NCBI GenBank assembly: GCA_024867545.1
Contig: JANFNE010000005.1
Coordinates: 1,054,001-1,118,000, forward strand
Source: Phytopythium helicoides
Taxonomy: Eukaryota > Oomycota > Peronosporomycetes > Pythiales > Pythiaceae
Reading direction: 5' to 3'
DNA: 64,000 nucleotides
Position numbers and translations under genes: made by a program. The notes under the pieces were generated by a model that did no database searches, had not been told where the DNA came from, and worked only from the letters and a program-made list of their open reading frames with translations. Below, piece after piece: positions 1-64,000 of the stretch (its first letter is position 1; each line of letters opens with the position of its first letter).

Positions 1-162
1 GCCGCCGCCATGGTCGATGCCGAGTCGCCTGAGTGGCGCTCGGGCCTGCGCTCTTGTCGATATTGCATATATAGCCGTAGACAGCCCCACTTCTTTCGGA
101 AAGCGGCTGGCGTTCTCCACCGCCGCCGCGTTGAAGAAGCCGCCGACGACCCGAGAAAGGCC

Positions 163-1520
163 ATGGCGGACGCGCTCGGCGCGGGCTTCCGCGAGTTCTG
201 CGGCGGCGTGCAGCACGCCGTGTCACTGCACCGCATCCTGCTCTTCTTCCTCAACTCGCGGCTCATCTGCGTGTCGAGCGCCAAGGTGCGCGGCTCTCGG
301 CGGCCGTCGAGCCGAGGCGAGAACTGACCGAACGCGGTCTTGTCGTGCCCCGCAGTGCTTCGTGCTCAACGGCCTCATCTTCCTCGGCAGCATCTTCTTC
401 TTCGACCTGGCAGTGATCCCCGTCATCCACCTCTTCGGCGAGATCCTGCAGCAGACCTTCTCCTTTGGGTAGGCGTCGAGGAGTTGGGCGGAGAGTTGTC
501 AATCTGACGCTAGCTTGTGGCATTTCCCCCAGCTCCAGCCAGGCGGACGACGTGCGCGACCGGGTTGATGGATTCGTGTTCCTGCTCTACCAAGTGCTGT
601 GGATGTATCCGATCTACTGCATCAGCTTCATACTCAACACCATCTGGTACCAAGAGATCGCCGACGACGGTAACAGCTTCGTCGCTTTCATGACTGACGT
701 GGGTTGATAAGCTTATGCTGTTCGTGGTTGTACAAGCATACATGCAGCTTCACGGTAAACCTGCGCCGACGCCAGTAGCGGACATGATTCGGTGGGGCTA
801 ATGCACTTGGTCAATCACATACTTCCTGATGAAACTAACCCGTGTTGAGCGATGCAGAGATGAGTTATACCGCGCCATTCTTGTTGGGTTCTTCCTGCTT
901 CAGACCGTGCTATCGTATTTGATCCCCGTTGTTGGTCCCGCAACAAGCTTCATTCATCTGAGCTGGCTCTACTCGCTCTACTGCTTCGAATACAAGTGGT
1001 CACTCGCTGGCTGGAGCCTTGAGCGTCGCCTAACACATATGGAGCAAAACTGGTACGTTGGCATTTGATCCTGTGCTGTTGTGGGTTTGAATGTCATGTA
1101 TTATACTTCACACAGGGCGTACTTCGCCGGATTTGGAGCCCCGTTCACACTCGCGACATTTTTTGTCCCTAACTTTGTCAGCAAGGGTATCTTCGCCCTA
1201 CTGTTTCCAGTCGTACGTGGAGTTATAATGCTGGTGTTCAGTCTCGGTGCTAACTTTGCCATGCGAATGGCTGCGAATAGTTCCTACTGCTAGCAATTGC
1301 CTGTGATCCGATCTCCGAGAGCGATGAGCCGCCAAAGAAGCTACCAATTTTCCGGTGTGTTCAGGTTCAAACATTCGATGTAAACCAGACCGGTCTAATC
1401 GTTCCTCACAGGTTCTCTCGGTGGTGGACTCTGCAATTCCTACGCCGTATCGGCAAGGCTACGGGTCTGAAGACAAAGAAGCAAAAGCAGCAGGCAAAGC
1501 CTGAGCGCAAGCGCAAGTAA
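163..1520 (+). CDS. EI24: EI24/PIG8-like ER membrane protein
   Basis: Homolog of etoposide-induced 2.4, a multi-pass ER membrane protein linked in animals and plants to autophagy. Eight exons read: 163-285, 356-468, 533-669, 737-791, 858-1052, 1116-1212, 1281-1354 and 1412-1520, every junction GT-AG with matching phase. Family signatures are YQVLWMYPIY and IWYQEIA in exon 3, and LYSLYCFEYKW followed by the hydrophobic GFGAPFTLA stretch in exons 5-6. These follow the order of human EI24. The C-terminus is basic (KTKKQKQQAKPERKRK), unlike the human tail. The start at 163 is chosen because it opens straight into the conserved helical region; ATGs at 10 and 17 are in other frames. Identification is from recalled family sequence. 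The intron/exon structure is strong and the symbol is by homology. Confidence 0.88.
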
Positions 1521-1725
1521 CAAGCCACGCCTTCGACACAAAGATCAGCTTTCGTTTTGGGCGAATGAATGCATTCTGTAGTAATCGAAACGATACAACT
1601 CGCCATTCCAGCAAAGCTATTGTGAGTCGAACGGTTTCACCTCATCGCATTTTTTTACTGTGTGAGCTCTTCGTTTATAAGGACAGCAAAACGAATAGGG
1701 CAGTCAACAAGAGCCACGAGAGCAC

Positions 1726-3007
1726 ATGAAGGAAGCGTACACCGTGTCTAAGATGCTGAATAGCATCAACGAGGTCATGGCACCGGTCGCCACTGATGCG
1801 TGTGCATCCGTGTCTCTCAAGCGCAGGATGGACAATGGCGTCATGCTTGACACCTCTGAGAAGGAGATCGCGTACCTCGACATGAAATCCAAGATCAAGC
1901 ATGCTGCGCAAAACGTCGCTTCACTAGATCGCAGTAAACGACTCGAGTGGATCACGGAGCAGCGCACAATTGCCAAGCAAGCGTTTGACTGTAAAGAATA
2001 TCAGCGAGCTGCTGAAATGTATATCCAAACACTCACAGCTCTTGATTTTGGCACTACACTCGAAGAAAAGCAAGAGACTCAGCAAAAGGTGCAGGTTCCA
2101 CTCACTTGTAATCTTGCAGCGTGCATGCTGATGCTTGAGGTATGGTTCTGCACGGTTAGCATTGCTGAAAGTCCGACTGTTTGACGTTCGACGATTCTTA
2201 GGAATGGGAAAAAGCCAAGCGCATCTGCGATCAAGCACTAACTATCGATCCTGAGTGCGCACGCGCCTTGCAACAGCGTGCAAAGGCTCTGACCCGACTT
2301 CATGCTTTTGTTGAGGCTCGGTACGATGGTCCTGTTCTTTGATTCATGCAGGTTATGCTATTGCTGATTAGATGTGTCTGACCAGGAATGATCTCGAGCG
2401 GGCCAAACGGTTACATGTGAGTTATGAAGGGGGTTCTGCAGCTTCCTACGCTGTCCATCTAGAGAAGCAGTTTGCAGATATTGCACGCGCAGAGCTACGA
2501 TATAAGCATGCGGCACGCAAACAGAAGGCTTTCCACCGAAATATGATGGCCCTGGCAGTCGGAAAGTTGTACGCAGAGAAGGATGACGTGCCAGCGACTT
2601 CTGTTGCCTATGGCCTTGTCATCGCATCATGGCAACAGTGGATTGCCTCGCTCGTCAAGAAGGCTTCGCGGGCTGTCTGTGCATTTGCCGTGGTCGATTA
2701 CTCGCATTGTCAGTTCAAAAAAGCACATCAAGACAGAGTGATGAATGGAAACCCCCTTCATTTTACCATGTATGCTTTCTTAGCAGTGAACACATTACAA
2801 GAACTGGCGAGAAATTGTTGGGGCCGTAAACTTGGAGTTGATCTGTCTAGATGCGTTGATGATACGATCTGCATCGTCTTGGGACATTCCGCGCCGGGCT
2901 GTCAAGTCACGCTCCCTGCAATGGCCACCGAGTCGGTATTTGAGTACTCCTTCCCTATCGGGCAACAGTACATAAGCCTGCGAACCTATTCCAACCGGAG
3001 GGTTTGA
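1726..3007 (+). CDS. TPR-repeat protein, 3' end uncertain
   Basis: Exons 1726-2139, 2202-2320 and 2386 onward join in phase. Residues of about 75-190 form tetratricopeptide helices: a first unit with AKQAFDCKEYQRAAEMYIQ, then EWEKAKRICDQALTIDPECARAL and NDLERAKRL. This resembles the TPR cassette of immunophilin-type and Hsp-binding co-chaperones, but no isomerase domain is present. A client-binding adaptor role is inference. The open frame runs to a stop at 3007, but the last roughly 90 codons overlap the antisense final intron and exons of the GPALPP gene and look non-protein-like. The true end may be near 2741, in another frame reached by an unseen intron or an indel. No transmembrane or signal segment is seen. 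Confidence 0.6.
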
Positions 3008-4625
3008 TTGCAGTAATGCCTTTCGCCTTGGCTTCCTCCGCCACTTTCTTTTGATGCTGCTCCAAAAGCGAGGGGCCACGGCTTTGCTTCATCTGCTCCA
3101 TTTGCCGCCGAATGTTGCTGTCTGCCTCAGGGTTCGCACTTGGAACAATAGACTCGTTCACTGCTGCACCTCGAGGGCCACCAGGCATTGATGGACCAGC
3201 GACTGGTGCATTTTCTTCTCGAACATACCCCAGCAACTGGCTGAAAATCATTCAGTAATTATCCGTGTTAGCATTATTTGTGCCATCCTGGAACTATTCA
3301 AGAAACACGTACATGTCAAGCTTGGCGCGCTTAGCACGCTCACGCTCTTCAGGCGTGTCGAACCACGTCTTGTCCATAGCAGCGGGCTCTTTGCTGTTCC
3401 GACAAGCACAACTGGTTAGACGGTTGGCAGGCACAACGTTCCAGTTTTTCAAACGCTAGTACCTGCGGAAGGCGGCCGGTTTGCCGGGAGCTTGGCGCTT
3501 GGCTGTCGGTCCCAAGGATTCTTTCAGAAAGGAGCTGTCTGGCATTACGGTCATCCATTCATCTCGAGCCACCGGGGCTGCAATCGAATCGTCGGGCTTG
3601 GTAATGCCTCGTGCACGGTCCCACTCCTCCTTCTCAAGCGCCTGAGCCTGGCGGGCCATTTCCGCCTCAACACGTTCATCTGCCAAGCGGAAGCCTCTCA
3701 TTCCAGGAAGCGCAGGCCCAACAACGTCATCGTCATCGCTGTCCTCTGCGTTTGTTCTCGTATCTACCACGAATACCCTAGAGTTAGTATGGTTGCGATC
3801 CAATCATTTACGATTAAGAGAGAAAATACGTACCAGGGAGAGCACCAGGTGGGGGTCTAGCGGGACCAATTACTGCAGCTCGTTCACTGGTCTGGGATGT
3901 ACCGGCAGGTCGTGAAGACTTCTCTTCGTTTGTCTCGACCTCGACCACACCCTCACCCTTGCCGTCTCGACGATCCTTAGTGGGCTCGCTATCCCCAGTA
4001 AGTAGACGTTGGAATACCTCCAGCAGTGGCTCATTCGCTGCAGACTTGGGCTTTGAGTACGCGCCTTTGGGTTCCCGTAGCTGTCAGGTTCGCAAAGCTT
4101 GTCAGATGGAACAGAATTGGGCATTGCACCTTGGTGCTATCTGCGCACCTTGACGAGTCCAAGGAGCGGAAACAGCTCCTTGAGCATGTCACGCACGCGG
4201 CGGTTGTCGATCCCACCGATCACTGCCGCCTGTCCGTCGTCCACCATCTGCAGCAGCATGAGCAGGTCGCCCGCGATCTCAGGGAACTCGCTCAGCAGCT
4301 CCCGCACGACAACCATCGCGGCCTGCGCATCCGGACACCCGTGCGTTAGTTCGACCCCCAGCGTACCGGTAGGCTGCGGCACGAGACGCACGGCGAAGTC
4401 GGCCTCTGGCGCTCGCTCGGCGCTCCGCCTGTGCTTCCTGTGCTTCCTGTGTTTCTTGTGCTTGCGCTCGTCTCGCCGCTTGGACGAGCGCCGCTGCTCG
4501 CCGTCGTCGCGGGAAGCGCGAGAGCTCGAGCTTCGCTGCTTCCGCTCCCGCCGCCCGCCGCGCGCGTCGTCGTTGCTGCTCTCACTACCGCTCGAGGCGC
4601 TCGAGTCGTGCCGCCGCTTTCCCAT
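2795..4625 (-). CDS. GPALPP1: GPALPP-motif (DUF3752) protein
   Basis: Six exons on the minus strand, in transcript order 4625-4149, 4080-3834, 3763-3463, 3393-3313, 3240-2986 and 2915-2795, all phase-consistent. The N-terminus is a Ser/Arg/Lys-rich disordered tail followed by an acidic helical region. GPARPPPG and GPALPG motifs follow, then ARDEWMTVMP, then KTWFDTPEERERAKRAK. It ends with WNRERDL and an INSKFTAPTISRQFL tail. These blocks match, in order, the C-terminal domain of human GPALPP1, including its WDRDKDL...TRF...FL ending. The function of this family is poorly defined; a nuclear, RNA-related role is often assumed. The extra N-terminal globular segment is longer than I recall for the human protein. 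The gene is intact and converges on the TPR gene. Confidence 0.85.
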
Positions 4626-4920
4626 GGGGCTGGCCGTCGACAAATGGTCTGAGCGACTCACACTAAAGTTTGTAAGAACAAGTCCAGTTAGGCAAGCAGG
4701 CACAAAATCCTATTCGAAATGACCCTTTTGACCAGGTTGCAACTGCTGCAACGCCTCTAGCTCGCTCAACTAAGCTCAGCCATTTGTAGGTCCTTCGTGC
4801 CGCATGCGGGTCGATGTTTTGCTTCGCACTTTATTACTAAAGACGAGCTGGCGGAAAGAGTGCCGCCGCTCGATGCCCATTATCATCATCTATGCATTGT
4901 TCATGCTCCTCTCCTGTCGA

Positions 4921-5525
4921 TCACGACATACTCCCATTCACCTCGAGCAAGTGAGTTCTAAGTCCCTGCAGTGCCTTGTTGCGGTACGATATGCCGTACT
5001 TGACGTCTGTGTCGAGCTCCGCGTAGGTCAGTTGAAACCCCTTCGGCAGGAACACCGGGTCCCATCCGATCTTGTGATTCTCGCCTCGTGGAGGCACGAT
5101 GGATCCGGGCATACGACCCACGAACACGCGCGGCTCGTCGCCCGGCTGCTCGCCCGACAGCGCGAAGATGCACTGCGCGTACGCCGACTTGTCGCTGTAG
5201 GCGGCAAGCAGGTTGTTGAGTCCCTCGTGGCCCGTCTTCTCGAGGAACCACTTGATGTACGGTCCGGGCAAGCCTCCGAGCGCGTTGAAGCACAACGACG
5301 TGTCCTCGACGAGCACGCGGCCGCCGACGCTGGCCGCCGCGAGCTTGCACTTTCTCTGGCGATGTCCTGCGGTTCTCCCTGGAGCTCTGGGAGGTCGACG
5401 GCCTGGTTGCGCAGGTCGAAGGGGAAGTCTGCTCCGAGGATGGCCGCTACCTCTCGCACCTTCTCGGGGTTGCCCGTCACGAACGTTATCACAGGTTTCA
5501 CTACCGTCGTCTTGGCAGGTCTCAT
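4921..5525 (-). CDS. ITPA: Inosine triphosphate pyrophosphatase (one-base frame break)
   Basis: Hydrolyses non-canonical purine triphosphates (ITP, dITP, XTP) to monophosphates, cleaning the nucleotide pool. The Ham1/ITPA fold is clear: [13 protein letters not shown] at the N-terminus, [12 protein letters not shown], then [53 protein letters not shown] and the final YRNKALQGL. The length of about 201 aa is normal. The reading frame shifts by one base at about 5348-5358, between the codons for DIAR and KCKLAA, so the 605-nt span is one base short of a whole number of codons. Everything on both sides is conserved, so an assembly deletion in a GAGAAA context is the simplest cause. The start at 5525 precedes the conserved TGNxxK motif by the usual short tail. 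No intron is seen. Confidence 0.85.
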
Positions 5526-5870
5526 CGTAAAGTAGATGAACGAGAGGCAAAACGAAAGCACGTGCGACGACGGGAACCTTGTGAACTGGGTAAGGAGGAA
5601 AAGAAGAAATGGGGAGCCTACGGAATGGTCGAGTGGATTGGAGGCTAGGCAGATTGGATGAGTGACTGTGAACCAGCCGCAGCGAGAGCCAGGACATTAA
5701 CAATCCATACGTGCTGTGTGGACTTTTGCATCTCCCGCGGATCCTCTGTAGCGTCCAGTAGCTACAGAGTGATCATTCATGCAAGCCGATTTGAGACCAA
5801 CGGTTTGGAGGCAATTGACTCGCGGCGCTTCGAATTGAAGCAACTGGCATTCTCCTCCATTGGTGATCGA
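5526..5870. other. Intergenic, ITPA upstream region
   Basis: No gene supported. It holds the ITPA 5' flank. A TGATCATTCATGC sequence near 5770 loosely resembles an oomycete initiator, but that is not strong enough to call. Confidence 0.4.
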
Positions 5871-6330
5871 AGAGATGGATGGCTACACTTGCTACGTCAC
5901 ACGTCGCACACAGGCTACGAACGTACCCCCACAAGGGTACGTACGCCTCCTGTCGGTTCAACGATAGCCAAGCGCAGTGGAAATGGAAATGGAGGCCTTT
6001 GGCCACGTTGTCTTCCAGCCGAGCACCGCGCGAAAGTCCGTGCGTTCTTCCGCTGGGACAGATACCAGCAAATACCACCACGAGCACTTGGCGTGATATG
6101 ACAAAGCGAGCCCAAACGAGTAGTCGTTCGAGAGTGACAAGCGAATGGGAAGGAGGAAAGGACAAGGCGCAACCAACGAGTCATAACCAACACATCGCAA
6201 ACGCATCCGATCGGCGGCGTAACATGCACGCACGCTCTCTCGCTCACTCGACCGAGGACGTCGAAACTCAAAGAGACGTTTATGAAAGGCACATGCGTGT
6301 TTGTTACTTGAGGTCATCTCACGCTATGCA
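5870..6330 (+). repeat. Fossil leader of the stem-loop gene family
   Basis: Sequence from about 5876 (GATGGCTACACTT) through the inverted repeat at 5922-5941 to GGAAATGGAAATGGAGGCCT near 5990 matches the reverse complement of the leader regions at 33100-32930 and 35770-35640. Further on, GATACCAGCAAATACCACCACGAGCA near 6060 matches the spacer of the tandem array near 33260-33290. The coding part of the family (start MQANLSTSD) is missing here. It is therefore a truncated, dispersed copy in the orientation opposite to the tandem pair. Its boundaries are approximate because divergence rises beyond 6100. Confidence 0.65.
5922..5941 (+). repeat. Conserved inverted repeat (stem-loop), fossil copy
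   Basis: CGTACCC, six-base loop CCACAA, GGGTACG: a perfect 7-bp stem. The same stem occurs in the leaders of both intact family copies. Confidence 0.75.
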
Positions 6331-6410
6331 CATGCACACTACAACAACAAAATAAATAGATAACGCTCGCTCGAGCCGACTGACTCACTCACAGGATGTT
6401 GAGGAAGAGG

Positions 6411-6490
6411 CTTGAGCAGCTAGCTCGATTGAATCGGTTCGATCGGCTCGATCAGCTCGATCAGCTCGATTAGCTCGATTAGCTCGATCA
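6411..6490. repeat. Degenerate AGCTCGATT tandem repeat
   Basis: A run of roughly eight to nine imperfect AGCTCGAT(T/C) units directly follows the stop codon of the minus-strand gene ending at 6488, so it lies in its 3' flank. Related GAAGCTGTT/GAAGCGATC repeats lie in the leaders at 32.8 and 35.5 kb. Confidence 0.7.
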
Positions 6491-7570
6491 GCGCCAGCGA
6501 GGGCGAACAGTGGACGTCGTCGTGGCGACTTTGGGTACGCGGGTCGTGGCCGACTTGGTGGGGGCGGAGGTGGCTGTGGTGGTGGCTTCAGCAGCAGCAG
6601 CAGCAGCAGCAGCAGAAATAGCACCCTTGGCGGCTAGGTCCTCACGCCGTCGACCGAGCGAAACAAATCGCGTATCACGTGTGCAGGTGGCTGTTGTAGC
6701 AACCTTGGCCGCTTGGTCCTCACGTCGGCGACCGAGGGAAACAAAGCGCGTATCACGTCGCTGTGAAGGGATGGCAGTAGTGAGTGCGGCAGCCTTCGAG
6801 GCTTGGTCCTCGCGTCGGCGACCGAGCGAAACAAAGCGCATATCACGTCGCTGGGACGTAACAGCAGGGACGACCGCAATAGCATCAGCGGCTGGTGCGA
6901 CCGGCAGCAGTTGCTCGGATCGGCGACGGCCTTGCGACACAAAGTGGCGGAGCTGAAACTCACGCTTTAGGATTCGCTCTTGCTCGGCGGAGGCTGTGCG
7001 GAAACTTGTGGAAAGCTCCATGTTGATGGCGAGGACTTCGTTCTCGCTCTCGTTCTCACTCTCGCAGCCGTTCTCGCACTTGCAGTCGCAGTCATTCTCG
7101 CTGTCGAAGTCGTTATCGTTGTCGCTTTCGCGCTCCGAGACGATGTTGCTCTCATTGTCGCAGTCGCGGTCGCTGTCGTCCTCGTCCGTGGTCGAGTCGG
7201 CTTCCGTGCTGTCTTCAGCGTCGACCAGGTCCTCGGCTTCACTTTGGGCGTGAACCGAAGTGGTTGGTTGCTTCTCCACATCCTTCGAGGCGTTCACACC
7301 AGCTCCGGCGTCGGCAGCGAGGCTCTCGACCTCCGTGTCGTCGTGCGAGGCCGTCAAGGCCATCGAGGAGGGAGCTGTCGCGATGGGAGCCGCGTGGGAG
7401 GCCGTCGAGAGCAGCAGCGACGCCGCGAAGACCACAGAGACAACGACGGAGACGACGGAGACGGTGACGGCGCGGAACAGCGGCGAGCAGGCGGCGAACG
7501 CCAGCAGGGAGGCGAGCGTCAGCAGGGAGGCGACGGCGGTGACGGTGGCGACGGCGGTGGTGGCACTCAT
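6488..7570 (-). CDS. Unrecognised membrane protein with RFVSLGRRR repeats
   Basis: A 360-aa single-exon frame; I do not recognise the family. Residues about 5-55 form two hydrophobic segments (TVTAVASLLTLASLLAFAA and VTVSVVSVVVSVVFAASLLL), a likely membrane hairpin or signal anchor. Next comes an acidic Ser/Asp/Glu/Asn-rich stretch with several Cys (DCDCKCENGC). The C-terminal half has four copies of a basic motif: HFVSQGRRR, MRFVSLGRRREDQ, TRFVSLGRRREDQ and TRFVSLGRRREDL, spaced by Ala/Thr-rich linkers of 20-35 residues, then a poly-Ala run encoded by a CAG-type repeat. The 7570 ATG is the first in frame. The basic repeat could be a dibasic-processed peptide, a nuclear signal or a kinase site; this is not decidable from sequence. 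Coding status rests on the long open frame and repeat conservation at the protein level. Confidence 0.55.
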   Translation of the reverse strand: MSATTAVATVTAVASLLTLASLLAFAACSPLFRAVTVSVVSVVVSVVFAASLLLSTASHAAPIATAPSSMALTASHDDTEVESLAADAGAGVNASKDVEKQPTTSVHAQSEAEDLVDAEDSTEADSTTDEDDSDRDCDNESNIVSERESDNDNDFDSENDCDCKCENGCESENESENEVLAINMELSTSFRTASAEQERILKREFQLRHFVSQGRRRSEQLLPVAPAADAIAVVPAVTSQRRDMRFVSLGRRREDQASKAAALTTAIPSQRRDTRFVSLGRRREDQAAKVATTATCTRDTRFVSLGRRREDLAAKGAISAAAAAAAAEATTTATSAPTKSATTRVPKVATTTSTVRPRWR

Positions 7571-8028
7571 GACGTCTGGAGGCTGGTGGCCGTGGGAGAG
7601 CGCGGGCTTCGCTTGGCTTGGCTTGGCTTGCTCTCTCGGCGGCGAGAAGGAAAGTGAGGGCTCGGCTGGAAAAGGCAACCCGAGTTGACTTGGCGTTTGT
7701 ATGTGAGGACTTTTTGGGGAAAACCCTCGGAAAGGCCCGTGGCGGCCTGGGAGTCACGATCCGCGGAGCCGCCGAGGCGACAGCTCGCGCCTCTGGAGAT
7801 CGCTGTGTGGGTCTGCGGGACTCGTGTGTCGCCTGCCGTGTTGCCGCGCGCGTCATGAGCTGCTCCATATCCGCAGGGTCCTCCGTGGTTGAAGTGGATC
7901 TGTACCCATTTCCGCCGGACCAGCCGGAACCGTCACATGGCTACGTGACGCGACCTCTCACACACGTCACATGCGTGTACGAGGTAGATCCGACCAGCTT
8001 CCAGTCGACGAGCACGTAGGTTGGGTAT
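7571..8028. other. Upstream region of the RFVSLGRRR-repeat gene
   Basis: No gene supported. GCTTGGCTTGGCTTGGCTTGC near 7610-7632 is a short Pu/Py repeat in the 5' leader of the minus-strand gene. Confidence 0.4.
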
Positions 8029-8073
8029 GAGTTGGAGTTGGAGTTGGAGTTGGAGTTGGAGTTGGAGTTGGAG
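8029..8073. repeat. Hexanucleotide GAGTTG microsatellite
   Basis: Seven and a half perfect GAGTTG units with no interruption. Non-coding context. Confidence 0.95.
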
Positions 8074-8429
8074 GGAGGCTGTCGTCGCTGACTGATTGGT
8101 TCGTCTTGGGACCGCGAGAGCTGCGCTCATGACGAGTTACTGGATGCTTGTGGAGAGTGGAGTGAACCTCGAGTCACTTCCTCGAATGGGGTGCTCTGGA
8201 TGTGCATCTGGGCCTGTATGATTGGAGTAGAAGGAGGACCCCTTGCTTCTTTGTTGCGTTTGGGAACCCACCCGCTGTTTGTTTCCGTCCCTGGCCATTT
8301 CAATCCAGGCTCGCTCGCACACTCTGCGTCCAGGTCGGTAGTTGTGAAGGCTGTGAATATCAGAGAGAGAGAGCAACAAGCCAAGCATGGGAGCGTAACA
8401 AGGATCGGAGCGCCTTCAGATGGCTCGAG

Positions 8430-9270
8430 GGGATCGCATGGCTATACTTTCTGGCGACGTCGTGTGGGCTACACGTCTCACGACCGACCTCATGGAGGTC
8501 TTCGGCCAAGTTTGCTTCCGACCAAGCTTCGCGTGAGAATCCGCGTGCTCGGTCCTCGCGAGCGCTGGAACTTTCACCGCGTTCGACCCTCGCCTCTACC
8601 TCACGACGCACGCGTGCGGCATCATGCAGACCAGCTTCTCGACCTTGGACTTCTGCTTAATGCGCGCGCTTCGACGCAGTCAAGGGCGACTTTGAGCAGC
8701 TGAGCGCCAGCATGGTCCCCGAGAGCGCCAGCGTATTTCTCGCGGCGCAGAAGGTCGCATTGGCGGCCGAGGTGGAGAGCCACGAGGCGAGACTTGCGGG
8801 ACCCTGTGCTGGCCGAAGGTGGGGTGGCGGTGAGGCTGAGCTTCAGACCAAGACGTCATTGGCGATCCGCGTGTAAAAGACGTCCGTCGCCAAGGTGGAT
8901 TCTGTCATGGCACTAAAGGCTGCTACTTCTCGCCCGGGTGCTTGTGCAGGTCGCGCCACATGGCCGCGCTTAGCAGCGCCTACCGGTGCTCTAGTTGTGA
9001 TCTCTCCTGCCGTCTCCCCAGTCATGCATTGAGTCCCTGTCGCCATCCCCGTGGACGCTCCGAGCAATCCTGGTCAGTGTTATCTCCCCGGCAGTGCGGA
9101 TCTCGAAGGGACCTCATACTTCTTCGTGCGAGCACATTGAGAGAAGAAGGGTGGGCAATTAAGACGGTACGAAAGGCTCGCACTGTTGACAGGAGCGTTC
9201 ATGTGCATGTGCGCAAGCGAGAGTCGAGTGGCAAGGCGACGACTCGGTGGTGCTTGTTGCCACTGTTCAT
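8430..9270 (+). pseudogene. Degraded copy of the stem-loop gene family
   Basis: Collinear with the reverse complement of the tandem copies at 31-35 kb. TGGCTATACTTTCTGG near 8440 and TGGAGGTCTTCGGCCAA near 8495 match the leader. About 8665-8800 matches codons for the RFDA..DF.QLSASM.PESA segment and, after a deletion, AAQK.ALAAE.ESHEA. About 9085-9260 matches the C-terminal end (GSR.DL...K...VR.AR...VHV). The middle of the gene is largely lost and frame is broken repeatedly. The conserved inverted repeat of the leader is not preserved here. It is a decayed paralog, not a working gene. Confidence 0.75.
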
Positions 9271-10069
9271 GGTCAGCTAGGCACCACGCCTGTCGAGCGC
9301 TGAAGTCTTGGAGGGAACACGGTCTTCGATGCAAAGAAACCCCACCGGCCCCGCAGCACCTTTGCTTCCGGCGGTTCCACCCACGATGGACGTCAGATTC
9401 TGACGTTGGTGCTTCCTAGCGGCGGATAGACGCGCGTGCTGCCACCCATCGCTCAACTGCCACTCACTTGAGCTTTGTATGCGGACATGCGGACATGTTC
9501 TGGTTGAAGCAGTCAGGTGTCGCCATACAAACGCCAAGTCAGGTGCGGTGCTTCAACGTCATGGCAGCCTTGAGGATCCACGGCAGCAGCGTCACTTCGT
9601 CCTGGGCGGGAACGCATGCTCTAGCGGGTCGACACGTGCGACGCGCCAGCGCATGCGCAACCCGTACTTGAACCTCCGCACGTGACGAGGCATCTGCATC
9701 CGGTCGTGGCTGCATCACATGGACGAAGCAGCTTGCGTGGAGCGCCGGACGCCACCTGCTTAGGGCCAAATCGTGCAGGATGCAGACCGATACATAGTGC
9801 CCAGGACGAATTCCTGTGGCAGGCCGGCTTTTTCTATCTCTGATTGGCCAAAATCCATCCCCAAAGCCTGATTACGCGCTGCGATTGGAGGATAATAGCG
9901 CGTCACCCACCGTGGCCCTAGCCCTGGTCTAAACAGCGATGTGGAGGCTCGCCGCCCCGTCTATAGTGATCGCGCCGTCCGCATATCCTCCACGTCCGCC
10001 AGTCCGCAACTTGCGCCGCGCCGCCCAGAGCTCCAGCCTGCCCGCCCGCTTCTCCTCTCATCGACCGCC
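9271..10069. other. Intergenic, alanine aminotransferase upstream region
   Basis: No gene supported. ATTGG (inverted CCAAT) occurs at 9843-9847 and 9884-9888, about 225 and 185 bases before the start codon, so the proximal promoter is probably here. Confidence 0.45.
9843..9888 (+). promoter_or_regulatory. Pair of inverted CCAAT boxes before ALT
   Basis: ATTGG at 9843-9847 and 9884-9888, probable NF-Y sites. The same element recurs before SEC31, the BRCT gene and in the TTI1 divergent promoter. Confidence 0.45.
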
Positions 10070-11587
10070 ATGCTGCCCGTCCGTAAGCTCGTGCAGGCTG
10101 CACGCGCGTCATCCGGAGGCGTGCAAACGCGCTCCATGGCCGTGCTGACGCGCGAGACCATCAACCCGCGCATCCTGAACGCAGAGTACGCGGTGCGCGG
10201 ACCGCTCGTGCTGCGCTCCGTCGAGTACACGAAGCGCCTGGCGCGCGGAGACAAGTCGCTGCCCTTCGACCGCGTCATCCCGTGCAACATCGGCAACCCG
10301 CTCGTGCTCAAGCAGGCGCCCATCGAGTTCCACCGCCAGGTGCTGGCGCTCGTCAACGTCCCGGGGCTCGTCGACTCCCCAGAGGCCAAGAAGATCTTCC
10401 CGCCTGATGCCATCGAGCGCGCCAAGTTCTACATCGACAACATCCCCGGAGGCACCGGCGCCTACGGACACTCCAAGGGCACCGAGGTCGTGCGCGAGGA
10501 GGTCGCCGCCTTCATCCAGGCGCGCGACGGTGGAGACGCCAAGTACGCCGCCGACCCCGAGGACATCTACCTCACGGACGGCGCCAGCCCGGCCGTGCAG
10601 AACTCGCTGCTCGCGCTCATCCGCGACGAGAATGACGCCATCCTCGCCCCCATTCCGCAGTACCCGCTCTACTCGGCCGCCATCGCGCTCAACGGCGGCA
10701 CGCTCGCCGGCTACTACCTGGACGAGTCCAAGGCTTGGGCGCTCAACGTGCACGAGCTCGAGCGCGCGCTGCACGAGGTGCGCGCGGCCGGCAAGACCGC
10801 ACGTGCCATCGCCGTCATTAATCCCGGTAACCCGACGGGCCAGGTGCTTTCGGAGGAGAACTTGCACGACATCATCAAATTTTGCCAGCGCGAGAACCTC
10901 GTCATCCTGGCCGATGAGGTGTACCAGGAGAATATCTACGCTCAGGGCAAGAAGTTCGTGTCGTTCAAGAAGGCGCTGCGCGACATGGGCCCCAACTACA
11001 ATGATGTTGAGCTCATCTCGTTCCACTCGACCTCCAAGGGCTTCACGGGTGAGTGCGGCCGTCGCGGCGGCTACATGGAGCTCGTCAACATCAGCGAGTG
11101 CGCCAAGGACCAGTTCTACAAGCTCATGAGCGTGAACCTGTGCTCTAACATTGAGGGTCAGCTCATGGTCGGGCTCATGGTCAACCCGCCGAAACCAGGT
11201 GACTACTCGTTTGAGAAGTACGCGTCGCAGCGTGACCAGACTCTCGAGTCGCTCAAGCGTCGCGCGGTCAAGCTCGTTGCGGCGTTCAACGAGCTCGAAG
11301 GCGTCACATGTAACGAGACCGAGGGTGCCATGTACACGTTCCCGCGCGTGCGGCTTCCCAAGAAGGCGGTTGAGGCAGCGGAAAACGCGGGTCTCGCGCC
11401 CGACGCCTTCTACTGCATGCAGATGCTCGACCAGACCGGCATCGTGGTTGTACCTGGCTCGGGCTTTGAGCAGGAGCACGGAACGTGGCACTTCCGCTCC
11501 ACGATTCTGCCGCCAGAGGAGGACGTGGACGAGGTGATTCGCAAGACGGCGGCGTTCCACGCAAGCTTTATGGACAAGTACCGGTGA
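10070..11587 (+). CDS. ALT: Alanine aminotransferase, probably mitochondrial
   Basis: Transfers the amino group between alanine and 2-oxoglutarate, giving pyruvate and glutamate; PLP enzyme of fold type I. Single exon, 505 aa, normal for the family. Landmarks: NIGNP near residue 65, GAYGHSKG, YLTDGAS, PIPQYPLY, INPGNPTGQVLS, ILADEVYQEN and the PLP-lysine motif SFHSTSKGFTGECGRRGGY. The Arg that binds the substrate carboxylate is in the HFRSTILP segment near the end. The first 24 residues are basic and hydroxyl-rich with no acids, a typical mitochondrial presequence, which supports the start at 10070. Upstream in-frame codons exist but no earlier ATG gives a better leader. Codon use is strongly GC3-rich, suggesting high expression. 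Confidence 0.95.
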   Translation: MLPVRKLVQAARASSGGVQTRSMAVLTRETINPRILNAEYAVRGPLVLRSVEYTKRLARGDKSLPFDRVIPCNIGNPLVLKQAPIEFHRQVLALVNVPGLVDSPEAKKIFPPDAIERAKFYIDNIPGGTGAYGHSKGTEVVREEVAAFIQARDGGDAKYAADPEDIYLTDGASPAVQNSLLALIRDENDAILAPIPQYPLYSAAIALNGGTLAGYYLDESKAWALNVHELERALHEVRAAGKTARAIAVINPGNPTGQVLSEENLHDIIKFCQRENLVILADEVYQENIYAQGKKFVSFKKALRDMGPNYNDVELISFHSTSKGFTGECGRRGGYMELVNISECAKDQFYKLMSVNLCSNIEGQLMVGLMVNPPKPGDYSFEKYASQRDQTLESLKRRAVKLVAAFNELEGVTCNETEGAMYTFPRVRLPKKAVEAAENAGLAPDAFYCMQMLDQTGIVVVPGSGFEQEHGTWHFRSTILPPEEDVDEVIRKTAAFHASFMDKYR

Positions 11588-11698
11588 ACGAGAGTTAGTT
11601 ACCACCATGAGAAAGTTTGAGAGAGGAGGAAACATGTATTGTCGAAAGGCGAGTTAAATAGTCTGGGACTGGGAAAACGCTTGAGTGAACACCATCCG

Positions 11699-14600
11699 TC
11701 AGCGCTTTCCCATGGGAGGTGCCATGGCTTTGGGTTTCATAGCGACACTCGGTCCTAGCATACCTCCTCCGCCGCTTGGGCCGCCCAAATCGCCCAACCG
11801 GTTCTTGATGCCCATGCTACCACCGCTACTTACTCCAGATGTCGAGCTTGGGGCGCTCATCGGGGGAGCGGTAGGCGTCGGTGTCAAGCCGGTGCTCGAG
11901 GGTTTATTGCCACCAGAGGGACTGTTCTCCCGCTTGGCAGGGGCAGAAGGACGGATGATCGGGATTTTGGTGATGACTCCCGAATCTTTTGGCAGGCCTG
12001 ACGTGCTTCTCACAGACCCACTGATCGTTTTGCTTGTTGAAGGTCCCAGCTTGCCTGTCGATCCCATGACTTTGAGGCCTTGAGGAGTTTTAGCACTGCT
12101 CGGGGGCCGAGCAGTCGGACAGTTTGGCAGAGTAGTCAGGGATGGACTGGGTTTCCCCATGCTGTTTGATACCTTCGTAGCACTTTTGCCACCTCGACCT
12201 CCGCCGTCGTTCTTGAGAACCATAGACAGCGCCATAACACTACTGCTTCCGGAGCCCCCGCCCATTGACAATGCGTTTGATGCCATCGAGCCAACATTCC
12301 CACCGCCACCTCCGCTACTCCCATTGGACCCATTTCCTGATCGATCGCGGCCCGTGTCTTTTCCTTGGGAGCGAGTAACCTTGTTGACGAGGTCAAGAGA
12401 CTTTACTCGAGCTCGCCGAACAACTTGTCCATCTTTGCCTACGACCAAAGTGTATTCGAGCATGCTCGACCATCGAGCATCCGCCGATGAGTCTTCGTGG
12501 TCAGATACCATTCCGAGCGCTTCCTCCTCGTTCAATTTTCGTTTGTCCTCTGAATCCTCATGAGAGCGCCGGTGCGACGGGCTCGAGTATGGCTGTGAAG
12601 GCGGTTGCGGAGTAAAAAACCGCCCTATATCATTGCCATCGACTGATTGTCGAACCTCCGCCAGGGTAAATGCAACATCTCTGTCGCTATCAAGGGTACT
12701 TTCTTCTAGAACCTGATTGATCCGCTCAAGCATCTTGTCATCAGCAAGATGTGATAGCAGATGCTTCCACAATGGAACGAGTGATACTGCTTTGAGACGA
12801 ACGTTTGGCACTGGGTCGTCGATGAGATCTATTGCGATGTCGATAAAGTTGAGGCGACAGTACTGCCGGCTGTTCAGGGAGGTTGCAAACACGCAAGCGT
12901 CGAGGTATAGTAAGCGCCGCCAAAAGCTTTTCGAGTGGCCATACTCTGCCCGTAGCTTGCTTAGCAAAGAGTACCGATGGCTAGCGATATCGTTTCGACG
13001 AATGAATTTGAGCAATGTCTGTATAGCCAATAGCTGCACGGGCCGCGCGCCGTCTTCAATCAGATCAAACAGGATGGGGATGATCATCTCGTACATTTGT
13101 ACAGACGAGAACCAGGAGAGAAACGACCCAAGCGTCTCGACAAATACAAGTTGGTCGCGATTCCGGCTGGCAGGCAAGATACTATGGTACTGAATGATGG
13201 ACTTGATGGTCGTGTCTAGTAGCGCTGTCTACAGAGTAGCGAGCTAGTCAGGTTGTGAAATTTGAGAGAACCGACAGGTGACGCGAGTACCTTTTGATCA
13301 TCATCGTTGGGACATAAGAGATGGGGGAGGATTTGAGGAACTCGGGCAATGGCCATTCCTCGAACCATCGAAGAATCGTCTTGCATCATCGTGATGAGGA
13401 GTGGTTTAATGTACCTGAGTGCCCGCGGTTGACCAAGCAAAGATGTGACTTCGTGAAGTCCTGCAGCAATATGATGTCGTACCTAACATGAGAATGAGAA
13501 CCACAAATCAGTTCATAATATAATTCAAGGTGCAGCGATTAGAAAACGTACGTGGTCATCCGAGTCGTTGGACAATTTTGGAAGCAGATCATCCATGAGG
13601 TGCGAGATGTATGATGTTCCGAACGCCTTGACGACGGCTGGGAAGTTGTAGGCACAGAATTGCCTTAGTTGAACTTCTTCCTTCGCGCACAACTTGGAGA
13701 AACTCTGGAGTAGCACTGGGGAAATGTCAGTGCCGAGGTTGTTGAGTGTCGCCAATTTGATCACCATGGGTCCAAAGCTCTCGGCAAATGACGTCGAAAT
13801 GTATTCTGGCAAACACTCAGCCAGCGATATCAGCTCGGGGATAACACGTTTTGTGCGCTCTGTTGCGGGGTAAAAGTCAAGTAAAGAGAGGATAGCAAGA
13901 AAAGCGCTTTGCTTGACCTGTAATTGGGTCATAGAATTAATATAAGTGTCAGAAACACCCGCTTGTTGTATTTGTGAATAGCAAGGTATTCGTACCTGCT
14001 CCTCTTCATCCTGGAGCAGCTCTAACAGCTCTGGGAGTAAATCAGAACATGCCTTTTCTTCGCTACTCATGTTAGCGGAAGTTAGTAATTCTGGTCTTGA
14101 GAGAGGAAACAAGTAGAGTAGGTGCTTACCCAACAGCTCGAGCCAAGGCGTCTAAATGAATACACATGGATTTTCGAACTTCCGCGTCGGTATCTTGACA
14201 AAGAGCCATCATCTTTGACACCACGAGTAAGAGCAACAAAGTTAGGCTCGCTTGCATCATATAGGTCGATTCAACGGGTTACCTTTTGAAAGTATAAGCC
14301 TTCAATGTCTTGAGGGGACAGCAAGTTTTGCGCTGTGATCGCACCTAGAAGAAAGCAGCAGATCAGCCGCGAACCTGGTGTCTGGGACACGTCGCCCTTC
14401 TCTATCGCCACGCGAATGATCTGTTGAAGCACCAGACAGACATCAGCGACGTTATCAATATGTGTATCTACAACTTTCACGTACTTGTGTCTTCTTGAGT
14501 GCGCTCCCAATGCGTGGAAGTGAGGCTATGACTGCTTGACTTGCAGCTTCAGCAAAATCTTTTTGCTGAATTTCAGTGACAAAGTCGAGCGCAAGTGGTA

Positions 14601-15199
14601 CAACAAGTTTAGTAACTTGCTCCTCGGTCAAGAGAAACACTGCGTTCTTCTTCTCTTCGTTGCACTTTTCCATTTGCTGGATATAATCGTCATGATAAGT
14701 CGCGCTAATCGGAAAGCTGACCACTTTCCCATCAACAGTAGCACATGGCAAGCTGCTGAGACCCCGGAAGATTTCAAGCAGTACCGCGCTACTAGCGTTC
14801 TGCTCAGACTCGCATTTTTGCCAAACACCCTGCACAACAACGCTCAGTGTGCCAGAAGTTGAGTGCTTATCCAAACTTAATGTGAATTACCTTGATACAG
14901 TCAAGGATCAGCGCCAAATTGCCCTTGGAGTTGTTTGCCGCAAGAATTTTCGGAAGCGACGACAAGATGCTGATTTTTTGCTTGTCAACTCCATTCTTGA
15001 GCAAATGCTCTGTGCGCTCCATCTCTGGTAGATCCTCATTTACGTTCAGCTTTTCGAGATCCGAGAGAGACTGTTTCAACCCAGTGCAGAGTAGGTTAGA
15101 GGTGATATGGTCCTTCACAAAGCACTATAACGATACCAGTGCATCCTCGCGCTCAAAGCACTCGGCCTCCCGTTCATTGAAGAAGCCGATTTCGTCCAT
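11699..15199 (-). CDS. PPP4R4: PP4 regulatory subunit 4-like HEAT protein (one frame break)
   Basis: HEAT-repeat scaffold predicted to regulate protein phosphatase 4. Exons in transcript order: 15118-14891, 14829-14283, 14212-14130, 14065-13996, 13917-13552, 13482-13291 and 13228-11699. Matches to human PPP4R4 occur in order: NVNEDLPEMER near the N-terminus, MALCQDTDAEVRKSMC, FCAYNFPAVV and YGHSKSFWRRLLYLDAC. The last 200 residues are a Ser/Gly/Pro-rich tail. Exon 14829-14283 is 547 nt where a multiple of three is needed; the shift lies at about 14485-14500, a probable one-base insertion. The N-terminus is unresolved. An ATG at 15199 gives 21 plausible codons, but a TAG follows in frame and the only GT-AG pair there is 24 nt. 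It lies in tandem with the coiled-coil gene. Confidence 0.8.
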
Positions 15200-15251
15200 C
15201 TCATAAAGTAGCGAGGGGATCAACAATCAGCCAAGGCGAGAACCGACAACT

Positions 15252-16559
15252 TCATCCCCTGGCAGAGCCTTTCTTCCAGGTCAATTTATTGCCGTCCAAG
15301 AACTTGCTATCGTGCCAGCAACGATCACCACGCAAGCCCTGGCCCAAATCTGCTAGCTCCAACTTGAGTATTTTCGGCGTGTGCTCCTTGAACACCAACA
15401 TCAACTAAAAATACCAACCATGCCTACAAATAACTAACCAAACTCGCATGCAAATTCCTGCTGGTGAAGTGATTGAGTCAAAGTGATGGATATTCCCAAG
15501 CCTGCTCGTGAGTTGTGCAAAGCTGATGCAACATGATCAAGAGCATACCCTCCACGCACTTCCCATTTCCCATTTTCATGAAGTGACGCCACCAGTTTGG
15601 CATATTTGTTCCAAATGAACTCTACCTCCTTCTCTTTCCCGCGGACAAGCTGCTCATGCCGGCGCTGGTCAGTTTGTCTTTGAGACTTACTCCGCAGCAG
15701 CTCTTCGCGTAAGCGGATCACCTCGCGGCGAAAAAGTAGCTCTTTTGTTCGCAAGTTGTCAACAGCAAGATTGGCCTGACTCAGCTGGGCTCGTAACTTC
15801 TTTTCTTGTTCGCACTTTTCAGATTCAAGCTCATCGTTCGCAGCCTTCTGGAGATTTTGTGCTTTGGTTTCCTTTGAACGGACCTTCTCGTCTCTGCGCT
15901 TTTCATCGACAAGTTGGCGGACTTGGTCCTGAAGGCAACTTCACCCTTTCCTCTTCGTGTTCGACTCTTGTTGCCCACATTCGCTCAGTTGAATTGATGG
16001 CTTTGTGCTGTGTTTCGATGGCTAGCAACAGTTGCCGCTCCTTGGCTCGGTATCGTTCGATGTGCTGCTTCATTTCACTCATCGACTCGATCAGGCGTTG
16101 AGCTTGCGCTTTCCGAGCCTTTCCCTTCTCCTTTTGCTTATGAAGCATGCTCTTTATGCCGGTACAGGCACGTTTCTCCTCGGTGAGCAGGTCGTTAACT
16201 CGCTGGAACTCTGCCTCCCAGTGCGCGCACTCGCGGGTCTTCCCCTCGACCTCCGACTCTAGCGCCTTCTTCTCCCTCTCAGCGTCCTGCAGCTGCATCT
16301 CCCGCGAGAGTAGGGCTCGCCTAGCAGCGGACACGTCAGCTTCCAGTCGAGCGATTTGCGCTACAGCGTCGCCTGCGAACTCTGCGCGTTTCGCCAGCTC
16401 GTCCGTCGTCTCGCCGAGCTGCGCCGCCAGCGCCGCCACCTTCTCCCGCAGCGCGTCCAGCTCGCGCCCCCGCTGCCCGTCGCGCGTCCGCATGGCCCGC
16501 AGCTCACGAGCCAGCGCCATCGCCTGCACATCTCCGGCCTCTTCGTCGTCGACGGCCAT
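15252..16559 (-). CDS. Coiled-coil protein (one frame break)
   Basis: Long helical protein from the ATG at 16559; the main frame stops at 15434. Almost all of it is heptad-patterned coiled coil rich in Glu, Lys, Arg, Ala and Leu (ALREKVAALAAQLGETTDEL, RLEADVSAARRALLSRE, IRLREELLRSKSQ). No enzyme motif is seen. Centrosomal, basal-body or cytoskeletal linker proteins are possible; I do not recognise the family. At about 15931-15941 the frame shifts (between VKLP and LQDQVRQLVDE), and the 1126-nt span carries one base too many. A further open segment at 15404-15252 (KEHTPKILKLELADLGQGL...) preceded by TTTTTAG looks like a final exon, but the intron would be only about 34 nt, so this junction is tentative. 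Confidence 0.6.
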
Positions 16560-17050
16560 GCCGATAGATCCCTCCTAACCGCCGCGGCAACCGTTCAATC
16601 GGTAGGAGGAGTGATGGTGCTTCAACTTGGCGCATGACGATGACGCATGAGGTTGATGCGGCGTATCCCTCCTTTTTAATCGCCTGCATCTATCTCATCA
16701 GGCTGCTCTAGCTCTGCAGCACCCTTTGTGACCAACGCTGCCCCACTTGCACCTGTAGCCGGAGCGTCTCCGGCCCGAGGACTCGCCTCGCAGCCAATGG
16801 CGAGCGTGACAGCGGTGACGAGCCCCGCTGCGGCCTCCACACTCGCTCCGACGCCTTCCAGCAGGTCGAATCAGCAGCCGAGACGCCCCCAGCGCGGCGG
16901 TAGGACACGGGCGGCGCGCTCCATGCCGACATGCGCAGCCGCGACCGCCATCGATCAACACTCCATTCGTATCGACCACCATTCCCAGCTGCTCGAGCGT
17001 GGCCGCCGGATGCCATTCCCGCATTGCCCAGCTCCAGCGTCAGCCCCGCC
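16560..17050. other. Divergent intergenic region, coiled-coil gene / rhodanese gene
   Basis: No gene supported. It holds both 5' flanks. CCAAT is present at about 16793-16797. Confidence 0.4.
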
Positions 17051-17520
17051 ATGTCGTTCGTCCAGCCGCCGCAGTTCGAGTACGTGGGCCCGCGGGACCT
17101 GGCGGCCGTGCTCAAGGACGAGTCGCCATCGGCGCCCGCCAAGCCGCTCATCATCGACGTGCGGGGGGACGACTTCGCGGGCGGCCACATCCGCTCGGCC
17201 GTCAACATCCCCGAGACGACTTCCAGGACGACGACGACGTTGACGCGCTCGTGGACAAGTACAAGGACCAGGAGCGAATCGTGTTCCACTGCATGATGAG
17301 CCAGGTGCGCGGCCCGGCCTGCGCGCGCCGCTTCCTCTCGCGCCTCGAGGTCAAGCTCGAGGGCGAGAGCACAAGCCCAAGGTCGAGGTGCTGCATGGCG
17401 GCTACCAGCTCTTCTCCCAGGTGCGGTGGATCGAACGCAATGCATGACGAGTACAGTAACTAAACTGCTGCTGACTCGCAGATCTACAAGGATGACGAGA
17501 CTGTGATTGAGAAAAACTGA
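17051..17520 (+). CDS. Cdc25/Acr2-type rhodanese phosphatase (two frame breaks)
   Basis: Single rhodanese domain of the small Cdc25-like/arsenate reductase type (compare Arabidopsis CDC25 and yeast Acr2). Landmarks: LIIDVRGDDFAGGHI, the active-site loop HCMMSQVRGP (Cys-x5-Arg) and VLHGGYQLF. Exon 1 is 17051-17420 and exon 2 is 17482-17520. Exon 1 needs two added bases to keep frame: one at about 17209-17217 (NIPE to DDFQDDDD) and one at about 17361-17372 (LEGE to HKPKVEV). Both breaks sit in GAGA contexts like the ITPA break. Restored length would be about 137 aa, normal for the family. Likely role: tyrosine phosphatase or arsenate reductase; the loop alone does not separate them. Its 3' end is 51 bases from that of the BRCT gene. 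Confidence 0.8.
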
Positions 17521-17571
17521 GCTGAAGACGCAATTTGACTTGTTTCGACTGATCCTACTTTCCTCCCGCTA

Positions 17572-20500
17572 TCACACGTGGTACTGTGCGCGCGACACTG
17601 GAGGAGCCTGCTCCTTGGTCAGAAAGTCGATTAAAAAACTTGCGTTGATGCATTCCACGTTGCTCGCCTTGAGTTTCTTGAGCCACGCGTCGCGAGCAGG
17701 GAGGTCGGTGGGCACGAGTGCCACCACGGGCTTGTCGTCCGTTGCCTCGGCTGCCAATTTTGCCAGATCTGTCGCCTTCGTCATTGGGACCACAACGCCG
17801 TCGCCAGCGACGACTATCCGCTCACACATATCTGCAGGAGGAACACACTTCGAGTGGACAAGAACCCGCCAGCCGAGAAAAGCCCCAGGCTTTCCCGCAG
17901 CCCGCGCCGTCCGCCAGAATGAAGGGGCGCATGGCCAGATTCTATCGTCCATGAATCCCTTGTCCTCCGGTTTGCTACCCCACTCGTGGGAGTCCTCAGC
18001 GACAAATTTCCCTGCCTTGGAACTTTCTTCTAAATACGAGGGTTTCAAGATCCACTGTGTTCACGCAAAGGCAATTGGTCACATCTTCAGCCAGAGCATA
18101 CATATAGAGCTTCACAAGGAGACTCACCTTGCCAGCAGCACATCCCGCGACAAACTTTTCTGTACGCTTGAGCTCGCTGCAAATTATATGCGTGGCTTTT
18201 CCGTCGTAGCGACGCCCAACATTGCTGACTTTGCCTCCCAGGCCGAGAATGATAGATTCATTTACAGCCACTTCCTCCCGCGTGCCAGTGAGCAAGAACA
18301 CAAAGTCGGACCCCGGGGCGTTGCTGGAAACCGTTGCTCCTAATGTGCGCTTCGTTGTCTTCTTTGGTCCAGATTTCTCACTTCCCCCAGTCTCTGGTTC
18401 CATTTCACTAGTAGCTGACGACAATGACGACGATTTGCGCTTTCGGCTCGTGGTCGATGTAGCTGCCTGTATCAAAAGTGAACGAGGCATGAGAAAAGAG
18501 CTCATATATAACCGTCATGCACATGCTTCGTACCTTGCTGCTTTTTGGTGGACCTAAATTCTTGGTTGTAGGCTTTAGTACATCTTCGTTTTCAGGAACA
18601 CCTGCATCTGTCTTCCTCGTATCGACCATTTGATGATTCATCCTTAGCGCTGTCTTTTTTAATCCCAGATGCTGCACGTGACGCCTTTGCCTTCCTCGCT
18701 GCATTCGTCTTTGGCGGGTCGGCGGAAAGTTCTGGTTCAGGTTCAGTGCCTTCCGAGTTGCTTCCAGCTTTCCGGCGAGGCTTTCGTGCCGACATAGTTG
18801 GTGTGTCAAAGAGCTGGCAAGCCACATCAGACGGAGGCTTTGAAGCATCTTTCGCTGCATCAGTATCCTTGATTACAGTAGCACTTGGCGCCTTTTTATC
18901 CTGGGGCGTTGTGTGGTCGAGTTCGGTTAAAAGGTCATCCACGTCGAAGCGGCCACCGTTTGCTCCACGTTTTCGAGCACTAGCGGGCGTTTTTGCTGTA
19001 TTCGAACTGTTCGATTCGCCATCATCCGTCGATTGGTTTGTTTTGCTATTGGTCGTAATTTCAATAGCAGGTTTCCCGGTATCCGATGCAGATGGTTTGG
19101 ACACCGGTTTGTGTGAACAGTAGAGATACTTTTCCTCAGCTAGATACTTCCAAGCAGCAATACAGTCAAACAGCCACTATCATAAGAAACGACAAGCATC
19201 AGCATCGAATTTGCTCAACTAGGGAATGCATACACCTCTTACCTCGTGGCTTAGAATATTTTCAAAGCGCCAACTTTTGGCCTTCTTGAATTTCTCTCCA
19301 GCAGGTTCGTAACAAAGCAGGTGCGTCGAGTGGGTGCGCGACAGCACTGGAAGCATGCATGCTCCAGTGGAGCTAATTGCAATTTGAACTTGATCTCGAC
19401 TTGGCCGTGTGCGACTCGTAAATCCAGATAGAGTAATGACCAAACTTTGCATGCCAGATATCCCATGCGTCAGTGCAGGACGTTCAATTGCTTCGTCAAA
19501 TTTGCTTTGGTCGTCTGCAAAGAACGTAAAGGTCAGTACAATAAGCAAACTCGTTCACGATTGCGCTTAGATCATACCGCTCGTGTGGCCTCCATTCAAG
19601 ACCCAGAAAACACTAACAACACGTTTCTTCTGTCGCATGGCCTCTTCGTACTCGAATCCAGCTCTGTAACGGCACACGACAAACGAGGCGTTCGCGACGA
19701 CCTTGCGTACAATATCTTGGTATGCGTCGCCGAGGGGAACATTGGCAACCTTCGCATTGGCAGCGCGGAGCAGACCCATCATCTTGTCACAAAGGGTTGG
19801 GGGGATGTGTTGCGCGAGCAGTACAATAGCTCCGGAAAGAGAAGACTCCATATCCGGTAGTTTCTGTGAGGGCAACGAAAACGTCAACTTCTCCATTCAT
19901 AGCTCGAAAAAGTGGAGAGTCGACCATACCTCGGACGCTTTGCGTAACATCGATAGCTCGAGGTTGAGATCCGTTCGTGCCAATTGGTACACAACGATGC
20001 ATTTGTGCAGGTTCAGGTCTTCGAGATCGAGCACTGGACGGGACTTCCAGCTGATTGGGTTGGATCGCGCCGCGACTGCGCCGGGTAGCGCAAACGGCCC
20101 CTCTGGTACGCGGCTCTTGTGCCGAGCGCACTCTTCGATCCACGTGTAGTTGATGTAGAACTGCTCAGCCAATCCAGCCTGCTTTCCTAGGAAGGCAACG
20201 AGGCAACTGGGCAGTTCAAAGAACGCGGGATTATTGTCCGTCTGGCTTGCCAGCGCCTGTCGCCACGACTCAGCTGCGCGCGCGACGTCTGCGTCCGAGA
20301 AGCTTAGGTTGAGCATATTGATCCGCTCGGGCTGGGCGTCCGCCGGTACCACCGTGTCCTCGGGCGACAGAATGTGCGTGGCGCCTGCGTACATGTCGCC
20401 CTGGTCGATGATCTGTCCTCCAAAGTGTGCGATGATGCCGTCTATGACTCGGCGCTGGTCCTTGTCGATCGGGCCGGCGGCGATCGCGAGCCCCGCGAAG

Positions 20501-20796
20501 AAGAGCGCCGGGTCCGCGCTGAAGCGGTCGGCCGGCAGCAGGTGCTGCAGCAGGAAGCTGCGGAGCACCCACTCGGGCCGCACGATCCACACGAAGCGCT
20601 CGCTGCGCCGCGCGCTGAAGGCCGCGAACGCCTCGGGAGCGCACACGACGTGCGTGGCGCCTGCGCTCTCGCGCTCGTCGAGCAGCGCCGCGCCGCCGTC
20701 GCGCAGCGCGCACTCGAGCGCCAGCAGGTGCGCCGGCGCGAGCCCCGCGGGGCTCACGAAGCAGCGCAGCCCGCCGAAGAGCTCACGCGTGCGCAT
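17572..20796 (-). CDS. Multi-BRCT DNA damage response protein (one frame break)
   Basis: Six exons in transcript order 20796-19930, 19863-19578, 19514-19243, 19176-18534, 18466-18128 and 18054-17572, all other junctions in phase; about 960 aa. BRCT units: residues 1-80 (GLRCFVSPAGL...VRPEWVLRSF), 90-200, then regions ending in YTWIEEC and SVFWVLNGG, and one near SRTHSTHLL...WLFDCIAAWKYLAEEKYL. A Ser/Lys-rich linker follows. The C-terminal pair has VFLLTGTRE...GGKV...THIIC and WILKPSYLEESSKAGKFV. The order (several N-terminal BRCTs, disordered middle, C-terminal phosphopeptide-binding pair) resembles PTIP/Rtt107/TopBP1 scaffolds; which one is undecided. Exon 19176-18534 has one extra base near 18605-18640, in disordered sequence. 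Confidence 0.82.
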
Positions 20797-21311
20797 CGTC
20801 TGCCGCTGGGGCCGCGAGAGCTGCACTTGGCGATACTGAGAGCAGCAGCAGCAGCGGCAGCAGGCGGCCAGGAGGCCATCCACCGGGTCTTGTCGGCCAA
20901 AAATGAAAGTATTTCCTGTATTGGATTGGCTGAAATGAGAATGAATGGGAATCGTTGATTGGCTACGAGCGTGAATTATATTTGCCGTATACGTATATTT
21001 TAAAACAGGAGAAGCAAAATGCGTAGTCGAAGGCTCTTGGTCAAAAAGGGTTTACGCACCGCAATTGATACGTCTGGGAAGAGATTTGCGCACATTATGC
21101 CCAGCGGCCGATGAGTCAGGCCGCGAATGTGCTGCTTGGCTGACAATCAAGCGCTACATGTGAGGCTCAACTACACCGCTTCATGCAACCAATGACAGCA
21201 CAGTGAGCCCTAAACATGTCAACCCTCAAGGCTTTTTATTTATTTATTTTTTGGTATGGTATCGATGGAGAAACAAAGGGTCAACAACCGCTTGGCTTGG
21301 ACTGTTAGCGC
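20797..21311. other. Intergenic with inverted CCAAT boxes
   Basis: No gene supported. It holds the BRCT gene promoter side and the 3' flank of the first decarboxylase, which contains an A/T-rich TTTATTTATTTATTTT run near 21234-21250, a possible cleavage/termination region. Confidence 0.4.
20920..20962 (-). promoter_or_regulatory. CCAAT-box cluster before the BRCT gene
   Basis: On the minus strand CCAAT occurs three times (plus-strand ATTGG at 20920-20924, 20925-20929 and 20958-20962), 124-166 bases upstream of the start codon. Confidence 0.5.
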
Positions 21312-21848
21312 TTACAGAGTCTCGGCGTCGGGGGCGATCGGCACGAGGTTGCCGGCGCCGCGGAAGGTCTCGAGGATCGTGGCCTGCTCGCTCAGGATGA
21401 GGCGGTCGCGCTGGTTGCCAATGTCGGCGAGCTTGCGCCAGCGAGCGTAGTCGGCCGGGTTGCGCTTGTCGCCGTGCGCGTCGTGCGGGTGCTCCCAGTG
21501 GCCCTTGGAGAAGCCGATCATGGTCGTGATCTTGGCGTTCTTGATGTCGTACACGAGGCTGACGATGGTGCCGGTCTCCTCGAGCCAGTTGCACTGCCAC
21601 AGCTCGCCGGGACGGATGCACTGGAACGCAACCGTCTGGTAGTTGAGACGACCGGCCATGGGGCCTCCGTGGATCGAGTACACGATGCGGTCGTGCGAGA
21701 AGAACCACATCTCGTAGCGCCACTTCTCCGGCTTGCCGTCCGGGCCCTCGGCGTCGTAGTCGTACACCAGGTGGAGGTCGCGGATGTCCTCGTCGAACGA
21801 CGGGTGCAGCTCCGTGTTGGTGTGGTATCCGGGGACGGCGATCGGCAT
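21312..21848 (-). CDS. Phenolic acid decarboxylase, copy 1
   Basis: Non-oxidative decarboxylation of hydroxycinnamic acids (p-coumaric, ferulic, caffeic) to vinylphenols, a cofactor-free beta-barrel enzyme. 178 aa, single exon, no signal peptide. Blocks align with bacterial PadC as I recall it: VYDYD (the Tyr-x-Tyr pair), WRYEMWF, IHGGPMAGR (catalytic Arg) and CNWLEETGT (catalytic Glu), then GHWEHP and WRKLADIGNQR. All four catalytic positions are kept. A paralog lies 950 bases upstream in the same orientation. The substrate context is plant cell-wall phenolics, so a role in detoxifying host or litter phenolics is a reasonable inference. The scattered distribution of this family makes horizontal gain possible. 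Confidence 0.88.
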   Translation of the reverse strand: MPIAVPGYHTNTELHPSFDEDIRDLHLVYDYDAEGPDGKPEKWRYEMWFFSHDRIVYSIHGGPMAGRLNYQTVAFQCIRPGELWQCNWLEETGTIVSLVYDIKNAKITTMIGFSKGHWEHPHDAHGDKRNPADYARWRKLADIGNQRDRLILSEQATILETFRGAGNLVPIAPDAETL

Positions 21849-22797
21849 CTTGGCGTTGCTTGGCTTAGCTTGGACTGGCGAATTGCAAAGTGACAAAAAG
21901 CTGTCGCGGGTCAAAGCGATCGAGAAGGAGCTGGCCGAGACTTGAGCCTTCAGGTCCCATGCATATTGGCTGCTCTGTCGCGATTTGCGTCTGGCAAAGT
22001 TCACGCGGTGGCCATACTCCTCCCCCCTCAATTGAGTGTGAGGTCTGCGCGCAATCTGTCGGATATGGAGCATCGCCTGATGTTGGACCAGCTGCACGTG
22101 CTGTCTTGGACCGACCTCGACGAGTTGCTGAAGCAGCTCTACTCGTTGTGGATCTGCATAGCCCTGCGGCAGCTTGTCTGATCTTGGACCTGCCTCGCCG
22201 GGGACCTGGATCGCCCTCCTTGCCCAATCGAGCGCGCTTGTTTGTCATGGTGGCAAATTACACTGTGAGTAGGGAGATCAGGGTCAGCAGCCGCTTTCGT
22301 TCGTTGCCGTTCGAGAGCGAGTGGGCGCTTGCCAATTCAAAACATGCTATCGTCTTATCATGCCCCTTTACGTGTATGCAGGCAGAGCTGCAAAGGCCGC
22401 TTTACTAGCTTGCCGTGGCTCATGATGGAGCTCTGAAGATCCTTCCTATGGCATCTCCAACAAGCAATACGAAGTGTCAATGCAGTGCTGTTGTCATCGG
22501 CATCGTGCAACCCGCTTGAAGCTGATGAACTGCGCTGCCAGCTTGTCAATTGAGCAATATCGTAACGCCAGGTTTATTTAGTTTCACGTCTCCTTTTCCA
22601 CGTTTTCCGGTTGAGTGAGAGTTTACGTCGATTATTGGGATGAGAAGGGTGAATGCAGAAATGGAGGGTTTTGTGGCCATCTACCACAGCGCCAATGCCG
22701 GGTACCCCGGCCATTCTCTGGTAACGCGACGGCGCAAGCCTACAGCACCTGCGATGCATTGCCTAGCCTAGACGACTGCGGCCAGAGCCGGCTCAAC
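21849..22797. other. Spacer between the two decarboxylase genes
   Basis: No gene supported on either strand. It holds the promoter of copy 1 and the 3' flank of copy 2. Several short open frames are present but show no recognisable protein pattern. Confidence 0.45.
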
Positions 22798-23334
22798 CTA
22801 CAGGGTCTCGGCGTCGGGGGCAATCGGCACGAGGTCGCCCGGGCCCTTGAAGATCGTGTGCACGTCGGCTTGCTCGCACAGCATGAGGCGGTCGCGCTGG
22901 TTGCCGATCTCGGCGAGCTTGCGCCAGCGGTCGAAGTCAACCTGGTTGCGCTTGTCGCCGTGGGCCTCCTCAGGGTGCTCCCAGTGGCCCTTGGAGAACG
23001 CGCACATGGTCGTGATCTTCTTGTTCTGGATGTCGTAGATCTGGCTGACGATGGTGCCGGTCTCCTCGAGCCAGTTGCACTGCCAGAGCTCACCGGGGCG
23101 GATGCACTGGAAGTTGCACGTCTGGTAGTTGAGGCGGCCAGCCATGGGGCCGCCCTGGACCGAGTACACGATGCGCGTGGGCGAGAAGTACCACATCTCG
23201 TAGCGCCACTTCTTGACCTGGCCGTCCTCACCCTTGACCTCGTAGTCGTAGATCAGGTGCAGGTCGCGGATGTCCTCGTCGAACGACGGGTGCACGTCGG
23301 CGTACGTGAGGTATCCCGGGATGGTCGGCGCCAT
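22798..23334 (-). CDS. Phenolic acid decarboxylase, copy 2
   Basis: Same length (178 aa), orientation and fold as copy 1. Shared blocks include HPSFDEDIRDLHL, WRYEMW, GGPMAGRLNYQT, FQCIRPGELWQCNWLEETGT and the identical C-terminus LVPIAPDAETL. Catalytic Tyr-x-Tyr (IYDYE), Arg (MAGR) and Glu (NWLEETG) are all present. Differences cluster in the N-terminal eight residues, the loop after the second Tyr (EVKGEDGQVKK against DAEGPDGKPEK) and at YSVQGG against YSIHGG. This His-to-Gln change next to the active-site strand might alter substrate choice. It clearly arose by tandem duplication. Upstream sequence is not obviously shared with copy 1, so regulation may differ. Confidence 0.88.
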   Translation of the reverse strand: MAPTIPGYLTYADVHPSFDEDIRDLHLIYDYEVKGEDGQVKKWRYEMWYFSPTRIVYSVQGGPMAGRLNYQTCNFQCIRPGELWQCNWLEETGTIVSQIYDIQNKKITTMCAFSKGHWEHPEEAHGDKRNQVDFDRWRKLAEIGNQRDRLMLCEQADVHTIFKGPGDLVPIAPDAETL

Positions 23335-24254
23335 GGTGGAGGGAGAGCTTGGCTTGGTAGAGTCGGCTTGCGCGGGGCTTGGAAGATTCGGAAATGACAA
23401 CCAATGCGGCGGCCTCGCTCGCCAGCTATCTCGCAGGTGGGAGTGGTCCACGGGGGAGCCCTCCAGAACTTCGTGGCGAGGGGGAACGCTACTGACGGTG
23501 CATCGACGATGTGCACGCGCTTACATCCATGGCACGGACCATGCAGAGGATAGACAGGCATCGCGGATTGCTGGACCGCGGTCATGGTCAACACGCAGCC
23601 ATATGCCGCACCTTGGGCCGTGATTGCGTCTGACAAGTTGAAGCGGATTGTGGTACAGTGTACCTCCAAGGGTTGACAATGGACTCGACATTGCGATGCC
23701 TTGCCATTGCTGCAGTACAGTATCGCGTTGAGAGCTTTCGTTTGGGAAGCCCGTCATGGGTCGAACGCCTCGCGCATCCCACGAGCGGCAGCCATGCGTT
23801 GCGCTGTCGTGCATGATGCGTTGACACCTTTCGTGATCCGTCCGAGCCAAAAGGGACCATAACTCGTACCTAAGCGAGCATTCCCAGTACAAGTCGCACG
23901 TGGCATGCAGGAGGCGTGTGTCAATCGCTGATTGGCTGATAATAGTATACATGCCTGCCCATTGGCCAAAAAAACACAAAAAATGCCTCTGATTGGTCGA
24001 AAATGGCGCCAGCGCTCCACGCCCGCCCCCTTCGATCCCTCCCCCTCTGGATCTCTCCCGAGTCAAAAGTCAGTCATAGCCTCCGCCGCCCGCGATCTGG
24101 ACGGGGAAGCGAAGCAGCCGCGCCGCTCGAGACGCGCGCTGGTCATAGAGAAGGCCGCAGGCTCCCACACAAGCGCCAGAGCGAGTGAGCGACCGACCGC
24201 GGCGGCCACAGCAGCGCAGACAGAGCCGCCAAGCCAGCCGAGCCGAGAAAAGAC
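23335..24254. other. Divergent intergenic region, decarboxylase 2 / SEC31
   Basis: No gene supported. The distal 320 bases hold a regular inverted CCAAT array (separate entry). The last 200 bases are a GC-rich 5' leader for SEC31. Confidence 0.45.
23931..23996 (+). promoter_or_regulatory. Three evenly spaced inverted CCAAT boxes, SEC31 promoter
   Basis: ATTGG at 23931-23935, 23961-23965 and 23992-23996, starts 30 and 31 bases apart (three helical turns), all in one orientation, 259-324 bases before the start codon. Probable NF-Y sites. Confidence 0.6.
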
Positions 24255-25833
24255 ATGTCGCTGCTCAAGGAGATCCAGGCGAACGCGGCCGTGGCCTGGA
24301 GCCCGGTCAAGCGCCGCGCCGAGCTGCTGGCGCTCGGGTCCAAGGGGGACGGCGGCGTCGGCTTCGAGCACAGCGGCGGCGAGTTCAAGCTCGTGTCCAT
24401 GGACCTGAGCGACCCGTCGCCGGCCATGGTGCCGCTGGGAGCCGTCAAGACACCAGCGCGCTTCTCGTCGCTCGCGTGGCGCGACATCGCGCGCCACCAC
24501 GACACGTGCCCATACGGTGTCATCGCTGGTGGTATGGCGGATGGAGGCGTCACGCTGTGGAACCCCAAGGTACTGCTAGAGCGCGGCGGGGACGATGGCG
24601 CTGAGGCAGCGTGTGAGATCGGCCGCATCGCCCGCCATAAGGGAGCCGTTAACGCGCTTCAATTCAACCCGCACGAGGACAGCGCGCACCTGCTTGCCTC
24701 TGGAGGCAGCGATGGCGAAGTCTACATCATGTCGCTTGAGAAGCTGTCAAGCCCCGGTGTGTTCACTCCCGGTGGACAGGCTACTCCGCAGCAGCAGATC
24801 AACGAGATCACGAGGTAGGCAGGATCTTCGTATGGGCTCGGACGGTAGTTCCGGTTCTGACAGAATGCTGTGTGTCCATGACAGCGTTGCGTGGAACACG
24901 CAGGTCAACTACATTCTCGCGACGGGCTCGCAGAACGGCTCGGTTGTGATCTGGGACCTAAAGCAGAAGAAGCCTTGGTGCGAGCTGCGCGACCCTCAGC
25001 GGGGCTCCATCTCAGCGATCGCTTGGAACCCGAACGAGGGTCTCCAGATTGCGACCGCCTCGGGCGATGATCAGCGACCAGTCGTGAAGCTCTGGGATCT
25101 GCGTAACTCGACGTCGACTCCTCTCGCTGAGTTCCACGACCACACTGCTGGTGTGCTTTCGCTCTCGTGGTGCCCCAATGACCCTGGACTCCTTCTGTCG
25201 TGTGCGAAGGACAACAAGACGCTCATGTGGGATCTGTTTTCGCGCAAGACCGTGTACGAATTCCCTGCCGACGTTGGCATTGGCTCAGGTGGTGCAGCTC
25301 CCATGGGCTCGGACCAATTTTTCGGCGGTGGTGCCGGTCAGCGCCGTTGGAACGTACAGTGGTCCCCTAAGCTCCCTGCGGTTGCCTCGACGTGCACGCT
25401 TGATGGCAAGGTGCAGGTGTGGGGTCTGTCTGGAGGTGGCAACCCAGAATTGCGGGCGCCGAAGTGGACCCGTCGCCCAGCTGGAGCCTCATTCGGGTTT
25501 GGTGGGAAGCTCGTGACAATTGGAAACCCAGTGAACCCGAATGTGGACCGCCGCCGCCTGATCCATGTGCACCGCGTTATTAGCGAGACATCACTCGTCG
25601 CTCAGGCTGAGGCTCTGGATCAATCACTTGAGTCGAAGGATTTCAAGGGACATTGCGAACGTAAGGTTGCATCAGCAACTTCCGAGCAGGAGCAAAGCGT
25701 GTGGAGCTTTATGAAGATCCTTTTTGAGAAGGACGCTCGTCAGCACCTGCTTCTTCACCTTGGACTTGACGCTGAAAAGATCAATGAACTCAACAAGAAG
25801 TACAATCCGGCCGCTGCAGCAGCACAGGACGCT

Positions 25834-25865
<32 letters not shown>

Positions 25866-28259
25866 ATATGCCCAGCACCAGATTGACCCCGTAACTGGAG
25901 CGCTGCTGAGCGACCGCATTGATGTACGTAATGGGTTTGCTGATGCAATTTGTGCAGCAACAACTTACATAATTGTCTCTGATTCGGAATGTCCAACAGA
26001 GCGGCGTTGGTGCCGAGGATGTGTTTGCTTCTGGCTTCCAGGCGAACGGTGCAAACACTGATCTTGGCGCCTCGGGTGTGAGCGAATCTTCGGGGGCTAA
26101 TCCTTTGTCGGACATGTCAGCGATTGGAGCTGCACTTGATGAAGACTCGACCCCGCGTCTGGATGCCGTACCAACTCCTGTGTACACGCAACAGTCGGAG
26201 GCGACCCTGATGCAAGCCTTACTTGTGGGGAACTTTGAAGTGGCCGTCAACTGCTGCCTCGCGTACAACCAACTTGCCGATGCGCTACTTCTTGCGTCGT
26301 GTGGTGGCCCGGATCTCTGGGAGAAGACCCAGCGCGCTTTTTTCGCCCACCAGAACCGCCCAGTGATGCGTGTTGTGGCTGCTATTATCAAGAACGAGCT
26401 TTCTAGCCTTGTGGAGCAGGCGGAACTGAGCGACTGGCGTGAAACGCTCGCCATTCTGAGCACTTATGCCAAGAGCGAGGAGTTCCCTTCTCTGTGCGAC
26501 AAGCTTGCTAGTCGTCTTGAAGCTGCTGGCGACCGCCACTCGGCAACGCTCTGTTACATGTGCGCCGTCAATGTTGACAAGACCGTTGCAGCTTGGGTGG
26601 CTGAAAGCCTGGCCGAGACGCCAGTGTATGGACGCGCTGCTGCTCTTCACCGTCTTGTCGAGAAGGTGTCAGTCTTCTCGATGGCTGTTGAGCAACCTGA
26701 CCAGTCCATGGGCGAGGATGTTGCCGCTTGCTTTGCCGAATACTCGTCGCTGGTGTGTGCATTTGTACTTTATGGCTTCTGGGGGTGCTGAAGTACTGAT
26801 TATCTTTTCGTGATGTTTTGTCTAGATGGCTGCCGAGGGACGTTTGGACATCGCTGGAAAGTATGCTCGCTTCCCTGATGTGAGCTGTGCGATTCTTCGC
26901 GATCGCATCTTCAACGCCGCCCCGATTCCAGGCTACCAGCCCCCGCCATTCCCGTTCGATGTTGTCCAGGTGCAAACTCAGCAGCAAATTCAGCAATACC
27001 AGGCCCAGTTGCAACAGCAGCAGCAGCAACAACAACAGCAACAACAGCAACAACAGCAGTCTAGGCCGCAAGGCTACGGTGCCAAACAGACCGGCTATGG
27101 CCGTTCGCAGTACGGTGTCCAGGCGCCAACGCCAACGCCGACCCCTGCCGCCCCCGCCATTGGTGGCTACCAGCCCCGAGCCCCGTCGCCGGCGTATCCT
27201 GGAGCTCGCCAGCCGGCTCAACCGACTCAGCAGCCATCCGCATATCCTTCACCGGCTCAAACACCCGGGGGCTACGGCCAGCAACCGGGATACCCTGGGC
27301 AGCCCTTGCCCACTCCTGCAGGCGTGGCACATCCTCCTGCGCCTCAGTATCCAGGACAGGGAGGAGCGACTCCATTCCCGGGTCAAACCCCTCAGCCGTA
27401 TGGTGGTGCCCATGCGACGCCGTACCCTGGAGCATCACCTCAGCCATCGTACCCAAGCCAGCAGCAGCCTGGTGGTTACGGACATATGGCGCCTCCACCA
27501 GGTGCCGGTCCATCATATCCTGGTCAGCCGGCACCAGGATTCTCGGGTCCTCCATCAACTAGTGGGCGACCGATGGGGTTTTCTGGGCCCCCGTCGACGG
27601 GAGGCGGTATGCAAGCCCCTGGGTACGGCATGGGTCCTCCGCAACAACCAGGTGTGGGCTTCGGCGCTCCCAACATGCAGTCGCCTGCAATCCCGCAGGG
27701 CACGGGAGTGAACCCGCTTTCTGCGGCAACGTCGTTGAACTCGTCACGCATCTCAAAGCCATCGGTTGACATTGCGTCGCAGAAGAAGGATGGGTTTGTG
27801 AGCAGCGTCGGCAACAAGGAACTGACGCAAAAGTACGGAAATCATTCGACTGCAGTGCTGTCCCCTACGGGTGGAGCTGCTGCGACCAAGCCGTCTTTCA
27901 ACCATGAAGCCGCCACCGGAAGCACGGAGAACGTCGGGCCACAGGACATGCCGATCGTGAACGCATTCAACGATCTAATCTCTCAGCTGCAGGCATTGCC
28001 GCTGACCATGATGGAGCAGAAGCAGCTCACGGAGATCCAGCGTGGACGCGATATTATGTTCTCGAAGCTGAACGTTGGTGACCTGTCCCCCGCGGTTGTT
28101 GGCCGACTGCACGAGATGGTTGCATGTTTTGCGCAGCGCGACTTTGCCTCGGCTCAGGGCATTTACGTGGCTCTAACGGCCTCGGACTGGGCGCAGCACA
28201 AGGACTGGCTGCGTGGTCTCAAGTCTCTGATCCACATCTCTATGAAGCGGTTTAGATAA
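24255..28259 (+). CDS. SEC31: COPII coat outer subunit SEC31
   Basis: Outer cage of COPII vesicles at ER exit sites; pairs with SEC13. Four exons: 24255-24814, 24885-25923, 26000-26752 and 26826-28259, all in phase, about 1261 aa. Residues 1-345 form the WD40 propeller: FSSLAWRD, GVIAGGMADGGVTLWNP, HKGAVNALQFNP, GSQNGSVVIWDLKQKKPW, CAKDNKTLMWDL and WNVQWSPKLP. Next come the SEC13-binding blade region and the ACE1 helical solenoid (LMQALLVGNFEVAVNCCLAYNQLADALLLA; SLCDKLASRLEAAGD). A long Pro/Gly/Gln-rich segment follows, and a C-terminal helical SRA1-like domain (LPLTMMEQKQLTEIQRGRDIMF...LMASDWAQHKDWLRGLK type). Two poly-Gln runs of 10 and about 16 residues are present. No frame break was found. 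Confidence 0.95.
25834..25863 (+). repeat. CAG repeat in SEC31 (Gln run)
   Basis: Ten consecutive pure CAG codons after the propeller. Confidence 0.95.
27012..27059 (+). repeat. CAG/CAA repeat in SEC31 (Gln run)
   Basis: About sixteen Gln codons with CAA and CAG mixed; the mixture suggests selection for the Gln run or an old expansion. Confidence 0.9.
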
Positions 28260-28490
28260 ACAGGCGTTATGGCGATTGCGTCGAGCTTCCTCCAGGTTCC
28301 ATTATGCCGCGAAGAGCTAGCGGCAGTCGAGCGAGCGGTGACAAGTAGGAGTCGCCGACCTGGGGGTGTTTCGTACCTGTCCTTCCCCATGATACAGAAA
28401 CAAAGTGATCGAGTCGGCCGTTGACTTGTGCTGTTCGTTTGAACCAATACGTTGTTCCGTGTTTCGAGCATATTTGTCCGGTACTAGCCG

Positions 28491-30835
28491 CTACTGATGT
28501 TCCTCTTTCCCAGTCTTGACAATGTAGAAGAGCGCGTGAATGTTGTTGTTCTTGATCGCCTTCCGGCACGCTGCGATGACAGTCGACTTGGCGTTGCCGA
28601 AGCGTAAACGCGCAGCAAGCTGGATCATGTTATTGACCTCCTTCAGCGCATCCAACAATGCTTGGTGGTTGGTGCTGCGCTTGGTATATTCGCCTAGCAG
28701 CTGGTTGTTGAGAGTAAAGAGCTCCGAGTAGTAGCGGCGCATGCGTGACCTGTATCGTAACGGGCGCTTTGGTCAGCATTGACACCAGCATGACAATAAC
28801 TCCACGCTTGGTTGACGTACATGTCGTTGAGAATGCGGGCATCTTCGACACGGATTACAAGGTTCTTGACCTGGTTAGAGTCGTCAGCCATTTCGCCGGT
28901 GAGCTTGAGCCGAATGGCGTTACACTCATCCACGCGCACGAGCAAAGCGCGGAAGTCATCCATTTGTCGCGGAAAATCAGCGATTGACTCTAGCTCGCGC
29001 CACTCGAGGAACCCGCACATGTGCTGCACAAGCTCGGCTGCGAGCTCCATGTCGTCGGTGCGGAATTCGGTTTCGTTGGCATTGACACTCAATACCAACG
29101 CGCTGCCATCGCGCGCATTACGGAAAATGAGAGAGACGTGGGTACTCTCTGGGATCGATTGAGTCAGCGTGAACGCCTGGTCCACCCAACTGATCATTTG
29201 ATGTATCTTAAGAGGCGTACGAAACTTCACACTGCCCTTGGGTGTTTCCAAGCCTTCGAGTCCCGGGAGGTGAACAAAGACGGCAAATTTGGGGAGCTTG
29301 AAGCCTGATTCAAACACGTGGAACGACAAGTTGTTGCCCCGCGACCCCACTAGCACCTTGATATCCAGCTTGGCTGCTGTGTGTTTTGTCAGTGGGAGCG
29401 GAATAGTCAACGTTGAAGCCATCGTTGTTGGCCGAATAACAAGTGATTCGCCCTCGAAGATACCAGCGTCATATTCGTACAGGACAACCATTTTGATCAC
29501 GTGCTCGTTTTCGGTAGAGATCTCCAGCTCGAAGCCGGTTGATGACTTGGTCGTCGCGTTTTTGACTTTGATTTTCGTGTCTGCGCGGATACGCAGTCCC
29601 CCAGGCTTCCCGCTCTTGCCGGCACCAGAAGATCCACTTGTGCTACCAATCACAGAGGAGCCACTGAGACTCGCCACACTGATCCCGCTGCTTGATTTAG
29701 ACGAAGAGTTTGCCTCCAGTGTCTTGAGCTCTAACTGCAGGTCTGCCTTGTGTTTGGAAAGCTTGGCAACTTCCTTCTCTTCCTTTGACGCTTTTTCTGC
29801 GGCGGCGGTGCTCATTCCACCGGCAATCGGACCAGGTGAATCCCCTGACGGCGTCAAGTAGCCACGAATCTCACCATCCGCCGAGCAGCAGATGAGCTGA
29901 TCACTCCCGTCCATGCGATAATCTCCAGAGACCAGTGCTGCCACAGGCGAGGAGAAGACTTCTCTGTGTGCGACCTCTCCATTGGCGACCTTTCTTGCTT
30001 CAAATTTGCCATTATTCCACCCGATCACGATTTCCCGATCGCCGTCGCCGTTGACATCAAAACTGTGGATTGCCACGGGAATGTTTTTTGATTTGACGCG
30101 CCACGCTCGGCTCTTGCCTTTGTAGACGCCGACAGTGCCGTTGTCGAGTGCGTAACCAAACAGATTGGCGGGTTTATCTGTTGTGGTGGTAATTGGCGTA
30201 AGCGCTAATACGGCGCTCGTCTCGGTGCATTCGTACATGAGCTCTTCGTTCTGGAAAGCGCGGATCTCGTAATCATCGGAACCGACGATTAACTCGTCGC
30301 GGCCATGTCCAGTCACATCTCCTAGCGACAGCGCGCGCACGTTGTCGCCCGTGACGGTCCAAAAGAGTTCGTTACCGTCTCCCCCGAAGCCCTGGAGTGA
30401 GCAGTTTCCACCCACGACGACCATGCGGGACGGCTCGACCACCGTCGACTTCAGCGTCGGCGCTGGCGCAAAAATCATGGTGTGCACGCCATCGGGCACA
30501 TCTTTGTAGAAAATATCCGAGTTCTTGTCGACGTTGTATGCGAGCAGGCTGGCCTGCGTGCCGACAACGAGTGAATCCCCGGCGTCTGACGCCTTGAACT
30601 TGCCCGATGCCAGTGACGTGATGCGCCGGTTGACCTTGAGGAAGCGTACGCGCTGCTGGCCGTCGCCCGAATCGAGCGCCTCGTCATTGTCCGTCTGCTC
30701 GTTGGGCGAGTGCAGGAACACCTTGCCTGCCGTCGTGCCACAGGCCAGCGCTGCATGGCGTCCGTCGAACTTGCCAACCTGCGCCACCCGCTCGAGCACG
30801 GGCTGGTGCAAGTGCACCTGGAACGCCGGCTGCAT
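28491..30835 (-). CDS. BBS2: BBSome subunit BBS2
   Basis: Core BBSome component that moves membrane cargo in cilia and flagella, here probably the zoospore flagella. Exon 1 is 30835-28821 and exon 2 is 28749-28491, joined in phase; about 757 aa. N-terminal beta-propeller: FQVHLHQPVLERVAQVGKFDG, HAALACGTTAGKVFLHSP, VVGTQASLLAYNV, VGGNCSLQGF, NVRALSLGDVTGHGRDELIVGSDDYEIR and HSFDVNGDGDREIVIGWNNG. Then a coiled coil (KEEKEVAKLSKHKADLQLEL), a GAE/platform region, and a C-terminal helical part (RRYYSELFTLNNQLLGEY, IQLAARLRFGNAKSTVIAACRKAIKNNNI) that follows the human ending closely. The start at 30835 matches the usual short N-terminus. Its promoter abuts the 3' end of the tandem family array. Confidence 0.95.
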
Positions 30836-30990
30836 CCCCACGCTGGTACGTTGGCACTTGGCGGCTCTCACTGCGGTCACCACGAAGGCGACGGGTCGAT
30901 GCTGCTCGGCAGTGACCTTTGGCGTCCAGCGTTGGCATGTAGCCATCGCCGTCGGAGATGGCTACACCGCGTTGAATAATCAATTCATTT

Positions 30991-32712
30991 CTATTTCAAG
31001 TGAAAACACAACATTGCACGAGCACGAGCCTCTCGTACCGTCTTCATTGCCTTCGCTTGTGTCACCGCGCTCGTACCAAGACGTACGAGATCCACACGAG
31101 AGCCGCACTGCCGAGGAGCAACCACTGCCACGACTGCCACGACTGAACCTGCCGCCGCCACTCTACTGGATGATGGTGCTGTTTCTGTTGTACGACCTTG
31201 GCGTTCGCTAACAGTGCTGCTGCTGTCACCGCCGCCGATACTGCTGCTTCTAGTACAGCTGCTCCAGCTACCTGTGCTGGTGGAGCTGCTGATACTGTTA
31301 CTCCGACGGGCGATACGGAGCACGTCGCTCGCAGTCACGCGGCTCTTAGACTCGACCCCGGAGCTCGTGTCCGTGCCGCCTGTCTTGATCGTGCTGCCTG
31401 TCTTGATCGTGCTGCTGCTCTTGCTACTGCTCGCGCGACGTGAGAGATGGCCACGACACCCACCACCGCTCTCAGTGTTCGAGTGGCACGAGTGCCGATC
31501 CTGTTGAAGACGCCAGCACCAGCAACCGGGAGGACACGACCTTTGGGTTCTTTTCGGAGTCGATGATGTCATGGATCTTGCATTGCTAGCGGTGCCGGAA
31601 GCACCAGCTGCACCACCGCCACCACCAGCACCAGCACCACCAGCTGTTCCACCAGTACCATCAGCAGTAACAGTAGGAGTCGCAACGCGTCGCGCTGGAA
31701 TAGGACTCGTGGCACCAGACACGGTCAAGTGACCAGGATCGGGATCGGCCGGAGCGTCCACGGGGATGACGACTGGAGAGACGACAGGAGAGATCACAAC
31801 TGGAGCAGCGGCACAAGTAGCAGCCGTTGGTGCCAAGACAGAATCCCCCTTGGCAACGAACGGCTCTTCCACGAGGATCGCCGACGAGGTCTTGGTCTCA
31901 GCCTCCGCTTTACCGTCAGCTTGAACTTTAGCTTCAACATTCGCTTCAGCATTAGCTTCAACTTCAGCTTGAACATTAACTTCAGCTTCCGACACAGTCA
32001 GTGAGGTCTTCTCCTCTCGGACACAGGTCGACTGCACGGCAGCCGCACTTGCGAGAGACACCCCCACGTCCACGGGAACCTCTGGTTGTGGTGGAGGCTG
32101 CTGACTTTGAGGCTGATCTTGAGACTCCCGCTGAGACTGCTCGGCCCGGTGCAGCGGAACCTGATGAGCCTGACGTAGCTGAGGCTCATGAGACGGTGAC
32201 GACTGCGCAAACCGCAGCGGCAACCCAATCGGACCGCGGTGAACCGCCTCCACGTGGCCGCCAGACAGAAGCCGATCCTGGAACTCGACGCGCCGCACCG
32301 CCAAGTCCAGACGACGCTCCACCTCGAACAATCGCCCCAACGCGCTATTCTGCGTCGCACGGAGGCCGTGGCACTCGAGCGACAGCGCGCGGTTCTCGCC
32401 CGCCAGCCTCTCCGCGTGCTCGAACAGCGCGCTGAAGTGCCACAGGAACGCCTTCTCCAGCGCCAGCACAGGGTCGCCGCAAGCCTCGTGGCTCTCCAGC
32501 TCGGCGGCCAGTGCGATCTTCTGCGCCGCGCGTAGGCCTTCCGTCCACGCCTGCGACGCCGGTAGCGTCGGCAGCAGCGGCGTCAGCAGCCGCGCCGCGC
32601 GGAACACGGTGGCGCTCTCGGGGGCCATGCCGGCGCTCAGCTGCTTAAAGTCGGCCGCGCTCGCGTCGAAGCGCATCAAGCGGAAGTCCGAGGTCGACAG
32701 GTTGGCCTGCAT
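30991..32712 (-). CDS. Unrecognised stem-loop-family protein, copy A
   Basis: 573-aa single-exon frame from the ATG at 32712; family not recognised. Residues 1-165 are well folded in appearance: MQANLSTSDFRLMRFDA, QLSAGMAPESATVFRAARLL, AAQKIALAAELESHEA and a helical, coiled-coil-like part (ERLAGENRALSLECHGLRATQ...LFEVERRLDLAVRR). Next is a Gln/Pro-rich stretch, an Ala/Glu/Val alternating repeat (EVNVQAEVEANAEANVEAKVQ type), a Cys/Trp block (CPPGCWCWRLQQD), a Ser/Thr/Lys region with DVLRIARRSNS, and an ending with QCGSRVDLVRLGTSAV. The frame also stays open upstream through an LRSLQQ repeat, but the ATG after the repeat is preferred because copy B and the fossil agree from there. The repeat plus stem-loop leader then lies in the 5' UTR. 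Coding status is supported by two long collinear frames. Confidence 0.55.
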   Translation of the reverse strand: MQANLSTSDFRLMRFDASAADFKQLSAGMAPESATVFRAARLLTPLLPTLPASQAWTEGLRAAQKIALAAELESHEACGDPVLALEKAFLWHFSALFEHAERLAGENRALSLECHGLRATQNSALGRLFEVERRLDLAVRRVEFQDRLLSGGHVEAVHRGPIGLPLRFAQSSPSHEPQLRQAHQVPLHRAEQSQRESQDQPQSQQPPPQPEVPVDVGVSLASAAAVQSTCVREEKTSLTVSEAEVNVQAEVEANAEANVEAKVQADGKAEAETKTSSAILVEEPFVAKGDSVLAPTAATCAAAPVVISPVVSPVVIPVDAPADPDPGHLTVSGATSPIPARRVATPTVTADGTGGTAGGAGAGGGGGAAGASGTASNARSMTSSTPKRTQRSCPPGCWCWRLQQDRHSCHSNTESGGGCRGHLSRRASSSKSSSTIKTGSTIKTGGTDTSSGVESKSRVTASDVLRIARRSNSISSSTSTGSWSSCTRSSSIGGGDSSSTVSERQGRTTETAPSSSRVAAAGSVVAVVAVVAPRQCGSRVDLVRLGTSAVTQAKAMKTVREARARAMLCFHLK

Positions 32713-32739
32713 GGTGCCGCTCGCGCGCGTGGGTCCAAG

Positions 32740-32846
32740 TGATCGAAGCGGTGGAGGCGATCGAAGCTGTTGAAGCTGTTGAAGCGATCGAAGCTGTTGA
32801 AGCGATCGAAGCTGTCGAAGCTGTTGAAGCGATCGAAGCTGGCGGC
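32740..32846. repeat. GAAGCTGTT/GAAGCGATC tandem repeat, copy A leader
   Basis: About eleven imperfect 9-bp units upstream of copy A. Read on the minus strand they would encode Leu-Arg-Ser-Leu-Gln-Gln units. Copy number differs from copy B. Confidence 0.85.
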
Positions 32847-33021
32847 TCAGAACTCGCGAGGGTCGGCAGAGCGCGCGGTCACTCGCTCGGCGCTCGGTCG
32901 GAAGCCAAAGTGGCGGCGCACGCGGCCAAGATCCTCCATTCCCATTCGCGCCGCGAGCCTTTCCGCTCCATTTCCCCTGCGCTTGGCGATCGTTTGAACC
33001 GAGGTGATAACAAGAGGCGCA

Positions 33022-33040
33022 CGTACCCTTGTGGGGTACG
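33022..33040 (-). promoter_or_regulatory. Conserved leader stem-loop, copy A
   Basis: CGTACCC, loop TTGTG, GGGTACG: perfect 7-bp stem, 310 bases upstream of the copy A start codon. Confidence 0.6.
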
Positions 33041-33270
33041 GTCCGTAGCCTTTGTGAGAGGTGTGTCCCACATGACATTACCAGAAAGTGGAGCCATCCA
33101 CGGTCGGCGGTCCATCGATCAGCCCTCGAGCATCTTCGAGGCGATACGCCCCCGTCCATTCTTGGCTCGATGCGCTCTCTGGTAGTATTCAGAGCCGTCC
33201 CACAGGTCGATCGGGACATCGAGAATGCGCCTGAGCTCATCAGTCCACGTCCACGTCCACGTGACGGCAT

Positions 33271-33648
33271 TTGCTGGTATTTGTCTAGGCGGTCCTTGTC
33301 CTTGTCTGGCTCGCGATCGACTTGCCTCCACGCTCACATGCAGACTTCTTGGTAGCACTGTTAGTCAACAACATCACCTCACATGTTCGCATCGATCGAC
33401 TTTGGTGGCACCGCTGGAACTCAGCCGTAGTCGAGTCGCCCCAAGCTAATACATACCACACGAGCACACGATGCCAACGCCAAACGCAACGAGCGCAACG
33501 CAACTCAACAAGCACTGCACTGCAAGATTCACTTTCAATGTACGACTCGCTTCGCGCATTCATTACAACTACGACACACACAACAACAAACACAACACAG
33601 GCACTACAAAGATGCTCAACACTACAACTCGCAACAACTTCGCAACAA
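33271..33648. other. Spacer of the tandem family array
   Basis: Lies between the copy A leader and the copy B stop. It is A/C-rich (ACAACA, CACAACAC runs near 33570-33650) and contains AATGCGCGAAGC- and CAAATACCAGCAAATG-like pieces also seen at the 6 kb fossil. No gene supported. Confidence 0.4.
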
Positions 33649-35448
33649 CTAGCGCCACCGAGGCGTCGCCTTGCCACGCGACTCTCGCTCGCGCACATGC
33701 ACGCGCTTGCCAACAGCACGAGCCTCTCGTACCATCTTCATTGCCTTCTCTTGTGTCACTGCGCTCGTACCAAGACGTACGAGATCCACACGAGATCCGC
33801 ACTGCCGAGGAGCAACCGCTGCCACCTCTACCACCGCTACCACCGCTGCACCTGCACTTGCACTTGCACTTGCCGCCGCCACTCTACTGGATGATGTTGG
33901 TGTTGATGTTGTACGACCTTGGGGTTCGCTAGCAGTGCTGCTGCTGCTGCTGTTGCTACTCCTAGTACAGCTGCTCCAGCTACTTGTCCTGGTGGAGCTG
34001 CTGATACTGTTACTCCGACGGACGATACGGAGCACGTCGCTCGCAGTCACGCGGCTCATAGACTCGGTCTCGGAACTCGTGTCCGTGCTGCCTGTCTTGA
34101 TCGTGCTGCTGCTCTTGCTGCTGCTCTTGCTGCTGCTCTTGCTGCTGCTCTTGCTGCTGCGCTTGCTACTGCTCGTGCGACGTGAGAGACGGCCACGACA
34201 CCCATCACCGCTCTCGGTGTTCGAGTGGCACAAGCGCCGATCCTGCTGAAGACGCCAGCACCAGCAACCGGGAGGACACAACCTTTGGGTTCTCTTCGGA
34301 GCCGATGATGCCACTGTTCTTGCATTGGTAGCGGTGGCGGAAGCACCAGCAGCACCAGCACCACCAGCACCAGCACCACCAGCACCACCAGCACCACCAG
34401 GAGTAGCAGTAGGAGTAGCAATGCATCGCGCCGGAACAGAACTCGTGGCACCAGACACGGTCAAGTGACCAGGATCGGGATCGGCCGGAGCGTCCACGGG
34501 GATGGCGACTGGGGAGACGACAGGAGAGACCACGGCAGGAGCAGCGGTACAAGTAGATGCCGTTGGTGCCGAGACAGAATCCGCCTTGGCGACGGACGGC
34601 TCTTCCACGCGGATCGCCGACGAGGTCTTGGTCTCAGCCCCCGCTTTACCTTCAGCTTGAACATTAGCTTCAGCATTAGATCGAGCATTAGCTTCAACTT
34701 CAGCCTCAGCATTAGCCTCAGCTTCCGACACAGTCAGTGAGGTCTTCTCCTCTCGGACGCAGGTCGACTGCACGGCAGCCGTGCTTGCGAGTGACACGCC
34801 CACGTCCACGGCTACCTCCGGTTGCGGTTGAGGTTGCTCACGTTGAGGCTGATGTTGAGGCTTCGACTGAGACTGCTGGACCCGGCGCAGCGGAATCTGG
34901 TGAGGCTGACGCAGCTGAGGCTCGTGAAGCGGCGACGCCTGTGCAAACCGCAACGGCAACCGGATCAGGCCGCGGTGAACCACCTCCACGCGGCCACCAG
35001 ACAGAAGCTGATCCTGGAACTCGATGCGCCGCACCGCCAAGTCCAGACGACGCTCCACCTCGAACACGCGCCTCAACGCGCTACCCTGCGTCGCACGGAG
35101 GCCGTGACACTCGAGCGACAGCGCGCGGTTTTCACCCGCCAGTCTCTCCGCGTGCTCGAACAGCGCGCTGAAGTGCCACAGGAACGCCTTCTCCAGTGCC
35201 AGCACAGGGTCGCCGCAAGCCTCGTGGCTCTCCAGCTCGGCCGCCAACGCGATCTTCTGCGCCGCGCGCAGGCCTTCCGTCCACGCCTGCGACGCCGGCA
35301 GCGTCGGTAGGAGCGGCGTCAGCAGCCGCGCCGCGCGGAACACGGTGGCGCTCTCGGGGGCCATGCTGGCGCTCAGCTGCTTAAAGTCGGCTGCGGTCGC
35401 GTCGAAGCGCATCAAGCGGAAGTCCGAGGTCGACAAGTTGGCCTGCAT
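33649..35448 (-). CDS. Unrecognised stem-loop-family protein, copy B
   Basis: 599 aa, collinear with copy A over its whole length. The N-terminal 170 residues are nearly identical (MQANLSTSDFRLMRFDA, then conservative changes such as SAGM to SASM). The middle differs by repeat expansion: the Ser/Lys tract has five SSSK-type units encoded by CTGCTGCTCTTG repeats at 34105-34160, and a Gly/Ala tract encoded by CACCAG repeats lies near 34340-34400. The C-terminus is conserved (APRQCGSRVDLVRLGTSAV) but continues further than copy A, to GKATPRWR. The same stem-loop and LRSLQQ-type leader precede it. The leader abuts the ankyrin kinase gene: the stem-loop ends 45 bases before that start codon. It is a tandem duplicate of copy A, unit length about 2.7 kb. 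Confidence 0.55.
   Translation of the reverse strand: MQANLSTSDFRLMRFDATAADFKQLSASMAPESATVFRAARLLTPLLPTLPASQAWTEGLRAAQKIALAAELESHEACGDPVLALEKAFLWHFSALFEHAERLAGENRALSLECHGLRATQGSALRRVFEVERRLDLAVRRIEFQDQLLSGGRVEVVHRGLIRLPLRFAQASPLHEPQLRQPHQIPLRRVQQSQSKPQHQPQREQPQPQPEVAVDVGVSLASTAAVQSTCVREEKTSLTVSEAEANAEAEVEANARSNAEANVQAEGKAGAETKTSSAIRVEEPSVAKADSVSAPTASTCTAAPAVVSPVVSPVAIPVDAPADPDPGHLTVSGATSSVPARCIATPTATPGGAGGAGGAGAGGAGAAGASATATNARTVASSAPKRTQRLCPPGCWCWRLQQDRRLCHSNTESGDGCRGRLSRRTSSSKRSSKSSSKSSSKSSSKSSSTIKTGSTDTSSETESMSRVTASDVLRIVRRSNSISSSTRTSSWSSCTRSSNSSSSSTASEPQGRTTSTPTSSSRVAAASASASAGAAVVAVVEVAAVAPRQCGSRVDLVRLGTSAVTQEKAMKMVREARAVGKRVHVRERESRGKATPRWR
34096..34165. repeat. CTGCTGCTCTTG tandem repeat within copy B
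   Basis: Twelve-base units, about five copies, encoding alternating Ser-Ser-Ser-Lys on the minus strand. Fewer units in copy A. Confidence 0.85.
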
Positions 35449-35473
35449 GGTGCTGCTCGCGCGCGTGGGTCCA

Positions 35474-35560
35474 AGTGATCGAAGCGGTGGAGGCGATCGA
35501 AGCTGTTGAAGCTGTTGAAGCTGTTGAAGCTGTCGAAGCTGTTGAAGCGATCGAAGCTGG
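35474..35560. repeat. GAAGCTGTT tandem repeat, copy B leader
   Basis: About nine imperfect 9-bp units, the counterpart of 32740-32846. Confidence 0.85.
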
Positions 35561-35739
35561 CGGCTCAGAACTCGCGAGGGTCGGCAGAGCGCGCGGTCAC
35601 TCGCTCGGCGCTCGGTCGGAAGCCAAAGTGGCGGCGCACGCGGCCAAGGTCCTCCATTCCCATTCGCGCCGCGAGCCTTTCCGCTCCATTTCCCCTGCGC
35701 TTGGCGATCGTTTGAACCGAGGTGACAAGAAGAGGCGCA

Positions 35740-35758
35740 CGTACCCTTGTGGGGTACG
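35740..35758 (-). promoter_or_regulatory. Conserved leader stem-loop, copy B
   Basis: CGTACCC, loop TTGTG, GGGTACG, identical to copy A. It lies in the shared 5' region of copy B and the ankyrin kinase gene starting at 35804. Confidence 0.6.
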
Positions 35759-35803
35759 TCCGTATCCTCTTGAAGTAACTTCCTGGTCAAGGCAAGGAAG
35801 GTG

Positions 35804-38800
35804 ATGTCGGAATGGGAGGCCGATGAGCGCGACGGGCGGCTGCTGCGCGCGGCCGCGAGCGGCGACGTGGCGCAGGTGCGGGAGCTGCTGGCGGCCGGAG
35901 CTTCTGCAAATGGGGATGGGCGTGAGGCGCGCGCTCGACCGCTGCACTGGGCGGCGGAACGCGGACACGCAGACGTCGTGCGGCTGCTGGTGGATCGCGG
36001 GGCGGAGGTGGACGCCGTATCGGAGAACGGGGCGACAGCGCTGGTCCTCGCAGCCAGGAAGGGCCATGCGAGCGCTGTTCGGGTGCTCGTGGACAGTGGT
36101 GCAGATGTAAACGTGACACTTCAAGGGGGGAGGACGCCGTTGTCATCGGCATTTGTGAATGGCGGGGGCTTCCATGACGGACATCGCGACGTCGTGAGGT
36201 GTCTTGTGGATGCCGGAGCTGATGTTAGTGCAGCGGTGAAGGGGGGAGCCTCGATGTTGATTCAAGTAGCGAAATGGGGAGACGTGAACGCGGTGAGGTG
36301 CCTCGTTGATTGCGGCGCATCCGTAAACGCCTTGGATGACTACGGAAGGACCCCACTGCACGTTTCTTGCCGTCAAGGACACGCCGAAGTTGTGCGAGTC
36401 CTAATTGGGCATGGAGCTGACGTGAATGCCAGTGACATTGATGGACTGACACCTCTGATGCGAGCCGCAGTGACAAGTCGCCGCGACGTGGTCGAGCACC
36501 TCATTGAATGCGGTGCACTGGTTGACACCAAGTCTGCAGACCGAAGCACGGCACTCATGCTCGCTGCAAAGTCCGGTATGCTGAATCAAGTTGAGTACCT
36601 CTCGGGAGCTGGAGCAGATGTGAGTGCGGCAGATGACGACGGGTGGACACCATTGCTGCATGCAGCTGATGGTGGATTTTTGGATGTCGTTCAATTTCTA
36701 GCGAATAACAAGGCGAATATCGATGTGCCAGACAGTTTCGGAAGCACCCCACTGATGCGAGCTGCGCAAGCAGGTCATGTGGATATAGTGCGGTTTCTCA
36801 TCGACCACAACCCAAATGTGAATTCGATTGACATGTACGGTTGGACTCCGCTCATTCGGAGCGCAAAAGATGGACGTCATGATGTTGTCAAGTTTCTCCT
36901 TGACCACGGTGCAGATGTCAATGCCACTGACAATTATGGGAGGTCGTCATTGATGATGGCTGCGAGAGGTGGTCATTTAGAAGTGGTGAAGCATCTTTGT
37001 GGCCATGGCGGGCAATCGGATGCTGCGGACAAATACGGGAGTACCGCGTTGATTCTAGCTACAAGAGGTGGATACTTCAGCGTTGTGCAATTTCTAGTTG
37101 ATTATGGCGCAGACGTGAACGCGGTGGATTTAAATGGTGAGTCTGCTGTGCTCCTCGCAAGTAGACATGGGTATCCTGGAATTCAGCGGCTTTTGATTCG
37201 CCACGCTTCGTGGACTGCAGCAAAAGACGCACAATCTTCCCCCACGATCACTGTCACGCTAGCCAGCTTACCAAAGTGGTACATTGCACCTTTTGAAGTG
37301 GAAGCAAACCAGTTCGACGATACGGTAATAATTGGTGGCGAGTTCCGTGGCAAATGGCTGGACGCTGATGTCGTACTGAAACTTTTCGTTCCTGATGCCT
37401 CGAACACAACTTTTGCTGACGAAGTTCGAGTTTGGCACCAACTTCGTCACCCGAATGTGATCAAATTATATGGCGCATGCAATGTAGGGCACCACTTCTT
37501 TGTGTGCGAGTTCGCAGGAGAAGGCTCGGTTGTGGAATATCTCTCGCGCTGTAATCCAAATCATCGAACCCCCTGGAGATATCTTCATCACGCAGCACTC
37601 GGCCTAGCATATTTGCATGAGCGAGGGATTTTTCATGGCAATTTACACGGAGACAATATTTTAGTCGGAGATGATGGCTTGGCAAAGCTGACGGGCTTTG
37701 GGCTGAGCGGCTCAAGTCGCGATGTGGGTGAAAGCAACACGTTTTCGCGTGGTTTCACTGGGTTATTGCGCTGGCAGTCTCCTGAGCAACTCGAAGGAGA
37801 ACGATCATCATTTGCATCAGACATTTACTCTTTTGGACTTTGCGTAGTTCAGCTATTCACTGGTGATATACCGTGGGCTACTCAGCCTTTGTGGAACGTT
37901 GAATTCATCAAGTCTCAGTGGTGCCCAGAAAATTCCTACTCCCGAAAATATGATCCCGCTGACATTCCAGAAGATATCCGGGCACTCATTGTTCAAATGT
38001 GCGCGCTCGATCCTGACAACCGCATATCAGCATCAAGTTGTGTCCGAATATGTGAGCATTGGGCTGCTGACGAAGAGGTCCAATTGCAGGCCTCTGAACC
38101 GGAGCTGGAGCCAGGAGTGAGCATCAGTGCCTTTGCTGATGGAAACCTACTAAAGGTCTGGACAGATATCCAGCATCTAGCTTCTACCGGTGAAAAGAGC
38201 CTCCTTATGAATTTTTCCCAAACCCTTCAGTCCGTATTCAAGGAGATTGAGCGACAACCACAGCCACGTGAGTTGCTGGAAAAGTTATACCAACTGTTGA
38301 CCGACCTGTGGAATTCGACCCAAAACGCGTCGCACATCAGCCAAGTACTTCGTCTTTCATCAATACGTACCTCTGGAGACAGCTTGTATGGGTTTCGACG
38401 CCGTATTGGCGATATAGAAAAACTCCTCGGTATGCGACCAAACATTAACACGCTCAGCAGCGAATCATCTACCTCGGCACACAGCTCAGAGGAGCGAGCA
38501 CTTTTCATCTCCGAGATTTCGAAAACATGGATGGTTCTGGACGAGCTACAGTCAGACGAGGAACGTTGCGCTTTCCTCACGTGGTTAGACTCGGAGATCA
38601 AGCATCCCAAACGTCACTACACGGATGAACAAATGGAGTCGCTCTACACATCTTACAACAAGATGCTAGCAGAAGCTGGCAGCGGAGTCGGCACAAGTAT
38701 GAGTGCTCCAGTCTGGTTCATACCTTGGTATGAGCTGCTCGTTGATGAGTGGCAGATGGTTGGGTCTGGTGGGTTTGGAAGTGTTTTCCGCGCAAAGTGG

Positions 38801-40099
38801 CTCGATTCAGATGTGGTAGTGAAACGAGCAGGTTCTTGTGTCGCAGACATCTCTGGTGCAATGACATGGTCGATGTCGTTCTCAATGACGAGCCGGCGAG
38901 ACAGAACTGTCAGTGAGCAAAGCGCAAAGCAAGATGAAGAGCGCTCAGTATTTGTGCGAGAAGCTGACATTTGGTTCAATCTAAGCCATCCACACGTCGT
39001 TCGACTCTTTGGCGCGTGCCATATTGGACAGCTGTTCTTTGTCTGCGAGTATGCCGCGAATGGATCGCTGGACAGGTATTTGGAAGAGCACCCACATCAA
39101 ATTTGGCAAAAACTCTACGAAGCAGCGCTTGGTCTCCAGTATCTGCATGAACGTGGTGTTGTTCACTGCGACCTCAAATGCAACAACATTGTCGTTGGAA
39201 GAGATGGAAAAGCAAAAGTGACAGACTTCGGACTCAGCTTGGCAGCCACAACTGCTACGGAGAATCGGGCTGGAGACCATATCACTGGCGCGTGGCACTG
39301 GTTAGCTCCAGAGTTACTAAGTGACCAAGATAAGATCCCAACATTCGCGTCTGATGTGTTTTCGTTTGGTATGTGCATCATCGAGGCGCTGCGCGTTGTC
39401 GCCGATCAAGAGCAAGATTCAGTTATCAATCTCCCCTGGCAAGGACTTAGTGCACCGATGGTCAAATACAACGTCACGCACGGCAAGCTTCCTACGCGTC
39501 CATCAGGTTGTACAGACGCACAATGGTCGCTTGTCGAGAAGTTATGCCGCTTCGAACCGAGCGAGCGCCTACAGGTGTGCTCCATTGTTGACGAGCTTGC
39601 CACTTTCATTAACCCCGAGGCAAGTACTATTGGATCGTTTGGCACCGACATGCCAAGCGTATTAAATTCTATGAAGCGCCGGTTAGAACGTTTGGAAGTT
39701 GATGGCGGCAATGATGCTTCCAGCTCCACTCTTATCAACATTTGCAAGCTGCTGTTGGCACGAGTTGTTGACGTTCAGAATCAACCAAACTTCTCTGCCC
39801 AGGCAAAGAAGCACCTGGAGGCCTTAGTGTCAGACTTCCAAGCTCTTTCATACCTGATCTCACCTTCTGAAGGGACGCTAGTTGAGTTCACGGAGCTTGC
39901 CTTGAAAGGGTACGCGCTGCATCGACGCCTGGATAAGCTAATCCTTCAGAGTTCCGTTGCAATCTCTGGAATTGATGGGCAAGTCTCCAGTATTCACAAG
40001 TGGAAGGAGCGATGTTACAGTTACCTTGGGGTTCGTGTCGAGGATGGAAAGAATTCTGGCTCAACGCGTATCGATGCGAAGGGATGTTGGCACGAATAA
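35804..40099 (+). CDS. Ankyrin-pseudokinase-kinase protein 1 (TKL type)
   Basis: 1431 aa, single exon, no frame break. Residues 10-465 are about thirteen ankyrin repeats (GRTPLHVSCRQGHAEVVRVLIGHGADVN type). Residues about 490-770 form a first kinase-like domain opening with KWYIAPFEV. Its glycine loop is missing, the HRD position reads HGN (FHGNLHGDNIL) and the DFG position reads GFG (LTGFGLSG), so it is a predicted pseudokinase. A helical linker follows (about 790-960). Residues about 968-1270 are a complete kinase: WFIPWYEL, GSGGFGSVF, VVVKRAG, HCDLKCNN, TDFGLSL and WHWLAPELL. The Lys-x-x-Asn after HCD is typical of serine/threonine TKL kinases. A second helical segment ends the protein. 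Both kinase modules start with a W-(Y/F)-I-x-x-(F/Y)-E signature and are followed by similar helices, so the pair probably arose by internal duplication. The layout recalls JAK (pseudokinase then kinase). No transmembrane segment is seen. Confidence 0.92.
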   Translation: MSEWEADERDGRLLRAAASGDVAQVRELLAAGASANGDGREARARPLHWAAERGHADVVRLLVDRGAEVDAVSENGATALVLAARKGHASAVRVLVDSGADVNVTLQGGRTPLSSAFVNGGGFHDGHRDVVRCLVDAGADVSAAVKGGASMLIQVAKWGDVNAVRCLVDCGASVNALDDYGRTPLHVSCRQGHAEVVRVLIGHGADVNASDIDGLTPLMRAAVTSRRDVVEHLIECGALVDTKSADRSTALMLAAKSGMLNQVEYLSGAGADVSAADDDGWTPLLHAADGGFLDVVQFLANNKANIDVPDSFGSTPLMRAAQAGHVDIVRFLIDHNPNVNSIDMYGWTPLIRSAKDGRHDVVKFLLDHGADVNATDNYGRSSLMMAARGGHLEVVKHLCGHGGQSDAADKYGSTALILATRGGYFSVVQFLVDYGADVNAVDLNGESAVLLASRHGYPGIQRLLIRHASWTAAKDAQSSPTITVTLASLPKWYIAPFEVEANQFDDTVIIGGEFRGKWLDADVVLKLFVPDASNTTFADEVRVWHQLRHPNVIKLYGACNVGHHFFVCEFAGEGSVVEYLSRCNPNHRTPWRYLHHAALGLAYLHERGIFHGNLHGDNILVGDDGLAKLTGFGLSGSSRDVGESNTFSRGFTGLLRWQSPEQLEGERSSFASDIYSFGLCVVQLFTGDIPWATQPLWNVEFIKSQWCPENSYSRKYDPADIPEDIRALIVQMCALDPDNRISASSCVRICEHWAADEEVQLQASEPELEPGVSISAFADGNLLKVWTDIQHLASTGEKSLLMNFSQTLQSVFKEIERQPQPRELLEKLYQLLTDLWNSTQNASHISQVLRLSSIRTSGDSLYGFRRRIGDIEKLLGMRPNINTLSSESSTSAHSSEERALFISEISKTWMVLDELQSDEERCAFLTWLDSEIKHPKRHYTDEQMESLYTSYNKMLAEAGSGVGTSMSAPVWFIPWYELLVDEWQMVGSGGFGSVFRAKWLDSDVVVKRAGSCVADISGAMTWSMSFSMTSRRDRTVSEQSAKQDEERSVFVREADIWFNLSHPHVVRLFGACHIGQLFFVCEYAANGSLDRYLEEHPHQIWQKLYEAALGLQYLHERGVVHCDLKCNNIVVGRDGKAKVTDFGLSLAATTATENRAGDHITGAWHWLAPELLSDQDKIPTFASDVFSFGMCIIEALRVVADQEQDSVINLPWQGLSAPMVKYNVTHGKLPTRPSGCTDAQWSLVEKLCRFEPSERLQVCSIVDELATFINPEASTIGSFGTDMPSVLNSMKRRLERLEVDGGNDASSSTLINICKLLLARVVDVQNQPNFSAQAKKHLEALVSDFQALSYLISPSEGTLVEFTELALKGYALHRRLDKLILQSSVAISGIDGQVSSIHKWKERCYSYLGVRVEDGKNSGSTRIDAKGCWHE

Positions 40100-40566
40100 G
40101 CATTAAAAATGCGAAACTCTCGCGGTTCGTGGTTGCTGCGATTTAGATCTTGTGCGATGGTGTTTGAAACAGTATCCCTAGAAGGGTCAGCTCGACCTTC
40201 CACATGAAGGACGGGTACTCTAGCTGCTTCGAGGGGAGAGGATACTTCACTTGCCAGAAGATTGGTAGCTTCGATATTGGGCCGAATTTTCTGAGCTCAC
40301 AGGGACCACCACCGTGGTAAGCAGCATGTTGAACCATTCTCGTCGACTTTGTTCTTCTCCGGCACGCGCTCGTTGATAAGTGTGGAGTGTGCTCTTCACT
40401 TGGCGCTGCTGGGTATTCCAGAGACCCGGCATGTTACTCTTCTATGCGTGTACTTAGGGCAGGAATCCACTGCCAGTCATTCCGCGTATCGTTCGACCTC
40501 ATGAGTGAGCCTGTCCCGCCACTCGTGTGCTGCATATCCTCGTGGCGGCGGAGCAGTTTGCCCGTG
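40100..40566. other. Degenerate sequence after ankyrin kinase 1
   Basis: No intact gene. A minus-strand open stretch at 40143-40337 (with WQVKYPLPSKQLEYPSFMWKV) reads like real protein and may be a transposon or gene fragment; I cannot name it. Confidence 0.3.
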
Positions 40567-40934
40567 ACAATCGTCACTACACGGATGAACAAATGGAGTC
40601 GCTCTACACATCTTACAACAAGATGCTAGCAGAAGCTGGCAGCGGAATCGGCACAAATGTGACTGCTCCAGTCTGGTTCATACCTTGGTATGAGCTGCTC
40701 ATTGATGAGTGGCAGATGGTTGGGTCTGGTGGGTTTGGAAGTGTTTTCCGCGCAAAGAGGCTCGATTCAGATGTGGTAGTGAAACGAGCAGGTTCTTGTG
40801 TCGCAGACATCCCTGGTGCAGTGACATGGTTGATGTCGCTCTCAATGATGAGCCGGCGAGACAGAACTTTCAGTGAGCAAAGCGTGAAGCAAGATGAAGA
40901 GCGCTCAGTATTTGTGCGAGAAGCTGACATTCGA
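40567..40934 (+). pseudogene. Truncated duplicate of ankyrin kinase 1 (kinase N-lobe)
   Basis: About 365 bases match 38611-38975 at roughly 95 percent by eye, from RHYTDEQMESLYTSYNKM through the glycine loop GSGGFGSVFRAK and VVVKRAG to READI. The match stops abruptly at both ends, before the catalytic loop. The frame is open within the fragment, yet no start context, ankyrin part or catalytic core exists, so it is a recent partial duplication rather than a gene. Unrelated sequence flanks it on both sides. Confidence 0.85.
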
Positions 40935-41570
40935 CGCCATGCTCTCTTCCCCTCAGTTGGCAAGTTTCAAGATGGAGCTCAAGCGACTGCTCTCCGCGGT
41001 TCACGACCCAGGGCCACTCGCTTGAGCATCCACCGCGCGAGAAGACCTAGGCGAAGACTCATCCTCTCGTGATCAAGAGCAGACTCCACGACTCAGCTGG
41101 ATCCAGGCATTCGCGAAAACCAAGCACCTCGCCTCGGCTTCAGCTGAGCGTCCAGGCTCAAGATCTTCACGGTGGCTCAAGCGGCGGCTCCATCGGACGC
41201 TTGCGAAGACCAAGCTGCGTCTGTCTGCTGCTGCTCGGCCACGCTCGAGAGCTGCGTCGATGAGCGAGTGTCGTGCGCCAGCGAAAACCAAGCAACGCGC
41301 GCGACGTTCAGCTTGACGACTTCAGCACGAGAGCGCCGTCGAGGGGACGCGTCTTCGTAACTTCGGTCGACATGCGCGGCTAGCCAGCTTCTTCCGGGAC
41401 TACAGCGGGGCGTCACAGACGTATGCAGTCGAGCAGACTCTAGTCTCTCGCTGCGCGGCGCAGTGTTCCGCACTCGCCGTGAAAGCTACACTTATCTCGT
41501 TCGATATACTAGAGTAGCTACTGTGGTATAATTGTGCTCTTCGCCCACTCCGACTCCACTCATCATCACC
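40935..41570. other. Degenerate repeat-bearing region before AARSD1
   Basis: No intact gene. GCGAAAACCAAGC-like elements occur at about 41113, 41203 and 41281, which on the minus strand read as LVFA(N/S/G). It may be the remains of a repeat protein or mobile element. The AARSD1 promoter is within the last 100 bases. Confidence 0.35.
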
Positions 41571-42979
41571 ATGGCGCCGACCGCTGCCGCCCCCTCGCCT
41601 CCCCCGCTGTCCGTGGCGCCGCCGGGCGCGCTCGCGTGCCAGCGCGACTCTTCTCTGCGCTCTCTGGTGACGCGCGTGGCGCGCTGCGACCGCGTGGAGG
41701 CAGCTGCGAGTGGCAAGAAGCAGCCCAAGAGCAAGCAGCAGGCGCCCCAGCGCGGCTTCCTGGAGGTCGAGCTCGAGGACACGGTGCTGTTCCCGGAGGG
41801 CGGCGGGCAGCCGAGCGACACGGGCGCCATCGACGGCCTGCGCGTGGACTTTGTGTTCGTGCGCGACGGCCGCTGTGTGCACCGTGTGCCCGTGGGCGAG
41901 GGTGACGCGGCTCTAGCGGTCGGGCAGGAGGTGACGGCGACGGTCGACTGGGCCAGGCGCTTCGACCACATGCAGCAGCACTCGGGGCAGCACCTGCTCA
42001 GCGCCGTCGCGGAGGCGCACGGGCTGGACACGACCACGTGGTCGCTTGGAGAGGAGCGCTGCAACGTGGAGCTCGTGCCCATAGACGCCGAGGGCGGCAA
42101 GAGCAAGAGCGTGGTGCCCATGGAGACGCTGCGCGCCATCGAGGAAGAGGTGAACGCTGCCATCATCAAGGGCCTCGCCATGGCGCCCAAGCTCGCAGAG
42201 CCCGGCAGCCCCGAGTGGGCTGCTATCGCGCGCAAGTTCCCGGCGGACCAGCAGCCCGCGGCCATGCGCATCGTGACGATCGATGGACTGGACGCCAACC
42301 CGTGCTGCGGCACCCACGTACAGAACATCGCGCAGTTGCAGTCGCTGAGGCTGCTAAATGTCGAGTTCGCGCGAGGTGCTACGCGTGTGTGGTTCGTGGC
42401 CGGCGAGCGCGTCAACCGTGAGTTTGCTCGCATGTGAGTAGAGCAAGCTGTTATCTCGTGGGTTTGATACACGGTCTGACGGCACCTTTCAGGTTTCAAC
42501 GAGAGCAGGCGCTCACCAAGGTGTTGAGCTGCGCTCCAGAAGAGCACGCTGCACGCGCTGAGAAGCTTGTGGCGGCTCAAAAGTCGGCGGCAAAGGATGT
42601 AAAGAACCTGCAGAAGGAGCTCGCGGGATTTATTGCCGCGGATCTTGTCGCTCAGGCGTCTGCTAGGTCCCATGGTGTGATCGTGTACCATCGCAAGGAC
42701 GCGGCCGATCTAGCATTCTTGCAGTCGCTGCTGCCTGCGCTAGGTAATGCTGCCAAGACCAGTGTGTTTGTCCTTGCCGGGAGCGATGCTCGAGGCCGTG
42801 ACGGCATGTTCGTGCTCGTTGGCCCGCCAGAGTTCGTGACAAAGCATGGTCGCGAGGTTCTACCTCTGATTGATGGCAAAGGAGGCGGTGGAAAGAACGG
42901 GATCCTTCAGGGCAAGGCTGCTGACTTACGCGCGCTCGACAAGCTCGCCGAGGAGCTTGAGCGCCGTCTGTCGCTGTAG
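41571..42979 (+). CDS. AARSD1: Alanyl-tRNA editing protein AARSD1 (AlaX type)
   Basis: Free-standing editing domain that deacylates mischarged tRNA-Ala (Ser-tRNA-Ala), a proofreading step in translation. Exons 41571-42433 and 42493-42979 join in phase (ATG codon split), about 449 aa. Motifs: FPEGGGQPSDTG near residue 78, the zinc-site HMQQHSGQHLL (His-x3-His) near residue 128, and CCGTHVQN (Cys-x3-His) near residue 245. Then LLNVEFARGATRVWFVAGERV, and a C-terminal helical plus DHHA1-like part. There is no aminoacylation domain, so it is not AlaRS itself. The frame is fully open. The start follows a CACC context just 30 bases after a TATAATT-like run. The ortholog is normally cytosolic; no presequence is seen. 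Confidence 0.93.
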
Positions 42980-43065
42980 GGTGCGTGAACAAAGCATAAC
43001 ACGACTTGCTCGTCGATGAGGATGAAGACGTTGCTTTCGTTTCGTTTGGAAATTTGTTGCTCGCT

Positions 43066-44487
43066 CTAAATGGGCACGTAGTCGCGCTCGCGTCGCCGAT
43101 GCTGCACAATGGCACCCACTGCCTTGTACACGGCGAATGCAAGCGATCCAACGACCGTGGCAGCCAGCACGTAGCCGCTCGCAGCACTCAAAACTGTATC
43201 ATCGTGCGTGGCGAGCGAAGGCGACGCGCGTGCGGCCACGGGGTCAGGGTGATATCCACAGATCTGCTGCCACGTGCCAGTGCGCTTAATGTGTCCGCGA
43301 ATGATGTTGTTGAACTCGTCGAGCGGACAGTCAAGCGTCGAGCACTTGGCGAGCTTGACCTGCTCGCGTTGATTGGTGGCGGGGGCCCACACGAAAGTGC
43401 GAACGAAGTAGTGCTCGCTGTGGACAGTGCCGTCCTCACGCGGATGCGCGTTAGCGCGCAGCTCGAAGAACATGGTAGTGCCCGGCAGCAGCGCCGTAGT
43501 GTTCATGGCGGTCGGGAGCCCCTCGAAGTGAAAGTCCCATCCAATCATCTTGCCAAGTCCGTGCAGCAGCTCGCGATGTCCGTGATACGAAAAGAATCGG
43601 TACTCGTTGGCGGACGGCGATTCGGGCGTAGCAGCCCCGTTGAGCGTCGTGAGCAGCAAGTCTGCGAAGCCGCCGACCCAGTATGTGATCTCCCGGTCGG
43701 TCGAATAGTAGCGCTCCATGAGGTTGGTGAACGCGAGCTCCTCGAGCTTGGCTTGCAGTTCTAGCGAGAGCCCCGGGGTGAGCGGCAGCCCCTCATCACG
43801 GTCGAACACGAACATGTCAGCAACATCCTTGACGCCGAGAACCTTGTCCTCTCCGCCCTCCACCGTCGGGTAATCGTCCACATCCACCCCGCAGACTTGT
43901 CCGACCGCATCCAGCGCGTCCCGGTACTTGTCGAAGAGTGCCGGAGCCCGATCACGCGCGTACAGCGCGAGGTCTTCGGCTAGCGTGGCTCTGCAGGGTC
44001 CCTTGGGAGCTGCGAAGTCGTGCTCGTTGGGCAGCAGCTGCATGGTCACGGGCACCGTCTGGCGCACGAACCCGGCGGGTCCCGTTCCGTCCGGGTAGAG
44101 CCCCAGGCCAAGCGCGGCCGCGCTCTGGGAGCAGCGCGTGGCTGCATCCGCGCGAAAGTACGTCTCGAAGTGCTTGTGCTTGTCGCCACCGAGCGACGGC
44201 GAGAGGAACTGCTGGTTGTCGACGTACTCTGCGCGCAGGTGCTGCCCCACGGCCAGCAGCTGCGCCATGCCCACCTCCGTGAGCTGCTCCAAGGGCACGT
44301 GGTACGCGTCCAGGTTGTGGGCGTTGCGCGGGCACAGCGCGGCCACCACGGGGTTTGGCGCGCGGCTGCCGTGACGCGAGAGCGTCACCAGTCGGCGCAG
44401 CTCGCTCGAGTCGGCGCGCGCGGCCGCCAGCAGCGCCAGGAGCGAGAGCAGCGAAGGCAGCGAGAGCAGCGAGAGCAGGAGGCGCAT
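43066..44487 (-). CDS. Membrane-anchored histidine acid phosphatase
   Basis: 473 aa, single exon. Residues 1-25 are a Leu-rich signal peptide ending at ARADS. SRHGSRAPNPVV at about 37 carries the phosphate-binding Arg-His-Gly-x-Arg-x-Pro motif with the nucleophilic His. The substrate-side Arg region is RADAATRCSQSA. Near residue 287 the sequence FSYHGHRELLHGLGKM aligns with the usual HD(T/S) motif, but Gly stands where the catalytic Asp is expected. Residues about 440-460 form a transmembrane helix (YVLAATVVGSLAFAVY) followed by a basic cytosolic tail (HRRRERDYVPI), so the enzyme domain would face the lumen or outside. Substrate unknown (phosphate esters, lysophosphatidate or inositol phosphates). 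The gene converges on AARSD1. Confidence 0.88.
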   Translation of the reverse strand: MRLLLSLLSLPSLLSLLALLAAARADSSELRRLVTLSRHGSRAPNPVVAALCPRNAHNLDAYHVPLEQLTEVGMAQLLAVGQHLRAEYVDNQQFLSPSLGGDKHKHFETYFRADAATRCSQSAAALGLGLYPDGTGPAGFVRQTVPVTMQLLPNEHDFAAPKGPCRATLAEDLALYARDRAPALFDKYRDALDAVGQVCGVDVDDYPTVEGGEDKVLGVKDVADMFVFDRDEGLPLTPGLSLELQAKLEELAFTNLMERYYSTDREITYWVGGFADLLLTTLNGAATPESPSANEYRFFSYHGHRELLHGLGKMIGWDFHFEGLPTAMNTTALLPGTTMFFELRANAHPREDGTVHSEHYFVRTFVWAPATNQREQVKLAKCSTLDCPLDEFNNIIRGHIKRTGTWQQICGYHPDPVAARASPSLATHDDTVLSAASGYVLAATVVGSLAFAVYKAVGAIVQHRRRERDYVPI

Positions 44488-45454
44488 GGCGGGCGGCGGG
44501 GCGTGCGCGGCGCGAGGCGGAAGGTCGAGTGGCCGCAGCGAGAGGGAGGCGCGACCGGTCGAGTGTCCCAGGCGGACGGTGGAAGATACGAGTACCTCCT
44601 GACGCCACCGACCGCGCTGCGTGCACAGACCGGCCGAAAAAAAAGAACGTCTGGTCCGGCGTGGACAGCGCGATGATGATGACTCGCTCGAGGTACGTAC
44701 GTAGTGTTGACGCTGACGTGGTCGCCACTGGCAGAGCAGGGCCGACTCGCTTGGATAGCTGGAGAGGGCGGCCCACTGGTGGCGACTTACGCAGGTACTG
44801 TAAGCCTGCGGGCGATTGCAGCGCTGTGATCACTGAAGTGTCGAGACCGAACGCTTGGGCCGCGTGCGACTGACTCGGGCCAACAGATCCGACTGAACCC
44901 CCGCAAGTGATACACCCAGGAGCGAGACAGTGGCCAGCCGCTCGCTCTGACTCCAGCGCTAGTAAACGCACGGGAGCGCGCTGCGAAGCGGATACTCTAG
45001 TGTACGCGTCGATGCCGTGCATCAGCCCTCGCCAGCCAATGATGTTCGCATTGACGCATCCTGTCACGCTGCCAAGAGGGCTGCAAAATGAATCCTTGCG
45101 TGTTGCGGCACCGGAGTTGGCTAGAATAGAGCTTGAGAAGGGGAGCGAATGGACTCCATTGGTCGTAAAGGCATCACGACTCGCGGTATCAGTCATCACG
45201 ACTACTGATAAATTTACGTTGTGGGGACGGAAGACCGGTCCATAACGGTCGGACTGGTGCACTCGCATCCAGTTATTGGTCTTCGTCCACGATTCACGAC
45301 AAGTGCCACGCACTGATCCACAAACTGTTTACGACTCCGAGTTCGAGTGGAAATAATTTCGCCAACAGTAAAAAAGAAATGTATCACCGAACCGTGTTGA
45401 GGGGAATATCATGCTCAGCGTCAATCTCGCCACGACATGGTCCTCTCCACGAGT
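44488..45454. other. Intergenic between acid phosphatase and COG4
   Basis: No gene supported. It holds the phosphatase promoter and the COG4 3' flank. One plus-strand frame near 44907-45245 is open but has no protein-like pattern. Confidence 0.45.
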
Positions 45455-47857
45455 TTACTGAAGTACGAGCTGATTGAGAGCTGCGTCCGCAAACTCCACG
45501 CGGCGAGCGAGTAGTTCCTTTGTTCTTGAAGCCGAAAGTTTCCATCGAACTCCGCGAACCGCGCGACCAAACACATCAGCAGCATCATCAGGCTCGTCAA
45601 CAACTAGAACAGCAGCCATCTGCGTCAGCTCAGCAAACGCATCTCTTGCATCACACTGCTCGTTGAAAAACGCAGTAAGCACGCGCAAATCTTTGTCAAA
45701 CTGTAGTGCGCCGAGCTGGTTAAACCTTGCTCCACGGGTGTCCATCCACTTCGCGATCAGCTCTGCTGTCGTTTGGGCAGCAAGCTCAGAGACGCTTCGG
45801 TAGTTTACCGGGGAGAGAGTGTCTTTGAAGGAGCCGAGCAAAGCACGCAGCCCCGCGACAAATGCCACCGCAAAGGGGTCATTTGCTTCGTTGAACGTGA
45901 ACTGAGCCTCAGTTAGCTCGTATGTTACGGCGGCACGCTTCGAAGAACCAGGAGCTAGCAGTGGAGCGAGCGCAGTCGAGATTTTAGGCTCGAGCAGCTT
46001 GAGTAGCTTCTTGCGACTCGCATTCAGTACTTGACCCAGCTCATTGGCAGCATCTGCCAATCCATCCAAGGATGAGCGTAGATGTGCCGGAATATCTGCA
46101 AACACTTGGTCCAGTTCCTGAGCAAACTGCTCCTTAATCTGGCCAATATACTCGGTTGTGGCTTCCAGACTGTTCATGACCACATCAGGCCCACATTCTT
46201 TGCGCAATTCAGTTGAGTTTCCTGTCATCGAAGATGAAGCTGCCGCGCCCGGAGCCGATGATCCAAGCGGGATGGGACCCATGGTTTTGCTGAACTTTGC
46301 AAATTGCTGGGTCATCTGGTCTCGCAGCTGTGTTCCCGCATTGGCTAGACTCGCCTCAGATTCGAACTTGATAAATGCCGCCATATTCAACACTCGGCCA
46401 CGCATGGCATCGCCCAGAACATCGCGAAGCACAGTATTGATCATGTTGAGTACGCCGGCAGCACAGTCGCTATGACCAGTGGCCAGTGCACGCAGGCCGG
46501 AGTTCCGTGCCACGTAAAAGATTTCGTCCACAGCTGATGAGATCGGAAACGTCGACACACTCGTGCTGTCGCCACTTACGGCCGGCGGGTCGGCAGATGA
46601 AGAGTAGTGGAGTTCCTCCCACTGAAATGCCTTGCGTGCTGCCCGATTCAGCAGGTCGTTTTCAAAGTAACAGTAGAAACCGGCCAGCTCTTGCACTGTT
46701 TTACCCAGCTCACTTTCGTGACTGAGTGGGAGTCTTGAAAAAGAACTCGATAGACTCGATTCATCTGCAATCTCTTGGGGAGCTGTCGTTTCATTTGGGG
46801 CTTCAACCACCTCGCGCGACCGCATAAACCTCTCGAATGTCTGGGTGTGCTGGATGACAAGCGCAATTTCGTTTAGCCGCTCGTTCATCATAGCAACATC
46901 ATCCGGCGCGTCATCACTAGGCACTGCAGCACTAGCAGTTCCGGCTGGCCCACTCGGATCCACACGCTGCTCCGTTGCCGCCATCTTCTGCTGGAGCTCC
47001 CGTTGCTTCATGTAGGCGACGAGTACTCGAACCGCGTGTTTCTCACCAATGCCATAAAGCTTCGTCAGAAGGCGACCATGACCGTCTACACCCTGGAAGC
47101 TGTTAGTGACAAGCGCGCCAAGCTCCTGCTCCACTGCTGCAACTGCATTGAACGCCGTCGCCAGATGCTCCAGCAGCTCCTTCGTGCTGAAAGTACCGTA
47201 CGTCATGGGTGAAAGCTGCTCTTCCAGTCGGTCCTCCACGTACGCGAGCATCATACCAAATCCGACCTCTTCGAATGCGCTACCAGCGCCGCAGTCGCGG
47301 AACAGTGGTGCGACGCTGTGCATGACTCGCGAATCCGAAGCTCTCAGCGCCCCAGCCCAGTCTGCTTCAACTGCTGCCTTTAGATCGCTCTCGGCCGTGT
47401 CGAGACGCAGCTTGTCGGCCGCGTCCAGCTCCGTCGTGCGCTCAACGGCCTTGAGCTCGCGTAGGAAGCCTGCGGCGGCCGCGTGCTGGCGCTGCCCGAG
47501 CGCACGACGCACACCCGCCAGCGCGTTGCGCAGCGTGAGCAGCTCGCCGCTCTGGGCCAGCGCGCGCGTCATACGCGACTGCACGACGTCCAGGCGGCGC
47601 ACCTCGCGCGTCATCTTTTCGGCCACGTCGTTGGCGTTGGCGATGCGCTCCACCACGGCGCCAGTCTGCATGCCCAGGGCCGCCACTTCGGGCGACAGGC
47701 GCAGTAGTTCACGCACGGAGCTCGCCACCGCGCGCTTCTCGGGCGCCGCGGCGTCCAGCGCGAACGCGCGCGCCTCCTGCTGCAGCGCCAGCCGCGCTGA
47801 GCGCACGGCCGCCAGCCGCGCCGTCAGCGCCTCGTGTCGCTCCTCACGCCGCCCCAT
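45455..47857 (-). CDS. COG4: Conserved oligomeric Golgi complex subunit 4
   Basis: Lobe A subunit of the COG tether that captures retrograde vesicles at the Golgi. 800 aa, single exon, uninterrupted. The N-terminal coiled coil (REVRRLDVVQSRMTRALAQ) precedes the helical-rod domains. Recognisable blocks: LLTKLYGIGEKHAVRVLVAYMKQRELQQ, SSAVDEIFYVARNSGLRALATG, NMINTVLRDVLGDAMRGRV, YELTEAQFTFNEANDPFAVAF, FKDTLSPVNYRSV, RFNQLGALQFDKDLRVL and FAELTQMAAVL, followed by the typical C-terminal ending VRWKLSASRTKELLARRVEF. These track human COG4 in order. The ATG at 47857 gives the shortest plausible leader. A CCAAT box lies about 65-70 bases upstream, near 47924. Confidence 0.95.
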   Translation of the reverse strand: MGRREERHEALTARLAAVRSARLALQQEARAFALDAAAPEKRAVASSVRELLRLSPEVAALGMQTGAVVERIANANDVAEKMTREVRRLDVVQSRMTRALAQSGELLTLRNALAGVRRALGQRQHAAAAGFLRELKAVERTTELDAADKLRLDTAESDLKAAVEADWAGALRASDSRVMHSVAPLFRDCGAGSAFEEVGFGMMLAYVEDRLEEQLSPMTYGTFSTKELLEHLATAFNAVAAVEQELGALVTNSFQGVDGHGRLLTKLYGIGEKHAVRVLVAYMKQRELQQKMAATEQRVDPSGPAGTASAAVPSDDAPDDVAMMNERLNEIALVIQHTQTFERFMRSREVVEAPNETTAPQEIADESSLSSSFSRLPLSHESELGKTVQELAGFYCYFENDLLNRAARKAFQWEELHYSSSADPPAVSGDSTSVSTFPISSAVDEIFYVARNSGLRALATGHSDCAAGVLNMINTVLRDVLGDAMRGRVLNMAAFIKFESEASLANAGTQLRDQMTQQFAKFSKTMGPIPLGSSAPGAAASSSMTGNSTELRKECGPDVVMNSLEATTEYIGQIKEQFAQELDQVFADIPAHLRSSLDGLADAANELGQVLNASRKKLLKLLEPKISTALAPLLAPGSSKRAAVTYELTEAQFTFNEANDPFAVAFVAGLRALLGSFKDTLSPVNYRSVSELAAQTTAELIAKWMDTRGARFNQLGALQFDKDLRVLTAFFNEQCDARDAFAELTQMAAVLVVDEPDDAADVFGRAVRGVRWKLSASRTKELLARRVEFADAALNQLVLQ

Positions 47858-48381
47858 GCTGCCTCGTGTTTGGGGATCGGGATATCGGAGTGGAAGGAAA
47901 TCAATAACGGATTTAGTGACCAATAGGCTGCCAGACCAGCTTCCACAGCTATGACCACTTCGACCTTCATCGCTCCACCGCGTCCGAAATCTGCAACACA
48001 TCCTATTGCGAGCGCGGTGACGCAAGGGAAGCTAATGATGGCCTTACGAGAGGCGCGCTGACGCCAAGCGTGTGCACGAGCGAGAGCCAAGTCACATACC
48101 GTCCTTTAGTGTCGTGTTTACGAGAAAGTTACAGCTGAGCTGATGTGAGCACTACGTTCCGTGAAGGAGCTTCCTACATCCAACGTCAATGCTGCACCCA
48201 GCATGTATCTCCTAGCAATACCGGCTTCCTATTTTTTCGTCGTGAGTAGTGTCATGTTTATTGGTGCGTCTGTCTGCAAGTTCGTTGTTATGTATGAGGG
48301 GCTTCCTCCGCAAGTTTATTGTGCTCGCTAGCTACAATACCTGGAGTTAGTTCACCTCGATTTTTGAGTTGGCTTCAAACT
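47858..48381. other. Intergenic between COG4 and ankyrin kinase 2
   Basis: No gene supported. It holds the COG4 5' flank and the 3' flank of the kinase. Confidence 0.45.
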
Positions 48382-51300
48382 TCATCCTTCAGTTGAAACC
48401 CCGAGCGATTCCCAACACTTTGTCTTCCACTGGTGAATATTTACTTTTTCAGCAATTCTGCTTCCGTTTGGGACCCCCTCTGCCACCATTAATTTGTCAA
48501 GGCGACGATGCAGCGTGTATGCTTTCATTGCCATATGATTGAACTCGACGAGACTGTCACTCAGAGCTCTTGCTTGTGCTGTGGCTGCTTCAGCTTCAAG
48601 CACAAGTTGTTTTAGTCGAGATGCCACCGCTTGATTTTTATGTATGCATGCAAAGATATCGCTCAAACGCTCCCATAGTAGCTTGTATACTAGTTGCAGC
48701 ACATCACTTGAGCGGAGACAATTTGATTCAGATTCCCAGCACTCGATATGTCGTCTAGCAACCAAATGACAATTCGAAAATTCTGAATGCCATTCCGAAT
48801 TGGAAGAACCTTCTTCAACGACACCGTAAACATTGGTTGCCATTGCAGCTAGCTCGTCCACAACTGAGCAAATTCGAATACGATTCGTGGGTTTTAATTG
48901 ACACATTTTTTTGACCAGCTGCCACTGAGCATCCGTGCATTTTGTTGGACGAGGTGGAAGTTGCCCTCGCACAGCATAATACTTGACTGCAACGTTATCG
49001 AGACTCCTCCATGGAAGAGTGTAATCGCATAGCTCTTTGTCCGTAGATATGATTCGAAGTGCTTCGACAATACACATTCCAAACGAAAACACGTCTGAAG
49101 AAAAAGTTGGTGATTTGCCTTGGTCCATCAGCAACTCTGGGGCCGTCCAGTGCCATGCCGCAGAAATGTGGTCTCCTATATCGCCACTATTATTAGAGGA
49201 AGTTAAGCTCAAGCCAAAATCTGTCACTTTCGCCTTGCAGTCATTCCCCACAACAATATTGTTGCACTTCAGGTCGCAATGAACAACCCCGCGCTCGTGA
49301 AGATATTGAATCCCTAGAGCAGTTTGATGTAACATCTTCCATATTTGAGATGGATGTTTCCGAAGATAGGTATCCAACGATCCGTTCGCAGCATATTCGC
49401 ACACAAAGAATGGATTTCCGACATGACAAGCACCGAATAGTCGAATAACATGCGGATGGCTCAGATTGAACCAAATGGATGCCTCTCGTATGAATGTTTC
49501 TCGAGGCACTTTCTGCTTTTTATCATGTCGTACCAAACAGAAGAGAAGTTGGAGCTCAAATACGATGCGCCTATATAATCGTTGTCACAGCCTGCCCCCA
49601 CGCGCTTCACAACGACCTCCGAGTCTAGCCATTTTGCCCGAAATACGCTTCCATACCCACCTTTCCCTAAAATATGCCATTCGTCGACGACCAATTCATA
49701 CCACGGTACGAACCAAACTGGAATACTCTGAAGAGGCTCTCTGTTACTACCAGCCTTCATTTGAATTTCACTAAAAGCCTTGCGCATTGTTTCAACTTGT
49801 TCATCAGCATAAAGATGGTTTTGATTCTTGATCTCTGAACTCATCCAGTTGAGAAAAGCAGTGCTCTCCTCCACTGATTGGAACTCGCCAAGTATCATCC
49901 ACGTTTTAGATACTTCAGACACAAACATTTGTGGCAAACTAAATTCATGAGCTTGCACAAGAGTTTCAATAGCCTGTGTGTTAGCGCCAATGAGCCGCTC
50001 GATACGCTTAGCACGTTCCTGAAGGCTGTGAAAACTCTCTCTGACTGCGCCCGTGGATGATAGTCGCAGAATCCGATTAATATGACTTTTGTTACGAGTC
50101 GCGTTCCATATGTCCACGAGGAGTTCATGAAATATCCGTAATACGCTGAGCTGCTGCAGTGATTGCTGTAGTTGCGAAAAAATGTTTTCAATGCTAGTTA
50201 ATAGTCTGCATGGTAGCCGAAAAAACTCGCCTGTCTGGTTTTGATATTTGATGCCTTCCCAAAGCATTATCAATTCTCCATTCTGAAAGTCGGTGAGAGT
50301 AAGCATTGGTTCTGGTTCTGGCTGTAACAATTGGTTATCATTCTGCTCCAGGATTTTGTATTGCTCCAGGATCCGAGCACAATATGTGGCTGATATCCGA
50401 CGCCTCGGATCGTGGCAGCACATTTGTGCCAACAACTCACGCAAACTATCATTGAGTTCTCCTGGTTCATCCATGGGATCTGAATCAGACTCCGGCTCCC
50501 AACACTGTTTGAATAAGCACGTAATACTATTTTCAAAACGCAGCAAACTTTCATCTTTGTCACTTGCGTCGTCTTGCCAAGGAACTTGACCGCTCACCAA
50601 TTGGAAAATGCAGAGCCCAAATGAGTATACGTCTGATGCAAATGTTGTTCTCCCCCCATTTAGCTGTTCTGGGGATTGCCAACGCAAATGTCCAGTGAAT
50701 TCACGCGACAAGATTTCAGTATTCCGGCTTGAGGCACTTAACCCGAATGCCCCTAGTTTTGCTACACCGTCATCTCCAATTCGAATGCTTCGATCGTTTA
50801 AATTCCCGTGAATTATTCCTCGTTCGTGCATGTAAGACAGACCAAGCGCGGCTTGGTGAACAAACGTCCACGGGGTGTGAGAGTTTGGGTCGACACGGGT
50901 GAGATATTCGAAAGCTGATCCATTACTCGTGTGCTCAAATACAAAGTAAAGATGACCGAGGTTGCACGCTCCATACAGCCTTACAATATTCGGATGCCGG
51001 AGTTGATGCCAAACGCTGATCTCTTGTTCAAGTGTAGAACTCGATGCGTCTGGGGTGAAAATCTGTAGTACCACCTCTGATTCAAGCCACATTGCACGGA
51101 ATTCGCCGCCAGCAGTATCACCGTCTAGGAGTTGTATAGTCTCAATTTCAAACGGTGCAATAAACCATTCTTGAATCTGTGGAGTACCGACCTTATCCCG
51201 TTGACTCTGGTCATCTTTCATAAGAGTATGAACAGATGTGTGTTGATTAAGTAAGTAGCACCGAAGGGTGTGATGATCATGCTTGGCAGCAAAATGCAAA

Positions 51301-52767
51301 GCCGATTCGTTTTTTAAGGTGAGTGCGTTTGCATCAGCACCTTTTCTGAGGAGATACTTCGCTATATCAATCATCCCATGTGTAGCAGCAAACATCAGGG
51401 CTGTCCAACCCTGCTCATTCTTTGTGTTCACGTCGACACCACTTTCAACTAGAAGTTGCACAACTTCTATGAAGCCATGATCTGCTGCAGCCATCAGCAG
51501 GGTGTACCCCTCAGAATTTGTTACATTGTTGTCTGCTCCTTCTTGGATGAGATAGTTTACAACATTTGCATGCCCCCTCTTTACTAGCCACGAATAAAGG
51601 GGTTTCTCCGGTAGCATTCGCTGCATTGATATCTGCACCGCGTTTCTTGAGAATCTTCACAGTGTCAAAATGACCGTTGTATGCAGAATGCATGAGTGGT
51701 GTCCATCCATCGTAATCAGCTGCATCAATGTCGACATCACGCGCACACCCAACGAGGTGGTGCACGATTGACCAATTTTGGCTGGAAGCAGCGAGGATTA
51801 ATGGGGTACGGCCGAATGAGTCTACTGCTTTGACGTTCGCAGACTGCGAGACCAAGCATTGTACGACTTCTAGATAGCCTCGGCATGCAGCCATCATTAA
51901 AGATGTCCACCCACGTTTATCTTCTGCATTTACATCTGCACCAGCTTCAACGAGATACTGAACTACGTCCAGACGCTTTCGCCTCGTAGCAAGCATGAGA
52001 GCAGTCTTCCCGTAACTATCGGTGGCATTCACATCCGCGCCACTCTCGACAGCGTTTTTCACCACGTCTAACAGAGATACTTCCGCCAGTATAAGCAGTA
52101 ATGGCCTTCTAATAGATCGTGCGAGATACTCGAGAGCCTTCTGTTGACGGCTTTTGATGGCTTGCAATATCGGGGTCCATCCGTCGTCATCTTCCAAATC
52201 CACAAGCGCTCCGTTATCGACGAGAAACTGAACGACACTCAAATGCCCTCCCTTGATCGCCTGAATCAATGGTGTCCACCCTGACGCTGAGAGCATCAAA
52301 GGAGTCCTTCCATCCATCGTCGTTGCATTCAAATCTGCGCCTTTCCTTGCAAGATACTCGACAATCTCCAAGTGCCCATGCTCAGCAGCAAGCATCAATG
52401 GCGTGCACCCGCACTGCCCACTTCCGTCAACCTCTGCTCCACAATTTACCAGGCGCTTCACAACTTCCAAATACCCAAACTCGGAAGCCGCGTGTAGTGG
52501 CCTTACAGAGCCGTGGTCGAAGTTGTCCCCGTTCACGCTAGCACCCCGTGCGATCAGCTCGCTGACCCGCTCCAGATCGCCACGTCGAGCAGCATCCACC
52601 AAGTCGTGATCTTGCGTGGCGCCTGGCGACATCTCCTCGACAGAACTCGGCCGCAGGCTCGCCATCTCCCAACTGAAATGGCTTTCCCGTTGTGCCGAGT
52701 CCCCGACGGAAGACTCACAGCAGTCACCCGGGCGGGCTGATTTGCTGTGCACGCAAGTCAAGCCCAT
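48382..52767 (-). CDS. Ankyrin-pseudokinase-kinase protein 2 (two frame breaks)
   Basis: Paralog of the gene at 35804, same domain order on the opposite strand; about 1460 aa once the breaks are bridged. Roughly fourteen ankyrin repeats run from 52620 to 51240. The first kinase-like domain (EWFIAPFEI, about 51180-50330) has HGNLNDRSI in place of HRD and GAFGLS in place of DFG, so it is again a pseudokinase. A helical linker follows. The second kinase has WFVPWYEL, GKGGYGSVF, VVVKRVG, HCDLKCNN and TDFGLSL and looks active. Two compensating one-base shifts occur: an extra G in a five-G run at 51573-51577 (plus-strand C5), and a loss near 49531-49550 between the Lys motif and the helix-C region. 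Outer parts share one frame. The start at 52767 gives a 30-residue leader; a later in-frame Met is also possible. Confidence 0.88.
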
Positions 52768-52835
52768 GGCTTCACTTTCACGTCGCAGATTATTATCCAA
52801 TCAGTCCAATTCGGTCTTCTCCACAGGCTGACGAG
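52768..52835. promoter_or_regulatory. 68-bp divergent promoter, ankyrin kinase 2 / TTI1
   Basis: Only 68 bases separate the two start codons. Two CCAAT boxes lie inside, at 52797-52801 and 52806-52810, nine bases apart. If the upstream kinase Met is not used, the region extends by about 100 bases. Confidence 0.55.
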
Positions 52836-55800
52836 ATGGACTCTCAGGTGGCGACGTACGTGGCGCTGAGCTCGCGCCTGGCGCAGTTCCTGCAGCTCGC
52901 ACCGTCCCCAGTGCTCGACGAGTCGCTCTGCTCAGTACTGGAGGAGCTCGAGCGCTTTCTGCGCGTCTCTGGGGCTCAAGGCGGCGCTCACGATGACGCG
53001 GCGGGCGTCTCGCTGCTTCCACCGGCAGCAGTGGACGACTTGGTGCTGCTCTCGCTGCACAAGCTGCTCATGGGCTACGTGGCTGAATGCGGGAGCCAAA
53101 AGGTGCAGGAGAGCACGTTCCGAGCTCTCCGAGCGCTGCTCAGACGCAGCTCGACATCGGCGCAGACGTCCCAGCAGAAGCTGTTGAGCTTTGTCCAGAG
53201 GTAAGATGGCGGGAAATATTCATCGTGCTCGCTTATTGCCGACCTAACGCGATCTGTAGCTGTGTGCTGTATTTGCCGACGCCAGCAGCTGCAGTTGATG
53301 CGTCAGCGGGCGAGCAGACGTTACCACTCTCTGAGCAAAGCGAAGATTTGCGGCTCGCCGTTCTCGAGTGTCTGAAGATGTTTTTTTCTGTTGATCGTGC
53401 CAGAGACGGAGGCAAGAAACTCAAGCTACAACTCACATCGTCCCAGGAAGTTCACTTTGTCGCGTATCTGATCTCGTCGCTGCTCCACATTGCCGAGAAT
53501 GACAAATATCGTGACGCAGCACTGCTGGCAATGCAAACGCTGGCGCTCGTCGTTCATTGTCTTGATAATGATCCAGCCACTCTGCGCCAGTTCTTTCCAG
53601 GAATTACTGGTGGCGTATGGAAGTGTGTCAATGCACCTAACCAAGCGTCTAAGGTCGTTGTTGCGGCCGTTGGGTGCCTTTCAGACGCTATTGATGCATG
53701 CTTAGCTGACGAGAAGAATTCCAAAGAGCCCAAGAAAGACTATTCGCTCGAGTCACTTCGAGAGTTTGCTCAAAGCAACACGTTGTCGAAGCAGGAAGGA
53801 ATCCAAGATACCTCCAATGGTAGTAATAATGCTGTCGACAAGTGGTTGGAAGAAACGTCTGTCAACTTGGATCTGGCATTGGCACGCATTTTCGCAGTAG
53901 GCCAGCGCTCGCGACACCAATCAGCATGGAGAATCCGGCGATCACTTGCAGAACTCTGTGGCACAATGGTGTTGTGCTGCCGTGCGACGCTGCATGAATC
54001 ATTCTTCCGCTGCTTTGAGGAGCTCCTCGTCTTTCAAGTCGATCCCATTCCAGAAGTCGCAGAGTCGGCAATGCGCATCACCAGTTCGCTCAGATGCACG
54101 CTTTCAGCTACAGAGTGGCTGGAGATGCTCCCAGCTTTTGCCGACCGCTTTCAATCACAACTTGCAACACTCGAGCTCAAGTGTACGACGGAGCACGAAG
54201 GATTCAGTGCACACATTATGAAGAAGATGGAAGGGTACGTTTCCTATTTGGGCGAAAGGCTTCAGCCTTTCATCGATCGATCGATCCCGTCAATATTCAA
54301 GTCTCTCAGCCATGTGCTCGAGTTTGAAAGCATGGATATCGACTTGATTGTGCACCAAACAATCCGCCGAGTACCAGTTGCTACCGATGAAGAAGCAGCA
54401 CTTGTTGTATCCCACTACCAGAAGCGGCTAAAACATTTTCATGAACAAGACTCAGTTGATGCCGCATTTAGTTTGATGCATGCAATCGGGCGAGTCTCCA
54501 CGCCAGCTGTCTACATCGATACCGCATTCTCCATTCTTGCACCAGAGGATGCTTCCCATGACAGTACAAACGATCTAATCGACGTTGGTGGGGCCGAGGT
54601 GATGCTGCTTCTCAACGAATTCCTTCGCGCGCACAGCTTGAACCAGTCGTCGAAGTTGGGGACGTCATTATCAATTGGCCCTAGCGATGAGTCACAGTCG
54701 AATCACCGTGTAGACGTTCACCTTGTTGGACGTATATTGGAGGATTTGCTCAGCATTGATGTTTGGAACGAACCGCGTTCTCAACAAGAACCAAAATCTC
54801 GAATGAACCAGCGTGCACTCATGGTGGAGTGCGTTGGTATTTGCGTCGAGATCCTTCATTGTGACTTCGCTGTATTCTTGCTCCACACTCTGTACCCTTT
54901 GGTTGAAAAACTCGGTTCGCGGTCGCTGCCCGTGGAACGGGCGGCTCTCGCAACACTGTCAAAGATGTATTTCTTGTGTGACTACGAGTCTATGGATGCC
55001 CTCTTTGAGGCTAACATGGATTATTTCGTCGATGCGCTTTGCTCACGACTCGAAAATCTCGACGAGTTCCCGCTTTCAGCACTGGTGGTCGAGGCTCTGC
55101 TACAACACACAAAAATCACATCACTGCCCTTAGCTGACGAAGTTACCCATGCACTACTTCGAAGTATTGACATTTATCAGGAATCCCCTTTTACGGATGG
55201 TCTTTTGCGTTCTCTCCACGCGTTGCTGCGTAGCATTGCAAGCAGCCAGCAAGACAGTCTTCACCATGAACCTGGTATTCAGGAGTCGCAGGAATCACTC
55301 CTTTCACGGTTTATTGCGGAAATGAAGGCATTTGCTGAAGACGAAGACTTCGACATCGACGAACCCCCGCGATTTGAAGAGCTTAAAGAAAGCGACAAAC
55401 TCTCTGAGCCGAGTATCAAGGGTGCTATGCCTGTGGAATATAATGAAGGTGATGTACTTAAGGGTTCAGGAGATGCAGAAGACGACGAAGACTTGAGCGA
55501 TCCTCTCAGCCCGCTGTATCGATCTCTGATCGTCGAGATTCTGGATCGATCTGGATATTTCGTTGCCACTCCCGATCCATTGGCGTGCTGTCAGGTGTTG
55601 TCACTCATGGAAGATGGCTTCCATCTGCTGGCGAAGTCTCAGAAGCAACTTCTTCCGCTCATTCACATGTTGTGGCCGTCGCTTCTCCCCCGACTTCGCG
55701 CTGAAAGTCGCGCAATCGTTGCATCCACTGCTCGTGTCATCTCCACTTTGGGGCGAGTGTCTGGCGACTTTATCGCCAGCCGTTTTGTGGAGGATGTGTG

Positions 55801-56332
55801 GCCTCAGTTCCGCCGTCAGCTCGGGGATATCAATTTCGACGAACACGTTCCTCAGCTCACGCGGTCCATGCTGCTTCTTGACGCTTCAGATACCAGCGAG
55901 CACTTAGAAGATGAGCAGGTGCATGTAGTGCCTCTCGGACGCAAGACGCAAGAAATTCGGCAACTGCTTGCCATTCTGGAGTGCATCACGACCATTGCAA
56001 AGCATACAGATGCTGTAAGCTCAATAGTCCCAGACATACTTGCTGCTTGCACCAAATACCTGCACCATTCCGTGCCGACGGAGATTGTTGAGGCTACAAC
56101 GACATTATTGTTCACGTTGCACGAACTGAATGGCGACGAGGTATTTGTCGCGATTGCGTCACTGGCTGACTGGGAGCCTCTGCATCCTCCAAGTAGCAAG
56201 TTTCCGGCTTTCACGCTGGAGTCGACTCGTTCTGTGTATCGGTCTCACGCCACGACATTTGGCGGTACTGCTTCGTTTGTCCGCGGGTGCGCTGCGAATG
56301 CTCAACGAGTAATGACCCGACTCTCAAGCTAA
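52836..56332 (+). CDS. TTI1: TELO2-interacting protein TTI1
   Basis: HEAT-repeat scaffold of the TTT complex (TELO2-TTI1-TTI2), which matures PIKK kinases such as TOR, ATM and ATR with Hsp90. Exons 52836-53200 and 53260-56332 join in phase; about 1145 aa, close to the family length. Blocks: DLRLAVLECLKMFF, RDAALLAMQTLALVVHCL, LRQFFPGITGGVWKCVN and SKVVVAAVGCLSDAID in the N-terminal half. The C-terminal LLPLIHMLWPSLLPRLR and ISTLGRVSGDFIASRFVEDVWPQF match the most conserved TTI1 block. An acidic loop (EDEDFDIDEPPRFEELKESD) precedes it. The 3 kb second exon is completely open, in contrast to its neighbours. Transcribed divergently from ankyrin kinase 2. Confidence 0.9.
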
Positions 56333-56551
56333 AACCAGCAAATCTCTGCTATCCGGTCGGTGGATTTGTTTGTTCATCAGTAAGACCTAAGAAGGTGAAA
56401 AAACTAGGATCGTGACCTATGCGCATCGAATTGCAGCAAAGGAGCGCATCTACATGCTTCAAGTCCTTGCAGCGGAACTCAAACGGGCTCACGTCTTCTT
56501 CGTCGCAAGCACTGATGGCCGGCTCCTTTCGTCTACAGAATGCCACAAGTA

Positions 56552-58238
56552 CTAGCCGAACATGCCACCCATGTTGCCGGCATATGCCATCGGGCGGATT
56601 GGCGGGTGCTCCTGGAGAAAGACAGGAAATGAGTCACACAATCAATGTAAGCGATATTCGGGCCAAGCATCTAGAACGCACCACTGCAACAAACTGAGTG
56701 AACCGAGGCTTCATGTCCTTTTCAAACCGGATGAATGCGCCCTTGTTACCCATCTGATCGCAGTAGTTGGGGGCGCTGAATACCGTAATGCATTTCCCGT
56801 CGTGCTCCACCAGGTAACCTTCGTCTTTGACCTCGTGTGACCGCACCAGCAGATCTGCAGTAGAAATAGGTTAAGGATTGTACGCATCGCATAAAGGCAC
56901 TCTGCAGCACGTACCCAACTTGTTATGCTCAAGGAAAGCCTTCGTGATATCCGGACCAAAGGACAAACCAATGCCGCGCTTGCTGGGGCCGCGACCTGGG
57001 AATGGTTGCGGATCGCTCCACATCAGGTCACTCATGAGGCCACTTTCAGGCGGCTCGCGGTTGCGGTCAATCTTTGCGATGTCATCCAGCGTCACATTTT
57101 CGTCGCTAAAGAGACCACCATGCACCACAAGCACACGGTCTTCGATGACAGCGGCGAGCGGAAGCCAGTTGAAAACCTCCGTGAAAAGCTGCATAACGGT
57201 ATCGTCGTACTTGTGTTTTACTTCGCCCTCGAAGCCGTAGATCTTGTTCATGTTCTTGGACTCGTGGTTGCCACGGAGCAAATGCACGTGGTCTGGGTAC
57301 ACGAGCTTCATCGCGAAAAGCGTCATGACGACCTCAAACGAGAACGACCCGCGGTCGACAAAGTCGCCATTGAATAAATACGGGTTCGACTCGCTCGGTA
57401 GGCCATTGATGGAAAAGATGTTGCACACGTCGTAGAACTGCCCGTGGGTGTCGCCACAAACCGTAAAGTGCGCGTCCGGATCGTTCGCAGGCAACGACAC
57501 ACGCAGCAGCGACGGCAGCTTTTCGAACATCGTCTTCAGCGCCAGCAGAATCTGATAACGTACTTGCGATGAAGCAGCTTCCCGCGCTTGAAGCGGTCCA
57601 TGAGTGCCACGATAAAGTCGGGCTTGGTTGTCAACACGTCGTCCGGAAGTCGCGGACCGTCGTACGCGGGGTCGACCACTACGTTGATTGTGGCAAGTCC
57701 TGTTAGTGATGAATGCTCGCAACTGCCCGCTCGAGTAAACTAGCACGTACACATCGAGTTGACGTCGATCGTCTCCGACAGCGGGCGGTTGCGCTCCGAC
57801 TGGATGGCTGCCGCGAACGCGGCCTCCTTGATGATCTTCTCGCAGAGCTTGAGCTTAGACCGTGCGTCCTTGTCCTGTGGGCGCAGACGCGCGACGAGGC
57901 GGAAATCCTTAACAGCCTTCTTGTGGTGTCCAAGCGCGAGCTGCGCCGAGCCGCGACGGTAGTACGCCTTGATGTAGCTCGAGTCGAGCTCGATGGCGGC
58001 TGAGGCGTCGTCGATGGCGAGTCCGTAGCTCTCGTTCTTCATGTGCGCAGCCGCGCGGTTGGCGTAGAAGATGGCGGTGGGCACGAGCTCCAGCGCCTTG
58101 CGTGTACAGGTCCACAGCGGCCGCGAACTTGAAGTGCTGCAGCGCCTCGTTGCCCTGCGTCTTGAGCTGCTCGGCGCGCGCACGCGTCTCCTCCGACACT
58201 TGGTGGGGCTCGCCCACGGTCACGGTAACGTTCGCCAT
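56552..58238 (-). CDS. PPP5C: Serine/threonine protein phosphatase 5 (frame breaks)
   Basis: TPR-containing PPP-family phosphatase that binds Hsp90. Exons in transcript order: 58238-57751, about 57699-56915, 56854-56691 and 56611-56552. Three TPR units ([67 protein letters not shown]) precede the catalytic core: [47 protein letters not shown] and [14 protein letters not shown], with all metal ligands present. It ends in [15 protein letters not shown]. One-base shifts occur near 58097-58104 (between DLYT and ALELVP) and near 57551-57562 (between HRKY and QILLALK). The exon 1-2 junction as read would create a TGA, so a third local error or another splice site is likely. Confidence 0.88.
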
Positions 58239-58547
58239 GGGTGCGAATCGCTCGGGAGGGCCCAGCGGGGATCGGCAGCGCTCCGCTATCTCTGTGTTCA
58301 CGACGGACCGGCGCCACCACCGACAGGGACGGGCGGGAGATCGGCGAATGACGATCCGCTTGCTTCGAGAACCCGAGGGGGTGGAAGCGGTGCCGACCTG
58401 CCAAATAGACTTGGGGAGCGGACACCCTCGCGAACCGACTGCATACCCCCGCCAAGTGAGGAGACCTTCTATTCGGGTTGGGTTCACTTCCGACCCTGCA
58501 AACCAGAAGAAAGGCCATCACAAAAGGATTTCCCCTCGAGAAAGGCC

Positions 58548-61500
58548 ATGGAGCCGGCGGTGCGCGTCGTGGTGGCGCCGACCGAGGGCGCGGAGGGCGC
58601 GCGGCTGTCGCTGGCGTCGCCCGTGGAGGGAGCGCGCACGCCGCGCCGACCGCTGGACCTGCGCGACATGCTGGACGAGCTGCCATCGCTCGGCCGCGCT
58701 CAAGGACAAGAAGTGGATGAAGATGCTGCCTTCGCTGCCCAAGCGGCCGAACCGCGCGCGTCAGAGCCCGTCGGTGTCGCCCACGGCATCTGCGACCGGC
58801 AGCGACTCGATGGAGCTGTCGCCTGTGTGGCTCCCGACGCCGAAGGTGTGGCCCGCATCCAGATCGCTGCGTGCGGTGAAAATTCGAAATTGACAACATG
58901 CACTGCAGACGGCAATGGAGATGTCGGTGCTTGTCCCCGGAGGAGATGACGAGATGTTGACATCGTTAGACCCGCGATTCTTCACGGAGGATTTCGACCC
59001 GATCGAGTTCGTGCTGGTAAGTCAAGTACCACTCCTGGAGGAAATTCATTGTGCTTGCACGAACTTATCCCGCTGTGGCTGGGCTGCTATAGGAGAGTAT
59101 ACCTGATGATCGGGAGGGGCTCGATCTGTTCCTACGAACAGAAATCAGCGCAGTCGACGTCGCCAAGATGTGATCCTGTCGCAGCTGAAGGACGAAGTCC
59201 GAGCTCACCATGACGCGTTGATTCAAGGCGTAACAGTCGTCCAGGAAGTCGACTTTGACATTGTGCGGGCGCAGATTCATGTCAAAAACGGACGGCGACT
59301 TCTTGAGAATGCCAAGGCTGATCTTCTTATGAAGTAAGTTTGCGCGACTTGCTGCAGATAAACTGCATGTCCCATTTGGTTTCTTACCGTGATTTCCTTC
59401 CCAAAGCTCTTTGGAGATCGTGAAGATGAAGAGGAATCGGGACCGAGTTCAAGAAGTGAGTCAGCAGCTCTAAATTTGTTCCATTCCAGTCACTAACTTT
59501 TTTAATGGTGCACTGCTGCAGATTATTCGAATCGGAAACCAGATCACGGAGTTTTTCGAAGAAGAAGGCAAGATGAGTCAAGCTCTTCAAAACCACAAAT
59601 TTACCACAGCCGTAAGGACACGTTCGGCATTAACTGAAAAAAAAATCCTCGTAGAACTGACGGACTTTGTTTGATTCAGGTTGATATTTGTACCGCCTTA
59701 CGTACTGGGCTGTCAAGCGAAGATGTTGCAGGGCTTTCTGTGCTGAACGGTATATTTTTGCGCACCAATGATTTCATCCCGAAACTGCGCGAGCAGTTTG
59801 ATACGGTACAGCGTTCCTACTCGCACCACTGTTATAGTAGACTCCTGTCGAGTTCTGATCGCTACTGCTTCCTTTGACAGTCTCTTCGCAAGATTGCCGA
59901 TCATTTCGATCCCCTTGAGTACAAGGAGCTCCTCCATGCCTACATTTCACTTGCAGATCATTCTGAAAACCTTGGGTTCGAATTCTCGTCGTTACGACTA
60001 AGCGATGTGTTGTCAAGCATACCGGAAATCATTGTGCGTTGTATCGATGACGTAGCGCGACAGTTTGTTCGACAAATTTTCCATATCGGATCTCCCAGAA
60101 GCTCCAACGCGAAGATTGTTCAAGAGAAAAAAGATGGCGCCTGGAGATACATCAGCAGAATCGGTCCAAAACGTAATGCGTTTTTTCGAGCGTATGACAG
60201 ACCTTATGCACACTTACTACCTCTTGGTACAGTGGCATCGAGATCCTTTTAACCCTCTCAACGACAGCATTGAGCATCTGCATCGCTGTGGCATCGATGA
60301 CGACGACGATGACGACGATGAAATCGCAGATGAAGACTTTGATGAAGAGAATCAACTCCATAATAATGGCATTGCAAGCCCATCTGCTGCTGGGAAGTCG
60401 GCTAGCCACGCCAAGGCTAGAAGAATGACATCGCCACGCCGAAGGAGAAACAGCAATGCCAACAGTGAATATGGTGCTGCAGATAAGTCACCATACACGC
60501 AGGTTCTTTGCGAGACTGGGATGACTCTACTTCGATACAGAAAAATCGTGTGGGAAAATATTCAACAAAATGTGTTAGAGGTACTTGAGCGGCTCGACTT
60601 GACCTACGGTGCGTGCTTGCTCTAGATATCAGGCGAGTGCGATGTATTTTATCGCGGTGACGTTAACACCTGCGCGTTTATAATTTAGGTTACAAGATGG
60701 ACCACATCATCGCTCTGTCACACGCGACGACCAAATTCATCGAGGTAGGAGAGGAATTCACCGGGACTCCATCATCAAAGTGAGTTAGTTTGGTGTCACG
60801 GTTCTGGTTGTACAAGTCTCACAGTAGATTGAATCTGCAGGCTGCGATCACTGCTTCGTGTCAAGAGCGAACAATATCTGAATGTGTTTCACGAAGACAA
60901 CGTCGAACTCGTCCGAATGCTGTTAGACACGGAGAATTGGCAGCGTGTGATGGCCTCAATGGAGGATGGCGACGATAATGCAGGACTGCTCCGACTGATC
61001 GAGAAAAGAAGCGGCTACGTCTTTGAGATGAAAGCGCAAGAAGATCTCGTTGTTAATCCGATCTACTCGCGTCGGGTATTTCCTTCGTTCCACCTTCAAG
61101 GCAACCCTTTCAGCGTCGAGAACTCGTCACAATGGCTATCGTTGAAGCAAGGACGCCGTTTTCAGCAAAGACGACGAACAGTTACATACCGGAAAGAGGT
61201 CGACATTGGTCGGAGTTCAACGGAGGACAGTGACATTGTGGAGCTACCAATGATGGATGCGAATGAACCCGAACTCGTGCTGAGCTCTTCGACTCTTGCG
61301 GGATTTGTTCGGTGAGTACCAGTTTGGTATGCCCGTTTGGACCCTGATGATTCTTGAAAACTGACCAGCGTGTTTGGAATTAGCCTGTGCGGAGTGTACT
61401 TGAAGATGATGGAACACCTACCCCATGTGGCATGGGATACCTTTCTGCTGCTCAACAAACTCTTTGAGTTCCATCTCTACGTTGTTTTCACGACGTTTGT

Positions 61501-62556
61501 CGATAAGGAAGACATAACTAGTTTTTTGCGCGGTCGTGGAGGGTGCAAATCCGGTTCCACGGACCTCAAGCGATGGAATACTCTTCGTGCGGCAATTTGC
61601 CGCATCGCAGACGAAGCCACTGGTGGCGAGTTGTACCTTCAGTCATCGGTTCTTCTTTTTCCAGTCGGCGGTATGGGCAAATTACAGCCTATTGATCGCA
61701 AGGTGACGCTACGGCGATTGACACGCATGCCGTATGCGATTGCTGGTGCGGATGACAGCAACTTGTTTGCGTTAGCGGAGCGCTCGATTGCTTGTGAGTC
61801 CGTCGGTGCCCAAGCGAGGTTGCTGAACGCGATTGAGGAGCTCGCGCGATCATATCTTCCTGATCGGTATCGATGCTTGATGGACGAAGTGTACGAGCGC
61901 AACAGAGCCGTCGTCGCGGAGCTGCGTGAGTTCATGTACACGACAATTGCCATTCATCTCGTGGACTGCTCTGGTTTGCTTGATGCTATAGCACGCGTCC
62001 GTTGGGATCTACCTTACGTGAGCGACACTAGTAACGACTACGTCGTTCAAGTTGTTCGAAAATGCGGAGAAGCGTGGGGCGGTCTCCAGATTGTGGCTGA
62101 TGGGTCTGTTTCTATGGACGCGCGAGAAGAGATTTGGGCTGCAATGGTCCAGGCTATCATGGAAACGCTGTTGAGCGGATTTGCACAGGTTCGAGGTGTA
62201 CACCCCAAGGCCGTGCTCTCATGACACTAGACCTCTACGCGCTGCAAAATGGGCTCGACCTGATTAACCATATCAGCTCCAAGACTGTCCCACGCGGCTG
62301 TGAGTACGTGAACAACTACATCAAGGCGTTTTATAAAGACAAAGACGAGCTACTCCAGTGGATCGAAACTAACAAGGTACGTACAATGAGTCAGATTGGC
62401 AATACTGCAACCACTGATTGAGTTGTTCTTGTTCCTGCGCAGACGCTGTACTCTAAGCTTCAGTTTGCCCTGCTCATCAAGAATGGGATCGGCCCGAAGA
62501 TGGATAAGCGAGAGTTGCGGAGCCTAGTGCTTCAGGTCGACTCCATCCTCGAGTAG
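58548..62556 (+). CDS. VPS50: Syndetin / VPS50, EARP complex (four frame breaks)
   Basis: Subunit of the endosome-associated recycling (EARP) tether related to GARP. Eleven exons: 58548-58845, 58909-59016, 59093-59333, 59407-59455, 59522-59611, 59680-59805, 59881-60608, 60689-60779, 60841-61311, 61384-62376 and 62443-62556. Conserved parts: LDPRFFTEDFDPIEFVL, EVDFDIVRAQIHVKNGRRLLENA, VDICTALRTGL, IADHFDPLEYKELLHAYI, DLMHTYYLLVQWH, LRSLLRVKSEQYLNVFHEDNVELVRMLLD and, at the C-terminus, GRALMTLDLYALQNGL and VNNYIKAFYKDKDELLQWI, the last very close to human. Exons 1, 3, 7 and 10 each need a one-base correction, near 58690-58705, 59148-59155, 60070-60078 and 62187-62197. An acidic Asp run (about residues 450-465) is lineage-specific. 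Confidence 0.88.
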
Positions 62557-62815
62557 CTTGTTGACTCCAATCTGTACGAGCGAGCTACCGGTAATGATAT
62601 GTGCAAAAGCGTAGCCTTATTACTGTTATTTTCTACATCCGTCGCGAGTCGTGGCTTCTATCGCCGCTCATCGAGCTACAAAAACAAGAGAGGAAAGGAG
62701 TATCCCAGGCGGATAACAGTCCAAGCAAGCTGTATCGGCAGATCGCGGCGCAGCCCATCCAAAAGATCAAAAAGAATCAACGCTGGCAGCGATCAATCGG
62801 CCTGCCGCTGGCTGG

Positions 62816-64000
62816 TTATACCTCCAGCGTTTCGCGGAGGTCTCGTTGGATCTGTGGGTCTGGCACCACATCTGCCACTAGCAAGAGTAGCTTTGACGTG
62901 TGCTTTCGACCCAATGTCTCGCGCACGAGCTCGACAAAGTCGTCACTCGAGATTTCCCGGTTGCCCAGAGCCTTGGCAGCCTGCTTAAACGCAGCCACCT
63001 TATGAAGATCACCTCGCGCCAGCTTGTTGACGCGCTCAAGAATTTCCCGGTTCGCCTTTTTACGCGATGATCGAGTGCTTGACGCTGGGTTTTCGCCTTC
63101 TTCGTTGCTTGAGCGCTCCATTTTGAGCTCTGTAGATTGCCAAAGAAGACCAGTAATAACGTTAGTGATAAACGTCAAGTGTTGGCGAGGAGTTCACAAA
63201 CAACGTACCCCACTTACGAGATGACCTTCGCTCTTCCTCATTGTGCTCATCCGAGCTTCGCGAGGTGAGCGGCACTGGAACACCGCCAGCCATTCGAAGT
63301 ACTCGCCGCTCCTCCTCGCTCTTCAGCGAGTGGATGTATGTGCGCAGCAGCCAGTCGGAAAAATCGGGCTCGAACTCCTTCTCCAGGTAAGCGACAAACG
63401 ATTTAGCCCCTGCGACCCGGTCATTCTCCTTGCGGAAGGCGCGCGAGCGCTTCTTGAAGCGTTTGAGCTGGTGCTCCCCAAAGCGGAGTGTCAGCTCCTC
63501 CTCGATCTCGAGCTTGTATGCGCGGCGGGTGGCCCCGCCCGTCGTCTGTCGCTCGATGCTGTGAGAGCTGTCGTCGGACGCGCGAGGGCCACGGCTGCTG
63601 TTAAAGTTGAGCCCGCGCGAGCTGCTCAACGAATTGGAGTTGTTCGAGTCGCGAAGGCCGGTGGCCGAGCTGATGGTCGTGGTCGGCGACCCGCCCTCGC
63701 CGCCCTTGAACAGCTCGGCGCAGTCCATGAACTGCGAGGCCGAGATGAACTCGGCGAGCACTTTGGAGCCGCGCGCGCCGGGCTTGTCAAACTCGACGAC
63801 ATTCGGGAAGAGCATGATGCGCTGGACGAAAAAGTCGAGCTCGGCGCGGCGCTTCTCTAGGAAGCTGGGACGCTGGTCCTGCCCAAAGAAGGCGCGCACG
63901 CGGTGCACAGGCGCGAAGCTGACCGTGACCATCATCTTGGCGAAGCTTGAGCTGGCCGAGTCGCGCATGCGGTTGTCGAACGCCTGGAACTCCTCGTACG
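62816..64000 (-). CDS. PX-domain protein, N-terminus beyond the window
   Basis: Partial gene: exon 64000-63218 (continuing past the right edge) and last exon 63129-62816, joined in phase. The visible N-terminal part is the second half of a phosphoinositide-binding PX domain: YEEFQAFDNRM, then VRAFFGQDQRPSFLEKRRAELDFFVQRIMLFPNVVEF, the usual Lys-x-x-Phe-x-x-x...Arg-Arg-x-x-Leu pattern. A Ser/Asn-rich linker follows, then a basic helical stretch (RRAYKLEIEEELTLRFGEHQLKRFKKR). The C-terminal domain of about 80 residues (ILERVNKLARGDLHKVAAFKQAAKALGNREISSDDFVELVRETLG...DLRETLEV) resembles the small helical module found at the end of some PX and ZNF598-like proteins. Endosomal targeting is inferred from the PX domain. 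The full length cannot be judged here. Confidence 0.75.

Follow-up and report, generated by a model that had tools for sequence, protein, structure and literature searches.

Ankyrin repeats, a putative pseudokinase and a kinase in one chain: a tandem TKL family of Peronosporales

We asked what a kinase domain that has lost its catalytic motifs does when it stands directly ahead of an apparently intact kinase in a single oomycete protein. A sequence-only reading of the locus had described it as JAK-like, with a conserved inactive first kinase. The question matters because such a family would add to JAK of animals, GCN2 and the plant tandem kinases, immune kinases among them, a further lineage that has fixed a pseudokinase ahead of a working kinase, and because oomycetes are a group with large unexplained families of TKL kinases.

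Domains of the gene in the window

The window (the whole stretch of 64,000 nucleotides of Phytopythium helicoides DNA that was analysed) contains an uninterrupted, intronless frame of 1431 residues on the plus strand (35,804–40,099), in which a Pfam scan matched an ankyrin array and two kinase stretches. The array (35,828–37,213; Pfam Ank_2, Ank and others) holds about 14 repeats by eye. It is followed on the same strand by kinase 1 (residues 490–752; 37,271–38,059), a helical linker of 216 residues (38,060–38,707), kinase 2 (residues 969–1268; 38,708–39,607) and a C-terminal tail of four predicted helices that resembles the linker (39,608–40,096). Both kinases were delimited with a family HMM and a motif table, and the helical regions with AlphaFold2 models; the tail's resemblance to the linker came from hhalign. 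The AlphaFold2 model of kinase 1, linker, kinase 2 and tail had a pTM of 0.85, and its helix list placed about four to five helices first in the linker and three longer ones after. The order proposed earlier (ankyrin array, pseudokinase, helical linker, kinase) was thus borne out by the open frame, Pfam, the HMM and AlphaFold2.

Kinase 1 has FDDTVIIGGEFR at the GxGxxG site. In its catalytic loop, HGNLHGDN, HGN replaces HRD (residues 611–613; 37,634–37,642; column H134 of a 954-residue piece), and GFG replaces DFG (residues 631–633; 37,694–37,702; column F155). The VAIK lysine (VLKLF; residue 526; 37,379–37,381; column K49) and the helix-C glutamate are kept. By sequence, a pseudokinase is defined by loss of the VAIK lysine, the HRD aspartate or the DFG aspartate, and this domain lacks both aspartates. 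Kinase 2 reads GSGGFG, VVK (VAIK lysine at residue 1007; 38,822–38,824; column K530), HCDLKCNN (HCD at residues 1121–1123; 39,164–39,172; column H644), TDFG (DFG at residues 1141–1143; 39,224–39,232; column D664) and APE, and from these intact motifs it looks like an active non-RD Ser/Thr kinase of TKL type. The motif table therefore agreed with the earlier statements that kinase 1 has lost the glycine loop and reads HGN and GFG, and that kinase 2 has every catalytic motif. The two domains are identical at 91 of 251 aligned positions. Downstream of the gene, tblastn found a further kinase 2 fragment, part of the N-lobe (40,572–40,958, plus strand; 84% identity over 129 residues).

Catalytic-motif losses in kinase 1

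A diverged paralog of matching layout lies on the minus strand in three frame segments (48,388–52,614; Pfam, tblastn). It had been said to keep the same losses, which did not hold: its kinase 1 has HGN but AFG rather than GFG, and has also lost the lysine (VLQIF) and the catalytic-loop asparagine. Because its frame shifts near 51.57 kb and 49.53 kb are too tight for an intron, this paralog (48.4–52.8 kb) may be a pseudogene or carry sequence errors. It is poor evidence of conservation, and a genome-wide and cross-species survey is better.

That survey found at least one of seven lesions in the kinase 1 of all 80 family members, and none of the seven in 73 of the 80 kinase 2 domains. The HRD aspartate is kept in 48/80 kinase 1 sequences and the DFG aspartate in 18/80; the ATP lysine and the helix-C glutamate are each kept in 77/80, and the catalytic-loop asparagine in 74/80. 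The commonest state is HGD with asparagine at the DFG-Asp position (36/80). HGN with GFG is the window copy's own combination, and the motif counts ruled out that it is common to all 80 members. At the glycine-loop site, 63 of 84 kinase 1 sequences, the window copy included, have GG[DE][FY]; general loss of the loop was ruled out by P0037 and P0051, which fit GxGxxG. On the family tree the HRD aspartate changed at least 13 times and the DFG aspartate at least nine times. Both aspartates are kept together in only 4/80 sequences (Fisher p = 0.0003 on raw counts that ignore kinship); we do not claim selection against keeping both, because a comparison of independent pairs on the tree gave no verdict.

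Thus the proposed conservation of an inactive state stood in one respect, that every member examined carries a lesion and the domain is constrained (see below), but not in the sense of identical losses, since the lesions vary between members. No other-species member among those examined had both HRD and DFG whole; the nearest outside the P. helicoides genome were P0033, a P. ramorum sequence with HGD and DFE, and P0037, with HRD and DFK. Intact orthologs of this kind had been named as evidence against the inactive reading. However, two paralogs within P. helicoides, L031 and L032, have HxD and DFG whole and have lost the glycine loop only. Like P0037, each has a single lesion in kinase 1, and by their motifs these three could be active. 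Because dozens of natural variants carry different lesions, the family makes it possible to test directly what residues are dispensable if a regulatory pseudokinase is to go on working.

Order, inheritance and constraint in the family

A search of the P. helicoides genome gave 88 kept kinase 1 matches and 96 kinase 2 matches. A kinase 2 match lay within 1.5 kb after 87 of the 88, giving at least 87 pairs, and the reverse order occurred 0 times among these matches. The gap between the kinases was 580–680 bases in 69/87 pairs, and at the protein level the spacer measured 198–239 residues in 73 of 80 members and fewer than 198 in seven, among them L043 with about 51. Some of these short spacers may be gene-model errors. 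Nine of the 96 kinase 2 matches had no kinase 1 partner; from these and the seven short spacers, we concluded that neither kinase 1 nor a full-length linker is strictly required. The genes are large in number and partly clustered, and their ankyrin arrays vary in length.

Family relatives are present in Phytophthora and Nothophytophthora, and the organisms among the 120 matches listed were oomycetes throughout. In the family tree, the kinase 1 sequences formed one clade (support 0.994) separate from kinase 2. The two kinases share a common inheritance: their pairwise distances were correlated across 73 proteins (r = 0.78; 0 of 999 permutations as high), with the same nearest neighbour for both kinases in only 26 of the 73. 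The window copy fits what we define here as the tandem TKL family of Peronosporales, with separate kinase 1 and kinase 2 clades, a linker near 210 residues and GG[DE][FY]. This family of ankyrin array, pseudokinase and kinase is multigene, with dozens of genes, and is apparently undescribed. We found no report of it from oomycetes in searches of openly licensed PMC papers, in keeping with the earlier remark that this tandem form was not known as described; the kinase or ankyrin passages seen of PMC11139960, PMC8396444 and PMC2926784 do not contain the layout.

Kinase 1 is under purifying selection as strong as that on kinase 2 in the few close pairs measured. Median dN/dS among close paralogs was 0.215 for kinase 1 (nine pairs) and 0.24 for kinase 2 (10 pairs), and 0.44 for the linker (nine pairs) and 0.385 for the ankyrin array (seven pairs), all from ten non-independent pairs, some sets of which are mosaics. 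Across the family kinase 1 is the more variable domain (mean entropy 1.71 vs 1.21 for kinase 2), and its framework residues are retained. In kinase 2 the HRD arginine is missing from 84/84 sequences, and the catalytic-loop lysine (HCDLKCNN or HGDLKGNN type) is present in 84/84. The HRD arginine is tied to the usual activation-loop phosphate switch, so for this non-RD kinase that switch is doubtful and another control plausible.

The linker and the tail are likely homologous, judging from profile comparison. The first half of the linker resembled the C-terminal tail with an hhalign probability of 80.7 (E = 1.3e-5), and the reversed tail gave 0.5. A first control of 40 column shuffles produced an outlier score of 132, above the real 41.4; gap-rich columns are suspected behind it. 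In a repeat confined to columns with residues in half or more of the rows, the shuffle maximum was 17.9 (n = 100) versus 34.2 for the real pair, which had a probability of 66.5.

Possible roles of kinase 1 and the ankyrin array

"JAK-like" is correct for the order only. In JAKs a pseudokinase lies N-terminal to the active kinase, as it does here by motifs, and the pseudokinase JH2 of JAK2 also carries HGN. JAKs have FERM and SH2 domains; the Pfam scan found neither in the window protein, which has ankyrin repeats in that place, as the sequence-only reading had said. The active JAK domain is a tyrosine kinase, whereas kinase 2, a putative Ser/Thr kinase, has a Ser/Thr-type catalytic loop in place of the tyrosine-kinase signature. 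Passages of PMC5770812 give the JAK JH2–JH1 linker as about 15–30 residues, against 216 here. TYK2 JH2–JH1 (4oli) was the top Foldseek match of the two-kinase predicted model and the top PDB sequence match of kinase 1, but over both kinases the model aligned with 4oli only at an rmsd of about 19 Å, in a predicted arrangement that differs from the autoinhibitory packing of JH2 on JH1 but is not proof.

Other tandem kinases share some features with this family. In the parts of PMC6170490 and PMC11006675 consulted, the plant proteins WTK1/Yr15, WTK4 and Rpg1 combine a kinase and a pseudokinase within a multigene set as here, WTK4 and Rpg1 in pseudokinase–kinase order (PMC11006675), and the WTK1 kinase is non-RD like kinase 2. 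However, they are receptor-kinase relatives, and 92 plant tandem kinases are described as free of additional conserved domains (PMC6170490, in part), whereas the oomycete proteins usually have ankyrin arrays and helical regions. Obscurin belongs to a kinase group other than TKL. Its PK1 and PK2 form a pseudokinase–kinase tandem with a long spacer and interact (a passage of PMC10129394), but the spacer is disordered and the protein is a muscle scaffold. Among oomycete TKL kinases, the portion of the P. infestans kinase survey seen (PMC3019232) reports a subfamily 1, three dual-kinase proteins, 19 inactive TKLs and PITG_06288, with 15 ankyrin repeats ahead of its kinase; that portion describes no ankyrin–pseudokinase–kinase proteins.

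Because lesions coincide with a kept lysine and helix-C glutamate and with purifying selection, we read kinase 1 as a maintained pseudokinase, which most likely acts in cis to regulate the non-RD Ser/Thr kinase that follows it. We consider the following explanation as a whole reasonably, though by no means firmly, probable. The window protein can be inferred to be an intracellular signalling protein, with the ankyrin array as its input, kinase 1 as a domain that keeps its fold but lacks catalytic function, and kinase 2 as the working enzyme, controlled in cis. Probably a unit of kinase plus helical region underwent a single duplication in an ancestor, after which the first copy would have lost its glycine loop, presumably as the first loss, and then one or both catalytic aspartates, repeatedly and independently, while keeping the framework, the ATP lysine and the helix-C glutamate. 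We infer that kinase 1 regulates kinase 2 and that ankyrin binding is the trigger: a ligand at the array would alter the hold of kinase 1 and the linker on kinase 2.

Either sign of regulation would fit the present data. GCN2-like stimulation of kinase 2, rather than JAK-like inhibition, is a sub-case to which we would give slightly less than an even chance. GCN2 also has a pseudokinase before a Ser/Thr kinase, together with RWD and HisRS-like regions. According to a passage of PMC4014428, its kinase is inherently inactive and requires the pseudokinase, through an interaction of the two, for high-level activity. Help from a partner domain is likewise plausible for kinase 2, because it is non-RD in 84/84 sequences. 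The other domains of GCN2 are nonetheless missing here, neither RWD nor HisRS-like domains being found in the whole-protein Pfam scan (cutoff E 0.001), and the oomycete family is a large multigene one with ankyrin arrays. It is unlikely that kinase 1 instead serves as a platform or bait to which partners, or another organism's molecules, would bind, without direct control of kinase 2. Excerpts of PMC6170490 and PMC11006675 describe plant tandem kinases in either order and a proposed decoy role, and the size, partial clustering and varied ankyrin arrays of the oomycete family would suit a bait; yet in the measured pairs the constraint on kinase 1 matches that on kinase 2, and a spacer held at 198–239 residues in 73/80 members is easier to account for if the modules make a functional contact.

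Two further readings concern kinase 1 itself. That it is not dead, but acts as an atypical kinase or binds nucleotide, for example without magnesium, seems to us rather improbable. The frequent retention of its lysine, helix-C glutamate, asparagine and HRD aspartate is consistent with such a role, as are L031 and L032, and a passage of PMC10129394 reports that Drosophila obscurin PK1, inactive as a kinase, binds ATP without cations; but the window copy lacks both aspartates and the glycine loop, and the two aspartates rarely occur together (with the raw-count Fisher test above). The reading that kinase 1 no longer has any role and has been decaying since the duplication was already disfavoured and is very improbable indeed: the repeated aspartate changes and the higher entropy would fit decay, but the dN/dS of kinase 1 is close to that of kinase 2, its framework is retained, and 87/88 kinase 1 matches have their kinase 2 partner, with kinase 2 alone in 9/96.

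If the ankyrin arrays ahead of kinase 1 are recognition modules, innate recognition would become a question to ask of oomycetes. The family might even be the oomycete counterpart of an NLR repertoire, in which fast-changing arrays would sense self or non-self and free the pseudokinase-gated non-RD kinase. We regard this as a long shot; if true, an entire system of intracellular recognition in oomycetes has been overlooked so far. Certain fungal NLRs, in the part of PMC12222747 seen, have repeat arrays, ankyrin among them, with over 80% internal identity and changing repeat number, and a few of the present arrays have similarly conserved repeats. Fungal NLRs have a nucleotide-binding domain, whereas the Pfam scan found no NACHT or NB-ARC in the window protein, whose output would be a kinase. 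A crude protein count with a simple pattern that misses units found unit pairs of at least 80% identity in 2/18 own-genome frames and none in the window copy. Tandem units of 99–102 bases or multiples occurred at 8/20 loci examined; in L033, and for most units of L037, they lay outside the family frame, and in L028, L029, L036, L039, L042 and L045 they lay inside it. High internal identity was thus ruled out as a general trait of the arrays, being confined to a minority of loci and frames. Some copies do have near-identical ankyrin units of 33–34 residues, the number of which differs between close paralogs.

The window copy and its counterparts in the genome

Open-frame reading of 35804–40099 (+) gave a single-exon frame of 1431 residues. 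Pfam placed ankyrin repeats in the first third of this window copy and two kinase stretches C-terminal to them, and a kinase profile made from relatives located kinase 1 at residues 490–752 and kinase 2 at residues 969–1268. The motif table showed that kinase 1 lacks GxGxxG, retains its lysine and helix-C Glu, and carries HGN and GFG, while every motif is present in kinase 2. The sequence-only reading had described the gene in these terms, and its account was right. Immediately downstream, a kinase 2 fragment (40572–40958, +; part of the N-lobe, 84% identity over 129 residues) seems to be what is left of a tandem duplicate. A diverged paralog (48388–52614, −) has also lost the kinase 1 lysine; the reading frame shifts at two points, one next to a run of G at about 51.57 kb and the other at about 49.53 kb, and the copy may be a pseudogene or reflect sequence error. 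Neighbours of housekeeping type are BBS2 (28697–30946, −), COG4 (45458–48025, −) and TTI1 (53087–56329, +). Of named species, Phytophthora ramorum and P. infestans have the BBS2 most like that of the window (68% each), ahead of P. kernoviae (66%) and Globisporangium ultimum (65%), and some further records reach 81–92%; this places the genome among oomycetes close to Phytophthora.

We searched the 49 Mb assembly (100 contigs) with each window-copy kinase as query and paired the matches by position. The kinase 1 set comprised 88 of 140 rows at ~44% identity or more, the 52 omitted being fragments, hits to kinase 2 and rows of lower identity; the kinase 2 set comprised 96 of 138 rows at 214 bits or more. 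For 87 of the 88 kinase 1 matches a downstream, same-strand kinase 2 match lay within 1.5 kb, and the two kinases were 580–680 bases apart in 69 of these 87 pairs. One kinase 1 match and nine of the 96 kinase 2 matches were unpaired, and no paired match in the two sets had the reverse order. The 87 pairs are a lower bound because the search scores best candidates only, and working genes may be fewer, as some contigs are possibly allelic and some copies possibly broken. The pairs occupied 28 contigs, three of which bear 11, 11 and 9. One family copy, L043 (4693–7779), has a spacer of only ~51 residues between its kinases, perhaps a natural linker deletion. A 134-base satellite (99% match) adjoins family genes on two contigs, at L044 (6447–9901, 26 copies) and L034 (8317–9765, 11 copies).

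Family membership and the lesions of kinase 1

A protein search with residues 470–1431 returned 532 proteins, of which the best 120 were used, so that the set leans toward proteins like the window copy; organism names among these 120 were Phytophthora, Nothophytophthora or Globisporangium. After 20 own-genome loci and the window had been added, and any protein that had fragments or more than two kinase domains left out, 110 proteins or frames remained, each with exactly two near-complete kinase domains. Membership in the family required a kinase 1 with at least 38% identity (profile columns) to kinase 1 of protein P0001, and closer to that domain than to P0001 kinase 2. Eighty of the 110 belonged (61 proteins and 19 frames of this genome), and the remaining 30 were other tandem types, except P0067, which the tree placed inside the family. 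Thirty-five of these 81 members (family plus P0067) had a species name, representing ten Phytophthora species and one Nothophytophthora.

Lesions were counted over seven kinase features, with gaps in cut domains scored as lesions. Kinase 1 had at least one lesion in all 80 members and at least two in 77, and kinase 2 was lesion-free in 73 of the 80. The three single-lesion members were the frames L031 and L032 (glycine loop only) and protein P0037 (DFK). Retention in kinase 1 was 77 for Lys, 77 for helix-C Glu, 74 for the catalytic-loop Asn, 48 for HRD-Asp and 18 for DFG-Asp (n = 80). The commonest state, K-D-N-N (HRD-Asp present, DFG-Asp replaced by Asn), was found in 36 of 80, and K-N-N-D in 9 of 80. 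Across 84 kinase 1 rows (the 80, three split-frame copies and P0067), GxGxxG was missing from all except P0037 and P0051, and GG[DE][FY] replaced the glycine loop in 63. A tree of these rows, computed without the motif columns, required minimum changes of 13 for HRD-Asp and 9 for DFG-Asp. Based on the varied lesions and these repeated changes, we concluded that, at the sequence level, damage to kinase 1 is conserved but its form is not. The earlier claim that the same losses are conserved holds for the presence of damage but not for its kind. The glycine loop was likely lost first, at the ancestral stage, with the other losses following later by differing routes.

Descent, selection and the ankyrin arrays

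FastTree analysis of 243 domains, in which the locus L030 carries a wrong label, gathered all family kinase 1 domains into one clade (support 0.994). Support for the kinase 2 clade, which includes ten domains from five proteins with both halves kinase 2-like, was 0.776. Proteins P0061, P0063 and P0078 show the reverse state, a motif-intact first kinase and a second with lesions; because both of their domains group with kinase 2, this tandem type probably had a second, independent origin. Distances in kinase 1 and kinase 2 were correlated across 73 proteins (0.78; 0 of 999 permutations as high, with shared ancestry remaining in the permutation), and only 26 of the 73 had the same nearest neighbour for both kinases.

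For close paralogs (ten non-independent pairs from 20 own-genome frames, with mean dS between 0.02 and 1), median dN/dS was 0.215 for kinase 1 (9 pairs), 0.24 for kinase 2 (10 pairs), 0.44 for the linker (9 pairs) and 0.385 for the final ~330 residues preceding kinase 1 (7 pairs). On these few data, the conclusion holds that decay is no faster in kinase 1 than in kinase 2. The set includes mosaic genes: between L029 and L032, dS was 0.04 in the ankyrin region and 1.35 in the linker, which suggests gene conversion or an exchange of domains. L029 is likewise mosaic against L031.

Tandem ankyrin units of 99–102 bases, or multiples, were found inside 6 of 20 family loci (L028, L029, L036, L039, L042, L045), the longer units matching at up to 95%. 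The 102-base unit is repeated about 9, 13 and 28 times in the close paralogs L037, L039 and L045, respectively, the L037 array lying mostly upstream of its open frame. Recognition repeats of fungal NLRs, ankyrin included, are described in PMC12222747 as having high internal conservation and varying unit number. Such NLR-like features in some arrays, with copy number and clustering, are the grounds for viewing the family by analogy as a recognition repertoire. We consider this rather unlikely: only 2 of 18 frames reach 80% unit identity in a crude protein count, and neither that count nor the tandem-unit count found a homogenised ankyrin array in the window copy.

Comparison with known tandem kinases and possible control of kinase 2

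The earlier reading had proposed a JAK regulatory layout and suggested structure prediction as a check. AlphaFold2 (55 sequences) modelled kinase 1, linker, kinase 2 and tail with mean pLDDT 81 and pTM 0.85. For the two-kinase model, the top three Foldseek structures were, in order, TYK2 JH2-JH1 (4oli), a JAK complex (8ewy) and the EGFR kinase-domain duplication (9p9u); VIA-align ranked 9p9u above 4oli. In such scores, two domains favour any two-kinase chain. With an rmsd of 19–23 Å across both kinase domains in the structural matches, the predicted placement differs from that of JH2-JH1. Pfam found no FERM-SH2 in the window copy, whose linker has 216 residues against about 15–30 in JAK (PMC5770812), and the family's kinase 2 catalytic loop is of Ser/Thr type, unlike that of JAK. 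What the sequence supports of the JAK proposal is the pseudokinase-before-kinase order. Elsewhere, the GCN2 pseudokinase stimulates its kinase (PMC4014428), the pseudokinase-kinase type includes the plant proteins WTK4 and Rpg1 (PMC11006675), and plant tandem kinases had already been likened to JAK (PMC6170490). In anatomy the family is similar to this class, and its features place it with neither JAK nor GCN2.

For oomycetes, the P. infestans kinome report (PMC3019232) lists three dual-kinase proteins and three kinases with ankyrin, and classes 32 kinases, 19 of them TKLs, as inactive. The TKL expansion of Pythium guiyangense is large and clustered, and the portion of PMC6502433 covered does not mention an ankyrin-pseudokinase-kinase layout. 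We found no description of such oomycete proteins in searches of openly licensed papers.

The linker and tail were helical in the AlphaFold2 model, the linker with weak stretches; modelled alone it reached pTM 0.63, and as a query it gave no confident match. Profile comparison, with one control outlier, suggests a relationship between the C-terminal tail and the first half of the linker; if this kinship holds, the duplicated unit would be a kinase plus a helical bundle.

Kinase 2 was non-RD in 84 of 84. Because kinases of this type have no arginine to read phosphorylation of the activation loop, control of kinase 2 by a neighbouring domain is reasonable. Beyond anatomy and selection, we infer function: the ankyrin array may bind a partner, and the signal of that binding would reach kinase 2 by way of kinase 1 and the linker.

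Four oomycete proteins from the search (P0076, P0082, P0087, P0090) have three or four consecutive kinase domains, the last seemingly the most intact.
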